Source: Candidatus Omnitrophota bacterium
GTDB taxonomy: Bacteria; Omnitrophota; Gorgyraeia; Velamenicoccales; Velamenicoccaceae
Direction: 5' to 3'
DNA length: 64,000 bases
NCBI GenBank assembly: GCA_016235185.1
Contig: JACRLT010000029.1
Coordinates: 1 to 64,000 of the forward strand
How positions within the stretch are numbered: position 1 is the stretch's first letter; the number at the start of each line of letters is the position of its first letter. The translations under genes were made by a program, and so were the position numbers. Below the pieces are notes generated by a model. The model saw only the letters and a list, made by a program, of their open reading frames with translations. It was not told where the DNA came from and did not search any database. This document shows positions 1 to 64,000 of the stretch, in pieces.

Positions 1-2
1 CA

Positions 3-230
3 TCCAGAAACGCCCTGCTGTCCCAATTATGGACCGCGCTCATCGCTTATCTGCTCTTGAGCTATTTAAAATTCAGATCAAAATTCTCTTGGTCGCTTTA
101 TACGCTGTGCGCTATATTACCTACGAACCTTTTTTCCAAATGTAATCTTTGGAATTGGCTTAATGCGCCATTCCATGAAAAAAGCGATAAATCCGTTAAC
201 CAACACCAACTTTTGCTATCTTTTGGCTAA
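3..230 (+). CDS. IS4-family transposase, C-terminal end (cut by window start)
   Basis: The frame is open from the window edge to TAA at 228-230 and encodes about 75 residues. It begins SRNALLSQLWTALIAYLLL and continues with a KFSWSL stretch and an NLF segment. This layout (NALLxQxWxALIxYLLLxxLKF, then a SWSL helix) is the usual C-terminus of IS4-family DDE transposases. The catalytic core would lie left of the window, so whether the enzyme is intact cannot be judged. Its stop overlaps the stop of the convergent GIY-YIG gene by 4 nt, so the right end of the IS must lie inside or beyond that gene's 3' end. The terminal inverted repeat was not identified. Confidence 0.75.
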   Translation, partial: SRNALLSQLWTALIAYLLLSYLKFRSKFSWSLYTLCAILPTNLFSKCNLWNWLNAPFHEKSDKSVNQHQLLLSFG

Positions 231-508
231 TTTGGACAGCTATAACTCAAAATCAAAGCTAACTTTTTTGCACGGCCGAATCTTTTTATCTGCGACTCTC
301 TCTTCCGTGCAGAATTGTAGGAATCACACATCTCTCTATAACACAACTGCAAAGGCTTTCGAAAGCGGGTATAACGACAGCTCTTTGTTTTATTATGGAC
401 TTCTATTCTCTTGTCGGGATCAATGGCTACGCCTACATACAGCGTGCTATCACGACATTCAGCGATATAAACAAACCAAGGCTTACTATAAATAGCCCTA
501 TCTACCAT
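227..508 (-). CDS. GIY-YIG endonuclease domain protein (UPF0213/YhbQ-like)
   Basis: A 93-residue single-domain protein. The first half carries the GIY-YIG core (WFVYIAEC, then LYVGVA about 12 residues on) and the conserved Arg-His-Asn segment (KRIEVHN). The C-terminal half ends with the family's RESQIKRFGRAKK helix. Such small proteins are predicted nucleases whose cellular role is mostly unknown. The start ATG sits at the edge of a dispersed repeat (507-583) that also occurs at 23139-23225. The last residues may come from the junction with the convergent IS4 element. A second GIY-YIG gene in this window (25105-25539) is also tied to tRNA-Ser-like sequence. Confidence 0.85.
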   Translation of the reverse strand: MVDRAIYSKPWFVYIAECRDSTLYVGVAIDPDKRIEVHNKTKSCRYTRFRKPLQLCYREMCDSYNSARKRESQIKRFGRAKKLALILSYSCPN

Positions 509-583
509 TCAGGTATCTCGCTTCGCTCGATATCAATTCGCTAAGTTTTCTTTTGCTAACGAATTGACCACCTCTCCAAAAAA
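507..583 (-). repeat. Dispersed repeat, copy 1, with tRNA-Ser-like 5' end
   Basis: About 75 bp that recur with a few mismatches at 23139-23225. Read on the minus strand it opens with GGAGAGGTGG, like the acceptor and D-stem start of tRNA-Ser. An inverted repeat follows (AATTCGCTA against TAACGAATT; in the other copy the arm is TAGCGAATT, which restores full pairing), then a GAGCGAAGCGAG block. It ends at the start codon of the GIY-YIG gene. It fills the gap between transaldolase and that gene. Confidence 0.7.
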
Positions 584-1705
584 TTACGCGATCTTCGCTT
601 TCAAAGAGTCCATCATCGCCTCAAAAGAACGCTCAAAAGCGATAAGGCCCTCACTCTGGGCCTCTTCGCAAATCGTCTCCAATTTAAGGCCAAGATCCTG
701 CAGTTGTAAAATATCAGCCCTGGCTCCATCCATATCGCTTTCCAAAGTCAAAGCAAGATGCCCATGATCTACAAAAGCATCGACCGTTGCATGCGGCATG
801 GTATTTATTGTCTGCGGGCCTATGAGATCATCCACATAAATGCAGTCGCTATAAGCTTGATTTTTTGTACTGGTCGACGCCCAAAGCGGCCGCTGGACGC
901 GCGCACCACGCGCTTTAAGGTCGCCAAAATTCCTGTCGGCAAACAACTCTTTGAAACACTGATAAATAAACTTAGTATTAGCCACTGCCACCTTGCCTTT
1001 TAATGAACCTATTCTTTGTTTTGTCTCCAGATCATGTGCGCGATCTATAAAAACATCCAGGATATTATCTACCTTCGTATCGATGCGGCTGATAAAAACG
1101 CTGGCTACCGAAGCAACGCAGGCCAGGTCCAAACCCTGGCGCGACCTGTCTGTCAAGCCTTCTATGTAAGCTGCTGCTATATGCTCGTATTGCGAAACAG
1201 AAAAAAGCAATGTTACGTTGATATTTATGCCTTCGCCAACCAAAGCGCGGATCGCTGCAGGGCTCTCTTTTGTCCCGGGCACCTTTATCATTATATTAGG
1301 ACGAGCTACCTTACTGAATATATGGCGGGCATAAGCAACTGTCTTTTCAACATCGTGGGCGTAGGCCGGCAAGACCTCAATACTCACATAACCATCTATG
1401 CCTTTAGTCTCTTTATATACACCTGTCAGCATATCGGCCGCGTCGCGAACATCGTCGGCCGTCAACTCATCGTAGATCTCCTGAAGGTTTTTGCCTTCAA
1501 CTTTTAGGCGTTTTATCTTTTCATCATATACAATAGACCCATTGACCGCCTTTTCAAAAATAGTAGGATTGGAAGTCACGCCGACAATACCAAGATCAAC
1601 AAGCGACTTAAGTTCGCCGCTCTCGATCAGCCGCCTGTCAATATTGTCATACCATGGGCTTTGGCCCAGCTGATAAAGTTTTTTTAGCCTCGAAAAACCG
1701 TTCAT
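584..1705 (-). CDS. tal: Transaldolase
   Basis: A 373-residue protein of the long bacterial transaldolase type. It transfers a dihydroxyacetone unit between sedoheptulose-7-phosphate and glyceraldehyde-3-phosphate in the cytoplasmic non-oxidative pentose phosphate pathway. The N-terminal block GVTSNPTIFEKAV is the family signature, and the IMIKVPGT segment carries the Schiff-base lysine. NVTLLFS and the C-terminal helices also fit, and the length is normal. No clear Shine-Dalgarno precedes the ATG. It follows korB by 45 bp on the same strand. Pgi (43370-44842) is the other sugar-phosphate enzyme of this type in the window. Confidence 0.95.
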   Translation of the reverse strand: MNGFSRLKKLYQLGQSPWYDNIDRRLIESGELKSLVDLGIVGVTSNPTIFEKAVNGSIVYDEKIKRLKVEGKNLQEIYDELTADDVRDAADMLTGVYKETKGIDGYVSIEVLPAYAHDVEKTVAYARHIFSKVARPNIMIKVPGTKESPAAIRALVGEGININVTLLFSVSQYEHIAAAYIEGLTDRSRQGLDLACVASVASVFISRIDTKVDNILDVFIDRAHDLETKQRIGSLKGKVAVANTKFIYQCFKELFADRNFGDLKARGARVQRPLWASTSTKNQAYSDCIYVDDLIGPQTINTMPHATVDAFVDHGHLALTLESDMDGARADILQLQDLGLKLETICEEAQSEGLIAFERSFEAMMDSLKAKIA

Positions 1706-1750
1706 AGTGGGAATATTGTACTCTATAAGGCAAGAATTTTGAAGTAAAAA

Positions 1751-2605
1751 CTATAAAAACTCTTTTAAAATCGGGCGAATACGGACAGGGCCGGACACAT
1801 CCTGGTCAATCAAGGCTTTTTCAGTCATCAATCCGCAGGCATCTTCATAGCTGGGCCTCCCGTCATGGTAGATGACGCCGACAGGTATCTTATCCCCCCA
1901 CTCCAGGGCCTTTTCAAATGCTTTGAGCTTATCGTGGGCATCGTGATCCGTGCCCAACTTATATATACGCTGCTTGTACCAGACAAAATTATTCTTTTTG
2001 TTGAATGTAACACAGGGCTGCAGGCAATCAATAAGCGAAAACCCGCGATACTTGACACCATCCTGTATCATCTGCGAAATATGGTCTTTGTCGCCCGAGA
2101 AACTACGGGCCACAAAACCTGCGCCCAAAGCTATGGCTGCGCTTAAAGGGTGGAAAGGCTCGGATATGACACCGTGCGTCTGCACTTTTGTCACAAAGCC
2201 GGGATCGCTTGTAGGCGATGCCTGGCCTTTAGTCAGCCCGTAAACCTGATTATTGTGGACGATAACGGTGATATCGATATTACGGCGTATCGCATGGATA
2301 AAATGGTTTCCGCCTTCGCCGTAGATGTCTCCGTCGCCGCTTGTCACAATGACATTGAGGTTTTTGTTGGCGATCTTGATACCCGTAGCCACAGGTATAG
2401 ACCGGCCATGCAGGCCGTTAAAAAAATTGCAATTCAAATACTGCGGTAATTTCGCCGCCTGGCCTATACCGGAAACAAGGACTGTCTTGTGCATATCCAG
2501 GTCCAGCTTCACAAAAGCGTCTTTGACAGCATCCAAAACACCGAAATCGCCGCAACCCGGGCACCACGCTGTCTCAAATTTTCCTAATGATCCTAGATCA
2601 GCCAT
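1751..2605 (-). CDS. korB: 2-oxoacid:ferredoxin oxidoreductase, beta subunit (KorB-like)
   Basis: A 284-residue thiamine-diphosphate subunit. WCPGCGDFGVLDAV near residue 15 and GDGDIYGEGGNHFIHA followed by NNQVYGLTKGQASPTS form the TPP/Mg-binding region. With the alpha subunit it should oxidatively decarboxylate a 2-oxoacid to acyl-CoA, reducing ferredoxin. The two-subunit layout and these motifs resemble 2-oxoglutarate:ferredoxin oxidoreductase more than the four-subunit pyruvate enzymes, but substrate cannot be fixed from sequence alone. The start ATGGCTGA overlaps the korA stop by 8 nt, implying translational coupling. No separate delta (ferredoxin) subunit lies nearby. Confidence 0.92.
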   Translation of the reverse strand: MADLGSLGKFETAWCPGCGDFGVLDAVKDAFVKLDLDMHKTVLVSGIGQAAKLPQYLNCNFFNGLHGRSIPVATGIKIANKNLNVIVTSGDGDIYGEGGNHFIHAIRRNIDITVIVHNNQVYGLTKGQASPTSDPGFVTKVQTHGVISEPFHPLSAAIALGAGFVARSFSGDKDHISQMIQDGVKYRGFSLIDCLQPCVTFNKKNNFVWYKQRIYKLGTDHDAHDKLKAFEKALEWGDKIPVGVIYHDGRPSYEDACGLMTEKALIDQDVSGPVRIRPILKEFL

Positions 2606-4328
2606 TTTTTCTTCTTAAACCTTTATACGCCTTGATTATTTCGGTTGCCTCAAACGGCAGGCCGTTGAACTTGTTGATGGTATTTTTTATAACAATGCCG
2701 GTGGTGCGTGTTATAAGGCGCGCAAATTGGGCCGTAAAATTGTTCTCCGCAACAGCCGCAAACTTAACCTTCTTCAAAAATCCGAAATGCTTTTCATTCA
2801 GCGGCCAGACATCCGTAAAATGGACCAGAGCCGTCTTCTCTTTTTCCGCATTCAGCAGATCTATAGCCTCTCTCAAAGGCCCGAAGGTCGAGCCCCATCC
2901 TATCAAGACATTTTTCGCATCGCGCGGACCGTACCATTTAGGCGGCCTGGCCTCCTTTAAAAGGCCGAGGTTTTTCCTATTCCTTTTTTTCACCATTTCG
3001 GGCCGCATGAAATCCACGTCTTCGGTTATGCGCCCCGTCTCATCGTGCTCGTCGGAATCCGCGGTCACAAAACAATAAGGGTTACCGGGCAAAGCGCGAG
3101 GGGAAACGCCCGATCTCGTAATAAGGCAGCTCTTGTAGTCTTTTACCGTTTTTAGCTCCTCTTCACTCATCAGCGATCTTTCGATATTAACCTTATTAAA
3201 ATCAAGATCATCGATCGTAACGGCAGAATCAGCGATAAACTGGTCGCTTAAGATAAGGACCGGTATTCGATATTTCTCTGCGATATTAAAGGCGCGGGCC
3301 GTCTCGTAAAAAGCATCCTCTATTGTAGCAGGAGCTACAACCAGCCGCGGAAACTCGCCGTGGCCGGCATGAATAACAAATTCCAGGTCCTCTTGGGCTG
3401 TGCGCGTAGGCAATCCTGTTGCAGGCGCAGGCCTCTGCGCTACTACAATGACAACGGGCGTTTCAGTCATCCCTGCCAGGCTCAAACCCTCTACCATCAA
3501 AGCAAACCCGCCGCCGGCTGAAGCGGTCATAGCCCGCACACCGGCGAATGCCGCTCCTAAAGCTATGTTAATAGAAGCTATCTCATCTTCTGACTGCTCA
3601 ACAACAACATGGCACTTGTCCTGCTTTGAAGCCAGATACGTCATAATGCCAGTAGATGGGCTCATTGGATAGGCCGAGATAAACTGGCAACCCGCTGCCA
3701 ATGCGCCTAAAGCCACTGATTCACTTCCACCGACAAACATCTTTGGCTGGCCTGTCTTTTCTTTTATCTGCGGCAGGCGGTTACACGGGACTTTTCTATA
3801 AGCAAGATCATAACCTGCCCGGGCTATCTTGATATTTACGTCGGCAACTTGCATATCTTTCTCGCCAAAACTCTCTTTTATCAAGCCGGACAAAACATCC
3901 ATGTCAAACTCTAGAAGGCCAAGTATTGCGCCGACCGCCACAGTATTGGACATTATCCTGTTGCCGCCATTTTCTGATGCTATCCTGCCCAACGGAATAT
4001 CCAGGCCGATAGCAAAGCTATCGGCCATCTTGAACAAGCTTGAATCAAAAATAATAATGGAATTTTTGGTGAGTTCTTTTAAGTGGCAGGAACTTTCTTT
4101 ATCCAGCGCTACCAGGATATCTGTGGTTGAGGCTGGAGCCAGCACACGCTCGCTGCAGACGCGCACCTGAAACCAGTTATGGCCTCCCCTTATGCGCGAT
4201 TGTATCACCTGGTTGGAAAAAACAAAAAAACCCTGATGGGCAAAGGCGCGGGACAACAATTGGCCCATTGTTTGCAGGCCCTGGCCTGCTTCACCGGCTA
4301 TCTTAATGGTAAGATCGACTTTAAGCAT
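2598..4328 (-). CDS. korA: 2-oxoacid:ferredoxin oxidoreductase, fused gamma-alpha subunit (KorA-like)
   Basis: About 576 residues. The N-terminal 190 residues are the gamma domain (IAGEAGQGLQTMGQLL; RIRGGHNWFQVR), followed by the alpha pyrimidine-binding domain (GGSESVALGALAAGC, ISAYPMSPSTGIM) and a C-terminal transketolase-C-like domain. I chose ATG 4328, preceded by AAGGA 10 nt upstream; a TTG 30 nt earlier is also open but has no ribosome site. The partner is KorB immediately downstream. Directly upstream lie a palindrome (4390-4414) and the small tautomerase gene. Confidence 0.92.
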   Translation of the reverse strand: MLKVDLTIKIAGEAGQGLQTMGQLLSRAFAHQGFFVFSNQVIQSRIRGGHNWFQVRVCSERVLAPASTTDILVALDKESSCHLKELTKNSIIIFDSSLFKMADSFAIGLDIPLGRIASENGGNRIMSNTVAVGAILGLLEFDMDVLSGLIKESFGEKDMQVADVNIKIARAGYDLAYRKVPCNRLPQIKEKTGQPKMFVGGSESVALGALAAGCQFISAYPMSPSTGIMTYLASKQDKCHVVVEQSEDEIASINIALGAAFAGVRAMTASAGGGFALMVEGLSLAGMTETPVVIVVAQRPAPATGLPTRTAQEDLEFVIHAGHGEFPRLVVAPATIEDAFYETARAFNIAEKYRIPVLILSDQFIADSAVTIDDLDFNKVNIERSLMSEEELKTVKDYKSCLITRSGVSPRALPGNPYCFVTADSDEHDETGRITEDVDFMRPEMVKKRNRKNLGLLKEARPPKWYGPRDAKNVLIGWGSTFGPLREAIDLLNAEKEKTALVHFTDVWPLNEKHFGFLKKVKFAAVAENNFTAQFARLITRTTGIVIKNTINKFNGLPFEATEIIKAYKGLRRKNG

Positions 4329-4389
4329 ATGTCGTCGATCCTTGCTGCCTACCTTCAATTATTCATAGGAAAGCAACAAGGATAAATTC

Positions 4390-4414
4390 GCCCGCCATTG
4401 ATACAGTGGCGGGC
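4390..4414. repeat. GCCCGCCA/TGGCGGGC palindrome
   Basis: A perfect 8-bp inverted repeat with a 9-nt spacer, lying within one base of the tautomerase stop codon. It could act as an RNA hairpin at the end of that gene; no T-run follows, so it is not a classical terminator. Closely related hairpins occur at 30557-30581 and 30460-30483, and CCCGCC/GGCGGG ends recur in several other gaps. Confidence 0.7.
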
Positions 4415-4594
4415 TCATTTAAAGAACTTTTCCCCTTGGGCCCAATTCGCTCCGTCTACTTCGTCAATAACCAGATACGTCGCATCCTTTGGCTTGCCTG
4501 CCACGCGCAGAAGGGTATCAGAAAATTCTTTGGCGATCTGCTTCTTCTGCTCTTTGCTCAATTTACCCACGACTTTCAGGTTAACGTAAGGCAT
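4415..4594 (-). CDS. 4-oxalocrotonate tautomerase family protein
   Basis: A 59-residue ORF starting MPYVNLKVVG. After removal of Met the N-terminal Pro would be the catalytic base typical of the 4-OT superfamily. The following KLSKEQKKQIAKEFSD helix and the LVIDEVDGANWAQG C-terminus match the family, whose members are about 60-75 residues and form hexamers. GAGGAG lies 6 nt before the ATG, and this ribosome site is the 3' end of structured element copy A (4600-4701). The substrate is unknown; nothing nearby suggests aromatic degradation. Confidence 0.85.
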   Translation of the reverse strand: MPYVNLKVVGKLSKEQKKQIAKEFSDTLLRVAGKPKDATYLVIDEVDGANWAQGEKFFK

Positions 4595-4599
4595 GGCAT

Positions 4600-4701
4600 C
4601 TCCTCAATTTTGCCTTATTCAGGCTTGTTCCTTAAAAAATTGACTCCGAAGCATACGCCAAAAATATAGTAATAGATCTTTGGCGTGATTATGCAAGGAG
4701 T
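4600..4701 (-). promoter_or_regulatory. Structured intercistronic RNA element, copy A
   Basis: Read on the minus strand it starts ACTCCTTG five bases after the metW stop. It then folds as ACTCC/GGAGT closing GCAT/ATGC, then ACGCCAAA/TTTGGCGT with a long loop. A second hairpin CAATTTT/AAAATTG follows and is directly succeeded by the AGGAG ribosome site of the tautomerase gene. The same layout with different helix sequences is found at 18538-18642 and 54313-54412. The 5' CTCC can pair either with GGAGT or with the ribosome site, so a translational switch is conceivable. The ligand, if any, is unknown. Confidence 0.65.
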
Positions 4702-4705
4702 AAAT

Positions 4706-5317
4706 TTATATATTTGTACCGGCTGGTTGTGTAATGACAAAAACGACATTCAGCGCAAAAAGATTAGGCCAGAATCTTATCAAGCCCTTTTTTCCCAGAT
4801 AATAGGCATCCAGGACCTTGATATTTTTTGTCCGGCAAAAATCCTTAAAGTCGCTCGTGCTCAAGAAATGAAGGTTAGGGGTATTATACCAACGGTAAGG
4901 AAGAGAAACGGTCACTGGCGCTTTTCCTTTTAAAAAAAGCCTGAACCTTGCGCTCCAGTACGCGAAATTAGGAAATCCAACAATGACTTTTTTCCCTACG
5001 CGAAGCGCTTCGCTGATGACGAAATCGACTTTCTTTACTTCCTGCATACTCTGGTTCAGGATAACATAATCAAAACACTTATCGGGATATTCGATAAGGC
5101 CGGAATCGATATCGCTATGAAAAACACTTAAGCCCTTTTCCACACAGCGATAAATAGCTTCTTCACTTAGCTCAATTCCCTGCACCTTGGCATTCTTCTC
5201 TTTTGCCAAAAAATAGATCAGGTCGCCTGAACCACAGCCCAAATCCAAAACCCTTGAGCCGGGTTCAATGATCTTATAGATGATCCTGTAATCAAGCCGC
5301 ACAGTATTAAATGTCAT
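4706..5317 (-). CDS. metW: Methionine biosynthesis protein MetW
   Basis: A 203-residue class I methyltransferase-fold protein. It has the SAM-binding motif [11 protein letters not shown] near residue 22, the acidic loop [10 protein letters not shown], and a conserved MetW segment around LNQSMQEV, plus [14 protein letters not shown]. MetW is almost always encoded next to MetX and is required for its activity in several bacteria; its reaction is not settled. The start overlaps the metX stop by 4 nt (ATGA), so the two are translationally coupled as expected for this pair. Confidence 0.95.
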
Positions 5318-6468
5318 ATCCTCTTTACGTTGTAGCCTAAGAAGGTCTTGTCCAAAAAGTGCTTGATAAGATGGGTCTCTTCGGCGATCTCCAATAAAAA
5401 CGCATCATGGCCATAGGTCGACTTGATCTCACAATAAGTCGCATCTGCGTGGCGGATCTTAAGCTGACGCACGATATCCTGGGACTGATACAGAGGATAT
5501 AACCAATCAGACTGGAATGCAATAACCAGAAAGCGAGTCTCGATCTTTTTACCGATAGGGATCAACTTATCCCCCGAGAGGTCAAAATAATCCATGGCCT
5601 TGGTAATATAAAGATAAGAATTGGCGTCAAAACGCTTGACGAAATTGTCTCCGCGGTAACGAAGATACCCCTCAACCTCAAAGTCGCTCGTGAATTTAAA
5701 ACTGTAATTCTTTTCTTTGAGCCTTCTGGAAAACTTCTCTTCCATGGATTGGTCGCTCATGTAGGTAATGTGGCCTATCATCCTGGCCACTGCCAGCCCC
5801 TTCTCGGGCTGTGAGTGCCCATAATAATCACCTTTGTGCCAATCCGGATCAGCCATGACAGCCTGCCGGCCAACCTCATCAAAAGCTATTTGCTGCGGAG
5901 AGTGTTTGGCGGCTGTTGCTATCGGGATCGCACACTTTACACGGTCAGGATATGACGCTACCCACTGCAAAACCTGCATGCCGCCCATAGAGCCGCCCAC
6001 AACGCTCAAAAGCTTTTTAATACCAAGATGATCGATCAAATGCCTCTGCGCATCCACCATATCGCCGATGGTAAGAATAGGGAAATCCAATGCGTAGGGC
6101 TTGGAATTTATAGGGTTTATGGAAGAAGGGCCGGTCGAGCCCTTACAGCCGCCTAAACAATTTGAGCAAACAACAAAATACTTCGTTGTATCAAATGCCT
6201 TGCCAGGCCCGATCATGGAATCCCACCATCCCGGCTCCTTGTCACCCTGGTGATATCCGGCAGCATGCGCATCGCCGGATAAGGCGTGGCATATCAAAAT
6301 AGCGTTGGTCTTATCTTGGTTGAGTTCACCATAAGTCTCATAAGCCAACGTGATAGGCCCCAGCTTATGGCCACCGTCTAATAAAAGCTCGTTCGGCGGT
6401 TGGGCAAACGTAAAATATTTAGTCTCAACCACGCCGATACTGTTTTCTTTTGTCTTTTTCTCTTCCAT
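5314..6468 (-). CDS. metX: Homoserine O-acetyltransferase MetX
   Basis: About 384 residues, alpha/beta-hydrolase fold. The nucleophile elbow GGSMGGMQ carries the catalytic Ser. The late Asp (FQSDWLYP) and His (YGHDAFLLE) complete the triad, and [11 protein letters not shown] and [11 protein letters not shown] are family blocks. It acylates homoserine (acetyl-CoA is the usual donor) at the first committed step of methionine synthesis. I chose ATG 6468, preceded by GGAAG; the frame stays open upstream into cysK, but that part encodes no MetX sequence. Gene order metY-cysK-metX-metW points to direct sulfhydrylation by MetY. Confidence 0.95.
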
Positions 6469-6494
6469 CGTCGATCTTCCTTCTACTATCTTCT

Positions 6495-7421
6495 TTACTC
6501 CTGGAACAGCCACGTCGATAGATACCGCTCGCCGGTATCCGGCAGAACGACAACAATGGTCTTTCCTTCGGATTCTTTCCTCTTGGCAATTTCCAAAGCA
6601 GCCCACATAGCCGCACCGCTGGAAATTCCTACGAGTATACCTTCTTCGCGCGCAAGGCGCCTGGCAATTTTTCCGGCATCTTCGTTTGAGACCTGCATAA
6701 CCTCATCTAAAATATCCTTATTTAAGATCTGCGGGACAAACCCGGCGCCAATACCTTGTATCTTGTGCGCGCCTGGCTTCCCACCCGAAAGAACAGGCGA
6801 ATCTTTAGGTTCCAGGCCAATAAACTTCACAGAAGGCTTTTTCTTCTTAATAGCTTCTCCAACGCCCGTTATAGTCCCGCCTGTTCCGATGCCGGCGATA
6901 AAAATATCCACCTTGCCGTCGGTATCATTCCATATCTCCTCTGCGGTAGTCTTACGATGGACCTCGGGATTAGCCGGATTATTGAATTGCTGCGGCATGA
7001 AACCTCCGGGCAGGCTTTTAACAAGTTCTTCAGCCTTTTCAACAGCACCCTTCATACCTTTGGTACCATCCGTCAAGACAACCTCTGCGCCGAATATCTT
7101 CAACAACTGCCGGCGCTCGATACTCATGGTATCCGGCATAGTTAGGATCAACCGATACCCCTTAGCTGCTGCCACAAACGCCAAGGCTATGCCCGTATTT
7201 CCGCTCGTAGGCTCTATGATAACGGAATCCTTCTTCAGCTCACCGCTCTTTTCAGCAGCCTCGATCATAGCAAGGCCTATCCTGTCTTTGACGCTCGAAA
7301 GTGGATTAAAAGATTCAAGCTTGGCAAGGATAGTGGCCTTCAAGCCGAAATTGAGCTTACTCACCCTGACCAACGGCGTACGGCCTATGGTCTTTGTTAT
7401 ATCGTCGTATATCTTAGGCAT
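6495..7421 (-). CDS. cysK: Cysteine synthase (O-acetylserine sulfhydrylase), paralogue 1
   Basis: A 308-residue PLP enzyme. The PLP lysine lies in [12 protein letters not shown], the substrate loop is [12 protein letters not shown], and the phosphate-binding loop is [13 protein letters not shown]. It makes cysteine from O-acetylserine and sulfide. It is placed between metY and metX in the methionine operon; a second, clearly related cysK (15230-16144) sits in the adjacent sulfate-assimilation operon. No serine acetyltransferase gene is seen in the window. Confidence 0.95.
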
Positions 7422-7430
7422 AAAACCTCC

Positions 7431-8735
<1,305 letters not shown>

Positions 8736-8756
8736 TCATATCTGAATTCAAACTCC

Positions 8757-8775
8757 ACCTGTTAACTTAATTATT
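8757..8775 (-). promoter_or_regulatory. Candidate Rrf2-type operator upstream of metY
   Basis: The minus-strand core TAAGTTAA is shared with the 19-bp palindrome before the rrf2 gene (17610-17628); 11 of 19 positions agree, 8 of them contiguous. It lies just downstream of, and slightly overlaps, the -10 box at 8773-8778, the same arrangement as at rrf2. The right arm is degenerate, so this is a prediction only. Confidence 0.4.
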
Positions 8776-8801
8776 ATCCCCAAAACACAGCAAACTCACA
8801 A
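8773..8801 (-). promoter_or_regulatory. Predicted sigma70-type promoter of metY-cysK-metX-metW
   Basis: Minus strand: -35 TTGTGA (8796-8801), a 17-nt spacer, -10 GATAAT (8773-8778). The metY start is about 50 nt further on. It stands in the 104-bp gap between the sulfite reductase stop and metY. Confidence 0.55.
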
Positions 8802-8827
8802 TGAAAATTTTTCACACCTCCATTTTC

Positions 8828-9547
8828 TCATTCTGATATCTCTTTCAAAAAATTATCCCTCCCTATCTCCTCGATCAAAAGCGCCAGTCTCTGTTTAGGT
8901 TTGGCCTTATCCTTAAAAAAAGCGACTACCTTTTTCACTATTGCCAAAACTTCGCTTTCCGAATAGATCTTGTCCAATTTAAAACCATTCCGCGGGGTGC
9001 GGCCGCCGCAGCCGCCAAGATAAACTGCGAAACCCGCGCGCTTGTCAGATGATGCAACATCCACCTGGCCGTGGATGCCTATCTCGGTGCCTTGAGGCCT
9101 AGTACAGGTATTTGGGCACCCCGAAATGGTGATCTTGAACTTGTGCGGCAGGTCCATGCCACAGATGATGCCGAGGTCCTTCTCTATCCTTTGTCCAAGC
9201 GAAAATGTATCGATAAGTCCCTGCTTGCACCAGTTATTGCCCGGGCATGAAGTCGTAGACCTCAAACGCGGCCCCGAAGTACCGCGCTCTATTCCTGCAC
9301 CGTCGAGCTCATTCTCCACGCTGGCAATATCCTGGAATCTGATAAAAGGGACTTCCAGGCCCTGACGCACAGTGGCATGGATAAATCCCCTGCCGTATTT
9401 TTCTGATATCTCGGCTAATTTCTCCAGTTGCTCTTTCTTATAAATGCCGGAAGATATCCTGGTACGAAGCACGAAGAATCCTTCTTGCTTCTGCCTTAAG
9501 AAACCGCGCTTTTTTAATGCATCGTAATCGATCGTCTGTGGTGTCAT
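8828..9547 (-). CDS. Small siroheme/4Fe-4S sulfite (or nitrite) reductase
   Basis: A 239-residue protein with one ferredoxin-like lobe and the siroheme-Fe4S signature SCPGNNWC (C-x5-C) then SGCPNTC (C-x3-C). It is about half the length of CysI or NirA and resembles the low-molecular-weight assimilatory sulfite reductases of anaerobes. As the last gene of a sulfate permease, APS reductase and siroheme operon, six-electron reduction of sulfite to sulfide is its most likely role; nitrite reduction cannot be excluded by sequence. Its ATG overlaps the hemL stop by 4 nt. The electron donor is unknown. Confidence 0.88.
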   Translation of the reverse strand: MTPQTIDYDALKKRGFLRQKQEGFFVLRTRISSGIYKKEQLEKLAEISEKYGRGFIHATVRQGLEVPFIRFQDIASVENELDGAGIERGTSGPRLRSTTSCPGNNWCKQGLIDTFSLGQRIEKDLGIICGMDLPHKFKITISGCPNTCTRPQGTEIGIHGQVDVASSDKRAGFAVYLGGCGGRTPRNGFKLDKIYSESEVLAIVKKVVAFFKDKAKPKQRLALLIEEIGRDNFLKEISE

Positions 9548-10791
9548 ATTGATCCTCCTAATGCTTTGGATGCCGCCTTAAGCGTTTGCTCTATATCCTT
9601 ATGCGTATGGACAAAAGAAAGGAAATTAACTTCAAATTCCGAAGGCGCAAAGAACACACCCTGCGCCAGCATCCTGCGATAAAATGATCTGAACCGGCCT
9701 TTATTTGTAAATCTCAAACTAAACATCGAACCAAAACGGACAATATTAATATCGACGCCTCTTTGCTGTGCTATCTTAAGCAAACCCGTTGTCAATATCC
9801 CTGCCAACACATCGATCCTGCGATAATACGCCTGCTTTTTCTCTAAAATTTCAAGCGTCCCTAACCCGGCGCGCATAACAACGGGATTGCCGGCGAATGT
9901 CGAAGCCTGATAAACTTTTCCATTCGGCGCCAGATGGTCCATTATCTTTTTGGAAGCGCCATAAGCGCCGATCGGCAACCCTCCGCCTATGATCTTACCT
10001 AATGTTATTATGTCAGGGGTGACCCCTGAAATCCCGGCGAACGAACCGAAGTGAAAACGGAATCCGGTGATCACCTCGTCAAAAATAAGAAGGCTGCCCG
10101 ATCTTTTAGTAATGGCCCTTAGCCTTTTTAAAAAATCTATGTCTGGGGCGATCAAGCCGAAATTACCTCCAACGGGCTCCGCTAAAACAGCTGCGATCTG
10201 TCCGGCGTACTTTTTAAATATCTTATCAATGGCCGCCAGATCTCCTAAAGGTACTACGAGCGTATGCCTGGTAAAATCTTTTGGGACGCCGGCACTCGTT
10301 GGTAAACCGAAGGTCGAAAGCCCTGACCCTGCTTTTGTCAAAAGATAATCCGCATGGCCGTGATAAGCATTTTCAAATTTCAGTATTTTGTCGCGCTTCG
10401 TTACTCCGCGCGCCAACCGCACCGCTCCCATAACAGCCTCTGTGCCGGAATTTACAAATCTGACCTTTTCAATAAACGGTATTGCGTTCTGGATCCTGGC
10501 TGCCAATTCTATTTCACGGGCATTTGTAGTCCCGAAACTCAAACCCTGACCCATGGTTTTTTTTATGTCCCTTAAAACCTGCGGATAAGCATGACCGAGG
10601 ATAAGTGAACCCCACGAAAGAACGTAATCTATATATCGCCGGCCGTCATGATCAAAGACCTTGGAGCCTTTTCCACTTTTTATCAGAAGCGGCTCGCCGC
10701 CAATATAACGAAAACTGCGTACCGGACTGCTGACCCCGCCGACCATATAGCGGCAGGCTTGCTTAAATAATCCGTGATTTAACTTAGCCAT
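9544..10791 (-). CDS. hemL: Glutamate-1-semialdehyde 2,1-aminomutase
   Basis: About 415 residues, class III aminotransferase fold. It converts glutamate-1-semialdehyde to 5-aminolevulinate after HemA. Visible blocks are MVGGVSSPVRSF at the N-terminus, VNSGTEAVMGAVRLAR, FDEVITGFR, and the PLP-lysine segment TLGKIIGGGLPIGA. ATG 10791 (MAKLNHGLF) is preceded by GGATG and lies within the last codons of hemB. The longer frame upstream encodes hemB sequence out of frame, so it is rejected as the start. Confidence 0.95.
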   Translation of the reverse strand: MAKLNHGLFKQACRYMVGGVSSPVRSFRYIGGEPLLIKSGKGSKVFDHDGRRYIDYVLSWGSLILGHAYPQVLRDIKKTMGQGLSFGTTNAREIELAARIQNAIPFIEKVRFVNSGTEAVMGAVRLARGVTKRDKILKFENAYHGHADYLLTKAGSGLSTFGLPTSAGVPKDFTRHTLVVPLGDLAAIDKIFKKYAGQIAAVLAEPVGGNFGLIAPDIDFLKRLRAITKRSGSLLIFDEVITGFRFHFGSFAGISGVTPDIITLGKIIGGGLPIGAYGASKKIMDHLAPNGKVYQASTFAGNPVVMRAGLGTLEILEKKQAYYRRIDVLAGILTTGLLKIAQQRGVDINIVRFGSMFSLRFTNKGRFRSFYRRMLAQGVFFAPSEFEVNFLSFVHTHKDIEQTLKAASKALGGSI

Positions 10792-11726
10792 TTTGCTGCA
10801 TCCTTTGCGTGATAGGTAATGATCCAATCCGCACCTGCGCGCTTTATCGACGTCAATACCTCAAAAACCATTTTTTTCTCATCCCACAGTTTTTTTTTGG
10901 CGCCGTATTTGATAAATGCGTATTCACCACTTACATTATAAACAGCCAGAGGAAAATCAAATTTTCGGCGCGCTTCATTAACAATATCCAGATAACCCAA
11001 TGCGGGCTTAACCATGACCATATCCGCGCCTTCGCTTATATCGTCAGCTATCTCTCTAAGCGCAGGCCCGGAAGAAACAAAATTAAGCTGATATCCGCTC
11101 CTGTCTCCGAATGCCGGCGCAGAATCCGCCGCTTGCCGAAAAGGGCCGTAAAAATTCGATGCAAATTTTGCAGAATACCCTAAAATTTTAGTCTTTTTGA
11201 AACCGCCTTTATCCAAGGCTTTCCTTATGACCCTGACCTGCTTTTTTGCCATAGCAGAAGGCGCCACCCAATCCGCGCCTGCTTCTGCATGAGCCAACGC
11301 TATCCTGGCCAATGCCTCCAAAGTCCGTCCACGGTCAATGGACTGACCGAGGTCCGACCTTGGCCCCGAATGGCGAGGTCGGACCTCGGTCAAAATCCCA
11401 CAGTGGCCATGCGCCGTATAAGCGCATAAGCATAAATCGGTTATGACAACCAGGCCGGGGAATTCTTTTTTGATCTCTCTAGCAGCCCGAACAACGATAT
11501 TTTTTTCATCATAAGCCGACATTCCGCTGTCATCTTTATGCTTCGGGACTCCGAACAAAAGTACCTTGCCTATCCCAAGCCTCTTTGCATCTTCGATATC
11601 CTTAATAAGACTGCCGATCGAGAGCCTGAAAATACCGGGGAAATCCCTTATCACCTGCTTCTCGTTCTTGCCGTCTACGACAAAATACGGATAAACCAGG
11701 TTATCTTTATTTAAACTTATGGCCAT
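10779..11726 (-). CDS. hemB: Delta-aminolevulinic acid dehydratase (porphobilinogen synthase) with in-frame palindromic insertion
   Basis: About 315 residues. It condenses two 5-aminolevulinate molecules to porphobilinogen. The metal-binding segment DLCLCAYTAHGHC keeps three Cys (zinc type), and the two active-site lysines are in GYSAKFASNFYGPFR and VMVKPALGYLD. Between the Cys segment and RTLEALARIA most HemB proteins have about 6-9 residues; here residues 112-128 are encoded by a perfect DNA palindrome (11344-11392), giving a basic extra loop (TEVRPRHSGPRSDLGQ). The frame is kept, so the enzyme may still work. ATG 11726 overlaps the cobA 3' end by 20 nt. Confidence 0.93.
   Translation of the reverse strand: MAISLNKDNLVYPYFVVDGKNEKQVIRDFPGIFRLSIGSLIKDIEDAKRLGIGKVLLFGVPKHKDDSGMSAYDEKNIVVRAAREIKKEFPGLVVITDLCLCAYTAHGHCGILTEVRPRHSGPRSDLGQSIDRGRTLEALARIALAHAEAGADWVAPSAMAKKQVRVIRKALDKGGFKKTKILGYSAKFASNFYGPFRQAADSAPAFGDRSGYQLNFVSSGPALREIADDISEGADMVMVKPALGYLDIVNEARRKFDFPLAVYNVSGEYAFIKYGAKKKLWDEKKMVFEVLTSIKRAGADWIITYHAKDAAKWLS
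11344..11392. repeat. Palindromic element inside hemB (coding)
   Basis: Perfect inverted repeat with 17-bp arms (TGACCGAGGTCCGACCT and its complement) around a 15-nt loop containing GGCCCCGAA. A diverged copy with the same loop core lies in the intergenic island at 30758-30804 in the opposite orientation. About 39 of 47 aligned bases agree. It adds whole codons to hemB without breaking the frame. Confidence 0.85.
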
Positions 11727-12438
11727 ATATCTTTTTCCCGTACTCAACAACGTTACCGACTATAAAAACAGACGGCGCTCGCAAAGCATGACTTCGCGCC
11801 TTGCTGATGATGTTCCCCAGATTACCAGCCACCGACCGCTCCTCCTTAGCTGTGCCGCGCTCAATAAAAGCGCATGGCGTTGCCTTTGGCCTCCCTGATT
11901 TCAGGATGGCTGTAACGACTTTTTTGATATTGCTGACCGCCATCAGATATACCAATGTGTCGCAATCCGGCGCATCTATCGGCCTGCCATTGCTCTTTCG
12001 CCCCGTTAAAACAGCTACTGAAGATACCTCGCCTCTGCGCGTAAGCGGTATGCCAAAGCTTTCCGGCGCGCCAAAAGCGCAAGTGATACCCTGGACTATC
12101 TCGAAATCAACACCTTTCCTCTTTAAATATAAGGCCTCTTCGATGCCGCGGCTAAACACGAACGGATCACCGCCTTTAAGCCGCACGACCAAATTTCCTT
12201 CCTTCGCCTTTTTAAAAAGCAAGAGATTGATCTCATCTTGCTCCAATAAGTGAATGCCGTCAGCCTTACCGACGCAGATCAATTGAGCGCCCTTTTTTGT
12301 AAAATTTAACAGTTCTTTTGAGGCTAAAAAATCATAGAGGATGACATCCGCCTCTTTTATGCGGTTAAACCCTTTGACGCTTATCAATTCCCAATCTCCG
12401 GGCCCTGCACCGACAATACAGACTTTGCCTTTTTTCAA
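11707..12438 (-). CDS. cobA: Uroporphyrinogen-III C-methyltransferase (SUMT)
   Basis: A 243-residue SUMT. CIVGAGPGDWELISVKG, VRLKGGDPFVFSRG and VQGITCAFGAPESFGIPLT are the SAM- and substrate-binding blocks. It methylates uroporphyrinogen III twice to give precorrin-2 for siroheme. It is a stand-alone domain: the HemD fusion common in other phyla is absent, and no hemD is seen in the window. Translation appears to start at TTG overlapping the hemC stop (TTGA), with AGGAGG just upstream. Confidence 0.93.
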   Translation of the reverse strand: MKKGKVCIVGAGPGDWELISVKGFNRIKEADVILYDFLASKELLNFTKKGAQLICVGKADGIHLLEQDEINLLLFKKAKEGNLVVRLKGGDPFVFSRGIEEALYLKRKGVDFEIVQGITCAFGAPESFGIPLTRRGEVSSVAVLTGRKSNGRPIDAPDCDTLVYLMAVSNIKKVVTAILKSGRPKATPCAFIERGTAKEERSVAGNLGNIISKARSHALRAPSVFIVGNVVEYGKKIYGHKFK

Positions 12439-13055
12439 TTCTTTATCCTCCTGACTATGGTCAGGCGCCCCTGCTTGGGGTGCGTTCTAAAAATATTTAA
12501 CGGAAAAACCTCGGCGATCCTATCTTCAAGCCCCAGTCTGATCAAAGCTGCATGCGCAACAATAAGGGCATCGATCTTTCCATCCTCTATCAATGCAAGC
12601 CGCTCCTCTATATTGCCGCGAATATCCACCAAAGCCAGATCACTCCGCCACGCCGCGATCTCATCTTTTCTCCTTTGACTGCTTACCCCGATACGCCAGC
12701 CCTTTGGCAACGCCGCTAATTCAATGTTGCCTTTCGAGACAAGGCAATCAAAAGGGCTTATTGACTCTGTCTCATAATATACCTCTATGCCCTGCGCTAA
12801 ATTTTGCGGCACGTCTTTTGCGCTGTGGACCCCAAAATCGATTGCGCCTTCCAAAAGCGCCTCATCTATTTCCCTTGTGAAAAAATCAGGGTCAGTCACG
12901 CCGGAAAAGGGTGTTTTTTTATCCTTATCTCCCAATGTATCTATGATCTTTATAACAAAGGTGTCTGCCGTGTATGTTTTTTTTAATATCTCAACGGCCT
13001 CGTAAGCCTGCTTCAATGCGAGAGGACTGGGCCTGACACCGATCTTAATTTCCAT
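12435..13055 (-). CDS. hemC: Porphobilinogen deaminase HemC lacking the C-terminal cofactor domain
   Basis: 206 residues. Domains 1 and 2 are recognisable: IGVRPSPLALKQA at the start, HSAKDVP with the catalytic Asp, and VSSQRRKDEIA plus DIRGNIEERL for cofactor/substrate binding. Usual HemC is about 300 residues, and its third domain carries the Cys that binds the dipyrromethane cofactor. Here the protein stops after PKQGRLTIVRRIKN, where domain 3 should begin, and the next gene starts at once. The only Cys is residue 104 (FDCLV), not at the known cofactor position. How it would hold the cofactor is unclear. Confidence 0.88.
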   Translation of the reverse strand: MEIKIGVRPSPLALKQAYEAVEILKKTYTADTFVIKIIDTLGDKDKKTPFSGVTDPDFFTREIDEALLEGAIDFGVHSAKDVPQNLAQGIEVYYETESISPFDCLVSKGNIELAALPKGWRIGVSSQRRKDEIAAWRSDLALVDIRGNIEERLALIEDGKIDALIVAHAALIRLGLEDRIAEVFPLNIFRTHPKQGRLTIVRRIKN

Positions 13056-14020
13056 ATGAACCTTCCTGCTTTTTCTCCGACAATACTCAAAGCCTCCTGG
13101 ATATCCGAATTTTTGAAGTCGGATCCTATGACTAGATCATCCACATTAAACAACCGGGCATTACCCAATCCGGCAATGCGCGGGTCTATGTCGCGAGGGC
13201 ATGCCAGATCAAACAATAGCATCGGCCTCGACGAGTGCCTATTGGCCTGAAAAACTTCTTTTTGCAGTATCAAATGCGGGCTCGCGGTTGCGCTAAATAA
13301 GATATCCGCTTCATCAAGCCTATGGTAAAACTCATCAAAAACAATTGTCTCCCCTCCCACACAGACAGCCAACTCTTGAGCCCTATTAAAAGTCCTGCCG
13401 GCTACAATAATGCACCTGGCCCCTCTAGAGGCGCAATGAACTGCAACGCTGTTCGCAACTACGCCTGCGCCAATGACAAAAATATTTTTTTTGGCCAGTC
13501 CTTTAGATAAACGTTGTGCTAATTCTACAGCTGTACTTGCTATTGAAGGGTCCCTTCCGGATAAATGGGTGTTTTGGCGCACCAATTTGCCGGTAAACAA
13601 AGCGCGCTCAAAAACCTTATTCAAAAAAGGCGTAGTAGCTTCAAACCTCTTTGCCAAAAAATACGCCTCCTTGACCTGGCGCAAAATCTCGTTTTCCCCT
13701 ATTGACTGCGAATCAAGGCCTGCAGCCACGCCAAACAAGTGAAGGATGGCCTCAACATCTCGCTTTATGTAAAAATGATCTCTCAAGCCATCTCCTGCCT
13801 TCTTAAAATCAAAAAGGAAATCCCTGACCTGCAAGTTATAGTCGGCCTCTGCGTAGACCTCAACCCTCTGACAGGTAGAGAGAATAACAGCGCCTCGCAC
13901 GATATCGGCCTCAAACATCTTCTGCAAGGCGAGAAGACAATCGTTCTTTGAAAAAGAGAACCGTTCTCTTAAAGGCAGAGGCGCATACTTATAATTAGTC
14001 CCTACCACTACGAAATTCAT
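13013..14020 (-). CDS. hemA: Glutamyl-tRNA reductase without the C-terminal dimerisation domain
   Basis: 335 residues against the usual 410-440. Present are the catalytic domain (GTNYKYAPLPLRERFSF; STCQRVEVYAE with the nucleophile Cys; GLDSQSIGENEILRQVK) and the NADPH domain (FVIGAGVVANSVA; LLFDLACPRDIDP; VDDL). The roughly 85-residue C-terminal helical dimerisation domain is missing: the frame ends GPVLSH within the first codons of hemC, overlapping it by 43 nt. It makes glutamate-1-semialdehyde from Glu-tRNA. The activity of a form lacking the dimer domain is an open question. Confidence 0.93.
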   Translation of the reverse strand: MNFVVVGTNYKYAPLPLRERFSFSKNDCLLALQKMFEADIVRGAVILSTCQRVEVYAEADYNLQVRDFLFDFKKAGDGLRDHFYIKRDVEAILHLFGVAAGLDSQSIGENEILRQVKEAYFLAKRFEATTPFLNKVFERALFTGKLVRQNTHLSGRDPSIASTAVELAQRLSKGLAKKNIFVIGAGVVANSVAVHCASRGARCIIVAGRTFNRAQELAVCVGGETIVFDEFYHRLDEADILFSATASPHLILQKEVFQANRHSSRPMLLFDLACPRDIDPRIAGLGNARLFNVDDLVIGSDFKNSDIQEALSIVGEKAGRFIWKLRSVSGPVLSH

Positions 14021-14462
14021 CTATCTTCCTTTTCAAAAAGTCTTTGAATTCCTTAGACAGTACTGGATTTTTTGCGTCCGTAGAAACGGAAATTACCAAG
14101 CCGCGCCTTCTGATCACCGCAGGTGAAATAAAATCGCACAGTGCCGTACTGTCCGCAACGTTGACAAGGATGTTATTTTTTTTCGCATCCGAACAAACCA
14201 TTTCATTGGCCCGCCTGTCCGACGTAGCTGCTATAACAAGCCTCGCCCTACCCATATCCGACGCTCTATACTTTCTCTTGATAAGAGTAATTACCCTTTT
14301 ACTTGCCAGGTTTTCAATATGACGGGTCGCGCTTGGCGCAACGACACGTATGCGCGCGCCAAAAGCCAACAACAGCCTAATCTTACGCTCTGCAACGCTG
14401 CCTGCGCCTATTATCAAGACGTCTTTTCCGTCAATATTCAACCCAACGGGATAATACTTCAG
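13995..14462 (-). CDS. Precorrin-2 dehydrogenase (CysG N-domain/SirC/Met8-like), short form
   Basis: About 155 residues. A Rossmann motif VLIIGAGSVAERKIRLLL opens it, AATSDRRANE follows, and NVADSTALCDF carries the Asp conserved as catalytic in CysG and Met8. It oxidises precorrin-2 to sirohydrochlorin and may insert iron. Homologues of about 200 residues have a further helical C-terminus that is missing here. The family usually begins MKYYP; here KYYPVGL is preceded by CTG at 14462, overlapping the cysH stop as CTGA behind AGGAGAAGG. I therefore infer a CTG start. The frame is open further upstream but encodes only basic cysH-shadow sequence. Confidence 0.85.
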   Translation of the reverse strand: MKYYPVGLNIDGKDVLIIGAGSVAERKIRLLLAFGARIRVVAPSATRHIENLASKRVITLIKRKYRASDMGRARLVIAATSDRRANEMVCSDAKKNNILVNVADSTALCDFISPAVIRRRGLVISVSTDAKNPVLSKEFKDFLKRKIDEFRSGRD

Positions 14463-15190
14463 ATACCTTCTCCTGCGCCTACATTCTTCAAAGGCCTTGT
14501 GTGGATACCGCATTCGCCGCCGCACTTGCTGGTGCCTATCCAACGGCCGGCGCGCTCATTATCTTCGCTTGTGATCTTTGTGCAAGGGGCGCAACCCAAA
14601 GACCTGTATCCTTCGGCATAGAGAGGATTCACCGGAACACCGTAGAGTGCCAAATACTGCCAGATTTCGCGCTCTTTCCATATGAGTATGGGGTTGAGCT
14701 TGATGAGCCCCTTATCCCTCTCTTCCACCTCGCGATAATCCGTACGCGTGCGGCCTTCGGTGCAGCGAAGGCCTGTAACCCAGCACTTCACATGCATTTC
14801 TTCAACAGCCCTTTTCACAGGCTCTACTTTTAAAAGGTCGCAGCAACGGTCAGGCGCAGTTTCGTAAAGTTTATCCGGGATCTCGACATCGCTTTTATAG
14901 ATCTTTAACTCCGGGTATTTACGGACGGACTCGTTCATAAAAACGACTGTCTCTGCCGGCTTATACCGCGTGGTGACGATAAATCCGCGTATCCTTGTAT
15001 CAACTCTTTTTGCCAGGTCCCATACAGCCACTGAATCTTTCCCCAGGCTGTTTGCCACCACCAAAGAGTCGCCATAACGCGCATAAGCTTCCTTAATGAG
15101 CTGCCTTGACCTTTCTACTTTTTCCTTGAAATTCAAGGTTTCGACGAGTACCTTTAGATCCTCATTCTTTGTTGTCTCCAATAAACCCAT
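14459..15190 (-). CDS. cysH: Assimilatory APS reductase (CysH family)
   Basis: 243 residues. The PP-loop-like segment SLGKDSVAVWDL binds the nucleotide. The Cys pairs DRCCDLLKVEP and GCAPCT form the 4Fe-4S site that marks APS- rather than PAPS-reducing enzymes. KCGGECGIH near the C-terminus contains the catalytic Cys. It reduces adenylylsulfate to sulfite using thiol donors, feeding the sulfite reductase at the end of the operon. ATP sulfurylase is not in the window. Confidence 0.93.
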   Translation of the reverse strand: MGLLETTKNEDLKVLVETLNFKEKVERSRQLIKEAYARYGDSLVVANSLGKDSVAVWDLAKRVDTRIRGFIVTTRYKPAETVVFMNESVRKYPELKIYKSDVEIPDKLYETAPDRCCDLLKVEPVKRAVEEMHVKCWVTGLRCTEGRTRTDYREVEERDKGLIKLNPILIWKEREIWQYLALYGVPVNPLYAEGYRSLGCAPCTKITSEDNERAGRWIGTSKCGGECGIHTRPLKNVGAGEGI

Positions 15191-15229
15191 TTTCTTTACC
15201 TTCCTTTCTTCTTGTTGGCGTTAGTAGAA

Positions 15230-16144
15230 CTATGACTTAAAATATTGCTCGGTTGAAAAATACCTGTCGCCCCTATCGGGAAATACCGTGACCACGGTTT
15301 TGCCTTCCCCTAATCGCCCTGCAAGCTTGAGCGCTACCCATGCAGCGGCGCCCGAGGATATACCGACAAACAGGCCTTCTTCATGAGCCAGCCTTCGCGA
15401 CATAAGAAAGGCATCGTTATCGCTTACGCAGATAATTTCATCGATTATATCCCTGTTTAATATTGCCGGTATGAAGCCTGCGCCAATACCCTGGATCTTA
15501 TGTGTCCCGGGTTTTCCGCCTGATAGAACCGCACTATTTTGCGGCTCAACTGCCACAACCCGGCAATCAGGATAGCGCTGTTTTAAAACCTCACCAACGC
15601 CGGTAATGGTGCCGCCTGTACCGACACCGGCTACAAAAGCATCTATGTTGCCAACGGTACTATTTAAAATTTCTAAAGCCGTTGTCCGGCGATGAATATC
15701 CGGGTTTGATCTATTTTCAAACTGATGAAGTATAATGCTATCCGCCGTCTTCTTCTGAAGCTCCTGCGCCTTCTTAATGGCCCCTGCCATCCCTTTCGCT
15801 GTAGGCGTCAGGATAACATCTGCGCCATACGCCCTCAAAATAAAGGTACGCTCCAGGCTCATCGCCTCCGGCATAACAAGGATACATTTATAACCTTTTG
15901 CTGCGCACACCATGGCAAGGCCAATGCCTGTATTGCCGCTGGTAGGCTCAATTATAGTGGAATGTTTGTCAATTAACCCTTGCTTTTCCGCATCCTCGAT
16001 CATGGCAAGGCATATCCTGTCCTTGACACTGCCTCCGGGATTAAAGAATTCCAGCTTGGCATATACAGCGGCCGATAAAGGCTGTACCACCTTACTAAGC
16101 CTTACAATAGGCGTATGGCCTATCAGATCCAAAATAGTCAACAT
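15230..16144 (-). CDS. cysK: Cysteine synthase, paralogue 2
   Basis: About 304 residues, PLP fold type [17 protein letters not shown] has the PLP lysine, [12 protein letters not shown] the substrate loop, and [13 protein letters not shown] the phosphate loop. It is close to the other CysK in this window (6495-7421). ATG 16144 has GAGGGAG upstream; the longer frame reads into the transporter gene and is not used. Placed between the permease and cysH, it should capture the sulfide made by this operon into cysteine. Confidence 0.94.
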
Positions 16145-16158
16145 GCCGTCTCCCTCGT

Positions 16159-17130
16159 TTAAAGATGCTTGTTCAGAAACAAAAATAAATAAGATAGGCC
16201 CACAGAAAGGAAAGGAGTGATAAGCCATACCAAGAATGTTTTTCTGATTATATGACGGTCTATTGTATTCTTATGGCCGTTTTTTAAACAACTGACGGCA
16301 AATATAGAAAAAAGATTAAGCTGTACCAATGATTGTGGCACGCCAAAAACAGAGGCGATAAGAAGGAAGGTGGCTGTCACAAAAGATACCAAAGTCGCAG
16401 AAAAAGTCCCTAATGGTACGATTTCCTGGCCCGCGGTTTCAAGCGGCCCTTTTCCCAACAACCACGCACCTAAGCCAAAAATCGGCGAAATTATAAGCAG
16501 TCCGGGTATTATCTTTATTATCCCGGCCCCAAATAGCGGACCTACGGCGTTAGCAACATTATTTGATCCAATGGCAAAAGCAACGTAACAACTGACTATC
16601 AAAGCGGCTATCTTCAATTTTCTATCATTTGCAAATATCTTTTCATAAATATGCAGGTTATCGTGCTTGGGCGGATAGATCCTCCTATACAGCAAAAGAG
16701 TGGAAAAATAAGATAACAGAGGCAAAATGATCCACATAGGGATTATTCTTACGAACAAGGTTCTAAAAAAGAGGTGTTCGAAATACAACCCGGCACCGAC
16801 TACGGCTCCAACAGTCACCTGGCTGGTAGACTGGGGTATCTTTAATATGTTGGCAACAAAAAGGCTTATAGCCGCCGAAGCAAGGATTATTAAGGCGACA
16901 TCAAAACTTAAAAATTCTTTCGGCAATAGATTTTTGCCCAAGGTTATGCTGACATTCTTACCTAATATAACAGCTCCAAGGATCACGAAAAAAGTGAACA
17001 GTAACAATGCCTTCTTTTTCCTGATCAATTTTGCCCCGTAAACCGATGCAAAAGACGGCGCTATACCGCTGGCGCCCATATTTATGGCAAAAAAAACTAC
17101 CAACAATGTCAAAGATATTAATTTAAACAA
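16159..17130 (-). CDS. cysP: PiT-family anion permease, probably CysP sulfate transporter
   Basis: 323 residues with about ten hydrophobic segments. It has the duplicated PiT signature: [17 protein letters not shown] near residue 17, and [18 protein letters not shown] in the second half. The family includes phosphate:sodium symporters and the CysP sulfate permease. The operon of APS reductase, sulfite reductase and CysK behind an Rrf2 regulator favours sulfate as substrate; this is inference from context. It starts 15 bp after the regulator gene. Confidence 0.85.
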
Positions 17131-17145
17131 ATCGTGCCTCCATAC

Positions 17146-17586
17146 TTAAATCGAATATTCGAGCGCCTGCTGCGTAGCTCCGGCTTGGGCAGCCAATTCT
17201 TCGAATGTCACATTATCTACAATGTCCGATGTTGCCTCATAAACATCCTGCCAGATCTTTCGGAAAACACATCTATATACGTCCTTGCAAGAATGATACT
17301 TGTCTTTTACGCACGCGATAGGTTCTATTGGGCCGTCAACAAAACGTATGACGCTACCCACCGTTATTTTTTTCGGTGGTTTTGACAACAAAAACCCTCC
17401 AACTTTGCCCCTTCTGCTTTCAATAAAACCACCTCTTTTCAACTCCAATAACACCTGCTCTAAAAACTTGACCGGCGCATCTATGCGCCTGGCCATCTCA
17501 TGTATAGTTACCAGGTCTTTTCCGTAATGCAGCGCCAGATCAAGCACTGCTTTTAATGAATAATCCCCTCGGAATGTTATTTTCAT
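17146..17586 (-). CDS. Rrf2-family transcriptional regulator (CymR/IscR-like)
   Basis: 146 residues. A winged helix-turn-helix occupies the N-terminal half (DYSLKAVLDLALHYG; IHEMARRIDAPVKFLEQVLLELKRGGFIES, key residues; GKVGGFLLSKPP). Three Cys follow in CVKDKYHSCKDVYRC (spacing 7 and 5), placed as in Fe-S-binding Rrf2 proteins, so it may sense iron-sulfur or cysteine status. It is the first gene of the sulfur assimilation operon, with a 19-bp palindrome over its own promoter, so autoregulation and control of the operon are likely. Confidence 0.92.
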   Translation of the reverse strand: MKITFRGDYSLKAVLDLALHYGKDLVTIHEMARRIDAPVKFLEQVLLELKRGGFIESRRGKVGGFLLSKPPKKITVGSVIRFVDGPIEPIACVKDKYHSCKDVYRCVFRKIWQDVYEATSDIVDNVTFEELAAQAGATQQALEYSI

Positions 17587-17609
17587 ATTGCTCCCAAATA
17601 CTCCATAAT

Positions 17610-17628
17610 CTCTATTAACTTAGTAGAG
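17610..17628. promoter_or_regulatory. 19-bp palindrome, predicted Rrf2 operator
   Basis: Minus strand CTCTACTAAGTTAATAGAG: 9-bp arms around a central G with 8 of 9 positions matched. It lies 24 bp before the rrf2 start and immediately downstream of the likely -10 box. Size, symmetry and position fit Rrf2-family operators. A related half-conserved site stands before metY. Confidence 0.65.
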
Positions 17629-17654
17629 CATACATTATAAAAAAAAATTGTCAA
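17628..17654 (-). promoter_or_regulatory. Predicted promoter of the rrf2-cysP-...-sir operon
   Basis: The minus-strand -35 TTGACA (17649-17654) is perfect. The best-placed -10 is TATGCT (17628-17633) with a short 15-nt spacer. A short spacer is known in some activator-dependent or MerR/IscR-type promoters. The better-looking TATAAT at 17634-17639 is only 9 nt away and cannot pair with this -35. Confidence 0.45.
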
Positions 17655-17681
17655 GTAAAATTTCAATTTTGAAAGATCCTC

Positions 17682-17716
17682 GACACCTACCTTGAAAATA
17701 TTCATAAGTAAGTGTC
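17682..17716. other. Imperfect inverted repeat GACACCTACCTT/AAGTAAGTGTC
   Basis: Stem of about 11 bp with two mismatches and a 12-nt loop, in the gap between the response-regulator operon end and the rrf2 promoter. It may contribute to termination or bind a factor; no T-run is present. Confidence 0.4.
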
Positions 17717-17728
17717 AAGGATAAATTC

Positions 17729-17769
17729 AGACAGATAATTTACATCACTACGTTCTGTAAATTATGTCT
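17729..17769 (-). terminator. Strong hairpin at the end of the response-regulator operon
   Basis: ATAATTTACA/TGTAAATTAT (10 bp, perfect) extended by AGAC/GTCT across a 2-nt bulge, with an 11-nt loop. It begins directly after the stop codon of the second receiver gene. No clean T-run follows, so it may be a transcript-end or RNA-stabilising hairpin rather than a classical intrinsic terminator. Confidence 0.5.
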
Positions 17770-18141
17770 TCATTTATAAAAATCCAGGAATTTGGCTGAA
17801 AGGCACTCTTCGAGGTATTCTAAACTGATGGGCTTAGTGATATAGTCAAAGGCCCCCAACTCCATGCACTTCTCGGCGATAGCGGTATCGGTAACACCGG
17901 TAACCATAATAACTCCAATATCCTTGTTGACTTCTTTGATCCTCTTTAAAACCTCGACACCGTCATGATCAGGCATGCGGATATCCAAAAGGACTATATG
18001 CGGGACTTTTTCTTTTACTATTTTTATGGCGTCTTCGCAATTTTCCGCGTCGTAGACCTCATAACCTTTACGGCCAAGGTACGATCCGAGTGTTTCTCTG
18101 ATAAATTTCTCATCGTCAACTATGAGGATCTTTTTCGTCAT
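17770..18141 (-). CDS. Stand-alone response regulator receiver (CheY-like), copy 2
   Basis: 123 residues, a single REC domain and no output domain. KILIVDDEKFIRE carries the acidic pair, IVLLDIRMPDHDG the phosphoacceptor Asp, MVTGVTD the Thr, and YITKPIS the Lys. It is a tandem duplicate of the gene just upstream (about four fifths of positions agree by eye), separated by 17 bp. It probably takes phosphate from the histidine kinase encoded upstream. How the signal leaves the system is not visible. Confidence 0.93.
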   Translation of the reverse strand: MTKKILIVDDEKFIRETLGSYLGRKGYEVYDAENCEDAIKIVKEKVPHIVLLDIRMPDHDGVEVLKRIKEVNKDIGVIMVTGVTDTAIAEKCMELGAFDYITKPISLEYLEECLSAKFLDFYK

Positions 18142-18158
18142 AATTTGGATAACACAGG

Positions 18159-18527
18159 TTATTTATAAAAATCCAGCAACTTGGCGAGCAAGCACTCTTC
18201 GAGATATTCTAAACTGATGGGTTTAGTGATATAGTCAAAGGCCCCCAACTCCATGCACTTCTCGGCAATGGCGGTCTCGGATACCGCTGTTATCATGATG
18301 ACGCCGATATCTTTATTGGCCTCTTTTATCTTCCTTAAGACTTCTATGCCGTCACTTTTAGGCATGCGGATATCCAAGAGGACGATATAAGGCGTATTTT
18401 CTTTTACTATTCTTATGGCATCTTCGCCGTTATCCGCATCATAGACCTCATAACCTTTTTTTGTAAGGAATTTCTTAAGCATTTCCCTTATGGGCTTTTC
18501 ATCATCGACAACCAGGATCTTTTTCAT
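18159..18527 (-). CDS. Stand-alone response regulator receiver (CheY-like), copy 1
   Basis: 122 residues, REC only: KILVVDDEKPIRE, IVLLDIRMPKSDG, MITAVSE, YITKPIS. It is followed by its tandem copy. Its ribosome site AAGGAG is the 3' end of structured element copy B (18538-18642), which lies between the kinase stop and this start; expression of the two receivers could therefore be set separately from the kinase. Confidence 0.93.
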   Translation of the reverse strand: MKKILVVDDEKPIREMLKKFLTKKGYEVYDADNGEDAIRIVKENTPYIVLLDIRMPKSDGIEVLRKIKEANKDIGVIMITAVSETAIAEKCMELGAFDYITKPISLEYLEECLLAKLLDFYK

Positions 18528-18537
18528 TATTAGTTTT

Positions 18538-18642
18538 CTCCTTGATTTTGCTTATATCCGGGTATTTATTCTTTGCAAAATCAACTCCGCAGCCTATCAC
18601 GAAAATATCGCAAGAGATTTTCGTGATGTCTAGGCAAGGAGT
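18538..18642 (-). promoter_or_regulatory. Structured intercistronic RNA element, copy B
   Basis: Minus strand from ACTCCTTG, 9 nt after the kinase stop: ACTCC/GGAGT closes GCCT/AGGC and a perfect 11-bp hairpin ATCACGAAAAT/ATTTTCGTGAT. The second hairpin TGATTTTGC/GCAAAATCA is perfect, with AATACCCGGATATA in its loop, a sequence largely shared with copy C (AATACCTGTAATATA). It ends at AAGGAG, the ribosome site of the receiver gene. The opening CTCCTTG is an exact complement of CAAGGAG at the ribosome site. Confidence 0.7.
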
Positions 18643-18651
18643 AGATTCTTA

Positions 18652-21123
18652 TTATTTATTTCCTTCTCTGGCGAGCGGCAACTCCACTACAAAAGTCGTG
18701 CCTTTACCGACTTCACTTTCTACGTCAATTATGCCGCCATGATTTTCAATTATCCCGAAACAAACCGACAACCCTAGGCCCGTGCCGGTCTTTTTTGTAG
18801 TAAAAAATGGCTCAAAGATGCGCTTAACTGTTTCCTCGCTCATGCCGATGCCGGTATCTTTGAACTTAATGACAGCAACTTTCTGGCCGGCCTTGAACTT
18901 ACTTACTTGACGCCCGACATCAGGGTCTATTATCCCAGAAAAACTCGTTAGCGTCAAGGTGCCGCCTTTTTCTTCCATAGCCTGGATGCCGTTAAGCATA
19001 ATATTCAAGAAAACTTCGTGCAGCTGGTTTTGGTCGCCGCTGACAAAGATGGGCTGCTGCGAGATCTCATTTATGATATCGACATGGCCTGTGGCCTTGG
19101 CCTGATATTCTAATAATTTGATGGAGCGGTCAAGGAGCTCGTTTAAATTGATACGGGAAAAGGCCACTTCTTTTTTACGCGAGAATTCCAATAGCCTCTT
19201 GATGATATCACCGATCCGGGTTACCTGTTCGCGGACAATGCGCACAGACTCTTTAACTGACTCGGGCAGGTTTTCGTCCATCCCCATCATCTCCGCTTCT
19301 CCGGATATTACAAAGAGAGGATTGTTGATCTCGTGTGCAACGCCGGCAGCTATCTGCCCTAGCGAAACCATCTTCTCCGCCTGCAGCAATTCATCCTGCG
19401 CTCTCCTTAACTTCTCTAATGTCTCCTCAAGTTCTGCCTTGGATTCATTAGTATCCTCCAGAATACTTAATATAACGTCCCTGCTTTCAGAAAGATCATT
19501 GAATGACTTTTCCAGATCGTGCTTATGCTTCTCGATCTGCTCATTTGACTTCTGCAGGTCAACTAAAAGCTTGGAAACCTCTGTTAAGTCTTTGGCCAGG
19601 CACACAAGGCCTGTCAGGTTGCCTGAAACATCCTTGATAATACGCGTACCCAGATACACCTCAATTTCTTTGCCTGCTTTCGTCAAGAGGCATATTTTCT
19701 TATCCTTGAGGGACCCCTCTTCAATAAGCCCCTTCAATCCCCAGCTAACGATATACCTGTCTCTCTTTGAAAAAATATCAATAGCATCTTTACCTTTCAA
19801 CTCCTGTTGAGTATAACCCAATAACTCCAATGCCCGCTTATTGGCAAGATCGATCAAACCGTAAGGAGTAATAACAAACAAGATATCGGACATGTACTGA
19901 ATGATCTTATCGAAATAATCCTTGGATACCATGCTCTGGCGCAACTCTTCGACCATCACGTTAAAATTCACGGCCAACTCTTCAAATTCATCGCCGGAAT
20001 ATATTCCGATTATACTGTCTAAGACCCCTTCTTTGACTTTTTCGCACCCTTTTTTTAATATCCCAATAGGCTCTACGACTTTGCGCGAGATGAAAATGGT
20101 GAAGATATATAATAGAACCAACATTGCAGCCCAAATAAAGAACAAGCTATGGGTGTGGGCCTGCAAAGAGGCCAGTACCTGCCTTACATCGCGTAGACAA
20201 TAAATATACCAGTCGCCGACAGGATCAAAGACGACGCCTTCAACTTTAGAAAAACCTACGATAAACCTTCCGGCCCCTGGAACTTTTATTACATTGTCAA
20301 AGGAGGCCTTTTGAAAAGCCAAAAGATCATACACGGATCTCAAGAGTGTATCGGAAACAGCGCTGTGCGGATCTGAACTAAATATGGATACCCCCTGGCG
20401 CGCCAAGATCCCGGAATAAACACCCTTACCCAAATAGATATCGAAAAGTGAACGCAAAAACCTGTCCTTTCCGATCGCGGCCTTCATCACACCGATAACT
20501 GTCCCGTCAGCATTTATAACAGGGCATGCCAAAATAAATGACGCGGTTTGATCATCATCACTATCCGCGACAGAGAGATAAAATGAACCCAATCCATTCT
20601 TATGGGTCTTTTGCCACCACTCTTGTTCGGCAAAATAATAATACTTTGTTTTTCCTGTAGCGGCTACAACCGCGCCCTTTATGTCCGTAACAAAAATTTC
20701 AACCGCCGATGTTCCTGATATCTGTTTTAAATCTGACAGGACAGCACTAACAGGGTTTTGGAATAATTCCTTATCAAGCCGCTCCCATCCCCCCTTGTCC
20801 CACAGGATATCGGCCTGCTTTATACGGCTAATACTCTGTTCTTCGGACAATCCAGCATAGGATAGATTAGCCTTTTCTACGATTGTCCTTATCGACTCAT
20901 TATGGGAGGCAACAAACGCGAGGTGATACCTTATGCCCAAGATCTCGGATTGCAGGCGCTTGGAGATCAATTCGGAAACAACGGCAAGATCTTCGGCATT
21001 CTTAGTAAATATATATGTTTTATAGCTGCTATAGGCGGCGAAAAGTATAGCTGCAAAAAAAAGCGCACCAGAAACCAGGTTGATGATCACCACTTTGTGG
21101 CGGACGTTCAATTTTACCGTCAC
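18652..21123 (-). CDS. Membrane sensor histidine kinase (extracytoplasmic sensor, HAMP, PAS, HisKA, HATPase)
   Basis: 823 residues. A membrane segment lies near 14-36, a large extracytoplasmic region to about 325 (double-Cache-like by size and pattern), a second membrane segment near 328-350, then HAMP, a PAS domain near 405-515 (GYTQQELKGKDAIDIF), a coiled coil, and an NtrB-type kinase core. The phosphoacceptor His is near 597 (GVAHEINNPL). The ATPase boxes are NIMLNGIQAM, DTGIGMSEE and GTGLGLSV. It overlaps the upstream sensor gene by 4 nt and is followed by two receivers. The signal is unknown. Confidence 0.93.
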   Translation of the reverse strand: MTVKLNVRHKVVIINLVSGALFFAAILFAAYSSYKTYIFTKNAEDLAVVSELISKRLQSEILGIRYHLAFVASHNESIRTIVEKANLSYAGLSEEQSISRIKQADILWDKGGWERLDKELFQNPVSAVLSDLKQISGTSAVEIFVTDIKGAVVAATGKTKYYYFAEQEWWQKTHKNGLGSFYLSVADSDDDQTASFILACPVINADGTVIGVMKAAIGKDRFLRSLFDIYLGKGVYSGILARQGVSIFSSDPHSAVSDTLLRSVYDLLAFQKASFDNVIKVPGAGRFIVGFSKVEGVVFDPVGDWYIYCLRDVRQVLASLQAHTHSLFFIWAAMLVLLYIFTIFISRKVVEPIGILKKGCEKVKEGVLDSIIGIYSGDEFEELAVNFNVMVEELRQSMVSKDYFDKIIQYMSDILFVITPYGLIDLANKRALELLGYTQQELKGKDAIDIFSKRDRYIVSWGLKGLIEEGSLKDKKICLLTKAGKEIEVYLGTRIIKDVSGNLTGLVCLAKDLTEVSKLLVDLQKSNEQIEKHKHDLEKSFNDLSESRDVILSILEDTNESKAELEETLEKLRRAQDELLQAEKMVSLGQIAAGVAHEINNPLFVISGEAEMMGMDENLPESVKESVRIVREQVTRIGDIIKRLLEFSRKKEVAFSRINLNELLDRSIKLLEYQAKATGHVDIINEISQQPIFVSGDQNQLHEVFLNIMLNGIQAMEEKGGTLTLTSFSGIIDPDVGRQVSKFKAGQKVAVIKFKDTGIGMSEETVKRIFEPFFTTKKTGTGLGLSVCFGIIENHGGIIDVESEVGKGTTFVVELPLAREGNK

Positions 21124-22775
21124 GTTAATTTTTCTCCCTTTTCTTGCAAACCGCCGGCCTTGAGCTTCAACTCACTTACCTGTTCCTTAAGAGCGAGAAC
21201 GGCTTTTTCCCTGTCCATTGATATCCTGTAAAACCGCTCCAAGTCACTTATCTTCTTGAGTAACTTCGATTGCATCAGTTTTAATTCGGTGATGTCCTGG
21301 CCTACCGCTAGTATCGCCGTCACTTCTCCATCCGCATTCTTTAAAACACTGTTATTCCATAGGACTATCCGTTCGTGTCCGTCTTTTGTCAAGACAGCTG
21401 ATTCTTTCTGGCGATGCGGCTCTATATTACCCCGGAGGATATCGTCAAAAACGATTTTAATCTGACTGCGATTGACAAGCGAGATAAACTGGTCAAACCA
21501 TATATGGCCCAAAGACTCCTCTACCTTAAAACCAGTTATGACCTCTACGGCCTCATTGATATATTTTATCCTGCCATCAGGCAAGAGCATCAAAACGATG
21601 CTCGGCGCCATAGCTAAGATCTCGGAAGTAAATCGTTTCTGCTCCAAGAGGTCGCCGTATAATATCGATAGTTCTTCGCTTGCATTCTTTATTTTCCTGT
21701 TCATCTTTTCTAGGATATCCAACATACCGTTGAATTCAGAGATCAATCCTCCGATCTCGTCCGCCGGCCCGATTGTAAGGCGCTTAGAAAGGTCCCCGGA
21801 GGCAGTAATTTCATTGATTTCCGCCTTAAGCTTCACTAACGGCACGGTAATATGCCTTGTAAGGAATCTAAACATCAACACAAAGGCAAAACTAAGGAAC
21901 GAAACAGTGAACCAGAGCAAAAATAAAATATCCCTGCTGGGAAATAGAACAACTTCAGCCGGATCTGTTATGCGCAAAACCCCTATAGGGTCTCCCCGAA
22001 AATCTCTAAGCAGGGCATCGAGAGAAAAGCCTAACCCCATATCCCCACTAAGATCTTTACGCACTAGAAAAGGCTTCTGCGTATGTTGCAGCTCCTTCCA
22101 GGAATTCAACAATGAACTATCCCTGGATTGCGGCGCCAAAATATCCTCGTTGTAAAAAGAAGAGCTGTGGAAAAAACCGATATTCAGCCCTAATTGAAGG
22201 CTTATGCTCTTTTCGAACTTATTATCCAGTAAGTATCCCAGGATCAGCACGCCCTCGCGGCCAGCAGTATGGGCCGGAGGTAAAAGTGGTGTGGACACAA
22301 AAAACCACAGCTTCGCATCAGGGGCATTCCAAAATCCAGAAACAATGCCGCTTGTGGAAACAAGTTTTACCAATTCCAGGTTAAAATTATTCGATAAAAA
22401 ACCTACATCGCCTGCTTCGACCCTTCCGAGACTGTTCAATACAGCAATACAGTCTAAGCCGTATTTCTCTCTTAAAGAAAGCAGGAACTCGGATGAAAAC
22501 CGGCGCTCACGCTCGGAAATAATGCCGATAATATCCTGGTCCCCGGAATAAGCCTTTGCCACAACCTCCAGCATAGCCCGGCGCGAATCAAATAAGAACA
22601 TCAAACTATCGTAACCCTGCTTAAGAATGCGTATCTTTGCCCTTTCGGATGATGATAGGATCCAAAAACGGCTGAACAAAAGTGCGCAAAGGATTACAAA
22701 ACCGCAGAAAACCAGAAAGGTAAAACCGATGCGGCGGCGTATTCCGATGTTGTATTTAGCTTTTGCCTGCTCCAA
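21120..22775 (-). CDS. Membrane sensor protein with HAMP and PAS domains, no kinase core
   Basis: 551 residues. Membrane segments lie near 15-38 and 283-306, enclosing an extracytoplasmic sensor region. A HAMP linker follows (RHITVPLVKLKAEINEI), then a PAS domain near 390-500 (DGRIKYINEAVEVITGF; GQDITELKLMQ), and a C-terminal coiled coil. No HisKA, HATPase, GGDEF or methyl-accepting domain is seen. Its ATGA overlap with the kinase gene downstream suggests that the two proteins act together, this one perhaps as an accessory sensor. That is inference. Confidence 0.85.
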   Translation of the reverse strand: MEQAKAKYNIGIRRRIGFTFLVFCGFVILCALLFSRFWILSSSERAKIRILKQGYDSLMFLFDSRRAMLEVVAKAYSGDQDIIGIISERERRFSSEFLLSLREKYGLDCIAVLNSLGRVEAGDVGFLSNNFNLELVKLVSTSGIVSGFWNAPDAKLWFFVSTPLLPPAHTAGREGVLILGYLLDNKFEKSISLQLGLNIGFFHSSSFYNEDILAPQSRDSSLLNSWKELQHTQKPFLVRKDLSGDMGLGFSLDALLRDFRGDPIGVLRITDPAEVVLFPSRDILFLLWFTVSFLSFAFVLMFRFLTRHITVPLVKLKAEINEITASGDLSKRLTIGPADEIGGLISEFNGMLDILEKMNRKIKNASEELSILYGDLLEQKRFTSEILAMAPSIVLMLLPDGRIKYINEAVEVITGFKVEESLGHIWFDQFISLVNRSQIKIVFDDILRGNIEPHRQKESAVLTKDGHERIVLWNNSVLKNADGEVTAILAVGQDITELKLMQSKLLKKISDLERFYRISMDREKAVLALKEQVSELKLKAGGLQEKGEKLT

Positions 22776-22811
22776 GATATTCCTCCTGGCTCTTCGGAAC
22801 TACTTAAAGGT

Positions 22812-22991
22812 TGCGGCGCCGTTCAGGCCTGCTCGCCTTATCGGCTCGCAACGGCCTTCTCGGCATCCGCCATACACTATGGTGCGGCGCCGTTCAGGCC
22901 TGCTCGCCTTATCGGCTCGCAACGGCCTTCTCGGCATCCGCCATACACTATGGTGCGGCGCCGTTCAGGCCTGCTCGCCTTATCGGCTCGC
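22812..22991. repeat. Tandem repeat, 71-bp unit, about 2.5 copies
   Basis: Units begin TGCGGCGCCGTTCAGGCC at 22812, 22883 and 22954, the third being partial (to 22991). The first two and a half copies look identical, which implies recent duplication or gene conversion. The repeat lies in a 502-bp gap (22776-23277) that holds no gene: the rest is a CCCGCC/GGCGGG palindrome, tRNA-Ser-like fragments and a 140-bp direct repeat. Confidence 0.9.
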
Positions 22992-22995
22992 CTTT

Positions 22996-23027
22996 TCCCG
23001 CCCAGCTCATTTCATTCGCTGGCGGGA
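22996..23027. repeat. CCCGCC/GGCGGG palindrome
   Basis: CCCGCC and GGCGGG separated by about 20 nt, followed by GATCCCGCG. It is one of at least four intergenic palindromes in the window with the same ends (also 25562-25601, 30376-30404 and 32100-32159). Confidence 0.55.
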
Positions 23028-23046
23028 TCCCGCGAAAATTTAACAT

Positions 23047-23277
23047 TGTTGAGCGGGACAACCACTCGGCCAACTCTCCAAAAATTTTGCTTTTTAAATT
23101 TTTGGACTTCGAACCCTGTTTTACAGGGTGAGAAGTCTATTCAGGTATCTCGCTTCGCTCGATATCAATTCGCTAAGTTTTCTTTTGCTAGCGAATTAAC
23201 CAACTCTCCAAAAATTTTGCTTTTAAAAATTTTTGGACTTCGAACCCTGTTTTACAGGGTGAGAAGTCTATTTTGGT
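23047..23277 (-). repeat. Degenerate tRNA-Ser-like fragments and 140-bp direct repeat
   Basis: Minus strand: GGAGAGTTGGCCGAGTGG at about 23062-23080 looks like the first 20 bases of a tRNA-Ser, then runs into a TCCCGC...GCGGGA palindrome instead of an anticodon arm. A segment reading GGAGAG, AT-rich spacer, and a nested hairpin (GACTTC...GAAGTC around CCCTG/CAGGG) occurs twice, offset 140 bp. Between the copies sits the second copy (23139-23225) of the repeat found at 507-583. No complete tRNA can be folded. Confidence 0.6.
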
Positions 23278-24660
23278 CTACAGGTTATTGTCGATCTTTA
23301 TCGTCTTCATGATCTCGGCCCTAGACAAACCAAGCTTTCCTAAGGCATCATCAGGATTTTGATTATACAACTTGAAAAAATTAGCCGCATCTAAAGCTGT
23401 ATGGATATCCTTGTTATCAAGTGCCTTCAATACTTCGGCGCGTAAACGCAATTCCTTGATAACGTCTAATGCTGATATTCCGCTGGCGCGCGCGATCTTG
23501 TCGCGGAAAACAGACGTCGGGCTCTGCTCAATAAAGACCCGTTTATCATAATCATGACGCCATACCGTAGACAAAAGGACCTTTTTTTGCTCAAGCCCGG
23601 CGGTCTCTGCGATTTCAGCCACTACGCGGAAAACCTCATGCTTGACATGAAACTTAGTCATTGTGATAAAAACATCGATAAGATTAACCAGGGTTTCGGG
23701 TATATTCATGGGTTCGTTTTCTAAGCGTATGATCGCTTCACGCGCTGCGCTGGCGTGTATTGTGCCCATGCAGTATTTTCCGATATTCATCGCAGTCATT
23801 AAGTCCTGCGCCTCAACTCCCCTGACCTCGCCTACGACAATGCGCTCCGGCCTCATCCTTAAACTGTTTTTCACGAGATCCGCCAACGTTACTTCGTCAT
23901 CGCTCTCTAAACGAGACCAGCTCTCTTCTTTTGTAGTGCTTAATTCCAGCGTATCCTCAATAATGACTAAACGTTCTTTCTCGGGTATAAAACTCAAAAG
24001 GGCATTTAAAAGTGTCGTCTTGCCGGCTCCTGGCGCGCCCAAGATCAGCAAATTAGCCGGCCTGATCGACATACCTTCAATATAAAGCCACAAAAGAGCT
24101 GTCATCTCATAATTCAAAGCGCCTTTGCGGATCAGATCGATGACGCTCAAAGGGTTTTCCCTGATCTTGGTTATCGTGACCTGGGGCCCGAAAGGCGAAA
24201 GCGCGATATTGACACGGCCCTGGATATGGGACAATTCCAGGTTATTGAGTTTCCTCAAAGAGGTCCTTCCCGAAAAAACCACCAGTTTTTTAATAAAAAC
24301 ATCCAATTCTTTTGTTGAAGAAAATTGTTTGTCAGTCCTGACAAGGCCCCTATAAGTATGATGGATATAAATGGGGTTAAGGGAATTTATGATGATATCC
24401 TCGGTATCCGGGTCACGCAAGAGCTCCTCGATCAAACCGTACCTGAAAAACTCATCAAGGAACTTCTGACGTTCGTCTTCGTTGGATAACTCGCTCAATG
24501 TCTGGCTCTGCATGAACGCATCACGCGCTGTCGCGCCATAAAGCTGGGAGATCACGTCATTGACTATACCCTTCTTCTCGCTGTCGTTCTGAAGGAAATT
24601 TATCTTGCCGAATATTTTGTCGAGTATCCTGGCCTCGATGTCGACTTTTTTCTTTTCCAT
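23278..24660 (-). CDS. CpaF/TadA-type secretion ATPase
   Basis: About 460 residues, a hexameric type II/IV secretion ATPase. Walker A is GAPGAGKTTLLNALL near residue 208, the Asp box is VIIEDTLELS, Walker B is RIVVGEVRGVEAQDL, and the His box is GTIHASAAREAI. These fit CpaF of tight-adherence (Flp) pili or an archaeal-like secretion ATPase rather than PilB. No TadB/C, Flp pilin or secretin gene is adjacent, so the apparatus it powers lies elsewhere. ATG 24660 has GGAGGGG upstream. Confidence 0.9.
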   Translation of the reverse strand: MEKKKVDIEARILDKIFGKINFLQNDSEKKGIVNDVISQLYGATARDAFMQSQTLSELSNEDERQKFLDEFFRYGLIEELLRDPDTEDIIINSLNPIYIHHTYRGLVRTDKQFSSTKELDVFIKKLVVFSGRTSLRKLNNLELSHIQGRVNIALSPFGPQVTITKIRENPLSVIDLIRKGALNYEMTALLWLYIEGMSIRPANLLILGAPGAGKTTLLNALLSFIPEKERLVIIEDTLELSTTKEESWSRLESDDEVTLADLVKNSLRMRPERIVVGEVRGVEAQDLMTAMNIGKYCMGTIHASAAREAIIRLENEPMNIPETLVNLIDVFITMTKFHVKHEVFRVVAEIAETAGLEQKKVLLSTVWRHDYDKRVFIEQSPTSVFRDKIARASGISALDVIKELRLRAEVLKALDNKDIHTALDAANFFKLYNQNPDDALGKLGLSRAEIMKTIKIDNNL

Positions 24661-24661
24661 T

Positions 24662-25114
24662 TTAACCCCTCCCTGCGGCAATGGCACGGACAATATCTTT
24701 CTTCGTAACCACACCGGCCAACCTGCCACCGTCCACTACCGGCAAATAATAAACATTCTTTTCGATCATCAAAGTCGCGGCATCTTCTATTGTTCCGCCG
24801 CCGGAAATAGTAAGGATATCATGCTCCATGATATCACGCACCTTGTTTGCTGCTATCTTTTTCATTTCTTCTTCATATCGCTTTACACCAAAAGTAAGGA
24901 ATCCTACAGAGAGGTTGACGAAAGTCGGCAGATGCACTTTTTTATCATGGAAAATAACGCCCTCTTCCTTCACCACTCCAAGCAATTTACCGTTGGTGTC
25001 TAGAACCGGAGCACCGCTTATATTTTTATCTACGAATAATTCTGCCAGGCTTAGGATATCCATTTCAGGGCCGACAGTAACGACATTCTTTGTCATAATA
25101 TCCTTTACGAGCAT
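24662..25114 (-). CDS. CBS-domain pair protein
   Basis: About 150 residues with two CBS motifs: DIMTKNVVTVGPEMDILSLA through LLGVVKEEGVI, and VRDIMEHDILTISGGG through LAGVVTKKDIVRAI. Such modules bind adenine nucleotides and regulate a partner protein. The stop is 1 bp from the ATPase start, so the two are co-translated; a nucleotide-sensing partner of the secretion ATPase is possible but unproven. ATG 25114 is chosen for its AGGAGG site; the frame upstream reads across intergenic DNA. Confidence 0.88.
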   Translation of the reverse strand: MLVKDIMTKNVVTVGPEMDILSLAELFVDKNISGAPVLDTNGKLLGVVKEEGVIFHDKKVHLPTFVNLSVGFLTFGVKRYEEEMKKIAANKVRDIMEHDILTISGGGTIEDAATLMIEKNVYYLPVVDGGRLAGVVTKKDIVRAIAAGRG

Positions 25115-25539
25115 ATAGCCTCCTGTTCTTGCATTAATGTGCGGCGTCGAAGCCAGAGTCTTCGACATCCGCCTTTTGCCGCCAGTGACGGCAAAATGGC
25201 GGAAGGGGTGAGATTTGAACTCACGAGGGACTTGCGCCCCTGCCGGTTTTCAAGACCGGTGCATTCAACCGCTCTGCCACCCTTCCTTTCCAAACTACCA
25301 AAACTTTCCCTTACCAATTTTCTACCTACACCCGATTTCAAAAAAATCTCTCTCTGCCGCGCTTCTGTATATGTCTCACATTGCTCTTCTTGCACTACAA
25401 ACCAGGGTCGACTCGATTTCGTTGATCTTGATTTACCTGCATTATGCGCCTTGAGACGAACAGAAGCGTTATCTTCCCTGCTTGAACCAATATAAAATTT
25501 ATCTCTTACCTTACTTTTCAAAATATAAACACAGGGCAT
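25105..25539 (-). CDS. GIY-YIG endonuclease whose reading frame runs through tRNA-Ser
   Basis: The frame is 144 codons. Residues 1-85 are a GIY-YIG domain (PCVYILKS, KFYIGSS, RLKAHNAGKSRSTK, a RPWFVV strand, EARQREIFLKSGVGRK helix). From about residue 85 on, the codons are the tRNA-Ser gene (25197-25286) and its flank, giving GGRAVECTGLENRQ and so on, a peptide that is plainly translated tRNA. Either the protein really ends in tRNA-coded residues or its stop was lost. GIY-YIG genes set against tRNA genes recall homing-type elements. Confidence 0.8.
   Translation of the reverse strand: MPCVYILKSKVRDKFYIGSSREDNASVRLKAHNAGKSRSTKSSRPWFVVQEEQCETYTEARQREIFLKSGVGRKLVRESFGSLERKGGRAVECTGLENRQGRKSLVSSNLTPSAILPSLAAKGGCRRLWLRRRTLMQEQEAICS
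25197..25286 (-). tRNA. tRNA-Ser (UGA), CCA encoded
   Basis: The acceptor stem GGAAGGG pairs with CCCTTCC, with G as discriminator and CCA encoded in the genome (25197-25199). The anticodon stem-loop is CCGGTCTTGAAAACCGG with anticodon TGA at 25250-25252. A long variable arm (GGGGCGCAAGTCCC) is typical of Ser. The T-loop GTTCAAATC is standard. The gene lies wholly inside the open frame of a GIY-YIG gene. SerS is encoded about 1 kb away (26322-27593). Confidence 0.96.
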
Positions 25540-25561
25540 AATATTTTATAAGAAGGTTTTT

Positions 25562-25715
25562 CCCGCCTCAACTTACATTACACTATAGTGGTATCGGCGG
25601 GACTCCGCTCACTTCGTTCACTCCGCAAGACCGGTGCATTTTGAGCACATTAATACAATCATGTAGCGAAATCCCGCTGCTTCCCAAGCGGGACAACCGC
25701 TCTGCCACCTCTCCA
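25562..25715 (-). repeat. tRNA-Ser remnant combined with CCCGCC palindromes
   Basis: Minus strand: GGAGAGGTGGCAGAGCGG (about 25697-25714) copies the 5' end of a tRNA-Ser, then switches into TCCCGCTT...AGCGGGA. Further on AATGCACCGGTCTTG, identical to 15 nt of the intact tRNA-Ser nearby, appears, then GC-rich sequence ending in a CCCGCC/GGCGGG palindrome (25562-25601). It reads as a tRNA-Ser broken by palindromic insertions. It cannot fold as a tRNA. Confidence 0.65.
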
Positions 25716-25720
25716 AAAAA

Positions 25721-26332
25721 CTATCTTCCTTCCACCACAAATAACTGCCTAAATGACGCCGTATAAATGGCGCCTGCCACATCGCCGCATCTTGAAATAA
25801 AATCCGCGAAAGAAAAATCACCGCTCAAAAAATAAAACGCCCCGGCAATGATCAAGATATTAACTATATAAATGGAAAATATTGAAAAGAAATAATTTTC
25901 CTTAAGCCAGCCGGGCTGTTTTTTCTTTAAGGCATTGGCCGTAAAGACCATGTGCATCGTAAAGGTGAAAGATGCCAAAAAAGCAAAATACGGCAATAGT
26001 GGAGCGCCTTTCCATATGAGCGAAGCAAAATAATACAGGACAAAGGACAAAATAGTAAAGAACGGCACGCAGAACCCGGCTACCTTGACCCACGGAGAAA
26101 GGAACCCGATGGTTTTCTCCGCCATTTTCTTTGAGGCGTCGAATACCTGCGCCGGTTCATACAATAGGATATGAAGTATGAGATAGACCACAACTCCCCA
26201 CCCAAACGCAAGACAAACGCCTTCGCTCATCTTGCGAAGGTTCTCTAAAAACGATGAGGTTATGCCGATCACCAAAGGCAGGAGCAAAACCGCCAGAATA
26301 AACTTCAGAACACTTAATAGTCTATCTTTCAA
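25721..26332 (-). CDS. Unrecognised membrane protein
   Basis: 203 residues with about five hydrophobic helices (near 8-27, 43-60, 83-108, 112-133 and 147-170) and short polar loops. The layout resembles Yip1-like membrane proteins but no diagnostic motif is seen. It begins at a TTG inside the end of serS (11-nt overlap), so it is probably co-transcribed. Its function is unknown. Confidence 0.75.
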   Translation of the reverse strand: MKDRLLSVLKFILAVLLLPLVIGITSSFLENLRKMSEGVCLAFGWGVVVYLILHILLYEPAQVFDASKKMAEKTIGFLSPWVKVAGFCVPFFTILSFVLYYFASLIWKGAPLLPYFAFLASFTFTMHMVFTANALKKKQPGWLKENYFFSIFSIYIVNILIIAGAFYFLSGDFSFADFISRCGDVAGAIYTASFRQLFVVEGR

Positions 26333-27593
26333 TAATTTCTAAGCCTCCCATATATGGACGCAGGCACTCGGGTATCAAAACGCTGCCGTCCTTTTGTTGA
26401 TTGTTCTCTAAAATACAGATGACCGTGCGCGCCAATGCCACGCCCGAACCGTTAAGTGTATGTACAAATTCGGTCTTCTTTGTATCTTTGCTGCGAAAGC
26501 GTATATTGGCCCTGCGCGCCTGAAAATCGCAGAAGTTAGAACAACTTGAAACCTCAAGCCAGGCATCTAAGCCAGGGGCATAGGCTTCAAAATCATAACA
26601 CTTTGTGGCAGCAAAACTAATATCGCCGGATGCAAGCATAACTACACGATAAGTTAAGCCTAACGCTTGCAGTACAGCCTCGGCATTGCCCACTAATTTT
26701 TCAAGTTCGTCAAAAGAGTCTTTTGGCTTTACAAATTTTACCAGTTCTACTTTGTCGAACTGATGCACGCGCACCAGCCCTTTGGTATCCTTGCCATAAG
26801 AACCTGCCTCGCGCCTGAAACACGGGGTGTATGCTGTATAATAAATAGGAAGTTTTTCTTCATCTAATATCTCGTCGCGATGGATATTAGTCACAGGCAC
26901 CTCGGCTGTCGGGATCAAAAAAAGGTCCTCGTCTTTTAAGCGGTACATATCGTCTTCGAGTTTCGGCAACTGGCCTGTGCCTGTCATGCTGGCCCGGTTA
27001 ACCAAAACCGGCGGCCACATCTCCTGGTAGCCGTGCCTTGAGGTATGCAGATCTACCATAAAGTTGATAAGCGCGCGCTCCAACCTCGCACCCAACTTTT
27101 TATACAGGATAAAATTAGAACCGGTAAGTTTAGCCCCTCTGGCAAAATCAACTATATCGAGATACTCGCATATATCCGTATGCGGCTTGGGCTTAAAATC
27201 AAATCTCTTCGGCTCTCCCCATGAGCGCACGATCTTGTTATTTTTCGCATCTCCCACCGGTATGGAATCATGGACAACGTTCGGTATTACCATCAACAAT
27301 TTCGAAAGCTCCCCTTCTTTTTCCCGGAGCCTGGCGTCAAACTCATCGATCTTTACAGCCACGCCCTTCATGGACGCTATTTTTTCCTTCGGGTCCTTTT
27401 TTTCTTTGATCAGCTGTGTTATTGCGTCATTGGCTTCATTTTTCTGGCGCCGCAGGTCATCTAATCCTAAAATAATTTTTCTGCGCTCTTCATCCAGAGC
27501 GATGACTTCGTCAAGATTGAACTTATTGCCGCGCTTTGCAAGCGACGCTTTGACAAGCTCCACATTCTCCCTGATAAATCTGATATCTAACAT
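26322..27593 (-). CDS. serS: Seryl-tRNA synthetase
   Basis: 423 residues, normal length. An N-terminal coiled-coil tRNA-binding arm occupies roughly 25-105. The class II core shows motif 2 (TPCFRREAGSYGKDTKGLVRVHQF, key residues only) and motif 3 (NGSGVALARTVICILE), with LIPTAEVPVTN in between. It charges tRNA-Ser; a tRNA-Ser(UGA) lies just downstream on the same strand. Confidence 0.97.
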   Translation of the reverse strand: MLDIRFIRENVELVKASLAKRGNKFNLDEVIALDEERRKIILGLDDLRRQKNEANDAITQLIKEKKDPKEKIASMKGVAVKIDEFDARLREKEGELSKLLMVIPNVVHDSIPVGDAKNNKIVRSWGEPKRFDFKPKPHTDICEYLDIVDFARGAKLTGSNFILYKKLGARLERALINFMVDLHTSRHGYQEMWPPVLVNRASMTGTGQLPKLEDDMYRLKDEDLFLIPTAEVPVTNIHRDEILDEEKLPIYYTAYTPCFRREAGSYGKDTKGLVRVHQFDKVELVKFVKPKDSFDELEKLVGNAEAVLQALGLTYRVVMLASGDISFAATKCYDFEAYAPGLDAWLEVSSCSNFCDFQARRANIRFRSKDTKKTEFVHTLNGSGVALARTVICILENNQQKDGSVLIPECLRPYMGGLEIIER

Positions 27594-27616
27594 AATGACC
27601 TCGGTTCTTTACTTAA

Positions 27617-29077
27617 CTATCCTTTTATGACCCCGATCGGCCGCATACGTGCCACTCTTTTTGCAATGCCAGCGTTATGGACAACACTGACCACTTCATT
27701 GACATCTTTATATGCCGACGGCGCCTCTTCCACAATAGTGCCGTGGCCTGAAGCCATAACAACAATACCCTTGGCTTCCAATTCTTTTAGCAACTGGTGG
27801 TATTCCACGGTCCTTTTTGCTTCATGGCGCGATTTTAGCCTGCCTGCGCCATGGCAGGTAGTGCCGAAGGTCTCTTCACTCGCCTTCTCTGTACCGACGA
27901 GTAAATATGAATTGCGCCCCATATCTCCGGGGATTATGACCGGCTGGCCTATCATCCTATATTTTCCCGGCAAAGCCGGATTGCCGGGGCCAAAGGCGCG
28001 CGTGGCGCCTTTACGATGCACACAAAGAAGGCGTTCTTTCCCGTCTATAACATGTTTTTCTATTTTAGCAATATTGTGCGCCACATCGTACACCAAAAAC
28101 ATCCCGAGTTTTTCCCACGATTGGCCGAAGACCTTCTCAAAAACAAGGCGTGCCAAATACATGAGGCACTGCCTGTTATTCCAGGCATAATTAGCCGCGG
28201 CGCGCATAGCCCCGAGATATTGTTTCCCTTCGGGAGAGTCAACCGGCGCCGACGCCAATTGCCTGTCCGGCACCTTGATATTGTATTTTACCATGCAGTT
28301 TAGCATTACTTTAATAAAATCATCACAGACCTGGTATCCCAGGCCGCGCGAACCGCTATGGATCATAACCATGACCTGCCCCAATTGCAGGCCGAACGAA
28401 TCGGCGAGTTCGGCGTCATACAACTGGTCAATAACCTGGACTTCCAGAAAATGATTGCCGGAACCAAGGGTGCCCGATTGCGACTTACCTCGCTCGTAAG
28501 CCCTTTTAGAAACAAGTTCAGGGTCAGCGCCTTTGATAGCGCCTTCTTCTTCAGTTGAATCAAGGTCGTCCTCAATGCCATATCCCTTTTTTACTGCCCA
28601 GCCTGCACCTTTTTCCAATATCTCTTTTTCGTCCTTACCGCTGGCCCTGATGGCGCCCTCCGAACCTACGCCTGCAGGGATCGTATTAAACAAACCCACG
28701 ACCAGGTCTTTAAGCCTAGGCCGTACGTCTTTTTCCAATAAATTAGTACGCATGAGCCGTACGCCGCAATTGATGTCATACCCGATTCCTCCGGGAACCA
28801 CGACTCCGCCTTTTTCTATATCGGTCGCGGCCACGCCCCCGATTGCAAAACCAAAACCCCAGTGAAGATCAGGCATACCGAAAGAGGCTTTAACAATACC
28901 CGGCAAGAAAGCGACATTCGCCACCTGCTCTAAAGCCTTATCATGTCGGATATCTTTTAAAAGTTTCTCATCGGCATAAATGATCCCGTCAACGCGCATA
29001 CCGGGCTTATAGCTTTTTGGTATGCGCCAGCGATAATCATCGATCTTCTCTAAGGGCCCTTGCCAAAGTTCACTCAT
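27617..29077 (-). CDS. rtcB: RNA-splicing ligase RtcB
   Basis: 486 residues. It joins RNA 2',3'-cyclic phosphate or 3'-phosphate ends to 5'-OH ends using GTP and Mn. Visible family blocks are GGIGYDINCGVRL with the metal-binding Cys, SLGSGNHFLEVQVI-type metal loop (here TLGSGNHFLEVQ), MIHSGSRGLG, HRKGATRAFGPG near the guanylylated His, and GRLKSRHEAKR. ATGA overlap with archease, its activating partner, is upstream. It may act in RNA repair in bacteria; no target is visible here. Confidence 0.96.
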   Translation of the reverse strand: MSELWQGPLEKIDDYRWRIPKSYKPGMRVDGIIYADEKLLKDIRHDKALEQVANVAFLPGIVKASFGMPDLHWGFGFAIGGVAATDIEKGGVVVPGGIGYDINCGVRLMRTNLLEKDVRPRLKDLVVGLFNTIPAGVGSEGAIRASGKDEKEILEKGAGWAVKKGYGIEDDLDSTEEEGAIKGADPELVSKRAYERGKSQSGTLGSGNHFLEVQVIDQLYDAELADSFGLQLGQVMVMIHSGSRGLGYQVCDDFIKVMLNCMVKYNIKVPDRQLASAPVDSPEGKQYLGAMRAAANYAWNNRQCLMYLARLVFEKVFGQSWEKLGMFLVYDVAHNIAKIEKHVIDGKERLLCVHRKGATRAFGPGNPALPGKYRMIGQPVIIPGDMGRNSYLLVGTEKASEETFGTTCHGAGRLKSRHEAKRTVEYHQLLKELEAKGIVVMASGHGTIVEEAPSAYKDVNEVVSVVHNAGIAKRVARMRPIGVIKG

Positions 29078-29499
29078 ACGTCAAATATTATATGTGCCTG
29101 CCATTTATTCCTTATTCTTTCGACTTTAAGCTCGTGATAAGTGACAGCCTTTATCTCCTGCCCGGTTTGAAAATAATCCTTATCGAACGTCTCAAAAAGC
29201 ACTTTAGCCTCCAAGGCCCCTTCACAGATATCCAAGGATTTTATCCTGTGGAGGATAAGGCATTGGGATGAAAAATAAAAAAGTAACTCATCCAGCCAGG
29301 CCTTAACAAGGTCTTCTAAAGCTTCTTCTGTCTTTTTGATAATAACTTCTTTTAAGATGGTTTCGGGCCTGTTTTGTTTTTTTGAGACCAATATGCTAAA
29401 CATAGCCAGGGCTGATGACGTAAAAAGCTCTTTCAATGAGCCGCCATAGGCCTTGACAGCGATGTCCGCGGTGTGGCCGAAAAACTCGTATCTTTTCAT
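29074..29499 (-). CDS. Archease
   Basis: About 141 residues. FFGHTADIAVKAYGGSLKELF at the N-terminus (Asp in HTADI), LVKAWLDELLFYFSS in the middle, and AVTYHELKV near the end are the archease calcium/metal-site blocks. Archease speeds guanylylation and turnover of RtcB. Its stop overlaps the rtcB start. ATG 29499 is taken as the start; an in-frame GTG 15 nt earlier is also possible, and neither has a clear ribosome site. Confidence 0.93.
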   Translation of the reverse strand: MKRYEFFGHTADIAVKAYGGSLKELFTSSALAMFSILVSKKQNRPETILKEVIIKKTEEALEDLVKAWLDELLFYFSSQCLILHRIKSLDICEGALEAKVLFETFDKDYFQTGQEIKAVTYHELKVERIRNKWQAHIIFDV

Positions 29500-29570
29500 A
29501 AGGATCGATTGCACGGATTATATATAAGACCACACAGATTTTATCAATAAAACCTTGCAGCGTCAATGAG

Positions 29571-30239
29571 TTAGAACGATTTAATCAAACTGACTTTTTG
29601 CCGCAACTGCTTAAAGGAATGAGTTACAAGATCGGCGCCTTTGAGGTATTTTTTAGGCAGGGATGTTTCTAAAGCAAGGCAGGCCAATTTCGCATGCTTT
29701 GCAGAGCGTATTCCAAACGGAGCGTTCTCGATAACAACGGCATCTTTGGCTTTTAACTGCAATTTTTTTAGTGCCATTAAATAAGGTTCGGGGTGCGGCT
29801 TGCCCTTCTTTACATCATTGCCGGTGATCATAACGTCAAACAGATCGCGTAATGCCCTGGGCAAGATCCTCTCGGCCTCATGCCTTGCTGTGCCTGTCAC
29901 GAGGGCTAGATTAAAGCCTGATGCTTTTAAAAAATGCAAAAAAGGCCTGGATCCGTGTATAAAACGCCGTCGGAGTATCTTATTAAACAACTTCTCTTTT
30001 TCTGCCAGGATCCTTTTCGCCCTGTCTTCATCAAAAGGTACGCCATGCTGTCCAAATATCTCCTTGACCGTTATATTACCAGGCTGGCCTTCGCGTAAAT
30101 ATATTTCGCATTCAGAGACTTTAAAGCCTTCTTTTTTAAAAATTCTCTTCCAGGCGTTGAAATGATACGGCATAGTATCGGTGATAACGCCGTCCATATC
30201 AAATATCACCGCCTTTACTCTCAATGTTAATTTCTTCAT
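29571..30239 (-). CDS. HAD-superfamily phosphatase, beta-phosphoglucomutase-like
   Basis: 222 residues. Motif I is AVIFDMDGVITDTMPYHF (nucleophile and acid Asp), motif II VTGTARHEAE, and motif III KKGKPHPEPYLMAL followed by VIENAPFGIRSAKHA. The helical cap of the beta-phosphoglucomutase group follows motif I. The substrate is a phosphosugar or similar; it cannot be named from sequence. It lies alone between archease and the noncoding island at 30281-30885. Confidence 0.9.
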   Translation of the reverse strand: MKKLTLRVKAVIFDMDGVITDTMPYHFNAWKRIFKKEGFKVSECEIYLREGQPGNITVKEIFGQHGVPFDEDRAKRILAEKEKLFNKILRRRFIHGSRPFLHFLKASGFNLALVTGTARHEAERILPRALRDLFDVMITGNDVKKGKPHPEPYLMALKKLQLKAKDAVVIENAPFGIRSAKHAKLACLALETSLPKKYLKGADLVTHSFKQLRQKVSLIKSF

Positions 30240-30280
30240 AGGAGTATAATTATAGGGTATTGAACAAAAAAGAAAAGAAT

Positions 30281-30885
30281 AATTGCAATATATACGATTC
30301 GCAACGCAATGTCCCTGTTCGCAAACTTCGATATCTTTGCTTTTACCATTTTTGTCGCTTCAGGTCGATTTCTTTCCCGCCAGGCTATTATGCTATGGGC
30401 GGGATCCCGTAAAGCGGGATACGGCGAAGATCTTTCGCAGTTCGGTGTCTGAAGAACTCGACCGCCATTCCCTAATGGCGGTCTCGGGCGTCCTTTTAGG
30501 TATTCCCTAAAAGGATCGCCCCACAGCTTTAATATAGCTAGTGGACAACTTCAGCCATCCGCCACTGATTCAATGGCGGATACCCTCACTGCTCAAGCAT
30601 GCTTCGCCTAAAATCGACATTCGCTCCAAAAACGGCAAAAGCAAATCTATGGGCATATATTCAAGCACTGCGGTATCCCTGTTTAAGCCGACAATCAGAG
30701 GTTATTTGGCAAAAGTCTGCGAGGGATTGCATTTTGGCTGTAGCGACACGCCCTTGTGCTCGAGGTCCGACCTCGACAATCGGGGCCGAGGTCGGATCTC
30801 GGTTTAATTAAATGCAAACCGAAGCAGACGGCAAAAAATCTAGTCTGCGTGCAGGGACACGCGCTGCGAAATATATGATGCGATG
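30281..30885. other. Noncoding island with inverted ends and nested hairpins
   Basis: About 600 bp of a 711-bp gap (30240-30950) without a credible gene. The ends 30281-30340 and 30826-30885 are imperfect inverted copies sharing TTCGCA, TGTCCCTG, CGCA-AC and TTTGC in order. Inside are perfect hairpins: GACCGCCATT (30460-30483), TCCTTTTAGG (30491-30515), ATCCGCCA (30557-30581), a CCCGCC palindrome (30376-30404) and the hemB-type palindrome (30758-30804). Near the right end the tight hairpins GTCGGAAACGAC and TGTCTACGAAGACA follow (30892-30925). It could be a nonautonomous mobile element or a structured RNA. Confidence 0.6.
30758..30804. repeat. Palindromic element, intergenic copy of the hemB insertion
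   Basis: CGAGGTCCGACCTC and GAGGTCGGATCTCG form a 14-bp stem (13 matched) with the loop core TCGGGGCC. About 39 of 47 bases agree with the hemB copy (11344-11392) when that is read on its minus strand, loop included. The shared loop shows common descent rather than chance pairing. Confidence 0.8.
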
Positions 30886-30950
30886 AGATATGTCGGAAAC
30901 GACAAAATGTCTACGAAGACAAGATTTCAGTGCGGATAGGACTGCTACGA

Positions 30951-31544
30951 TTATTTCAGCTTGTCGAGTGTGATTTTTTTGACTCCGGCGGACAGCATCT
31001 CTTTTAAGGCATCCTCGGAATCCTTGGGGCTGATATTGACGCCTCGGATAGCGTCAGTTAGGACGTATACCTTTAAACCTGCCCGTCCGGCGTCAAGCGC
31101 CGTATATTTAACGCAATAATCCGTGGCAAGGCCGCCGATATATATCTCGGTGACCCCTAAAATTTTCAATAAGTTAAAAAACTCCGTGCCGTTGGGATCA
31201 AAAGCTTGAAACACGGAATAGCTGTCTTTCTGGGGATCCATCCCCTTGGACATTATGATGGCCTCCTTAGGAAATTTTAAAAAACGATGGAACTCCGCTC
31301 CCTTTGTCCCCTGCACGCAATGCTTAGGCCAAAGGCCGCCGTATGGTTTAAAATGCCGGGTAACCTTGGGATGCCAGTCGCGCGTTATAAGGATAGGCAA
31401 TTTTTTCTTTTCGAAGATCTTTATGTATTTATTAAGGACCGGGATCGCCTCATCTCCGTCGGATATGCCTAAGGCGCCGCCAGGACAAAAATCATTCTGG
31501 ATATCTACGACAACTAATGCTTTTTTTAATTTTAACGGGCTCAT
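30951..31544 (-). CDS. pncA: Nicotinamidase (PncA)
   Basis: 197 residues, isochorismatase-like hydrolase. ALVVVDIQNDFCPGGAL has the catalytic Asp, TRDWHPKVTRHF the metal-binding Asp/His region, the Lys precedes GMDPQKDSYS, and GGLATDYCVKYTALDA holds the nucleophile Cys. It deamidates nicotinamide to nicotinate for NAD salvage; NadE at 51900-53573 would complete NAD synthesis. It is 3 bp from the adenosyltransferase gene. Confidence 0.94.
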   Translation of the reverse strand: MSPLKLKKALVVVDIQNDFCPGGALGISDGDEAIPVLNKYIKIFEKKKLPILITRDWHPKVTRHFKPYGGLWPKHCVQGTKGAEFHRFLKFPKEAIIMSKGMDPQKDSYSVFQAFDPNGTEFFNLLKILGVTEIYIGGLATDYCVKYTALDAGRAGLKVYVLTDAIRGVNISPKDSEDALKEMLSAGVKKITLDKLK

Positions 31545-31547
31545 ATT

Positions 31548-32069
31548 TTAGGATGGGGTCTCGCAGGCTCGCGCCAATAAATAAAGCAGGTCCGAAAGCC
31601 GATTGAGGTATATCAAGATCAACCGGCTCCTGATCGCCTTTTTTTTAAACGCTGTCACTGCGCGGCGTTCCGCACGCCTGGCAATAGTGCGGCACACGTC
31701 CAAGACGCTTGAAAGAAGGTTCTTGCCAGGCAGGCAAAATATGCGCGCCGCCGGCCTCCTTCTATCCTCAAGGGCGCAGATGGCGTCCTCCAGCCTCCTG
31801 ATATCGCTCTCTCCTATTTTATTTTTTAATTTATTCAGGAAGGCAGCGGCTGTCGCAACTTCTGCGCCTATGATAAAAAGGTCTTTTTGAAGGGCCTCAA
31901 GTTGAGATCGCAGGGATCTTTTTTTCGCAAGGCTTTTAGCAGTCCCCAGGAAAGAACAAAGCTCATCAAGTGTGCCGTCCAATTCAACCCTGGGGTCATC
32001 CTTTGCCACCATGCCTCCCAGAAAAAGAGAGGTCCAGCCCTTATCGCCTTTTTTCGTCACTATGGCCAT
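31548..32069 (-). CDS. Cob(I)alamin adenosyltransferase, PduO type
   Basis: 173 residues. The N-terminus TKKGDKGWTSLFLGG is the ATP-binding P-loop-like segment, ELDGTLDELCSFLGTA follows, and the CRTIARRAERRAV segment near 130 is a family mark. It adenosylates cob(I)alamin to coenzyme B12. No B12-dependent enzyme or riboswitch is seen nearby. Confidence 0.93.
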   Translation of the reverse strand: MAIVTKKGDKGWTSLFLGGMVAKDDPRVELDGTLDELCSFLGTAKSLAKKRSLRSQLEALQKDLFIIGAEVATAAAFLNKLKNKIGESDIRRLEDAICALEDRRRPAARIFCLPGKNLLSSVLDVCRTIARRAERRAVTAFKKKAIRSRLILIYLNRLSDLLYLLARACETPS

Positions 32070-32099
32070 CGAGCACCTGTATGTATATTTTACAGCGAG

Positions 32100-32159
32100 A
32101 TCCCGCCGAGTATGCCAAAATTATAGCATAGAATTTTGGCATATTTTTCGAGGCGGGAT
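32100..32159. repeat. Nested perfect palindrome in the divergent gap
   Basis: ATCCCGCC/GGCGGGAT encloses TATGCCAAAATT/AATTTTGGCATA, both perfect. It lies in the only divergent gap of the window's interior, between the adenosyltransferase (minus) and PilZ (plus) genes, but outside the PilZ promoter. It belongs to the CCCGCC/GGCGGG family. Confidence 0.75.
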
Positions 32160-32201
32160 AAAACTTCAACCTTGCTCCTATTATATACCAAAGTAGCCCC
32201 C

Positions 32202-32230
32202 TTGAAAAACCGTTTGTTTTATGTTATGTT
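32202..32230 (+). promoter_or_regulatory. Predicted sigma70-type promoter of the PilZ gene
   Basis: -35 TTGAAA (32202-32207), 17-nt spacer, -10 TATGTT (32225-32230). The predicted transcript start, about 32237-32238, coincides with the first base of the leader hairpin. Confidence 0.6.
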
Positions 32231-32237
32231 TTAACTA

Positions 32238-32281
32238 GCCACGGACCTCTTTAGAAGTATGAGAGGAGGAAAATTCGTGGC
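32238..32281 (+). promoter_or_regulatory. Leader hairpin covering the PilZ ribosome site and start codon
   Basis: GCCACG (32238-32243) pairs with CGTGGC (32276-32281), which contains the GTG start codon. CCTCT (32246-32250) pairs with AGAGG (32262-32266), part of the Shine-Dalgarno. Both sites would be closed at the very 5' end of the mRNA, so translation may depend on opening of this stem. Confidence 0.5.
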
Positions 32282-32651
32282 TTTTTTTATTGATGACAAA
32301 CAAAACGCCGAACGCAGGGAATTCCGCCGCATAAAAGTCAGTTCTCCTATAGAATACAAGTTCCTTAATTCAGAACGATTCGTAAACTCCGTGACTTGCG
32401 ACATCAGCGAAGGCGGCATTAGTTTTATAGTAGACGGGCCGGTGCCTATCGGTACACACCTCTATTTTCGCGCAAGATTTCGCAACAGGCCTCAAGCCAT
32501 TTATGGCATTGCCAGGATCGCATGGAGCGCAAAAATCCCTTATTCGCAACAATACAAAGTCGGTTTGGAATTTAGAGAAATAGGAAGTATTTCGAAGGCG
32601 GATATCGTTACCTTTATCCAAGAAAACAAAACTCCCTGCTTCAGTTCTTGA
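32277..32651 (+). CDS. PilZ domain protein (c-di-GMP binding, predicted)
   Basis: About 124 residues. ERREFRRIKVSSPIEYK carries the RxxxR motif, and CDISEGGISFIV the D/N-x-S-x-x-G motif, so both c-di-GMP contacts are present. I chose GTG 32277, 7 nt behind AGGAGG; an ATG 18 nt upstream overlaps that site. It is the only complete plus-strand gene of the window and stands alone behind its own promoter. A second PilZ protein is at 61460-61822. Confidence 0.92.
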   Translation: MAFFIDDKQNAERREFRRIKVSSPIEYKFLNSERFVNSVTCDISEGGISFIVDGPVPIGTHLYFRARFRNRPQAIYGIARIAWSAKIPYSQQYKVGLEFREIGSISKADIVTFIQENKTPCFSS

Positions 32652-32653
32652 TA

Positions 32654-34090
32654 TTAGGGAAGGTTTGTAGAACCCATGAGAAAACGGTCGATCTCGCGAG
32701 CAGCGGACCTGCCCTCATACATCGCCCAGACCGCCAAAGTTGCCCCACGGGAAGCATCTCCAGCAGCAAAAACCTTGGCGGTAGAAGTCATAAAGTTATT
32801 TTCAACATAAATATTTCCCTGGGCAGTTAAATTCAGGCCCAGCTTTTTTACCAGGCCTTGGTGCACAGGATGCAAAAATCCCATGGCCAGGATAACAAGA
32901 TCTGCTTTTAACACAGCTTCTGTGCCCGGGACTTCGCGCATTTCAGCGCGCCCACCTGCGGCAGAGACGAATTCGACATCAATAATATGGATCTCTTTAA
33001 CACGGTTGCCTGCGCCTGTAAACTTCTTGGTTGCCACGTTCCATTTGCGCGTGCACCCTTCCTCGTGAGAACTCGACGTCTTTAAAAGTTTAGGGTACGT
33101 CGGCCAAGGCATGTCTTTTGTGCGGCACAAAGGCGGTTCAGGCAAAACTTCCAATTGCGTTACGGATCTCGCACCCTGCCTGTTAGCGGTGCCCACGCAG
33201 TCGGCACCCGTATCACCACCGCCTATGATGACGACATCTTTACCTTTGGCGTCGATAAGCTCGTTTTCCTGGATCTTCGCCCCACCGACTCTTCGATTAT
33301 TCTGGATAAGATAATCCATGGCAAAGTGGATACCGCCAAGCCCGCGGCCTTCGACTTTCAGATCGCGCGGCTCACGCGCGCCCATGGTCAAACACACTGC
33401 GTCAAATTCGTTTAAAAGCTTCTGTATCGGGTAATTCCTGCCTACACATGTATTCGTCTCTATTTTAAGGCCTTCTTTTTTCATCAACTCCAGGCGACGG
33501 TCAATGACCCATTTTTCAAGCTTGAAATCCGGTATGCCGTAGCGCAAGATCCCGCCGGCCTTGTCGTCGGCCTCAAATAAAATAACGTCATGGCCTGCGC
33601 GCACCAACTGCTGTGAAGCGCTCATCCCTGCCGGGCCTGAACCCACTACAGCTACGCGCTTGCCTGTTTTATGTTTTGGCATAAAAGGCTTGATGACATT
33701 ATTCTCAAAACCCCATTCAATAATGGCTATCTCATTGTGCCTGATCGTTACCGGGTCATCCGCGATCCCAACTACACATGCGGCCTCGCATAAGGCAGGA
33801 CAGATCCTTCCTGTAAACTCCGGGAAGTTATTGGATGCCTGGAGCACTTCAACAGCCTTGGCCCACTGGCCGCGGAACATCAGATCATTCCAATCCGGGA
33901 TAACATTGCCCACAGGGCATGCATAATGGCAGAAAGGCACACCGCAGTCCATGCAGCGCGACCCCTGCTCCTGGACTCTCTCTTTCGGCAGCATCTTTTC
34001 GACCTCTCGATAATCGCGGATGCGTTCCTCAAGAGGCCTATAGCCTGCTATTTCGCGTTTTTTCTTTAGAAAACCTTTTTCATCGCCCAT
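32654..34090 (-). CDS. gltD: Glutamate synthase small subunit (NADPH)
   Basis: 478 residues. The N-terminal Fe-S region has CMDCGVPFCHYACPVGN and CPALCEAACV. The FAD site is VVGSGPAGMSASQQL and the NADPH site VIIGGGDTGADCVGTA. It passes electrons from NADPH to GltB, which makes glutamate from glutamine and 2-oxoglutarate. It follows gltB directly. With GlnN (44851-47043) it forms the GS-GOGAT route. Confidence 0.96.
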   Translation of the reverse strand: MGDEKGFLKKKREIAGYRPLEERIRDYREVEKMLPKERVQEQGSRCMDCGVPFCHYACPVGNVIPDWNDLMFRGQWAKAVEVLQASNNFPEFTGRICPALCEAACVVGIADDPVTIRHNEIAIIEWGFENNVIKPFMPKHKTGKRVAVVGSGPAGMSASQQLVRAGHDVILFEADDKAGGILRYGIPDFKLEKWVIDRRLELMKKEGLKIETNTCVGRNYPIQKLLNEFDAVCLTMGAREPRDLKVEGRGLGGIHFAMDYLIQNNRRVGGAKIQENELIDAKGKDVVIIGGGDTGADCVGTANRQGARSVTQLEVLPEPPLCRTKDMPWPTYPKLLKTSSSHEEGCTRKWNVATKKFTGAGNRVKEIHIIDVEFVSAAGGRAEMREVPGTEAVLKADLVILAMGFLHPVHQGLVKKLGLNLTAQGNIYVENNFMTSTAKVFAAGDASRGATLAVWAMYEGRSAAREIDRFLMGSTNLP

Positions 34091-34091
34091 A

Positions 34092-37000
34092 TTATCCGTC
34101 CGACGCTTCCGCCTCTATCTCTGCCTCATCCGGCCGCGCCTCCACCTGTTCTAAAACGCGCTTGTATTCAAGAGGCATGACCATGACAAATTTTTTGATC
34201 TCTTTTTCCCAACCTTTTAAGATCCTTTCAGCTACCGGGCTCCCGGTATAGCGGGCGTGTTTCTCTAAAAGAGCTTTAATGGTGGAGACGTCTTTGATGT
34301 TATTCACGGCCCCCAATTCCACCATCCCCCTGTTGCAGCGTAATCCAAACTTTCCGTCAGCGTCATAAACATACGCGATGCCGCCGCTCATGCCTGCTGC
34401 AAAATTGCGGCCTGTCTTGCCTATAACTACGACACGGCCGCCTGTCATATACTCGCATCCGTGGTCACCCACGCCCTCGACGACAGCGCAGGCACCGGAG
34501 TTTCGCACGCCAAATCTTTCGCCGGCAATACCGCGTATGAATACCTCTCCTGCTGTTGCTCCATAAAGCAGCGTATTACCTGCAATAATATTCTCCTGTG
34601 CCTTGAAACCGGCATCTTTAGGCGGTACAACTACGATCCTGGCACCTGAAAGGCCTTTGCCCAAATAGTCATTGGCATCGCCCTCCAGATAAAGGCTGAT
34701 GCCGGATGCTCCAAAAGCGCCGAAGCTTTGCCCTGCGCTGCCGCTAAATCTTATCTGTATCGTATCCTCGGGCAAACCTATCTCTCCGAATTTTTTGGAT
34801 ATCTCTCCGGAAAGCATGGCGCCTACCGCGCGGTTTATATTTTTAATCCCTAACTCAATTTTTACAGGCTTACCCTCTTGGATGGCCGGCTTTGCAAGTT
34901 CGATCAGTTTCAGATCAAGGGCGCGATCCAACCCATAATCTTGAGGTTGCATACAACGGACAGCGACATCCGATGAAACACGCGGACGGAAAAGGATATT
35001 TGAAAAATCGACATCCTTTGACTTCCAATGTTTTAGTGACTCATCGGGTTCCAACAGATCGCAACGGCCTATCAATTCGTCAAGCTTCCTTACACCCAAC
35101 TCGCTCATGATCTCCCGGACCTGTTGGGCGAGAAAAGTAAAAAAAGTGGCCAGGTGTTCGCTTGTGCCCCTGAAACGACAACGCAAAGCCGGGTCCTGTG
35201 TCGCTATACCTACGGCGCAGGTATTAAGGTGGCAGTGCCTAAGCATGACGCACCCAAGAACGATCAGCGCGCAAGTAGCAAAACCGAACTCCTCGGCGCC
35301 AAGCATGGCGGCGACAACCACATCTTTTCCTGTGCGCATCTGGCCGTCTGTCTGAAGCCGCACTCGGCCGCGCAGATCATTCATCACAAGCACCTGATGC
35401 GTCTCGGACAAGCCCAGTTCCCACGGCAGGCCAGCGTGCTTGATAGACGACAATGGCGATGCACCCGTCCCGCCGTCATAGCCGGAGATCAGGATCATCT
35501 CCGCGTGGCCCTTGGCAACGCCTGCGGCTATCGTACCCACTCCGATCTCTGAAACTAACTTGACACTGATGCGAGCGCGTGGATTAGCGTTTTTCAAATC
35601 AAAGATCAACTGGGCCAGGTCTTCGATAGAATAAATATCATGGTGAGGAGGCGGCGAAATAAGCGTTACCCCGGGCGTTGAATGCCTTATCTTGGCTACA
35701 ATAGCATCCACTTTATGGCCGGGTAATTGCCCTCCTTCTCCCGGCTTAGCCCCTTGCGCCATCTTTATCTGCAGTTCATCGGCATTAGTAAGATAGTAAC
35801 TGTTGACCCCGAAACGGCCCGAAGCCACCTGCTTTACTTTGCTGCGTCGTGAATCACCGCCGGGCAAAAGAACATAACGTTCCGGGTCTTCCCCTCCCTC
35901 TCCGGAATTGCTCATAGCGCCAAGCCTGTTCATGGCAATAGCCATGGCCTCATGGGCTTCTTTAGAGATCGAGCCGAATGACATAGCTCCTGTGGCGAAC
36001 CTCTTGACAATATCGCCGACAGGCTCTACTTCGTCGATAGGAACCGGATTATTTGATTTCTTGATCTTTAAAAGACTGCGTAAAGTTGTAAGGTGGCCGG
36101 CCTGATCATCGATCAATTTCGTAAATTCCCTGAATTTGGAATAATCTTCGTTTCTCACCGCTTGCTGCAATGCCGTGATCGAATCCGGGTTCCAGAGATG
36201 GAATTCTCCGCCGCGCCTGAACTGATACCACCCGCCGACAGGCAGCATAGGGATTTGGGTTTCTCTCTCGGGGAATGCCTGGGAATGACGCAATAAGACC
36301 TCTTTCTGCAAGGTTTCCAGATCAATGCCGCCTATCCTAGACGTAGTGCCTGTAAAATATGCATCGATCACTTTAGCGCTTAAACCAAGGGCTTCAAATA
36401 TCTGGGCGCCGCAATAACTCTGCAGTGTCGATATACCCATCTTAGAAAAGACTTTCAAGAGGCCTTTACAAATGGATCTGGTGTAATTAGCAAGGATCTT
36501 ATCGGGTTCCAGGCCCAGCAATGCCTCTTTCTTTGCAGCTACGTCAAGCAATACTTCATAAGCAAGGTAAGGATTTATGGCATTGGCGCCATAACCTAGG
36601 AGAAGTGCAAAATGCATTATCTCCCTGGCCTCTGCTGTCTCAATAATAATGCTCGCTTGCATCCGGGTCGTCTGGCGCACAAGGTTGTGGTGTACAGCAG
36701 CTACAGCCAGTAGCGACGGGATCGCGGCCTTCTGCGCGCAAAGCCCGCGGTCGCTTAAAATGATCAGGTTGATACCGTCGCGGATGCAGCCAGAGGCTTG
36801 GCCGGCAAGCTTACTAAGCGCATCTTCTAACGATCCTTTGCCAACATCGAAAAGAATTGATAATGTCCGCGACTTGAAACCTGCCTTGTCCACGTGGCGC
36901 AATTTCTCTAATTCTTCATTTGAAAAAATTGGCTGCTTGTACTTTATCATTTCACAGTGTTCTTCTGTCTCGTCGCAAAGATTCCTCTGCCTACCCAAAA

Positions 37001-38639
37001 ATCCTTCGAGACTCATGACCAATTCCTCGCGGATAGGGTCAATGGGCGGATTTGTTACCTGGGCGAAAAGCTGCTTAAAATAATTAAAAAGAGGTTGTGG
37101 AAAATTAGAAAGGACAGCTAACGGCATGTCAGACCCCATTGAGCCAGTCGGCTCATGTCCTGTCTCTGCCATAGGGACCATAAGTATTTTAATATCTTCG
37201 CGTGTATAGCCGAAGGCGAGCTCTTGAGTTCCAAGCTCATCGCAGGCAATAGGCGGTGCCTTTTCTTTTTTAGGCAGTTCTTCCAAACGGATGACGCGCT
37301 TCTTGACCCATTGGCCGTAAGGTCTTGATGCGGCTGCGTTCTTTTTCAGTTCTTCGTCGTCAACGATACGGCCCAAAGCAAGGTCCAGAAGGAACATCTT
37401 GCCCGGCTGAAGACGGCCTTTATAAAGGATATCCTGCGGCTTAAAATCCAAAACGCCTGTCTCGGATGCCATGACAACTAGGTCATTTTTAGTCACCAGA
37501 TAACGCACAGGCCGAAGGCCGTTCCTGTCTAAAATAGCGCCTATGGATGTACCGTCCGTAAACGCCACAGCCGCGGGCCCGTCCCAGGGCTCCATAAGAG
37601 ACGCGTGATACTCATAAAATCTCTTTTTATCCTCGTCCATTAAAGGATCATTTTCCCAGGCCTCCGGAATGAGCATCATCATGACGTGCGAGAGCGGACG
37701 CCCGGAAAGCAATAAAAATTCAAGTATATTATCCAGGGATGCGGAATCTGACCCCCCTGGAACTATAACTGGAAACAACTTTTCTATATCATTACCCAAG
37801 ATCTCCGACTTCAAAGATGCCTGCCGGGCGCACATCCAGTTAATATTGCCGCGCAAAGTATTGATCTCGCCGTTATGGGCAAGATAACGGAATGGCTGGC
37901 TCAAATCCCACGTCGGGAACGTATTGGTAGAATAACGGGAGTGTACCAGGGCCAATGCGCTCGTCAGCCGCTCATCGCGCAGATCGGCATAGAACGGCCC
38001 CAACTGCTCGCTCATGAACAAGCCTTTATAAACCAAGATGCGGCTAGATAGGCTGGAAATATAAAATGATCTTTTGTCGGCAAGCTCGGATGAACCGATC
38101 TCTTTTTCTATAAGCCTGCGCAATATAAAAAGCCGTGCCTCAAAAAGCGCGTTTTCTTTTATGGCCTCGGGCTTTTCAAGAAACACTTGTTTAATGGCAG
38201 GCTCAACTTCGCGTGCAGTGCGGCCTATTTGGGTGCTGTCTGTCGGCACATCGCGCCATGCAAGGATCTTGAAACCAATTTTAAGCGCATGTTTTTGGAA
38301 AACACCCATGCAGAACTTCTGGCTTTTCTCTTGCTTAGGGAAGAAAATCATGCCGACTGCATATTTCCCAACCCCTGGCAGGACAAAGCCTTGCTTCTCT
38401 AATTCAGATTGAAAGAAAGCGTGCGGCAACTGAATTAGTACACCTGCGCCGTCTCCGGTCTTTGGATCAGACCCCTGTGCGCCACGGTGGCTTAAATTGT
38501 TCAATACTGTAATGCCTTGTTTTATGATATCGTGGGATTTTACGCCCTTAATATGGGCGACAAAACCTACGCCACAGCTGTCATGTTCATAAGCCGGGTC
38601 ATAAAGGCCTTGTTTGGGAGGATAACCGATAGGTTTCAT
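34092..38639 (-). CDS. gltB: Glutamate synthase large subunit
   Basis: About 1515 residues, normal length. A class II glutaminase domain begins EHDSCGVGFVAH, whose Cys becomes N-terminal after cleavage of a short propeptide. Central and FMN domains follow (GEGGEDPERY; GYDGGTGASPLSSIKHAG), then the 3Fe-4S cysteines GCVMLRHCHLNTC, and a C-terminal GXGXG repeat domain. ATG 38639 (MKPIGYPP) fits the family start; the frame is open 17 codons further. The leader upstream has a terminator and several hairpins. Confidence 0.95.
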   Translation of the reverse strand: MKPIGYPPKQGLYDPAYEHDSCGVGFVAHIKGVKSHDIIKQGITVLNNLSHRGAQGSDPKTGDGAGVLIQLPHAFFQSELEKQGFVLPGVGKYAVGMIFFPKQEKSQKFCMGVFQKHALKIGFKILAWRDVPTDSTQIGRTAREVEPAIKQVFLEKPEAIKENALFEARLFILRRLIEKEIGSSELADKRSFYISSLSSRILVYKGLFMSEQLGPFYADLRDERLTSALALVHSRYSTNTFPTWDLSQPFRYLAHNGEINTLRGNINWMCARQASLKSEILGNDIEKLFPVIVPGGSDSASLDNILEFLLLSGRPLSHVMMMLIPEAWENDPLMDEDKKRFYEYHASLMEPWDGPAAVAFTDGTSIGAILDRNGLRPVRYLVTKNDLVVMASETGVLDFKPQDILYKGRLQPGKMFLLDLALGRIVDDEELKKNAAASRPYGQWVKKRVIRLEELPKKEKAPPIACDELGTQELAFGYTREDIKILMVPMAETGHEPTGSMGSDMPLAVLSNFPQPLFNYFKQLFAQVTNPPIDPIREELVMSLEGFLGRQRNLCDETEEHCEMIKYKQPIFSNEELEKLRHVDKAGFKSRTLSILFDVGKGSLEDALSKLAGQASGCIRDGINLIILSDRGLCAQKAAIPSLLAVAAVHHNLVRQTTRMQASIIIETAEAREIMHFALLLGYGANAINPYLAYEVLLDVAAKKEALLGLEPDKILANYTRSICKGLLKVFSKMGISTLQSYCGAQIFEALGLSAKVIDAYFTGTTSRIGGIDLETLQKEVLLRHSQAFPERETQIPMLPVGGWYQFRRGGEFHLWNPDSITALQQAVRNEDYSKFREFTKLIDDQAGHLTTLRSLLKIKKSNNPVPIDEVEPVGDIVKRFATGAMSFGSISKEAHEAMAIAMNRLGAMSNSGEGGEDPERYVLLPGGDSRRSKVKQVASGRFGVNSYYLTNADELQIKMAQGAKPGEGGQLPGHKVDAIVAKIRHSTPGVTLISPPPHHDIYSIEDLAQLIFDLKNANPRARISVKLVSEIGVGTIAAGVAKGHAEMILISGYDGGTGASPLSSIKHAGLPWELGLSETHQVLVMNDLRGRVRLQTDGQMRTGKDVVVAAMLGAEEFGFATCALIVLGCVMLRHCHLNTCAVGIATQDPALRCRFRGTSEHLATFFTFLAQQVREIMSELGVRKLDELIGRCDLLEPDESLKHWKSKDVDFSNILFRPRVSSDVAVRCMQPQDYGLDRALDLKLIELAKPAIQEGKPVKIELGIKNINRAVGAMLSGEISKKFGEIGLPEDTIQIRFSGSAGQSFGAFGASGISLYLEGDANDYLGKGLSGARIVVVPPKDAGFKAQENIIAGNTLLYGATAGEVFIRGIAGERFGVRNSGACAVVEGVGDHGCEYMTGGRVVVIGKTGRNFAAGMSGGIAYVYDADGKFGLRCNRGMVELGAVNNIKDVSTIKALLEKHARYTGSPVAERILKGWEKEIKKFVMVMPLEYKRVLEQVEARPDEAEIEAEASDG

Positions 38640-38669
38640 AATAATGCAAGACACCCGGCCCAATCGCAC

Positions 38670-38740
38670 CTTGGCCAAAAGGACTGCCAAGTGCGCCCCT
38701 TTCTGGGGCGGAAAGGCCGGTGTGTCGCTTTCTGCGACAC
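38670..38740 (-). promoter_or_regulatory. Hairpin-rich gltB leader
   Basis: Minus strand order after the terminator: GTGTCGC/GCGACAC (7 bp, 5-nt loop), CGCCCC/GGGGCG (6 bp, AGAAA loop), then CTTGGC/GCCAAG-type pairing just before the gltB start region. All are stable and close together. The leader matches no riboswitch class that I can recognise. Confidence 0.45.
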
Positions 38741-38769
38741 AAAAAAAGCGTCCATTTTCTACCGGACGC
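38741..38769 (-). terminator. Intrinsic terminator upstream of gltB
   Basis: GCGTCC/GGACGC stem with a 10-nt loop followed by seven T on the minus strand. It lies 95 bp after the phosphoribosyltransferase stop and 100 bp before gltB, so it may end that gene or act as an attenuator in the gltB leader. A weak promoter candidate (TTGGAA, 16 nt, TATAGT) is upstream of it. Confidence 0.75.
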
Positions 38770-38863
38770 CATTATCCCTAGAATTTTCCCGTAACTACTA
38801 TAGAATTTACTTGATAGCTTCCAAAATCGTGTTCAAGAAATATAACACAGGGCTCTTCTTCTG

Positions 38864-39514
38864 TCAAGAAAAAGGGCCTATTTTCTGCTCTCCCCGCCAC
38901 TTCTTCATGATCTCCAGGACTTGCGCGTCAGGAACATCATACCAATCCATGTAAACCTGGGCTACGGCCTGGAAAAAAACCGGTTTTTCCAAGATCACGG
39001 CCTCATCCGCCTCTTTCTCAAGTTGACGGGCGACATCGCCTCCAGAGACAGGCGCTGCCACAACAACCTTCTTCGCTTTTTTATTCCTGCAGAGCTTAAT
39101 GCTTGCCCTCATTGTCGAGCCCATTGCAACGCCGTCATCTACAAGGATAACGATCCTGTCTTTTATTTCAGGCAAGGGTTCGTTTTTGCGGAAAACAGCG
39201 ACTCTGCGCTTGAGCTCCGTCTTCTGCTGCTCTATGATTTTATCGATTTCTTCCTTAGAAAGAAACCCTAAAGCATCCTCAAAAATAAACAAGCTGCCAT
39301 CTTCGGCAATTGCGCCAAACCCAGCCTCCGGATTATCAGGATACGGCAGTTTGCGGGATACCATGACAGCAAGCTCCGCGTTAATGTGTTTGGCCACATG
39401 ATAACCCACCTCCACCCCTCCGCGAGGGATCGCCAATACGAGCGCATCTTTATCTTTATATTTTTCAAGGGCGCGCGCTAACTTTTCACCCGCATCTTTT
39501 CTATTTTCGAACAT
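38864..39514 (-). CDS. Phosphoribosyltransferase-fold protein
   Basis: 216 residues. The type I PRTase loop VILVDDGVAMGSTMRAS binds the ribose-5-phosphate/PP site. ALVLAIPRGGVEVGYHVAKH and the flexible loop region after RKLPYP fit a stand-alone bacterial PRTase group of uncertain substrate. No pur or pyr genes are near. The 143-bp gap upstream contains GAAACWGTTTC repeats and a long hairpin. Confidence 0.88.
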   Translation of the reverse strand: MFENRKDAGEKLARALEKYKDKDALVLAIPRGGVEVGYHVAKHINAELAVMVSRKLPYPDNPEAGFGAIAEDGSLFIFEDALGFLSKEEIDKIIEQQKTELKRRVAVFRKNEPLPEIKDRIVILVDDGVAMGSTMRASIKLCRNKKAKKVVVAAPVSGGDVARQLEKEADEAVILEKPVFFQAVAQVYMDWYDVPDAQVLEIMKKWRGEQKIGPFS

Positions 39515-39535
39515 TGAACACCGTTACACGTGATC

Positions 39536-39650
39536 GAAACTGTTTCGCATTCGTTCGGGAAACAGTTTCAATTTGATTCGGGAAAGTGGGATGTTTATTA
39601 AAATACTGATTAAAACACCCCAGTTTCCCGATTGGGTTGGAAACAGTTTC
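39536..39650. repeat. Three GAAACWGTTTC near-palindromes flanking an 18-bp hairpin
   Basis: GAAACTGTTTC at 39536-39546, GAAACAGTTTC at 39559-39569 and 39640-39650. Between the last two, 39579-39596 and 39613-39630 form an inverted repeat with 16 of 18 positions paired. The block fills the gap between the M48 peptidase stop and the phosphoribosyltransferase start and may hold a terminator, an operator, or both. Confidence 0.65.
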
Positions 39651-39657
39651 TCCTTAG

Positions 39658-41331
39658 TTAGAAGCTTTTGCCGTCGAAAAACTGCTCTTTATGCTCAAAA
39701 ATATACTGAAGCAATTCCAACTCGTTCTTATCAAGCCATATGCCGTCACACCTGGTGCACCTGTCTATCTCAACAGGATACGAATACACGAAAAACTGGC
39801 GGCGCATTTTAAAGCTATCCTTAAACTGGCTATGGCACCTTGGGCAATCCAGGACCCAGGCATTCTTGGGATCGATCTTACCGGGTAGCGCGTTTTTAGC
39901 CCTAGATTCCATAAGGGCACGAGCCAGACGCTGCACATCTTCTCCAAAATCCATATCCCTGCGGACAAATATACGGTTTATTTTATCCTGTTCGACAAAA
40001 ACACCCTCGCAATAAGTGCACTTCAGGAGCGAAACCCCTTCATAACTATATTCACTCAAAAGAGTATGGCAATTAGGGCAATTGAGCCCGGCCTGCGGAC
40101 CATGATCCTGGCCTGACCGAAATAGGTCCAACAAAGGACCGACCTCGTACGCATGGCGGGTCACATCCGCCCCCTTGCCGCGCACCCACACATCCGGCTT
40201 AAAACCTTCCAGCTTTATGAGTTCACTTGGAGAAAACGGGCCGAGCCACTCCTGTTTTATGAAAACAGACCACTCTGTCGCTGACACTGCCTCATCGACT
40301 TTGAATTCCGGCTTGGCGATAGGCGCTACCCTTTTGAAATTTTTTAGATTCTCCTCTAAGGTCTTGGCATCCAAATGCGCCATGTCTGCCAAGATAGCTA
40401 TCCTGTGCTTTACCGGCGGATGCGTGGAGAACATATCTGAAAAAAAGCCCTCTGTCTCGTCGAGTTCGCTTAAAGTCGGATTGACTATGAAAATAGACTG
40501 CATGCGCTCGCCCATGGCGCCCTGGCCGCGCCAGCCGCGCGAGATCAATTCAAGCGCCTCGGCTAAACTCAAGGGGTCGCGCGTCAGGCGCACGCCAACG
40601 GCATCCGCCCTGTACTCCCTTTGGCGCGAAATAAAATATCTGATAAAACTGCTCATAAAACGCATAAAGCCGATGATAATATAGATCAAAACAAGCACTG
40701 CTACGCCTCGGCCGCGCGTCCTCTTCAAAACTCCTCCCAACTTGGAAAAAGATTCATCGTATATCTCGGCCAGGGCGCATGTGACTGTAGTGCTAAGGCA
40801 ATCGCCGCTTATAATGTGCCCTGCCTCATGCCCCACAACAGCCTCGATCTGCGCGCGGGACAGACGCGCCAACAACCCCTCGGTCACTCCGATCACAGCG
40901 CGGCCGCCGAAATCCTCGATAGCAAAAGCATTCATGGAGACACTCGGGATCACAACGGCCTCCAGCGGCCTGCCGCCTATAGCAACGCTGACTTCATCAA
41001 CAATATTCCTTAAATACTGGTGGTAAGCGTCTTTGGGGTCTATCGGCGCGGCTCCTACACCCAAACAGATGCGTTCGATCAAGTGGGAGGTCGACATAGA
41101 CCAATGCAGAAAACCGGCGATCATGGCAATGGCTAAAGCCCCCAGGGTATGCTCTAAAGGAGGGATCCTGAAACCGTAAAAGGGGTTATCGCTTAACGCG
41201 GGAAAAGCAGTATTTTCTAAAACCAGGAGTATGAGATATGCGGTTATAAAATAAAAAACAAATACAAAAACAAAAAGATAACCAATGATGCGGGTCTTTT
41301 TTTGTTCAATATCTATAAAAGAAAAAGGCAT
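39658..41331 (-). CDS. M48-family membrane metalloprotease with GYF-like and zinc-ribbon domains
   Basis: 557 residues. Membrane helices lie near 17-38 and 62-80; the M48 core has HEAGH at 168-172 and a downstream Glu (REYRADAVG); another membrane pair surrounds about 209-240. After about residue 350 a GYF_2-like module (WLGPFSPSEL, VWVRGKGADV) appears, then two TFIIB-type zinc ribbons (CPNCHTLL...CTYCEGVFVE; CPRCHSQF...CTRCDGIWLD). It resembles HtpX with an added C-terminal half. It overlaps lemA by 1 nt, a common pairing. Confidence 0.9.
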   Translation of the reverse strand: MPFSFIDIEQKKTRIIGYLFVFVFVFYFITAYLILLVLENTAFPALSDNPFYGFRIPPLEHTLGALAIAMIAGFLHWSMSTSHLIERICLGVGAAPIDPKDAYHQYLRNIVDEVSVAIGGRPLEAVVIPSVSMNAFAIEDFGGRAVIGVTEGLLARLSRAQIEAVVGHEAGHIISGDCLSTTVTCALAEIYDESFSKLGGVLKRTRGRGVAVLVLIYIIIGFMRFMSSFIRYFISRQREYRADAVGVRLTRDPLSLAEALELISRGWRGQGAMGERMQSIFIVNPTLSELDETEGFFSDMFSTHPPVKHRIAILADMAHLDAKTLEENLKNFKRVAPIAKPEFKVDEAVSATEWSVFIKQEWLGPFSPSELIKLEGFKPDVWVRGKGADVTRHAYEVGPLLDLFRSGQDHGPQAGLNCPNCHTLLSEYSYEGVSLLKCTYCEGVFVEQDKINRIFVRRDMDFGEDVQRLARALMESRAKNALPGKIDPKNAWVLDCPRCHSQFKDSFKMRRQFFVYSYPVEIDRCTRCDGIWLDKNELELLQYIFEHKEQFFDGKSF

Positions 41332-41885
41332 CAGAACTTGACCTGCGGCGCTTCCTTCTGGGCATTATCTTCTATTTCAAAAAACTCTTTGGGCGTAAAA
41401 CCGCTGGCATTCGCCACCACATTAGCAGGCACGGTAGCAATAGATGTATTGAAGCGCGAGACTTCGTCGTTATAATACTGGCGCGCAAAGGATATCTTAT
41501 TTTCAGTCGAGGTAAGCTCTTCCTGAAGCTTTAAAACATTCTGGTTGGCTTTTATATCGGGATATCTTTCGACAACGGCGAACAAAGACCTCAATGTCTG
41601 TGTCAGAAAATTCTCCGCCTGGGCCTTGTCCTTGATACCAGAGGCATCGATAGCCTGGGTGCGCGCCTTGATGACACGCTCCAAGGTATCTTTTTCATGC
41701 TGCATATATCCTTTTACCGCTTCCACCAAGTTAGGTATCAGGTCATATCGTCTTTTAAGCTGTACGTCGATCTGCGACCAGGCATTATCAACGCGCACTT
41801 TCAGGGCGATAAGCGAATTATACGTAGAAAAAAACCAGAGCCCTGCTGCTATAACCAACACCAACAACATCCCCAGTATGATCAT
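41331..41885 (-). CDS. LemA family protein
   Basis: 184 residues. An N-terminal membrane segment (about 1-20) is followed by the helical bundle signature DNAWSQIDVQLKRRYDLIPNLV (key residues NAWSQIDVQLKRR), KGYMQHEK, and FARQYYNDEVSRFNT. LemA proteins are frequently encoded with M48 proteases; their role is unknown. It lies between glgC (13 bp) and the protease gene. Confidence 0.95.
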   Translation of the reverse strand: MIILGMLLVLVIAAGLWFFSTYNSLIALKVRVDNAWSQIDVQLKRRYDLIPNLVEAVKGYMQHEKDTLERVIKARTQAIDASGIKDKAQAENFLTQTLRSLFAVVERYPDIKANQNVLKLQEELTSTENKISFARQYYNDEVSRFNTSIATVPANVVANASGFTPKEFFEIEDNAQKEAPQVKF

Positions 41886-41898
41886 CTGATCCTCCCTG

Positions 41899-43158
41899 TT
41901 ATATTACCGTCCCCGATGCGATAACCGCATTTTTATAAACGATCACTATCCCGTCACGGATCAAATAGTCCTTGTCTTCGTGATTATCAAGGCCGCGCGC
42001 ATTGACTATCCGGCAATTGTCCCCGATGCGCGCGTTCTTGTCCAAAATGGCCTTTTTAATAACGCAATTCTTCCCTATGCCGATGTTGATCTTCCCGGCA
42101 GCGGAATTCTCGGCCAACTGCTGGGTTGTCTCAAAATAATCTGCTCCCATGATGATGGATTCTTCTATCTCGGTTCCGGCGCCTATGCGGGACCTCAATC
42201 CCACAATAGACCCCGCAACTTGCGACGAAGACAAAATAGAACCATCCGCGATAATGCTATTTTCTATTTTTGAATCCAGGCATTTTGCCGGCGGCAAAGA
42301 ACGCGAACGCGTATAGATCGGCCAGTTCTCATCAAAGAGGTCCAAAGGCGGATGCTCGCCTGTTAAAAGAAGGCTCTCTGTATAAAAAGCCTTGATGGTC
42401 CCGATGTCGCGCCAATAACCGTCAAATTCATAGGCAAAAACGCGCTTGTCCTCTTTGACTGCTTCAGGGATTATCTCTTTGCCGAAGTCCGCCTTGTCGC
42501 TGCGGGTCAAAAGGCCTCGCAATGTGTCAATGTTAAAAAAGTAGATCCCCATTGAGCACAGGTAATTTTCCATGCCATCTTTCCCGATGTTCAAACGCCT
42601 TACAGCGGCGCTTGAACCTGGCTTTTCAACGAATTCCTTTATCCTGAAATCAGGGCCAACCCCGACTATGCCAAAAGATGACACATCCTCGGGCTTTATC
42701 AAATTGCATGCCACCGTGATCTCGGCCTTTTTCGAAACGTGATATTCATATAAAAGGCGCAGGTCCATCTTATAAAGCTGGTCTCCGGAAAGAATGCATA
42801 CATATTTGATCCTGGGATCGCCGAAATGCTTAAGGCTCTTTCTCACTGCATCCGCCGGCCCCTGGAACCAATCGGCATGGTCAGTTGCCTGGTCCGCCGC
42901 GATGATCTCGATGAATCCGGCGGAAAACTGGTCAAATTTATATGTGCGCGTTATGTGCTTATTGAGGGATTCGGAATTGAATTGCGTAAGGATATTGATC
43001 CTGTTAAAACCGGAGTTCAGGCAATTAGAGATCGGGATATCTACGAGGCGGTATTTGGCAAAAAGAGGTACAGCGGGCTTGGCCCTGTCGCGGGTCAATG
43101 GATAAAGCCGCGTGCCGCGTCCCCCTCCGAGTATCACGCATAGAACATCATTTATCAT
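41899..43158 (-). CDS. glgC: Glucose-1-phosphate adenylyltransferase
   Basis: 419 residues. VILGGGRGTRLYPLTRDRAKP is the nucleotide-binding start, VDIPISNCLNSG and the VEKPG segment contact substrate, and the C-terminal third is a left-handed beta-helix of hexapeptide-like repeats. It makes ADP-glucose for glycogen. GlgA and GlgB are not in the window. It sits downstream of pgi on the same strand, separated by a degenerate-repeat gap. Confidence 0.95.
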   Translation of the reverse strand: MINDVLCVILGGGRGTRLYPLTRDRAKPAVPLFAKYRLVDIPISNCLNSGFNRINILTQFNSESLNKHITRTYKFDQFSAGFIEIIAADQATDHADWFQGPADAVRKSLKHFGDPRIKYVCILSGDQLYKMDLRLLYEYHVSKKAEITVACNLIKPEDVSSFGIVGVGPDFRIKEFVEKPGSSAAVRRLNIGKDGMENYLCSMGIYFFNIDTLRGLLTRSDKADFGKEIIPEAVKEDKRVFAYEFDGYWRDIGTIKAFYTESLLLTGEHPPLDLFDENWPIYTRSRSLPPAKCLDSKIENSIIADGSILSSSQVAGSIVGLRSRIGAGTEIEESIIMGADYFETTQQLAENSAAGKINIGIGKNCVIKKAILDKNARIGDNCRIVNARGLDNHEDKDYLIRDGIVIVYKNAVIASGTVI

Positions 43159-43369
43159 ACCGAAGAATTAATACCTAGGACAAAAATCAGAATTTCGAAT
43201 ATCGAAGCACGAAACAAATTCGAATATTACAATATTTGAAACACAAGGTTTTAGTCATTTGAATTTTGAAAATTTGAACATTGTTTCGGATTTCGGATTT
43301 TGTGTTTCGAATTTAGCTTATCTTGGATTTCTAACTTAAGATATCTCATTAGACATCCCAGCTATAAAA
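43159..43369. repeat. Degenerate-word, self-complementary gap
   Basis: 211 bp without a gene. It is made of loosely repeated words (TTCGAAT, GAATTT, ATATTTGAAA, GTTTCG) in both orientations, so the halves can pair as a long imperfect hairpin. Similar style occurs at 56183-56343. It holds no recognisable promoter or RNA. Confidence 0.6.
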
Positions 43370-44842
43370 TCAAAGGATATATTTAGCATCCCGCTTGACC
43401 GGATGGTTTTTGATCTCGTCGGCTATTGCCCTCGGTATGCCGGGCTTAGCCAATTTAAAATACATATAATTCTTATAGCTCTCAACGCCCGGCTGGTCGA
43501 ACGCGTTAACGTTTAGCAATTCACCTTCAAAGGCAGTGGCCATCTCGAAAAAATAGAGTAACGCGCCCCACGTATATGGGTTCAGTTCAGGGATCGACAC
43601 CGTGCAATTAGGCCGCCTGTCGCGCACCAATGCCCATTCGGTAGCCTCCTGGGCAAGCTTCAATAGTTCTCCAAAACTCTTTTGCGACAAGATACCCGAA
43701 GACTTAGGTACCTTGATGTCGGACTTAAAACGCTCCACACGTATCATCGTTATTGTCTTATTGTTCTGGCCCTCGACGTTGTTCTGCTGGATAGAGTGCA
43801 GGTCAGCCGTGCCGCGAGTCGCAACAGGCGTGCGGCCGACATTGACTATTCTTTCCGGGTCCTCTCCCCACTCCTCTATACCTTTAGCCAAAACTCTTAT
43901 TTTGCGCTCATATTTTTTTCCCAGGCTTTCAGCCAAAAGCTGACAATACCAATCAGCGGTGGACTTTAGGCCTTCAGAGAAAGGCATAAGGATACCTATG
44001 GATTTTCCTTTTTTTGTATAGGCAAGATAATGAAGTACGGCATATAGATACGCTGGGTTCTTGTAAAGATCCGCAACCGAACAACGTTCGGACATTGCCC
44101 GAGCGCCTGCCAATACATCGTCGATCTTGATGCCGGCTATTGCCAAATGCAGTAGCCCCATATTGAACTCTGAATACCGGCCGCCCACTCCTTTTAAAAG
44201 AGGCAGGCTGCGAAAACTCAAAGGGTCTTTTCTCTGCTCAACTTCCACCCTCTGGCGCAAGCTCCCGGATCTCGGGTCTGTAATGGCAAAAATAGAACGA
44301 CCGTATTTAGGGCCTATACTTTTCTTTAACCAATTTTCAACCACCTCAAAAACAGCCTTTGTCTCGGTCGTCTCGCCTGACTTTGAAATAACTATGACAT
44401 ATGTCTTTTTAGGGTTGAGGTTTTTTAAAAGAACGGCCAGGGGCGTCGGGTCAAGATTATTGCCTTCAAAATAGATCTTGGCCCTATTGCCCCTGGCGGC
44501 TTTAAACTCATTGTAATAAGGGCTTAAAAGCGCGTCCTGCGCAGACTTCAACCCAAGATAAGAACCGCCTATCCCTAAAGACAGAACGCTCTCATATTTG
44601 TAAGCTATGTCTTCGCCAACTACCTGGATAGCGCGAATAGACTTTTTGTCCTGTAATGGCAGGACAGCCCACTCCATATTGACTGCGACCCTGCTGGAAG
44701 GATTGGATAGCACGGATTGCAGGTGCCGGTGCGCATTGGCGATAGAAGACGAAAGCGCGGTTATCTCATCTTCTGCCACGCCGTGAGCATCGCCCACGTT
44801 GAAATTAAACATATTGTTGAAATCAAATTTCAACTCGTGCAT
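43370..44842 (-). CDS. pgi: Glucose-6-phosphate isomerase
   Basis: 490 residues. LGIGGSYLGLKSA, VISKSGETTETKAVFE, FSVGGRYSEFN-type block (here GVGGRYSEFNMGLL), the LHSIQQNNVEGQNNK segment with the catalytic Glu-loop variant, and the C-terminal DQPGVESYKNYMY mark the enzyme. It interconverts glucose- and fructose-6-phosphate. It follows glnN by 8 bp and lies upstream of glgC. Confidence 0.95.
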   Translation of the reverse strand: MHELKFDFNNMFNFNVGDAHGVAEDEITALSSSIANAHRHLQSVLSNPSSRVAVNMEWAVLPLQDKKSIRAIQVVGEDIAYKYESVLSLGIGGSYLGLKSAQDALLSPYYNEFKAARGNRAKIYFEGNNLDPTPLAVLLKNLNPKKTYVIVISKSGETTETKAVFEVVENWLKKSIGPKYGRSIFAITDPRSGSLRQRVEVEQRKDPLSFRSLPLLKGVGGRYSEFNMGLLHLAIAGIKIDDVLAGARAMSERCSVADLYKNPAYLYAVLHYLAYTKKGKSIGILMPFSEGLKSTADWYCQLLAESLGKKYERKIRVLAKGIEEWGEDPERIVNVGRTPVATRGTADLHSIQQNNVEGQNNKTITMIRVERFKSDIKVPKSSGILSQKSFGELLKLAQEATEWALVRDRRPNCTVSIPELNPYTWGALLYFFEMATAFEGELLNVNAFDQPGVESYKNYMYFKLAKPGIPRAIADEIKNHPVKRDAKYIL

Positions 44843-44850
44843 GCAACTCC

Positions 44851-47043
44851 TTATTTAATAAACAGCATTTCCCTGTATTTCGGCAGATCCCAATGCTCGT
44901 CGGAAATAACTGCTTCCAGCATGTCGGCGTGCCTGCGGATATGCTCCATTAAAGGCTTGAGTTCAACGAAGAACTTCCTGGCCTTCGTCTCCTCGTCAAT
45001 ACTATGGACGTCTTCCAGGAACTTCATCATCGCCTGGGAATTCTTCCTGGCGTAATATATCTTCTCCGTCACATCAGCCAGATGCGCCTTCAAGTCCTCT
45101 AATGCCGCATCTTCGAATTTCAATCCTGCATTTTCCTTTAAACTCACGATCTTAGCCACGTTATTTGCCAACAAGCCCTGATAATCAAAAGCGTTGGGCA
45201 CTATACTGGAATTGACCATCTCATTCAATGTCTTAGCCTCGATCTCTAAAACTTTAATGTAGAGTTCAAGCCAGATGCGATAGCGGGCGCGCAACTCATC
45301 TTTTGCAAAAACCTTGTATCTTTCAAATAAAGCAAGATTCTCTTCCTTGATAAGCGCTTTGAGCGACTCGGCTGTGGACGGCTCGTTCGGCAAACCGCGC
45401 TGGGCCGCCTCTTTCTTCCAATCTTCCGAGTAGTTATTGCCCTCAAAGCGTATCTTTTTAGTATCCCGTATCAGGTCCGCGACGACGCTCAAGACCGCGG
45501 TATTAAAATCCTTGGTCTTGGCAGCCTGCTCGATCTTTGTACGCACAAAATCCAGGGAATCCGCAACTATTGTGTTGACGACTGTTATGGGTGTAGCAAT
45601 ATTCTGGGATGAACCCAGCGCCCTGAATTCAAACTTATTCCCCGTAAAAGCAAAAGGCGACGTGCGGTTCCTGTCAGTCATGTCGCGGTTAACGATGGGC
45701 AAACGGGAAATGCCTAAGTCCATTATGTCCTTACGGCTGATCTCCGACTTTTTACCCTTCTCAATAATATCAAGTACCTGGGTCAGCTCTTCACCTAAAA
45801 AGACCGAGATTATCGCCGGTGGCGCTTCATTGGCGCCCAGTCGATGCTCATTTCCGGCATGCGCTACGCTGGCGCGCAAAAGATCGGCATATTTATACAC
45901 GGCGCGCAAGACGCTGACCAATATGGCCAGAAACTGCAGGTTGCTCTCCGGCGTAGAACCTGGATTCAGGAGATTATTGCACTTGTCGTCGGACATCGAC
46001 CAGTTCAAGTGCTTGCCGCTGCCGTTAATACCTGCAAAAGGCTTCTCGTGCAAAAGGCACACCATATTATGACGGAGCGCCACTTTTTTCATCAATTCCA
46101 TTAATAATTGATTGTGGTCAGAGGCGATGTTGGACTCCTCGAAAATAGGCGCAAACTCATACTGATGCGGCGCCACTTCATTATGCCGCGTCATGACAGG
46201 AATACCCAGCTTATAGGCTTCCTCACCTAGCTCGTACATAAAATCAACAACGCGCTCTTTGATGGAACCGAAATACTGATCTTCTAATTGCTGATCCTTC
46301 GGGCTGGATGCGCCGACAAGCGTGCGGCCGGTCAAAAGCAGGTCCTGGCGCATCTTGTAATAGTTCTTATCGATCAGAAAATATTCCTGCTCCGGGCCGC
46401 AGGTCGAATATACCTTCTTGACGCTTTTGTTGCCGAAGAATTTAAGGAACCTTACAGCGGCCTGGCTCAAAGCTTCATCTGATTTTAATAGCGGAAGCTT
46501 CTTGTCCAAGGCATGGCCGTGGTAAGAGACAAATATCGTCGGGATGCATAAGGTCTTGCCAAGCTTGCTTTCGATGATGAACGCCGGGCTCGACGGGTCC
46601 CATGCAGTATAGCCGCGCGCCTCAAAGGTCGTGCGGATGCCGCCTGAAGGGAAACTCGAGGCATCGGGCTCGCCTTTGATCAATTTCGATCCGGAAAACT
46701 TTTCCATCACCCTGCCCGGGCCCTCGAATGAGATAAAGCTATCGTGTTTTTCAGCGGTCAGGCCGGTCATAGGCTGGAACCAGTGGGTATAATATGTCGC
46801 GCCCTTTCCCATCGCCCATTGCTTCATGCTGTCGGCGATCTCGTTGGCCTGTTCCAAACTTATCTGTTTGCCTGCATTCTGCCAATTCTGAAAGGCTTCA
46901 AACGTTTTTTTGGAAACGTGCTTTTTCATCGTCGGGATGCTAAAGGTATTCTCCCCGAAATAGCTCGATACTTTCCTAAACTTCTTGCCTTGAGGCAAGT
47001 CTTTAGTTTCTACATATTTCAACACTTCTTGTCTGATACTCAT
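44851..47043 (-). CDS. glnN: Glutamine synthetase, type III
   Basis: 730 residues, the size of GSIII rather than GSI (about 470). GATYYTHWFQPMTG, NEVAPHQYEFAPIFEE, GINGSGKHLNWSM and RNRTSPFAFTGNKFEFRA are GSIII blocks; the Tyr of GSI adenylylation is absent. It is a cytoplasmic ammonia-assimilation enzyme. It is encoded 3 bp after an aminotransferase in an operon started by an Lrp regulator, suggesting that amino-nitrogen status controls it. Confidence 0.96.
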   Translation of the reverse strand: MSIRQEVLKYVETKDLPQGKKFRKVSSYFGENTFSIPTMKKHVSKKTFEAFQNWQNAGKQISLEQANEIADSMKQWAMGKGATYYTHWFQPMTGLTAEKHDSFISFEGPGRVMEKFSGSKLIKGEPDASSFPSGGIRTTFEARGYTAWDPSSPAFIIESKLGKTLCIPTIFVSYHGHALDKKLPLLKSDEALSQAAVRFLKFFGNKSVKKVYSTCGPEQEYFLIDKNYYKMRQDLLLTGRTLVGASSPKDQQLEDQYFGSIKERVVDFMYELGEEAYKLGIPVMTRHNEVAPHQYEFAPIFEESNIASDHNQLLMELMKKVALRHNMVCLLHEKPFAGINGSGKHLNWSMSDDKCNNLLNPGSTPESNLQFLAILVSVLRAVYKYADLLRASVAHAGNEHRLGANEAPPAIISVFLGEELTQVLDIIEKGKKSEISRKDIMDLGISRLPIVNRDMTDRNRTSPFAFTGNKFEFRALGSSQNIATPITVVNTIVADSLDFVRTKIEQAAKTKDFNTAVLSVVADLIRDTKKIRFEGNNYSEDWKKEAAQRGLPNEPSTAESLKALIKEENLALFERYKVFAKDELRARYRIWLELYIKVLEIEAKTLNEMVNSSIVPNAFDYQGLLANNVAKIVSLKENAGLKFEDAALEDLKAHLADVTEKIYYARKNSQAMMKFLEDVHSIDEETKARKFFVELKPLMEHIRRHADMLEAVISDEHWDLPKYREMLFIK

Positions 47044-47046
47044 GAT

Positions 47047-48234
47047 TTACCCTCTACTTTTTGTTTGTAAATGTTTCTTTTTTAAAAAATCCTCGATCCT
47101 GTCAAAGGCTTCTTTCAACAGGCTAAAACTAGTCGCATAAGAGATCCGCACATATCCTTCCCCTTCAGGGCCGAATGCAGTGCCGGGGACAAGCGCAACT
47201 TTTTTTTCCTTTAAAAGCCGAGTCGCAAAGTCTCCGGAACTCATGCCGGTCTTTTTGATAGAAGGAAATGCATAAAAAGCACCCTGCGGTTTGTGGCAAG
47301 GCAAACCTATTTCATTAAGCCTGTCCACCACAAAATCTCTGCGCCGGTGATACTCGCGCTTCATCTCCTCAATAGGCTTGCGCGGCCCGACCAGAGCCTC
47401 GCATGCCGCCATCTGTGACGTAATCGGTACACACATGATCGTGTACTGATGGATCTTTGTCATTGCTGCGATCACATCCTTGGGTCCGCAGGCAAAGCCC
47501 ACGCGCCAACCAGTCATCGCGTAGACTTTAGAAAAACCGTTCAGGTAGACCGTGCGCTCCTTCGCGCCGGCTAACGTCGAAAACGGTGTATGGTCGAAAT
47601 CATAGGTCAATTCGTCATAGACCTCGTCAGAAATGATCCAAATGCCATGTTTTTCCAAGATTTTGTTAAGGGCGCCAAGCTCCTTTTTAGTATAAGAGAC
47701 ACCCGTCGGATTACATGGATAATTGAACAAAATAGCTTTTGTACGCGGCCCTATGTTCCTATTTAATATCTCCGGGGTAAGCTTAAATCCGTCTTTTTGT
47801 GCCAAAGAGATAAACTTCGGGCTCCCTCCGGCCAATGCGGCAACAGGGCCGTAGGAGACATAGCTCGGCATGCAAATAAGGATCTCATCGCCGGGATCAA
47901 AGATAGCGCGCATGGCAAGGTCCAGGCCTTCGCTAACCCCCACAGTGATCAAAATCTCTTCGTCGGCGTCATAATCCAAACCATATTTTTTTTTGAGGAA
48001 ATTAGCGATATAGGCCCTTAGCTTGACCAAGCCTTTGTTGGATGTATAAGAGGTATAGCCCTCCTCAATGGAATAAATAGCGCTCTCGCGTATATGCCAA
48101 GGAGTCACGAAATCCGGCTCGCCTACGCCTAAAGAAATAACATCCTTCATGCCAAGCACAAGGTCAAAAAACACCCTTATACCTGAAGGCTGCATATCTC
48201 TGACTTTATGGGAAACAATGGATTTATTCATCAA
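47047..48234 (-). CDS. Class I/II PLP aminotransferase (aspartate-type)
   Basis: 395 residues. LGVGEPDFVTPWHI, YTSNKGLVKLR, NYPCNPTGVSY, SDEVYDELTY and LNGFSKVYAMTGWRVG (PLP Lys) are the class I fold I aminotransferase motifs. The substrate may be aspartate or an aromatic/branched amino acid; it cannot be decided. Its start overlaps the Lrp gene stop by 4 nt, and glnN follows. Confidence 0.92.
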   Translation of the reverse strand: MMNKSIVSHKVRDMQPSGIRVFFDLVLGMKDVISLGVGEPDFVTPWHIRESAIYSIEEGYTSYTSNKGLVKLRAYIANFLKKKYGLDYDADEEILITVGVSEGLDLAMRAIFDPGDEILICMPSYVSYGPVAALAGGSPKFISLAQKDGFKLTPEILNRNIGPRTKAILFNYPCNPTGVSYTKKELGALNKILEKHGIWIISDEVYDELTYDFDHTPFSTLAGAKERTVYLNGFSKVYAMTGWRVGFACGPKDVIAAMTKIHQYTIMCVPITSQMAACEALVGPRKPIEEMKREYHRRRDFVVDRLNEIGLPCHKPQGAFYAFPSIKKTGMSSGDFATRLLKEKKVALVPGTAFGPEGEGYVRISYATSFSLLKEAFDRIEDFLKKKHLQTKSRG

Positions 48235-48716
48235 TACGAGATCGCTAATCTTTTATTTTCTTCTTTGGACCTTAAAATAATTGAGTCCTCTTTATATTTT
48301 TTCAGCAAAAAGTGCGTAACTGTACCGCGTACGTTCTCCATCGGCGAAAGTTTCTCCGCGACAAAACGAGAGACGGTCTTTAGGTCCTTTCCCTCGACGA
48401 CAAGAAGCAGGTCATAACTGCCGGATAATAAATAACAGCTGGTCACTTCCGGGAATGAGTATATGCGCTCCGCCACTTTGTCAAACCCGAGGTCTTTCTG
48501 GGGCGCAACCTTGACCTCTATCAAAGCCCGCACCTCGTTTTCTCTATCCTCCACCATCTCCTTGTTGATAACGGCCTTATAGCCAAGGAGAATACCTTCC
48601 TTTTCGTACTTTTTTATCCTTTTTTTTACCTCATCGACCTTAAGACGGGTAAGTTTGGAGATCTCCTGCGGAGTGATCCTCGCGTCTTTTGATAAAAGTT
48701 CAAGTATAACGTCCAT
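48231..48716 (-). CDS. Lrp/AsnC-family transcriptional regulator
   Basis: 161 residues. The N-terminal helix-turn-helix (LLSKDARITPQEISKLTRL with VKKRIKKYEKEGIL) is followed by a RAM ligand-binding domain (RALIEVKV; VTSCYLLSGSYDLLLVVEG). Such proteins sense amino acids. It heads an operon with an aminotransferase, GlnN, Pgi and probably GlgC. It has its own promoter at 48753-48781. Confidence 0.94.
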   Translation of the reverse strand: MDVILELLSKDARITPQEISKLTRLKVDEVKKRIKKYEKEGILLGYKAVINKEMVEDRENEVRALIEVKVAPQKDLGFDKVAERIYSFPEVTSCYLLSGSYDLLLVVEGKDLKTVSRFVAEKLSPMENVRGTVTHFLLKKYKEDSIILRSKEENKRLAISY

Positions 48717-48752
48717 ATGCCCTCCGAATTTGTATTCAAAATTGAGGAAGCC

Positions 48753-48781
48753 ATTTTAACATCGCCGCCAGGGGGTGACAA
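48753..48781 (-). promoter_or_regulatory. Predicted sigma70-type promoter of the lrp-aminotransferase-glnN operon
   Basis: Minus strand -35 TTGTCA (48776-48781), 17-nt spacer, -10 TAAAAT (48753-48758), each differing from consensus at one base. The lrp ATG is 36 nt downstream of the -10 box. Confidence 0.7.
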
Positions 48782-48800
48782 GTGATTTTTGCCCTTTGCT

Positions 48801-49511
48801 TTAACGGCAGGAAACAAGACTTAAGAAAGCACTATATATGCTTTCTGCCTTAGCTTCAAGATCCTTGGCAATAGCCAAATATTCGGCCATTATCTTTGAA
48901 CAAGACAGTTCCTCGGAACCAACCTTAACATACTCGTCAAACCAGGACAAGATCATTCCGTCATTAACTTCGATGTGGAACTGGAGCCCCCAGACATGGC
49001 CGCCGGACCGAAATGCCTGATTTATGCCGTTATTTTTTGCCAGAAGGACAGCCCCGGCAGGCAGATCAAACGTATCTTCATGCCATTGAAACACTTTCAT
49101 CTGTGGGCAAAGGCCTTTTAGGAGCACATCTTTTTTGGCGCTTTCTTCAAAAACAATATCATACCAGCCGATCTCTTTTATTGGGGCACGCCGCACCTGT
49201 GAACCCAAAACACAAGCTATAAGTTGAGCGCCAAGACAGATGCCTATCGTGGGGATATCGTTTTCTATCGCTTTTTTGATCAGGGCTTTCTCTGCCTTTA
49301 AGAACGGATATTTCTCTTCTTCGTAGACGTTCATAGGCCCGCCTAAGACAACAACTCCACATATGACTGACAAATCAAGCGCTGACAAAGCCTCGGCATC
49401 ATAATTATAAACATCCAAGATCTCATATGGCGCATTGTTTTTTTCTAAGAATTCCCCGAATGTCCCAGGCCCCTCGATCTCAATATTACGGACGACCAAT
49501 ATTTTTTTCAT
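48801..49511 (-). CDS. Class I glutamine amidotransferase domain protein
   Basis: 236 residues. GICLGAQLIACVLG holds the nucleophile Cys; WHEDTFDLP and GLQFHIEV supply the His (and the Glu two residues on). It resembles the GuaA-type amidotransferase proteins of the YfeJ group that lack a synthetase domain. The acceptor substrate is unknown. It is last in a small operon with three membrane proteins (50824-51060, 50286-50762, 49508-50263), overlapping the last by 4 nt. Confidence 0.88.
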   Translation of the reverse strand: MKKILVVRNIEIEGPGTFGEFLEKNNAPYEILDVYNYDAEALSALDLSVICGVVVLGGPMNVYEEEKYPFLKAEKALIKKAIENDIPTIGICLGAQLIACVLGSQVRRAPIKEIGWYDIVFEESAKKDVLLKGLCPQMKVFQWHEDTFDLPAGAVLLAKNNGINQAFRSGGHVWGLQFHIEVNDGMILSWFDEYVKVGSEELSCSKIMAEYLAIAKDLEAKAESIYSAFLSLVSCR

Positions 49512-50263
49512 ACGGGTAAACCTGGCACTCTGTTGTAGTAAACCGCAAACCAGGCAATGAGACTAATAAAAACGATATATTTTGATAACCTAAATAATAT
49601 GCGCCAAAAGACATTCGCCTTTTTCAATACCTTGAAATCCGTAACAAACACTGTTTCGCAGGAATTTCCGGTGTCAGTCCGGCATGTACTGGTCCCCCTA
49701 TTAAAAGCACCATTACTATGGGAATAATTGGCAAGGTATCCTTTCATATATATCTGATCACCCAGCTGGGCGCCCATAATGGCTCTTGACACCTTCGCAT
49801 CACTGCTTAACAGATGATTATTTGAGATAGCCTCATTCTTAAATTTTGACCATGCGTAGTCTTTTCCGCTTTTTGCGTTCCAATAAAGCGTCCAACTTCC
49901 GCTTTTGAATCTCATATCCTGATAAACTCCGCTTTTAATATTATCTCCCCAAACGACGCCTAAATCTTTAGAATTAAGCGCATCTTTCCACTCTCCGTGG
50001 TAATAATCCCACCAAGAACTAGCCAAGTGATACGAAACCACCATGCCGTATAATTCGTAGTTATAAAGCGGAGTGATCTGATAAGTAATACCGCCTTTTT
50101 TGATACTGAAAGGCTTGGCAATTGTTTCTGTCTGCAGCGGCTCGCGAAAAAGCTGGCTTAAAATTTCGGAAGGCGGCGGAAATGTGTCTTTTTGAAAAAA
50201 AGCTATGCCACAAACAATTATGCTGGCAAAAAAAATATTCTTTAGCACTTTATCAACTTGCAT
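49508..50263 (-). CDS. Conserved membrane-anchored protein of unknown function
   Basis: 251 residues. It has one N-terminal membrane segment (about 8-23) and one near the C-terminus (about 225-243). The region between is likely extracytoplasmic, with distinctive blocks: FSIKKGGITYQITPLYNYELYG, SWWDYYH.EWKD, VWGDN...GVY, SNNHLL, and a GTSTCRTDTGNSCETVFVTDF stretch with two Cys that could form a disulfide. I recognise these blocks as belonging to a conserved family but know no function for it. Confidence 0.8.
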   Translation of the reverse strand: MQVDKVLKNIFFASIIVCGIAFFQKDTFPPPSEILSQLFREPLQTETIAKPFSIKKGGITYQITPLYNYELYGMVVSYHLASSWWDYYHGEWKDALNSKDLGVVWGDNIKSGVYQDMRFKSGSWTLYWNAKSGKDYAWSKFKNEAISNNHLLSSDAKVSRAIMGAQLGDQIYMKGYLANYSHSNGAFNRGTSTCRTDTGNSCETVFVTDFKVLKKANVFWRILFRLSKYIVFISLIAWFAVYYNRVPGLPV

Positions 50264-50285
50264 CGAGACACGTTAAAGATAGCCC

Positions 50286-50762
50286 CTAATTTTTTGCTAT
50301 TTCCGTGGTTAAACCAGACCAAACCGAGAATGCGATAATAATAGCCACAATCGCAAGAGATATCCACAGATAGGTTATATCCTTTGCCTCATGTTTTAAA
50401 TCATTCACCCGTGTTTTAGCAGTCTTATCACCCAATCTTCTTCCAGACTCTTTATCTCTAAGCATAATGCAATATTCAATAACAGGAAATACCGGAATAA
50501 CCATAAAAATATTTCTAAGAATGGTTTTACTGGGTTTCGCCGATACGCCATCGCTATCAACAACCTGAATATTAACCAAACGTTTGCCTACCCCCTGCCC
50601 ATTATAAATATCCTTGAAAAGTATGTAAGCGGCCCAGACAAAATAATCAATTTTTATTATTCCTATCAAAGCAAACATAACCCCCAGAATCTGCCCAATA
50701 ACAGAATCAATTAAAAAAGCACACACCCTCTTATTAGGACCCGGCTTATGAAAATCCATCAA
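50286..50762 (-). CDS. RDD-family membrane protein
   Basis: 158 residues. The first membrane segment region NKRVCAFLIDSVIG carries the R...D pattern, and GVGKRLVNIQVVDSDG is the loop typical of RDD proteins. Three or four membrane helices are predicted, the last near 133-152. RDD proteins are implicated in ion/H+ exchange or protein trafficking, mostly without known function. It is part of the four-gene membrane operon. Confidence 0.88.
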   Translation of the reverse strand: MMDFHKPGPNKRVCAFLIDSVIGQILGVMFALIGIIKIDYFVWAAYILFKDIYNGQGVGKRLVNIQVVDSDGVSAKPSKTILRNIFMVIPVFPVIEYCIMLRDKESGRRLGDKTAKTRVNDLKHEAKDITYLWISLAIVAIIIAFSVWSGLTTEIAKN

Positions 50763-50823
50763 TCCTCCCTTTTTTATATCACCTGCTATATCGAGGTTGA
50801 GCTTCGATATTGTTATATTGCAA

Positions 50824-51060
50824 TCAATCCTGTTTCTTCCTTACATTCATCACATATCCATATAGCCATATTCCACCAATACCCCAGAATAATGCCTTGC
50901 CAACAGCTTCTCCTAGTTTTTCTAAACGTTGCTCTTGAGTCAATGCGCTATTTGCAAGCGGATGAGAACTAATATACCAAGCTGCGCCGATAGTCCATAT
51001 CACCAAAAAGATAAACCAGATCAACGAATATTTTGCGCTTCTTTTTTTCCAAGACATCAT
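50824..51060 (-). CDS. Small two-helix membrane protein
   Basis: 78 residues with helices near 10-30 and 56-72 and a polar middle (TQEQRLEKLGEAVGKALFWG). It begins at one of two adjacent ATG codons (51060 or 51057) and is first of the membrane operon. The sequence matches no family I know. Positive residues at both ends suggest that the termini are cytoplasmic. Confidence 0.65.
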   Translation of the reverse strand: MMSWKKRSAKYSLIWFIFLVIWTIGAAWYISSHPLANSALTQEQRLEKLGEAVGKALFWGIGGIWLYGYVMNVRKKQD

Positions 51061-51114
51061 TATTCTGGGCAAATCCGGGTTGACCCCAGATTTTTCCTAC
51101 TCCTCTAACGCCAT

Positions 51115-51867
51115 TCAAAGAGAATCTAATAGCCTTATGTATTCCTTCGCCGACTCGTAAACCATTGACGATATGAAGTTAATGAACGGCTTATCATTCT
51201 TCGGCTCTATCTGCGCTTTCTTAATTGCGTTAATATATTCATTTCTCAATATTGGAGGAATGATAGTAATGACGTATCCCGCCTGTAAAAGGGCAAGATT
51301 CATAAGTAAGCGCGCGGCTCTGCCGTTACCGTCAACGAATGGATGTATAGTAACTAGCTCTTTATGGATGCGGGCAGAGAATTCAACTGGATGGTATTTC
51401 TTCTGCATAGATGGGATGCTATCGGTAAACTTTTTCATAAGGGCAGGCACTTCTGAATGGTCTGGCGGCCTAAACGTAGAGCCTGTAATAAGGACATTTA
51501 CTTTGCGGTATTTGCCTGCCTTATTCTCGTCTATGCGGTAGTAAAAAAGATGATGAAGTTCCAGTATATCAGAACCCGTTATTTTTTTATTCTTTGCCAG
51601 ATCATATAAAAACGAAAATGCCTCGCTATGGCCCATCGCTTCGTAATGGTCTTTTAATGGCTTCCCGCCTATCGTAATGCCATCCTCAATGACGATCTTC
51701 GTCTCCGTCTCGGTAAGAGAATTACCCTCTATGGCATTAGACGTGTAAGCGAGGCCGATCCTATAGTATTCCTTTAACTGTTTGAGAGCATGTTCTGATA
51801 ATGGCCTGTGTTTATCGATCTTAAGTTTAAGCTCGTCTATCTCTTTTATGCGATCTTCGTATTGCAT
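51115..51867 (-). CDS. Fic-family AMP transferase, self-inhibited class II type
   Basis: About 250 residues. The Fic motif HPFVDGNGRAAR lies at 175-186. Near the N-terminus TSNAIEGN (42-49) matches the inhibitory motif S-x-x-x-E-G/N of class II Fic proteins, whose Glu blocks ATP until displaced. An N-terminal helical segment precedes it. It probably adenylylates a protein target. ATG 51867 is preceded by AAGGAG. It follows nadE by 32 bp; no antitoxin gene is present, as expected for this class. Confidence 0.92.
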   Translation of the reverse strand: MQYEDRIKEIDELKLKIDKHRPLSEHALKQLKEYYRIGLAYTSNAIEGNSLTETETKIVIEDGITIGGKPLKDHYEAMGHSEAFSFLYDLAKNKKITGSDILELHHLFYYRIDENKAGKYRKVNVLITGSTFRPPDHSEVPALMKKFTDSIPSMQKKYHPVEFSARIHKELVTIHPFVDGNGRAARLLMNLALLQAGYVITIIPPILRNEYINAIKKAQIEPKNDKPFINFISSMVYESAKEYIRLLDSL

Positions 51868-51899
51868 AATTCTCCTTTTCCATACCCGCATTGGAAATT

Positions 51900-53573
51900 C
51901 TATCTATACCTATTGGTAATAGGCATGCGGCGGTCGCGGCCGAATGCCTTGGGCGTTATCTTTATGCCTGGCGCTGACTGCCTGCGCTTGTATTCATTGG
52001 AATCAACCATATAGATAACGCGGCTGACAACATCTTCGTTTACTCCGGCGCGAACAATATCCCCAAGGCTCCGGTCTTCTTCCACATAGAGCTTTAAGAC
52101 CTTATCCAACAATGCATATTCGGGCAATGTATCGGAATCCTTCTGGTCCGGCTTTAGTTCTGCCGTGGGCGGTTTTTCAAAAACTCTTTTTGGTATTACC
52201 TGGCGGCCTTCTTTCTCGTTTTTATACACACAGAGTTTATAGACGAGTGTTTTTGGCACGTCTTTGATCACTCCAAAACCGCCTGCCATGTCGCCGTAGA
52301 GAGTGCAATAGCCGCAGGAAACCTCGGATTTATTGCCGGTATTTAAGGCAAGGTAGCCGAACTTATTGGAAAGCGCCATAATAATGTTGCCGCGGATCCT
52401 TGCCTGGAGATTCTCCTCTGCTACGTTAGGCTGACTGCCTTCAAAAACGGGCTTCAGTTTTTCCAGATATTTATCAAAAATATCCTGGATAGGGATAACC
52501 TTATATTCGACTTTTAAATTTTTAGCCAAGGCTTGCGCATCTTCCTTAGACTCGATCGACGTAAATACCGTCGGCATTAAAACTCCTACGACATTCTCGG
52601 GCCCGATAGCGTCTGCCGCAATAGATGCCACAAGGGACGAATCAATGCCTCCGCTTAATCCTAATACAACTTTTTTAAATCCATTCTTTAAGATGTAGTC
52701 CTTTAAACCCAGGACGAGGGCATCGTAAACCTCTTGGACTTCGCCTTTAGGCCTTGCCAATACGGCGCCGCACAGAGCGGGTTTATTTTCAGAAATGCTT
52801 TTGAGGATAATTTTGGACCTCTTTTTAGACTCCGGGACCTCGATATCGCAAACCAATAATTCTTCGCTGAAAGCGCCGGCCCGGGCTACGACCCTTCCTT
52901 TATCGTCTACGATAAGGCTTGAGCCGTCAAAGACCAGCTCATCTTGCCCTCCTACTAGGTTCGCGTAAGAGATGAAAACTTTATTTTTCCTGGCCTGGCG
53001 CTTTAGGATATCTTCGCGCATGCGCCATTTGCCCATATGATACGGCGAGGCATTTATATTTGTGATGAGCTTAGCACCCTTATATGCCTGTACGCCTGCA
53101 GGGCCTTCTAAGTGCCAGATATCTTCGCAGATATTCACGCCAAAAATAGTACGGCCCAGCCCGAAAACAGGGAAATCCTCCCCGGAAGAAAAATAGCGCT
53201 TCTCATCAAATACGCCGTAATTCGGCAAAAAGGCCTTGCGATATACACCCCTGATCTTGCCCTGATACATAACAGCCGCCGCGTTAAAGATAGCCTTTTT
53301 GCCCTTATCCGCGAATCCCACTACCGCGACTATATCCCCTATCGCGCGTGCTATTCGGCCAAGTGTTTTAATATTATCATCTATGAACTGCTGCTTAAAA
53401 AGCAGGTCTTCCGGCGGATAACCTGTAACAGCAAGCTCCGGGAACGAAACGATATCCGCGCCTTCTATAGCGGCTTTTTGCGCAAAAGTTATGATCTTGT
53501 CTGCGTTAGCGGACAGATCCCCGACAGTCACGTTGATCTGCGCCAGCGCTATGCGTATGGATTGTTTTGCCAT
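51900..53573 (-). CDS. nadE: Glutamine-dependent NAD+ synthetase
   Basis: 557 residues. An N-terminal nitrilase-like glutaminase domain (SFPELAVTGYPPEDLL Glu; RKAFLPNYGVFDE Lys; GVNICEDIW Cys) is joined to a C-terminal synthetase domain with the PP-loop GLSGGIDSSLVAS and the AMP-binding NTGNKSE. It makes NAD from nicotinate adenine dinucleotide. Length is typical of the two-domain type. It connects with PncA (30951-31544) in NAD salvage. Confidence 0.96.
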   Translation of the reverse strand: MAKQSIRIALAQINVTVGDLSANADKIITFAQKAAIEGADIVSFPELAVTGYPPEDLLFKQQFIDDNIKTLGRIARAIGDIVAVVGFADKGKKAIFNAAAVMYQGKIRGVYRKAFLPNYGVFDEKRYFSSGEDFPVFGLGRTIFGVNICEDIWHLEGPAGVQAYKGAKLITNINASPYHMGKWRMREDILKRQARKNKVFISYANLVGGQDELVFDGSSLIVDDKGRVVARAGAFSEELLVCDIEVPESKKRSKIILKSISENKPALCGAVLARPKGEVQEVYDALVLGLKDYILKNGFKKVVLGLSGGIDSSLVASIAADAIGPENVVGVLMPTVFTSIESKEDAQALAKNLKVEYKVIPIQDIFDKYLEKLKPVFEGSQPNVAEENLQARIRGNIIMALSNKFGYLALNTGNKSEVSCGYCTLYGDMAGGFGVIKDVPKTLVYKLCVYKNEKEGRQVIPKRVFEKPPTAELKPDQKDSDTLPEYALLDKVLKLYVEEDRSLGDIVRAGVNEDVVSRVIYMVDSNEYKRRQSAPGIKITPKAFGRDRRMPITNRYR

Positions 53574-53609
53574 TTTTTACTTGTGACCTTGTGACGTGTG
53601 ACTTGTGAC

Positions 53610-54305
53610 TTATATCTTACCTTTCATGTCATTGCTTAGTATGATCGCCTCCGCAACCTCACGCATGGACTTGCGGTTATCCATGCTGTATTTCTGCAGA
53701 AGCCGGTATGCATCGGGTTCAGTCATCTTCCTGTCCTTCATCAGGATACCTTTTGCACGCTCTACCAGTTTTCTCGTCTCAAGCTCCTCCTGGATGACCT
53801 TGGTCTTGACCATCAATTCAGTGTTTTCGATGACAAGGGCAGACTGGTTTGCCACCGTGCTCAAAAGATGGATCTCGTTTTTTGTAAACTTATGCAGCTC
53901 TGATGTATAAATATTGACTACGCCTATAACTTTGTTTTTGACGCTCATAGGCACGCACAAAAGCGAAGAGATGCCTTCCTTTTTGGCCAAGTCCTTGTAT
54001 TTATAATCCGCCTCCTGCTGAACGTCGTAGACCGCTATCGGCTTATTTTCTTTTGCCGCCTTGCCGATGATGCCTTCGCCCAATCTTATGGGCGCTTTTT
54101 TTGTATAGGCCTCTGATACTGTCTGCGTGGCACGGATAACCAGCTCATTCTTATCATTTAGAAGCATCAGAGAACAAAGCTTGGACCCCATAGCTTTGGC
54201 CGTAACAGTCACAATAAGTTTTAAGATATCCTCCAGATATAAATCAGAAGTGATAGCTTTGCTGATCTTCGATAATGCTTCGATATGCGTTGATCTTTGG
54301 ACCAT
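53610..54305 (-). CDS. GAF-ANTAR regulator (RNA-binding antiterminator type)
   Basis: 231 residues. A GAF domain occupies about 20-160 (GSKLCSLMLLNDKNELV; GEGIIGKAAKENKPIAVYD). A C-terminal ANTAR domain follows after a helix (TRKLVERAKGILM, TEPDAYRLLQKYSMDNRKSMREVAEAII, key residues KGILM and AYRLLQ). ANTAR proteins bind paired RNA hairpins and prevent termination. No receiver domain is present, so the GAF ligand should control it. Its ribosome site belongs to structured element copy C. Confidence 0.92.
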   Translation of the reverse strand: MVQRSTHIEALSKISKAITSDLYLEDILKLIVTVTAKAMGSKLCSLMLLNDKNELVIRATQTVSEAYTKKAPIRLGEGIIGKAAKENKPIAVYDVQQEADYKYKDLAKKEGISSLLCVPMSVKNKVIGVVNIYTSELHKFTKNEIHLLSTVANQSALVIENTELMVKTKVIQEELETRKLVERAKGILMKDRKMTEPDAYRLLQKYSMDNRKSMREVAEAIILSNDMKGKI

Positions 54306-54312
54306 ATTTTTT

Positions 54313-54412
54313 CTCCTTGATTTTGTATATTACAGGTATTTTCCCTGCAAAATCAACTCCGAAGTTTGCGCAGAAAATTTGGAACAAATTTTCAAGCGCA
54401 TAAACAAGGAGT
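54313..54412 (-). promoter_or_regulatory. Structured intercistronic RNA element, copy C
   Basis: Minus strand from ACTCCTTG, 6 nt after the QueG-like stop: ACTCC/GGAGT closes GTTT/AAAC, GCGC/GCGC and GAAAATTT/AAATTTTC. The second hairpin TGATTTTG/CAAAATCA follows, with CAGG/CCTG and AATACCTGTAATATA in its loop, and ends in AAGGAG, the ribosome site of the GAF-ANTAR gene. The helices differ in sequence from copies A and B but pair equally well. Confidence 0.7.
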
Positions 54413-54418
54413 GACTTT

Positions 54419-55090
54419 CTATTTTTTCCCGCAGGCCTTGACACAAATGCCGCAGATGAATTGCCCGACAATATTCTGCCTCTGGAAATCTTTCAACTTC
54501 TCAAAACACACCAAGTGTTTAAAATCATCGGGGGTTTCGCCGATGGCTTCAACCGGACAAGAACTCCTGCAGGCAAGACACTTTCCGCAATCGTCTTTGA
54601 CAGGTTTATCGCATTTGAGGCGCATATCCGTAAGAACGCATGCCAACCTGAACTGCGCGCCAAATTCCTTTGAAACCAAAAGGTTGTTGCGGCCTATCCA
54701 TCCTAAGCCTGCCAGAAACCCTATTTTTTTATGAGACAGGTGCGCTCGCTGTTTTTGCCAATCCGTGATCTGCGATGCCGGCACAGGCAAGGCAGAGGAT
54801 CCTTTTCTATCTATCCACTGGGAAACAGAAAAAGCCAACTGGTCTAAAAACATGTTGGCGCTGCGATAGTGGTGAAAATAAAGTTTCGTAGGCTCACCCT
54901 CTACTTCGGACAAAACAAGGCCTGAAAGCCCTACCCCAAAACAGACGGCGCAAGTTACGCGCTCTTTGACTGCCGGACTAAATTCAAATTCATCCTTAAT
55001 GCCGGAGATATCAGCCACGCCGAATAAAGAGGCGCCTTGCGACGCAGCAAATTTTTTCAGCTCATTATAATTTTTGCTTTCGGAAAGCAT
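54419..55090 (-). CDS. QueG-like iron-sulfur protein
   Basis: About 224 residues. The middle has HHYR and a LPVPASQITDW block with GLGWIGRNNLLVS, as in epoxyqueuosine-reductase relatives. Near the C-terminus CDKPVKDDCGKCLACRSSCP supplies one 4Fe-4S set, and CFEKL plus CGICVKAC the second. It is shorter than true QueG (about 350) and lacks its HEAT-like end, so it belongs to the shorter related group often encoded in anaerobes. Substrate unknown. ATG 55090 lies 7 bp after the pilin stop. Confidence 0.82.
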   Translation of the reverse strand: MLSESKNYNELKKFAASQGASLFGVADISGIKDEFEFSPAVKERVTCAVCFGVGLSGLVLSEVEGEPTKLYFHHYRSANMFLDQLAFSVSQWIDRKGSSALPVPASQITDWQKQRAHLSHKKIGFLAGLGWIGRNNLLVSKEFGAQFRLACVLTDMRLKCDKPVKDDCGKCLACRSSCPVEAIGETPDDFKHLVCFEKLKDFQRQNIVGQFICGICVKACGKK

Positions 55091-55097
55091 GAGATTC

Positions 55098-55535
55098 TTA
55101 TATCGGCAGGCTGGTGACATCGGCTGTCCCGTTGGACGAACCACGGATAACGCCGCTCTCATCTACGAAGAAAGTCCGCACACCTGTAACATTGGCAGTC
55201 GCGGGCGCTGCCGTTACATTAAAGGTATTGGCGCCTCCGGCCAAAGCAAAGTTATATCCTTGTTTTGTACCGGAACCCAGGACACTATCGACGTAAGCAG
55301 GGCTGGAAGTTGCCAGATCGCTCAAATTAGCCGGATAAGCAGGATTTCCTGCGCGGTAAGTAGTTGTAGCCCACGAGATAGTCTTAACGCTGGCAATGGC
55401 TGCGGCTTCGTTAGCATTCATGCGAGACCGAAGAATGCCGGGGATCGCGATCGCCGCCAACACGACAATGACGCCTACGACGATCATGATCTCCACAAGA
55501 GTAAAACCAGTTAGGGATTTTTTTTCTCTGTCCAT
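55098..55535 (-). CDS. Type IV pilin / type II pseudopilin
   Basis: 145 residues. The leader MDREKKSLTG is followed by FTLVEIMIVVGVIVVLAAIAIPGI, with cleavage after Gly10 and Glu5 of the mature protein present. The C-terminal head has low-complexity Ala/Thr/Gly sequence and no Cys pair. It resembles the major pseudopilin-like proteins abundant in PVC-related and candidate phyla. It overlaps the upstream methyltransferase gene by 25 nt. No assembly gene is adjacent. Confidence 0.93.
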   Translation of the reverse strand: MDREKKSLTGFTLVEIMIVVGVIVVLAAIAIPGILRSRMNANEAAAIASVKTISWATTTYRAGNPAYPANLSDLATSSPAYVDSVLGSGTKQGYNFALAGGANTFNVTAAPATANVTGVRTFFVDESGVIRGSSNGTADVTSLPI

Positions 55536-56182
55536 TCCTTCTCTTTCTTCCTCCTGATATTTATATTAAACCACAACAACAAAGAAAAAACCACAAAAAG
55601 TGATATCGCCATCTTATCGTCTGAACCAACGCTCCCCTTGTCCGCAGAAAAGCTGCGCCAGATGTAAAAAAACAGTATGAGCATAGCAAAACCACAGAGA
55701 CGTATGAACTCGCCGTTCTGAAAAGACTGTTTGATATCAAAATGCTTTTTATCCGATTGAGGGTACGGCTTTATCGACGGCAAGAATACCGGGACCCTGT
55801 CTAGATAATCGCGGTAGGCCTCGCCGAACTTGTCTGTCAGGACATTCTGCTCTTCCCTGATCGTACCCATATAAAGCACGTAAAAACTTGCGATATAATA
55901 GATATTGAGCCAGGGATTATTGGCTATGACGCTGATGCCAAACCCCAAGATGAAATTTCCCAGGTAAAGCGGGTTGCGTGTATAAGCATAAGGCCCGCTA
56001 GTGGTCAAAACCCTGGATTTTTTTAAGTAGCCGCTAGCCCAAAACCGTATGCCCAGGCCGGCAAGCATCAAAACAACACCTAAAGAAAAAGATGCATCCG
56101 TCATGTGCGCTGCCAGCGGATAGAAGACAAAAAACGGATATACCAACCATAACCTCAACTTTTTAAACCTGATTTTAGACAT
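55511..56182 (-). CDS. Isoprenylcysteine carboxyl methyltransferase-like membrane protein
   Basis: About 223 residues, four to five membrane helices. GPYAYTRNPLYLGNFILGFG is the signature of the ICMT/PEMT family SAM site, and REEQNVLTDKFGEAYRDYLDRVP the C-terminal motif with Glu and Tyr. Bacterial members methylate small or lipid-like substrates; the target is unknown. ATG 56182 follows GGGGG; the frame upstream has no ribosome site and reads through the repeat-rich gap. Confidence 0.88.
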   Translation of the reverse strand: MSKIRFKKLRLWLVYPFFVFYPLAAHMTDASFSLGVVLMLAGLGIRFWASGYLKKSRVLTTSGPYAYTRNPLYLGNFILGFGISVIANNPWLNIYYIASFYVLYMGTIREEQNVLTDKFGEAYRDYLDRVPVFLPSIKPYPQSDKKHFDIKQSFQNGEFIRLCGFAMLILFFYIWRSFSADKGSVGSDDKMAISLFVVFSLLLWFNINIRRKKEKEWTEKKNP

Positions 56183-56343
56183 AAAATACCCCCTTAAAAT
56201 AACCAATAACCAAGATACAATAACCAAACAAGTTCCAAAATCCAATAATCAATCACCAGACAAAAAAGCTTATCTCTATTCTTTCTTTGATTATTTGAAT
56301 TTGGTTATTGGTCATTGCTTGATTATTGTTTCTTGGTGCTTGG
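56183..56343. repeat. Degenerate-word, self-complementary gap
   Basis: The gap between mnmG and the methyltransferase is written in variants of CAATAACCAA and its complement TTGGTTATTG. The left half carries one orientation and the right half mostly the other, with an AAGCTTTTTTGTC centre, so the transcript can form one long imperfect hairpin. No gene is present. Confidence 0.65.
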
Positions 56344-58227
56344 TTATTGACTTGCTTCCCTTTGGTGCCTATTTATATAGACCATCAATAGCGAGATAGC
56401 CGCAGGAGTAATGCCCGATATCCTGGCAGCTTGGCCTAAAGACAAAGGCTTGAATTTCTCCAATTTCTCGATGATCTCCGCCGACAGGCCCCGCACTTCC
56501 TTAAAATCCAGGCCTTGCGGGATCTTGATGCGCTCGATCTTCTTAAACTGCTCGACCTCGTTGGTCTGACGCTGGATAAAACCGGCATACTTGACCTCTA
56601 TTTCTATCTGGCCGGCAACATCATCGTTTAAAAAAGTGCAATTCTCGTCCATATGATCCAGGCCAAAAAGATCCTTAAAACTGACCTCGGGCCTCCTTAG
56701 CAATTCCTCAAGTGTCACCTGCCTTGAGACTTCGGCAGAACCAAGGCACTTTAGCCTCTCATTGGCTTCGACTGGTTTTAAGCGCGTATTTTTAAGATAC
56801 GCTATACCGTCGGCAATATGTCTTTTCTTTAGCTCCAGCTCATTCATCTCATCGCTGCCTAATAGGCCCAAGGCGCAGCCGTGGGAGCGCAGCCTTAAGT
56901 CCGCGTTATCCTCTCTTAAAATAAGCCGATACTCGACGCGCGAAGTAAACATGCGGTAAGGCTCATTGGTCCCTTTTGTAGTCAGGTCGTCTATCAAGAC
57001 GCCGATATAAGACTCGTCACGGCCAAGTATAAAAGGTTCTCTCACCTTTACTCGTAAAGCGCTATTTATGCCGGCAACCAGCCCTTGAGCAGCTGCTTCC
57101 TCATAGCCTGTCGTGCCATTTATCTGGCCTGCCAGATAAAGATTACGGCAGGCCTTGGTTTCAAGCGTAGGAAATATCTGGGTCGGATCGCAATAGTCGT
57201 ATTCAATGCCATAACCCGGACGCATAATACGGACATCCTCCAGGCCATCGATGGAACGAAGCATTTTCAGTTGGACATCCAAAGGCAGGCTGGTTGAAAC
57301 TCCATTCGGATAGATCTCGACGGTATCCAACCCCTCGGGCTCCAAAAAGATCTGGTGCCTCGTACGGCCGGCAAAACGCACGATCTTGTCCTCTATGGAC
57401 GGGCAATAACGCACGCCGGTAGCCTTTATTTTTCCTGTATAAAGCGGCGAACGGTCCAGGCCGCCTCGTATGATCTCGTGCGTCTTTTCATTTGTATAGG
57501 TAATATAGCAAGGCACCTGGGCTAAGTTCAGCTCCGAAGTGCTGCTCGAAAAAGGAACAGGCGGATTATCGCCATCCTGACGCATAAGATCTTTATAATT
57601 GATGCTGCGGCTGTCTATGCGCGGGCACGTGCCTGTCTTAAAACGGCCCATCTTTAAACCGATATTTTTTAAACTATGCGACAAGCTTAACGAAGACCTC
57701 TCGCCAAGCCTGCCGCCGGAAAAATGCATCAGGCCTATATGTATGAGGCCGTTTAAAAATGTGCCTGGGGTTAAAACAACAGTCTTTGCATAAAAAGACT
57801 CTTCCAAAGAAGTGCGCACACCGACAGCCTCTGTGCCATCTGTCAAGACCTCGGTGACCTCTGCCTGCCGTATATCTAAACCACAAGTATTCTCCAGTAA
57901 ACCTTTGATGAAAAGCTTATAGCGGAACATATCTTCCTGCGCGCGTGTTGACCGCACAGCCGGTCCTTTGGAAGAATTCAAGACCTTGAAACTGATGCCG
58001 CAGGCATCGGCAGCCCTGCCCATGACACCGCCTATAGCGTCTATTTCCTTGACCAGCTGGCCCTTACCTATGCCACCAATAGCGGGATTGCAAGACATGG
58101 TGCCGATGGAATCCAGGTTCATTGTCAACAAAAGCACAGAACACCCCATTTTGGCTGCTGCATAAGCTGCCTCTGTGCCTGCGTGGCCTGCGCCTACAAC
58201 TATGCAATCATATGTCTTATTTTTCAT
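56344..58227 (-). CDS. mnmG: tRNA uridine-5-carboxymethylaminomethyl modification enzyme MnmG
   Basis: 627 residues. The FAD motif [39 protein letters not shown], and [23 protein letters not shown] mark MnmG/GidA, and the C-terminal [14 protein letters not shown] helix is the MnmE-binding end. With MnmE it builds the xm5 group of U34 in several tRNAs. Length normal. Just before the gene is the terminator of apgM. Confidence 0.97.
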
Positions 58228-58235
58228 AAATATGG

Positions 58236-58271
58236 AAAAGGGAGACAGATCCTCTATCTTCTGTCTCCCTT
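58236..58271 (-). terminator. Intrinsic terminator after apgM
   Basis: AAGGGAGACAGA/TCTGTCTCCCTT, a perfect 12-bp stem with a 10-nt loop, running into TTTT on the minus strand. It separates apgM from mnmG, whose ATG is only 9 bp further on. Confidence 0.85.
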
Positions 58272-58292
58272 GACATCTTTAACCTTATTCAA

Positions 58293-59576
58293 TTATTCCT
58301 TGGCTAACTTTATCAAAAGCCCCATAAGGTCTTTGCCTAAGATCTCACCAAGAGACCCGGCCTTAGCTGTTTTCTCCGAAAAACTCAATGTCCCATCGGC
58401 CTTGATATTGCCGCCGGTAATAATGAGAGGCGCAGGGTCCGCGGAATGAGCTTTCAATTTGCATGGCGTCGAGTGATCGGCTGTTATGACCACGATCACG
58501 TCTTTAAGTTTTAACTGGGGCAGGAGATTACCGAAGAAGTGCTTGTCTATGGCCTCGATAGAGGCCTTTTTCCTGTTGAAATCGCCGTCGTGGCCGGGTT
58601 CATCCGGGCCTTTTATGTGGATGTAGAGGCCGTCAAAATCTTTTATCTTCTGCAGCGCTATTTTCGCCCAGACAGCATAGTCCACGTCAGGATGGCCGGT
58701 GTTGGAAGGCACATCTACGATAGCTATTGATGTCAGGAGAGCTATTCCCTTTTCAACGGGCATCTCGACGAATGAGCCGAATCTGACGCCATAAAGCTCA
58801 TGCATAGGAGGGAACTTCGGCAGGTGGTCGCCTGCGTCGCGCGAAAGTATTAAATTCGCCGGCACCTTACCGTCGCTGATACGTTTCTTATTAATAGCTG
58901 CTTCCTGAAGGACTTTATGGGATTTTACCGTAAATTCGTTCAAAAGGGCAGCTGCCTCAATAGCCGGCTTTGAATCCTCATATCCGGGCATTGGCTTGGA
59001 TCCTTCAACAAAAGGATCAAATTTTTCTTTGGCCAAGCCAAAGACCCCTTCCCTGTCATACGCCGGGTCGGTATTTGTTATCCAGGCTGATAGCTGGTTG
59101 TGCATGGCACGGATGACAAGGATCCCGCGATGTCCTATGGTATTTTTGAATTCAAAGGTAGCATTAGTCAGCGTTACTTTTGAATTGATCTCCTTGGCTA
59201 AAAGCGTTGCCTCTTCAGTGGTTAGGTTCCTGCCTACCCTGCGGTCCTTGATAGTCTTGCCATCATCTTCAACGGTCGCAAAGTTAACACGAAAAGCTAC
59301 ATTACCGTCTTCGACCTTCAACCCCTCGGCAAAAGACTCCAAAGGCCCCCGGCCGGTGTAGTACTTATGGGCGTCGTAACCCAAAAGGCTGATGACCGCT
59401 ATATCCGATTCAGGCGCAACCCCCTTGCCTACAGTATGGACCACACCGCTCTTGCCGCTCTGCGCAAGCCTGTCCATGTTAGGCGTCAGCGCTGCCTCCA
59501 AAGGAGTCTTATTGTTCAACTCCTTAACCGGCGTATCCCCTAAACCGTCTAAAACAACATAAAGTATCTTTTTCAT
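58293..59576 (-). CDS. apgM: Cofactor-independent phosphoglycerate mutase, archaeal ApgM type
   Basis: 427 residues, alkaline-phosphatase superfamily. YVVLDGLGDTPVKELNNKTPLEAA begins it, VISLLGYD holds the presumed phosphoserine region, GPDEPGHDGDFNRK and VVITADHSTPC provide metal-binding His/Asp. It interconverts 3- and 2-phosphoglycerate. ApgM is typical of archaea and scattered anaerobic bacteria. It is transcribed alone, with its own terminator. Confidence 0.95.
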   Translation of the reverse strand: MKKILYVVLDGLGDTPVKELNNKTPLEAALTPNMDRLAQSGKSGVVHTVGKGVAPESDIAVISLLGYDAHKYYTGRGPLESFAEGLKVEDGNVAFRVNFATVEDDGKTIKDRRVGRNLTTEEATLLAKEINSKVTLTNATFEFKNTIGHRGILVIRAMHNQLSAWITNTDPAYDREGVFGLAKEKFDPFVEGSKPMPGYEDSKPAIEAAALLNEFTVKSHKVLQEAAINKKRISDGKVPANLILSRDAGDHLPKFPPMHELYGVRFGSFVEMPVEKGIALLTSIAIVDVPSNTGHPDVDYAVWAKIALQKIKDFDGLYIHIKGPDEPGHDGDFNRKKASIEAIDKHFFGNLLPQLKLKDVIVVITADHSTPCKLKAHSADPAPLIITGGNIKADGTLSFSEKTAKAGSLGEILGKDLMGLLIKLAKE

Positions 59577-59652
59577 ATAGGTCCCCCTCTCAAAGGGGTA
59601 TATTCTAACACCCAGGCATCAAGGTGACAAGAGATTTCACCTTTTTGAGATT
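59577..59652. repeat. Short direct repeat GAGATTTCACCTTTTT (x2)
   Basis: A 16-bp word repeated in tandem at about 59630-59662, the second copy reaching into the last codons of the AsmA-like gene. It lies with GTGACAAG-type words in a small gap. The same GTCAC-word style fills 53574-53609. No gene. Confidence 0.6.
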
Positions 59653-61425
59653 TCACCTTTTTAATAAAGTACCCAGGAAATCCGCGCCCTTGCTCTTAAG
59701 TTGCTCACCCGCGTTCTTAAGATACGGCCCAACCAACGCCTTTAAAGACTCCTGGAAACCTCCAAAATCAGGATGCTCTACAGTGCCGGTAATATCGAAC
59801 TTCAGCTCTATAGGGTTGACTGAATTCAAGGCATCACAAAGCGCGGGCATTGGCACAAACGAACCGCTCACAGCGCCTTTAGGCACGATCTTGGAGTCTT
59901 TCAAAAAAATGTTATTTTTTGAATTTAAGGCTTCCCCCACAATGACAGTCGTTGAGTCCATGTTGAGCTTTCCGTCTGAAATAGTAACTGGTAAAGAACC
60001 ATCAAAAATGAATTTGACCGCATTGACATCCACATCTTTGAGCCTGGCCCTGAACTCCGACCTCGGCTCACCTTTCGTAAAACTTTTTGCAAACAAGAAC
60101 TCGATCCTTCCTGCAGGCGTTCCGGCGCGCTCAACTTCACCGTTCACTTCCGCCCTGCGCAAGATCATGCCGTTGGCCTGATCAAAACCAAGGCGCTCGA
60201 GCTTGATATCGGCGCGGTCAATATCAATGGATGTCCCGTCTTCTGCTTTGATAGTTACGGCCGCGTTAGAGGCAATGAACTTTCTGACCTCAAGGAAATA
60301 ACGGTCTTCAAACGCCCTGAAATCAACCCTCTTGCCATGAGGTAAATTCGCGATCCCCTGGGATATCTTCTCGGTTTCTTTACGCTTGGCCTTTTCCTCT
60401 TCAACAGCCTTTTTTGACGAGTTCTTTTTTAAAAGATCATAAACACGGCCAAACAGGTCCTTCTTCTTTCCGAAGATATCAAAGATACCTGCAACGGATA
60501 CCTTGGCCTTGCCAGCTTCTTCTTTTTTGGCTAGTTTCTGGATATTAAATGAACCGTCAGGGGTACCTTCCAGGCCGACCTCAAGTCCGCTTAACGACAC
60601 CCTGGAAAAAACTACGCGTTTGGCTAAAAGCGCCAAAGGGCTTACACGCATCGACGCGCCATCGGCTTTTAAAATGCGCATTTCGGTCTTTTCGGGATCG
60701 AATACTTTGAGGCCATTAATTGAAAAAGACAGCGTTAATGGCCAGACATTGACTTTGTTGACCGTCACTTTTGCCGGGGTATAGTCGCTCACCTTACTGA
60801 CCACAAAAGATGTGGCCATGGGGCTTAGAAAAAACCCGACAGCAAAATGAAAAAGGGCCAGCCCGCTGCCCAAAAGCACGATATTGCGAATATTGAACCT
60901 GCGGCTGATAACGCCCTGTTTTGGAGCGGGTGACGAGCTAAAACCAATGACCCAGGAAAAAAACTTAACATCTTGGCCTTTTGTTTTCAAATACTGACGG
61001 AAAACAATATTCAACTTCTTGGCAATAAAATAGACAGGGACGCTTAAAAAAAGCGACAGCGCCAAACCGCCCATGATCAGGGTATTGTTTAGATCCAGAT
61101 ACGCGACAATAGGCAAACCGGTCAGCCAACGCCAGAAATAAGACAAGGGTTTTACATCTAGCAAAAGATATGACCCTATTCTCTCTGCCAAATGCGCCGC
61201 GCCCAGGACATAAAAAAGCTTAAAAACCGGCAAGGCGAACAGTGTAGATATACGGCTCAATTTGACGATCAAGAAAAGCACTAACAAAAACAGCGCCATA
61301 GGCCCGTTTAAAGGTATAAAACCCAAAAACATGCCCAAACAAACGCCTATAGCGACTTCCCGCGACGAGACATTGGAACGCAGGATCGCCATTGTGATCT
61401 TAAAAATATTAATGAACTCAAACAT
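59653..61425 (-). CDS. Membrane protein with DUF2062-like N-terminus and AsmA-like C-terminus
   Basis: 590 residues. Residues 1-145 have several membrane helices and the GVCLGMFLGFIPLNGP motif of the DUF2062-like TIGR03546 family. A further helix lies near 175-200 (VVLGSGLALFHFAVGFFL), then a large AsmA/DUF748-like beta-rich region with a conserved SINGLKVFDPE start and a charged helical insert near 315-360. In other bacteria these halves are two adjacent genes (TIGR03546, TIGR03545); here they appear as one fusion. A role in envelope lipid transport is inferred from the AsmA group. Confidence 0.82.
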   Translation of the reverse strand: MFEFINIFKITMAILRSNVSSREVAIGVCLGMFLGFIPLNGPMALFLLVLFLIVKLSRISTLFALPVFKLFYVLGAAHLAERIGSYLLLDVKPLSYFWRWLTGLPIVAYLDLNNTLIMGGLALSLFLSVPVYFIAKKLNIVFRQYLKTKGQDVKFFSWVIGFSSSPAPKQGVISRRFNIRNIVLLGSGLALFHFAVGFFLSPMATSFVVSKVSDYTPAKVTVNKVNVWPLTLSFSINGLKVFDPEKTEMRILKADGASMRVSPLALLAKRVVFSRVSLSGLEVGLEGTPDGSFNIQKLAKKEEAGKAKVSVAGIFDIFGKKKDLFGRVYDLLKKNSSKKAVEEEKAKRKETEKISQGIANLPHGKRVDFRAFEDRYFLEVRKFIASNAAVTIKAEDGTSIDIDRADIKLERLGFDQANGMILRRAEVNGEVERAGTPAGRIEFLFAKSFTKGEPRSEFRARLKDVDVNAVKFIFDGSLPVTISDGKLNMDSTTVIVGEALNSKNNIFLKDSKIVPKGAVSGSFVPMPALCDALNSVNPIELKFDITGTVEHPDFGGFQESLKALVGPYLKNAGEQLKSKGADFLGTLLKR

Positions 61426-61459
61426 AAACCCTCCTTACGCTAAACATCCAGGGTCCTGC

Positions 61460-61822
61460 TCATCTCTTTAAAAAAGAGAATACAAATTTTTGTATTTCCA
61501 GCCTGTCCTCTTCAGAAATATCGATAAATTCGATCCCTGCATCGCAGCGGCTGGCCTCGGCTTTTTCAGAGATGACTTCGAAAGTAGAGATCCACGCAAC
61601 ACGGCCAACAGCATTGATCCGCTTTCCGGTAGGCAGAGTGAACTCGAGAGAAATTTTTTCTCCCTTGACCAGAGGCTCATAAACCATAAGACAGATACCG
61701 CCCTCCGAGATATTCTTGGTGGTGTCTTTGGTGGGGTTATCCGCGGCCTCCCGGCCTTCGACCTTTTGCCAACACACATCCACGTCCACTGCCAGACGAG
61801 GGAACTTTCTGCGATTCTCCAT
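61460..61822 (-). CDS. PilZ domain protein
   Basis: 120 residues. MENRRKFPRLAVDVDV contains RxxxR (RRKFPR) and NISEGGICLMV the D/N-x-S-x-x-G motif; GIEFIDISEEDR ends the barrel. c-di-GMP binding is predicted. The two PilZ proteins of the window are similar in layout but not neighbours. It lies upstream of the AsmA-like gene and downstream of an exported protein, on the same strand. Confidence 0.92.
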   Translation of the reverse strand: MENRRKFPRLAVDVDVCWQKVEGREAADNPTKDTTKNISEGGICLMVYEPLVKGEKISLEFTLPTGKRINAVGRVAWISTFEVISEKAEASRCDAGIEFIDISEEDRLEIQKFVFSFLKR

Positions 61823-61844
61823 ATAACCCTCCCTTTAATAAAAT

Positions 61845-62498
61845 TTATAGAGCATTATCGATGACCGCCGCTGCATTATCTTCGACCGGAACAACCGAAA
61901 CCTGCGAAGACGACTCTTGAACTTTTGATGGGCCGGCATCTGCCTGGACTTCGATCTTTTCTTCTTCTTTCTTCGGCGGTTCAAATTTGATCGTATCTAC
62001 GATCGCCTCCATTTCCAAGCGCTGGAACTCCCTTGAGGCCTCAAAATAAATATTAAAAAGATATCTCCCATGAAAAAAGATAACGGCTGTGGCCTGCCTC
62101 ATGCCGTCAGACGCAGATATTATAAAACCGCTCTGCAGAGAAAAAACACCGTCCACTTTTCTTTGGGTCTTTAAAACAGCTTTGCCGTTGTGCAAGGCCA
62201 CTTCCTGGATCTTTGCTGCCATGGCATCCCGCACAAGCTGTTTGGCATCCTCGTCTATCCGGATGCCATCTCTGGCCTCGATATCAATACGGATAGCATG
62301 ATTGCCTGTAGGGTTGACAACAGTCACACCGCCGTTATCCTCATACCATTGCCAACCCTGCGGCACATCCATCCAGAACAATCCGTCTTTTGAGCCGACA
62401 ACCTCGGCAAACGCAGTGGCTGTAAGCGCCAAGATCACCAACGTCATTCCCGATATGATCCATTTAAGGTTATTTGCCCTGCTTCTCATATATACCAT
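61845..62498 (-). CDS. Exported protein of unknown function (PsbP/DcrB-like fold possible)
   Basis: 217 residues. A signal peptide (WIISGMTLVILALTATAFAEV, cleavage after AFA) is followed by a domain with GLFWMDVPQGWQWYEDNGGVTVVN and IRIDIEARD, then FHGRYLFNIYFEAS, a pattern like the PsbP/DcrB fold. The last 45 residues are a Glu/Lys/Ser-rich tail. Function unknown. It is one of a run of exported proteins reaching to 63743. Confidence 0.78.
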   Translation of the reverse strand: MVYMRSRANNLKWIISGMTLVILALTATAFAEVVGSKDGLFWMDVPQGWQWYEDNGGVTVVNPTGNHAIRIDIEARDGIRIDEDAKQLVRDAMAAKIQEVALHNGKAVLKTQRKVDGVFSLQSGFIISASDGMRQATAVIFFHGRYLFNIYFEASREFQRLEMEAIVDTIKFEPPKKEEEKIEVQADAGPSKVQESSSQVSVVPVEDNAAAVIDNAL

Positions 62499-62511
62499 TT
62501 TGCCCTATTCA

Positions 62512-62610
62512 CTAATTGCGGTAGGCTAAGGACAGATCGTTCCAGGCCTTTCTCTTGTGGCCGCTAAGATCAACCAATCCGAAACTCCCCTCTCCATTAA
62601 CTTTGGCCAT
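62512..62610 (-). CDS. Small protein of 32 residues
   Basis: The reading frame MAKVNGEGSFGLVDLSGHKR... ends in AYRN. It has a near-perfect ribosome site (AAAGGAGGGA, 8 nt before ATG) and stops 13 bp before the next gene start. It is polar, with no membrane segment or known motif. The strong initiation signal and the tight fit between the two exported-protein genes are the grounds for calling it; no homologue is known to me. Confidence 0.5.
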   Translation of the reverse strand: MAKVNGEGSFGLVDLSGHKRKAWNDLSLAYRN

Positions 62611-62633
62611 GCTCTATCCCTCCTTTAAATTTT

Positions 62634-63455
62634 TTAATCCAACGCATCGAGAGATGCTTCGACATCGGATATCTTGTCCTCTATCCTGCGCTTGTCATAG
62701 GCGTCTTCGGCCAAGTTGTATGCCTGACGGAAATACTGCAGGGCCAAGGAATAATTCTCTTTTTTCTTGGATCGCGACGCAGGCTCGCCCGAAGATAAGC
62801 TCCAGGCAGCCTCGGCATACTTCCTGCCATCCATAAACAACCTATCCATTTCTTTACCGCTGTTTAATTTTTCAGAAAATTTTGAAACCTTCAGGCGGGA
62901 ATCTTCAATAATATTTTTCAGCTCCTCGGTCTTAGCGGAATCAGGCAACTCGATATCCAGCGAATACTGGGCATACTTGATCGCCTCTTGATAACGCTCA
63001 ACGCGCTCCTTGATATCCCGGCTGTCCTTGGCCTCCTGGTAAAAACCCGTGGCCCTCAAATAATAATTCTGGCCTCCGGACGTTGACGGCGAAGCTGTTT
63101 TCTTGCGGCCCAAAGAACTTATCTTTTCCATAAGGCCGGCCCAAAAACCACCCTTGTCCTTTGCCGATGATTGCGGCGCCGGCGCTCCGGGATTGTTGAT
63201 CTCGACTTCTTTCTCCTGTCCGCCATTTCTTACAACAACACCGGTTGACTTAATGGCTACTATCTCGGTATCTCCTATCTTGTCGCCAACGCCTACTATT
63301 GCGCCGTTGACTATGGCACGCGACGCCGCGCTGCTTTCATCGTACATCACTCCGGATACTATTGGATCATCTGCCTCAACGGCAAAAGCGGGCCATATAA
63401 ACAAAAACCCAGCAAAAATAAAAGAACCGAACAATACCATCTTCATCCTATCCAT
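62634..63455 (-). CDS. Exported TPR-like protein with GspB/PilP-like N-terminal domain
   Basis: 273 residues. A signal peptide (VLFGSFIFAGFLFIWPAFA) is followed by VSGVMYDESSAASRAIVNGAIVGVGDKIG and VVAIKSTGVVVRN-type sequence (here IVAIKSTGVVVRNGG), the pattern of GspB/PilP-like secretion accessory domains. A Pro/Ser/Ala linker leads to helical TPR-like repeats from about residue 125 to the end. It may interact with a type II secretion or pilus machine; the context (pilin, CpaF, PilZ in the window) is loosely consistent. Confidence 0.8.
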   Translation of the reverse strand: MDRMKMVLFGSFIFAGFLFIWPAFAVEADDPIVSGVMYDESSAASRAIVNGAIVGVGDKIGDTEIVAIKSTGVVVRNGGQEKEVEINNPGAPAPQSSAKDKGGFWAGLMEKISSLGRKKTASPSTSGGQNYYLRATGFYQEAKDSRDIKERVERYQEAIKYAQYSLDIELPDSAKTEELKNIIEDSRLKVSKFSEKLNSGKEMDRLFMDGRKYAEAAWSLSSGEPASRSKKKENYSLALQYFRQAYNLAEDAYDKRRIEDKISDVEASLDALD

Positions 63456-63506
63456 CGCTCCTCCTCAAAAGATCACCTGCGCCCATAAATATTATCAACT
63501 ATTTTC

Positions 63507-63743
63507 CTACTTTAGATCTTCCAGATCTTTAAGACGGCCAGACTCTATTTGAGTGGCTTCGCCCAGTTTTGACCTGACATTAGAAAGGACGCCCTGATAA
63601 CTGGAAGCGCTTATCCCCTGCTCTTCCATGGCAGCCTGCGTGTTTTTTGAGACCGATGTTGGCGACTGGAAATGGCCGCGCCACCCGAAAAACGCCAAAA
63701 ACGCAATGATAGCCGCCGCGATCAAGATACCGATATAAGTCAT
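63507..63743 (-). CDS. Small single-pass membrane protein
   Basis: 78 residues. One membrane helix (residues 3-20, IGILIAAAIIAFLAFFGW), then a polar tail with Ser/Gln/Glu-rich coiled-coil propensity (SNVRSKLGEATQIESGRLKDLEDL). No family recognised. It is first in the run of exported-protein genes; its promoter region borders the IS1380-like element. Confidence 0.65.
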   Translation of the reverse strand: MTYIGILIAAAIIAFLAFFGWRGHFQSPTSVSKNTQAAMEEQGISASSYQGVLSNVRSKLGEATQIESGRLKDLEDLK

Positions 63744-63815
63744 CTTGACTACCCCCTGCTTCTAATTCCTGAAAAACGGGTAATTTTATGATATTTACCG
63801 TCGATAAAACAGGCT

Positions 63816-63850
63816 TGACACAAAGCTCACCCTGGGTTAGGATTGTGTCA
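63816..63850 (+). other. Inverted repeat before the IS1380 transposase start
   Basis: TGACACAA/TTGTGTCA, 8 bp perfect, 19-nt loop, ending one base before the transposase ATG. It may be a leader hairpin that damps translation. The left end of the IS may be near 63770 (CCTGAAAAACGGG), unproven. Confidence 0.45.
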
Positions 63851-63851
63851 G

Positions 63852-64000
63852 ATGCCAAAAGGAATACGAAAACTTACATTCTCCGTCGATGGCGATGGAC
63901 TGACCCGATTCGGCGGCCTGATCCTTTTTCAGGCTTTTTGCAAATCGCTCGGTCTTCGCCGTTTTCTGCAACGTCATGTTCTTTGGCCATCTTCAGGGCG
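63852..64000 (+). CDS. IS1380-family transposase, N-terminal end (cut by window end)
   Basis: The frame opens MPKGIRKLTFSVDGDGLTRF and continues GGLILFQAFCKSLGLRRFL to the window edge. The pattern KxxFxxDGxxLTxFGGLxLFQxFxxxLGLR is the usual start of IS1380-family transposases. Only 49 residues are visible. With the IS4 fragment at 3-230, both ends of the window lie in insertion sequences. Confidence 0.72.
   Translation, partial: MPKGIRKLTFSVDGDGLTRFGGLILFQAFCKSLGLRRFLQRHVLWPSSG

Follow-up and report, generated by a model that had tools for sequence, protein, structure and literature searches.

The three segments of about 100 bases that lie in front of three different genes in the window, the 64,000-nucleotide stretch of Omnitrophota DNA analysed here, belong to a large repeat family, which probably consists of non-autonomous palindromic mobile DNA elements comparable to REPs and MITEs. 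In its behaviour the family is like a mobile palindromic DNA element and not like a metabolite-sensing RNA switch. An earlier note on this DNA had described a covarying structure and preferred a two-state translational switch, with a mobile palindrome supplying ribosome sites as the alternative. The structure stands and the alternative is better supported, while the switch has to be given up as a property of the family. What makes the mobile element the better reading are empty sites in a sister genome, near-identical copies with unrelated flanks, tandem arrays and the diversity of the downstream genes. The elements are present in one species and absent from another, have been copied recently, exchange their tips, lie in sense orientation and adjoin Shine-Dalgarno (SD) sequences.

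All three copies (A, B and C) are read on the minus strand and, as had been described, start a short distance behind an upstream stop codon (4, 9 and 6 nt for A, B and C, with ORFs ending at 4706, 18652 and 54419) and end in AGGAG. The unit consists of two parts, HP1 and HP2. To its left stands a leader that varies, and its right side is formed by a purine-rich SD (AAGGAG), a start codon or the 5′ end of a tRNA. HP1 is built in the order P1 (ACTCC/GGAGT in all three copies), an internal loop TT/TNC, a 4-bp helix P2, unpaired bases and a long apex hairpin. HP2 (TNATTTTG/CAAAATNA, with a purine-rich loop) follows directly on the 3′ side without a spacer, and AGGAG comes then. In copy A, HP1 (P2 GCAT/ATGC) covers 4643..4701 and HP2 (CAATTTT...AAAATTG) 4605..4642, and the AGGAG at 4600..4604 is the SD of a tautomerase-like ORF with the likely start ATG at 4594-4592; this label goes back to the earlier reader and the N-terminus MPYVNLKVVG. 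The upstream ORF is MetW-like (methyltransferase). Copy B has its HP1 (P2 GCCT/AGGC) at 18584..18642, its HP2 (TGATTTTG...CAAAATCA) at 18543..18583 and its AGGAG at 18538..18542, between a histidine kinase and the response regulator 18527-18159 to which this SD belongs. Copy C lies between an unassigned ORF and the GAF-ANTAR gene 54305-53610, with HP1 (P2 GTTT/AAAC) at 54356..54412, HP2 (TGATTTTG...CAAAATCA) at 54318..54355 and the SD of this gene at 54313..54317. The helices of A-C had been recognised correctly, as had the exact complementarity of CTCCTTG and CAAGGAG in B and C; the terminus of copy A is TTGAGGAG. All three copies fold better than shuffled sequences (z = -2.8, -4.5 and -4.7 for A, B and C).

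The pattern CTCCTTGN{28,58}CGGAGT occurs three times in the window, with 0.04 expected, and 40 times in the own genome (G000, 1.79 Mb; C-numbers denote its contigs) versus once for a reversed-pattern control. A covariance model (R1) was built from 25 copies, and the search for further copies that had been proposed gave 93 matches in the own genome at E ≤ 2e-4. As this figure includes a few matches to half a copy or to overlapping contigs (C10:10 is identical to C46:10), the number of loci is about 90. The length of the element is about 70-165 bp, typically 95-125. Copies were also found in G003 (at least 59), G004 (at least 53), G005 (at least 40), G007 (at least 11) and Candidatus Velamenicoccus archaeovorus LiM (G006, NZ_CP019384.1; 66), but only seven in Omnitrophota UBA9636 (G001), which belongs to the same genus as the own genome. 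The copy number therefore ranges from 7 to more than 90 within one genus, with dozens of copies in related genera. In a phylum-wide sample a second model (R2) matched 43 of 237 genomes, all of them in a single class of Omnitrophota, in a patchy distribution. The earlier note had recognised no riboswitch class, and indeed no Rfam family reaches its gathering cut-off at the copies. At copy C 'freshwater-2' scores 19.6 bits against a cut-off of 49.9; this match is out of register and driven by AAGGAG...AUG, and other weak Rfam matches were dismissed as chance register. No description of palindromic repeats in Omnitrophota was found in the literature searched, the V. archaeovorus genome paper not included; the family is apparently undescribed until now.

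Nearly all copies are intergenic, mostly between co-directional genes with short gaps. A start codon on the same strand (ORF of at least 45 codons) follows within 22 nt in 77 of the 93 copies, compared to 22 on the opposite side as a control, and in 79 of the 93 a co-directional stop codon stands no more than 60 nt upstream, in most cases at 12 nt or less. In about 70 copies the right end adjoins GGAG or a comparable stretch of purines, in about 17 a start codon and in three copies of the own genome, counted by inspection, the first base of a tRNA. These three are C29:77471, C29:23065 and C38:1580, and a further one is G006:1073992; as the right end meets the first base of the mature tRNA, a hairpin would stand immediately before the RNase P site. 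The left leader is variable, being similar to AAGGAATAAACGTTG in some copies and often containing the stop codon of the upstream gene, and AGGAA is enriched 6-15 nt to the left of HP1, matching the AAGG at the right end. As had been noted for A-C, the downstream genes are unrelated to each other, and copies are found even inside the gene pairs S8-L6 (ribosomal proteins) and kinase-regulator. One copy (C7:8371) apparently meets a convergent gene and another one (G006:262421) is inverted beside a tRNA, which means that a downstream gene is not obligatory. In G006 the strand of the copies does follow the replichore. Replichore bias as the cause of the orientation was nevertheless rejected, because the minority-strand copies G006:1617437, C35:6818 and C49:11678 follow their own genes. 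The gene after the copy C12:45588, reading from about 45580 downwards, encodes an SMC-like protein whose first 37 residues are followed by CLRYDSLVTLSDGSKIEIG, apparently an intein in the P-loop.

Between the own genome and the examined part of G001, 18 gene junctions could be aligned. G001 is empty at 16 of them, including those of copies A, B and C, and has retained the element at two. Unrelated short gaps in a sister genome, which the earlier note had named as evidence against its proposal, are therefore found at 16 of 18 junctions. The gap orthologous to copy A is short and has its own SD without the element, the site of copy B is empty as well, and that of copy C reads TAAGACAGGGAGGATATACTAGTATG. 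At C39:15988 both genomes have AGGAGGTAACTAAGCATG in common and the element stands immediately 5′ of it, while at C49:17242 the insert stands between the common left flank GTTAAAATAATTAAA and AGGGG. Two genes which overlap in G001 are parted in the own genome (C31:19617) by an element with a new stop codon. Direct repeats (AAGG/AGGA) flank some copies; at 75-80% divergence clean target-site duplications were not demonstrable. At the rpsH-rplF (S8-L6) junction a full, independent-looking copy is also present in the distant Omnitrophica GWA2_41_15 (L171), as in the own genome, and several nearer relatives are without it, so this appears as a recurrent insertion site.

Copying within a genome is apparent from pairs such as C38:71428 and C16:112, which differ at one of 96 bases and have unrelated flanks; further close pairs exist. 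In G006 tandem units of the form ...AAAATTAAGGAA-TAAACGTTG-HP1-HP2-AAGGAA... with a constant linker were found. Moreover, apex hairpins are exchanged between copies: one of about 45 nt is 97.8% identical across 20 copies, against no more than 76-79% identity in their HP2 and P1/P2. Other apex tips are CCGCCATTGATTCAGTGGCGG-like, the HP2 tips of G006 can be CCGCCAGAGGCGG, and in three minimal copies the apex hairpin is missing. At the thioredoxin site each genome has its own subfamily signature (TAG/AC in four of the six copies of G001, but not in any of the 96 of G000), which at an orthologous site indicates concerted evolution or re-insertion. On the minus strand of the window (4385-4420), 3′ of the tautomerase-like ORF, a CCGCCACTGTATCAATGGCGG hairpin followed by a T-rich stretch resembles the HP1 beta apex of about 20 copies, and terminator-like hairpins and tips of the element have common sequence.

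The change of helices with pairing kept, claimed from three copies, is borne out across the family. In an alignment of 100 copies fitted to the model (A2), 94.6% of cells are standard pairs, and all 23 tested pairs show two-sided changes, with 347 such cells versus 23 one-sided changes and a mean of 103 after shuffling; slid pairing reached at most 52%. An alignment made without the model (A1) gives the same picture. P1, for example, occurs as ACTCC/GGAGT, ATCCC/GGGAT, ACCCC/GGGGT and GCCCC/GGGGT. When P1, P2, the base of P3 and HP2 are counted without the terminal pair, the helices contain only 0.5% G-U and 2.0% other mismatches, compared to 6.2% G-U in 32 tRNAs of the same genomes. This scarcity is unlike ordinary RNA selection. 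Because selection on RNA only should spare G-U over other mismatches, it points to a constraint or a copying process at the DNA level, involving both strands or templated by the hairpin.

It is unlikely that the family is a cis-regulatory RNA, that is, a riboswitch-like or protein-binding leader of a large regulon, possibly two-state with CTCC occluding the SD. The very strong covariation as such speaks for it, as do the sense orientation and the adjacency to SD or start codon, but the near-lack of G-U pairs does not, and a regulon would be expected to be retained at orthologous genes, whereas the same-genus G001 keeps two of 18 sites. The unrelated downstream genes and the copies before tRNAs, at the convergent junction or inverted beside a tRNA also argue against it, and Rfam gives no match. 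In copies A-C the alternative CTCC/GGAG pairing lies within about 2 kcal/mol of the best fold. However, this anti-SD pairing is not conserved: exact CTCCTTG/CAAGGAG is present in only 17 of 52 SD-type copies, and 13 copies no longer have CTCC in P1 although their SD is still GGAG, so the complement is lost and the two-state switch was rejected as a family property. About 17 copies are without GGAG since the start codon itself ends the stem; SD-like G-rich bases in the HP2 loop are found in 13 of 17 such copies versus 28 of 68 others (p = 0.014). A two-state switch in single copies is possible.

Individual copies also give some support to an RNA function. The thioredoxin copy stands in the 5′ UTR, with a TATAAT box about 40 nt ahead of it, and G001 has preserved its fold. 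At ribH the copy is shared by G000, G001 and G003, whereas G004-G006 have other hairpins there and G007 and G008 have none. The element is therefore transcribed, at least partly, and has to be compatible with translation; a common regulatory signal is not seen. Most copies are probably without a specific regulatory task, and an RNA role may have been taken on by a few old ones, those at ribH and thioredoxin.

That the elements are intercistronic hairpins for mRNA processing or stabilisation, BIME-like, which cut or protect segments of operon mRNAs and have spread secondarily, we consider quite improbable. Most copies do lie in short gaps between co-directional genes, within operons such as S8-L6 and kinase-regulator, and some directly at tRNA 5′ ends, but their presence differs among closely related species and such hairpins normally accept G-U, REP stems often showing it (PMC3733652). 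A boundary of transcription units, with HP2 as promoter (-35 TTGATT/TTAACT, -10 before the right end) and HP1 as terminator, is very improbable: although TTGATT/TTAACT stands at the start of HP2, AT-rich bases precede its end and some copies adjoin the 5′ end of a tRNA, the distance between the supposed boxes is not constant (by inspection it differs by about 6 nt), for which reason a promoter in HP2 was rejected, and there is a separate TATAAT upstream of the thioredoxin copy as well as copies inside the S8-L6 and kinase-regulator pairs.

For a mobile palindromic element the closest comparison are REPs, high-copy extragenic palindromes between co-directional genes, which are specific to species or genus, show compensatory stem changes and can give flanking ORFs a stop codon with their ends (PMC3733652, PMC2817692). 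The Omnitrophota element, with about 90 copies, nearly all of them between genes, and compensated stems, resembles REPs and REPINs, but it is about 100 bp long, bipartite, tied to gene orientation and SD, and has hardly any G-U. The REP tag GTAG/CGTC is not found at the foot of the palindrome, where the left flank is a variable (A)TTG or (C)GTT(G). G000 has nine genes for Y1 transposases, the type that would mobilise an IS200/IS605-derived element as single-stranded DNA, without a functional link to the element. None of those listed for G000 and G006 stands between two copies; of the eight listed in G000, two have a single copy less than 1 kb away, where about one is expected by density. Since, in addition, the number of Y1 transposases does not track copy number across genomes, a RAYT/REP origin was rejected, and as the defining REP tests of tag and RAYT flanks failed, the element is filed under palindromic mobile repeats and not as a REP.

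Dispersed non-autonomous copies and empty sites in relatives are what is found in MITEs. ERIC, BOX, Correia and Rickettsia palindromic elements are short, dispersed, non-autonomous palindromes without an own gene, which occur in either orientation and are not tied to a ribosome site. The present element is likewise short (70-165 bp), palindromic, dispersed and geneless, but is tied to ribosome site and orientation, and terminal repeats or duplications of a known IS were not identified. The TAACTGA repeats of Beggiatoaceae, for which a translational role was proposed, are numerous and stand immediately before the start codons of unrelated genes, those of ribosomal proteins among them (PMC4679880). 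In this position the two are alike; those are heptamer direct repeats, in contrast to covarying stem-loops here. Integron attC sites were rejected, because the RYYYAAC / GTTRRRY core boxes are absent (by inspection) and copies lie in ordinary gene pairs such as S8-L6.

A common sequence, which starts right after the AAGGAG of six different copies, is found at six contig ends in the own genome (C6, C9, C16, C28, C34, C46). Relatives identify this sequence as the left end of an IS110-family element with a DEDD transposase of 341-343 aa (the 343-aa one with Pfam IS110 domains) and a long noncoding left end. This element sits after the SD AAGGAG in several genomes, with loci in relatives at L239 (G028), L240 (G035) and L242 (G139), and ends with CATAGGAG before the next gene. 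In the own genome six of six IS110 copies are at the right end of a palindromic element. The IS110 element is a second mobile element using SD sequences; it is found in the same class and at the same AAGGAG sites, in one orientation and with AGGAG restored at the right end, but the palindromic element is without transposase and, by eye, has no sequence similarity to the IS110 left end. The two elements thus coexist on the same sites.

A transposase linked to the copies, an autonomous parent and a parental IS with matching terminal repeats were not found. The palindromic element may move as a folded single DNA strand, or be copied by hairpin-templated synthesis, and would be mobilised by an enzyme acting in trans. 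Entry would take place at the purine-rich SD, AAGG(A), of the sense strand and would leave the ribosome site intact, and copies would persist where the upstream gene keeps its stop codon and the downstream gene a usable ribosome site. Some points weigh against a mobile element. The orientation to genes is near-absolute, for which a random inserter would need strong selection or targeting; some of the empty sites could be losses in G001; and the structure kept at ribH in G000, G001 and G003 also fits a function. We put forward only tentatively, as a possibility, that these elements form a mobile class which enters specifically at SD sequences in sense, regenerates the ribosome site and often the stop codon, spreads in operons with little damage, and has interchangeable tips and a subset of copies serving as gene-specific leaders.

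If SD sequences are indeed targeted, mobile DNA has here a way into operons that does little harm. The element looks like a case of massive covariation without evident RNA regulation, for which scarce G-U pairs are a simple test. Many gene starts carry such leaders in Omnitrophota, a phylum almost uncultured, and annotation as well as promoter and riboswitch searches will meet these elements and may misread them as regulatory RNAs.
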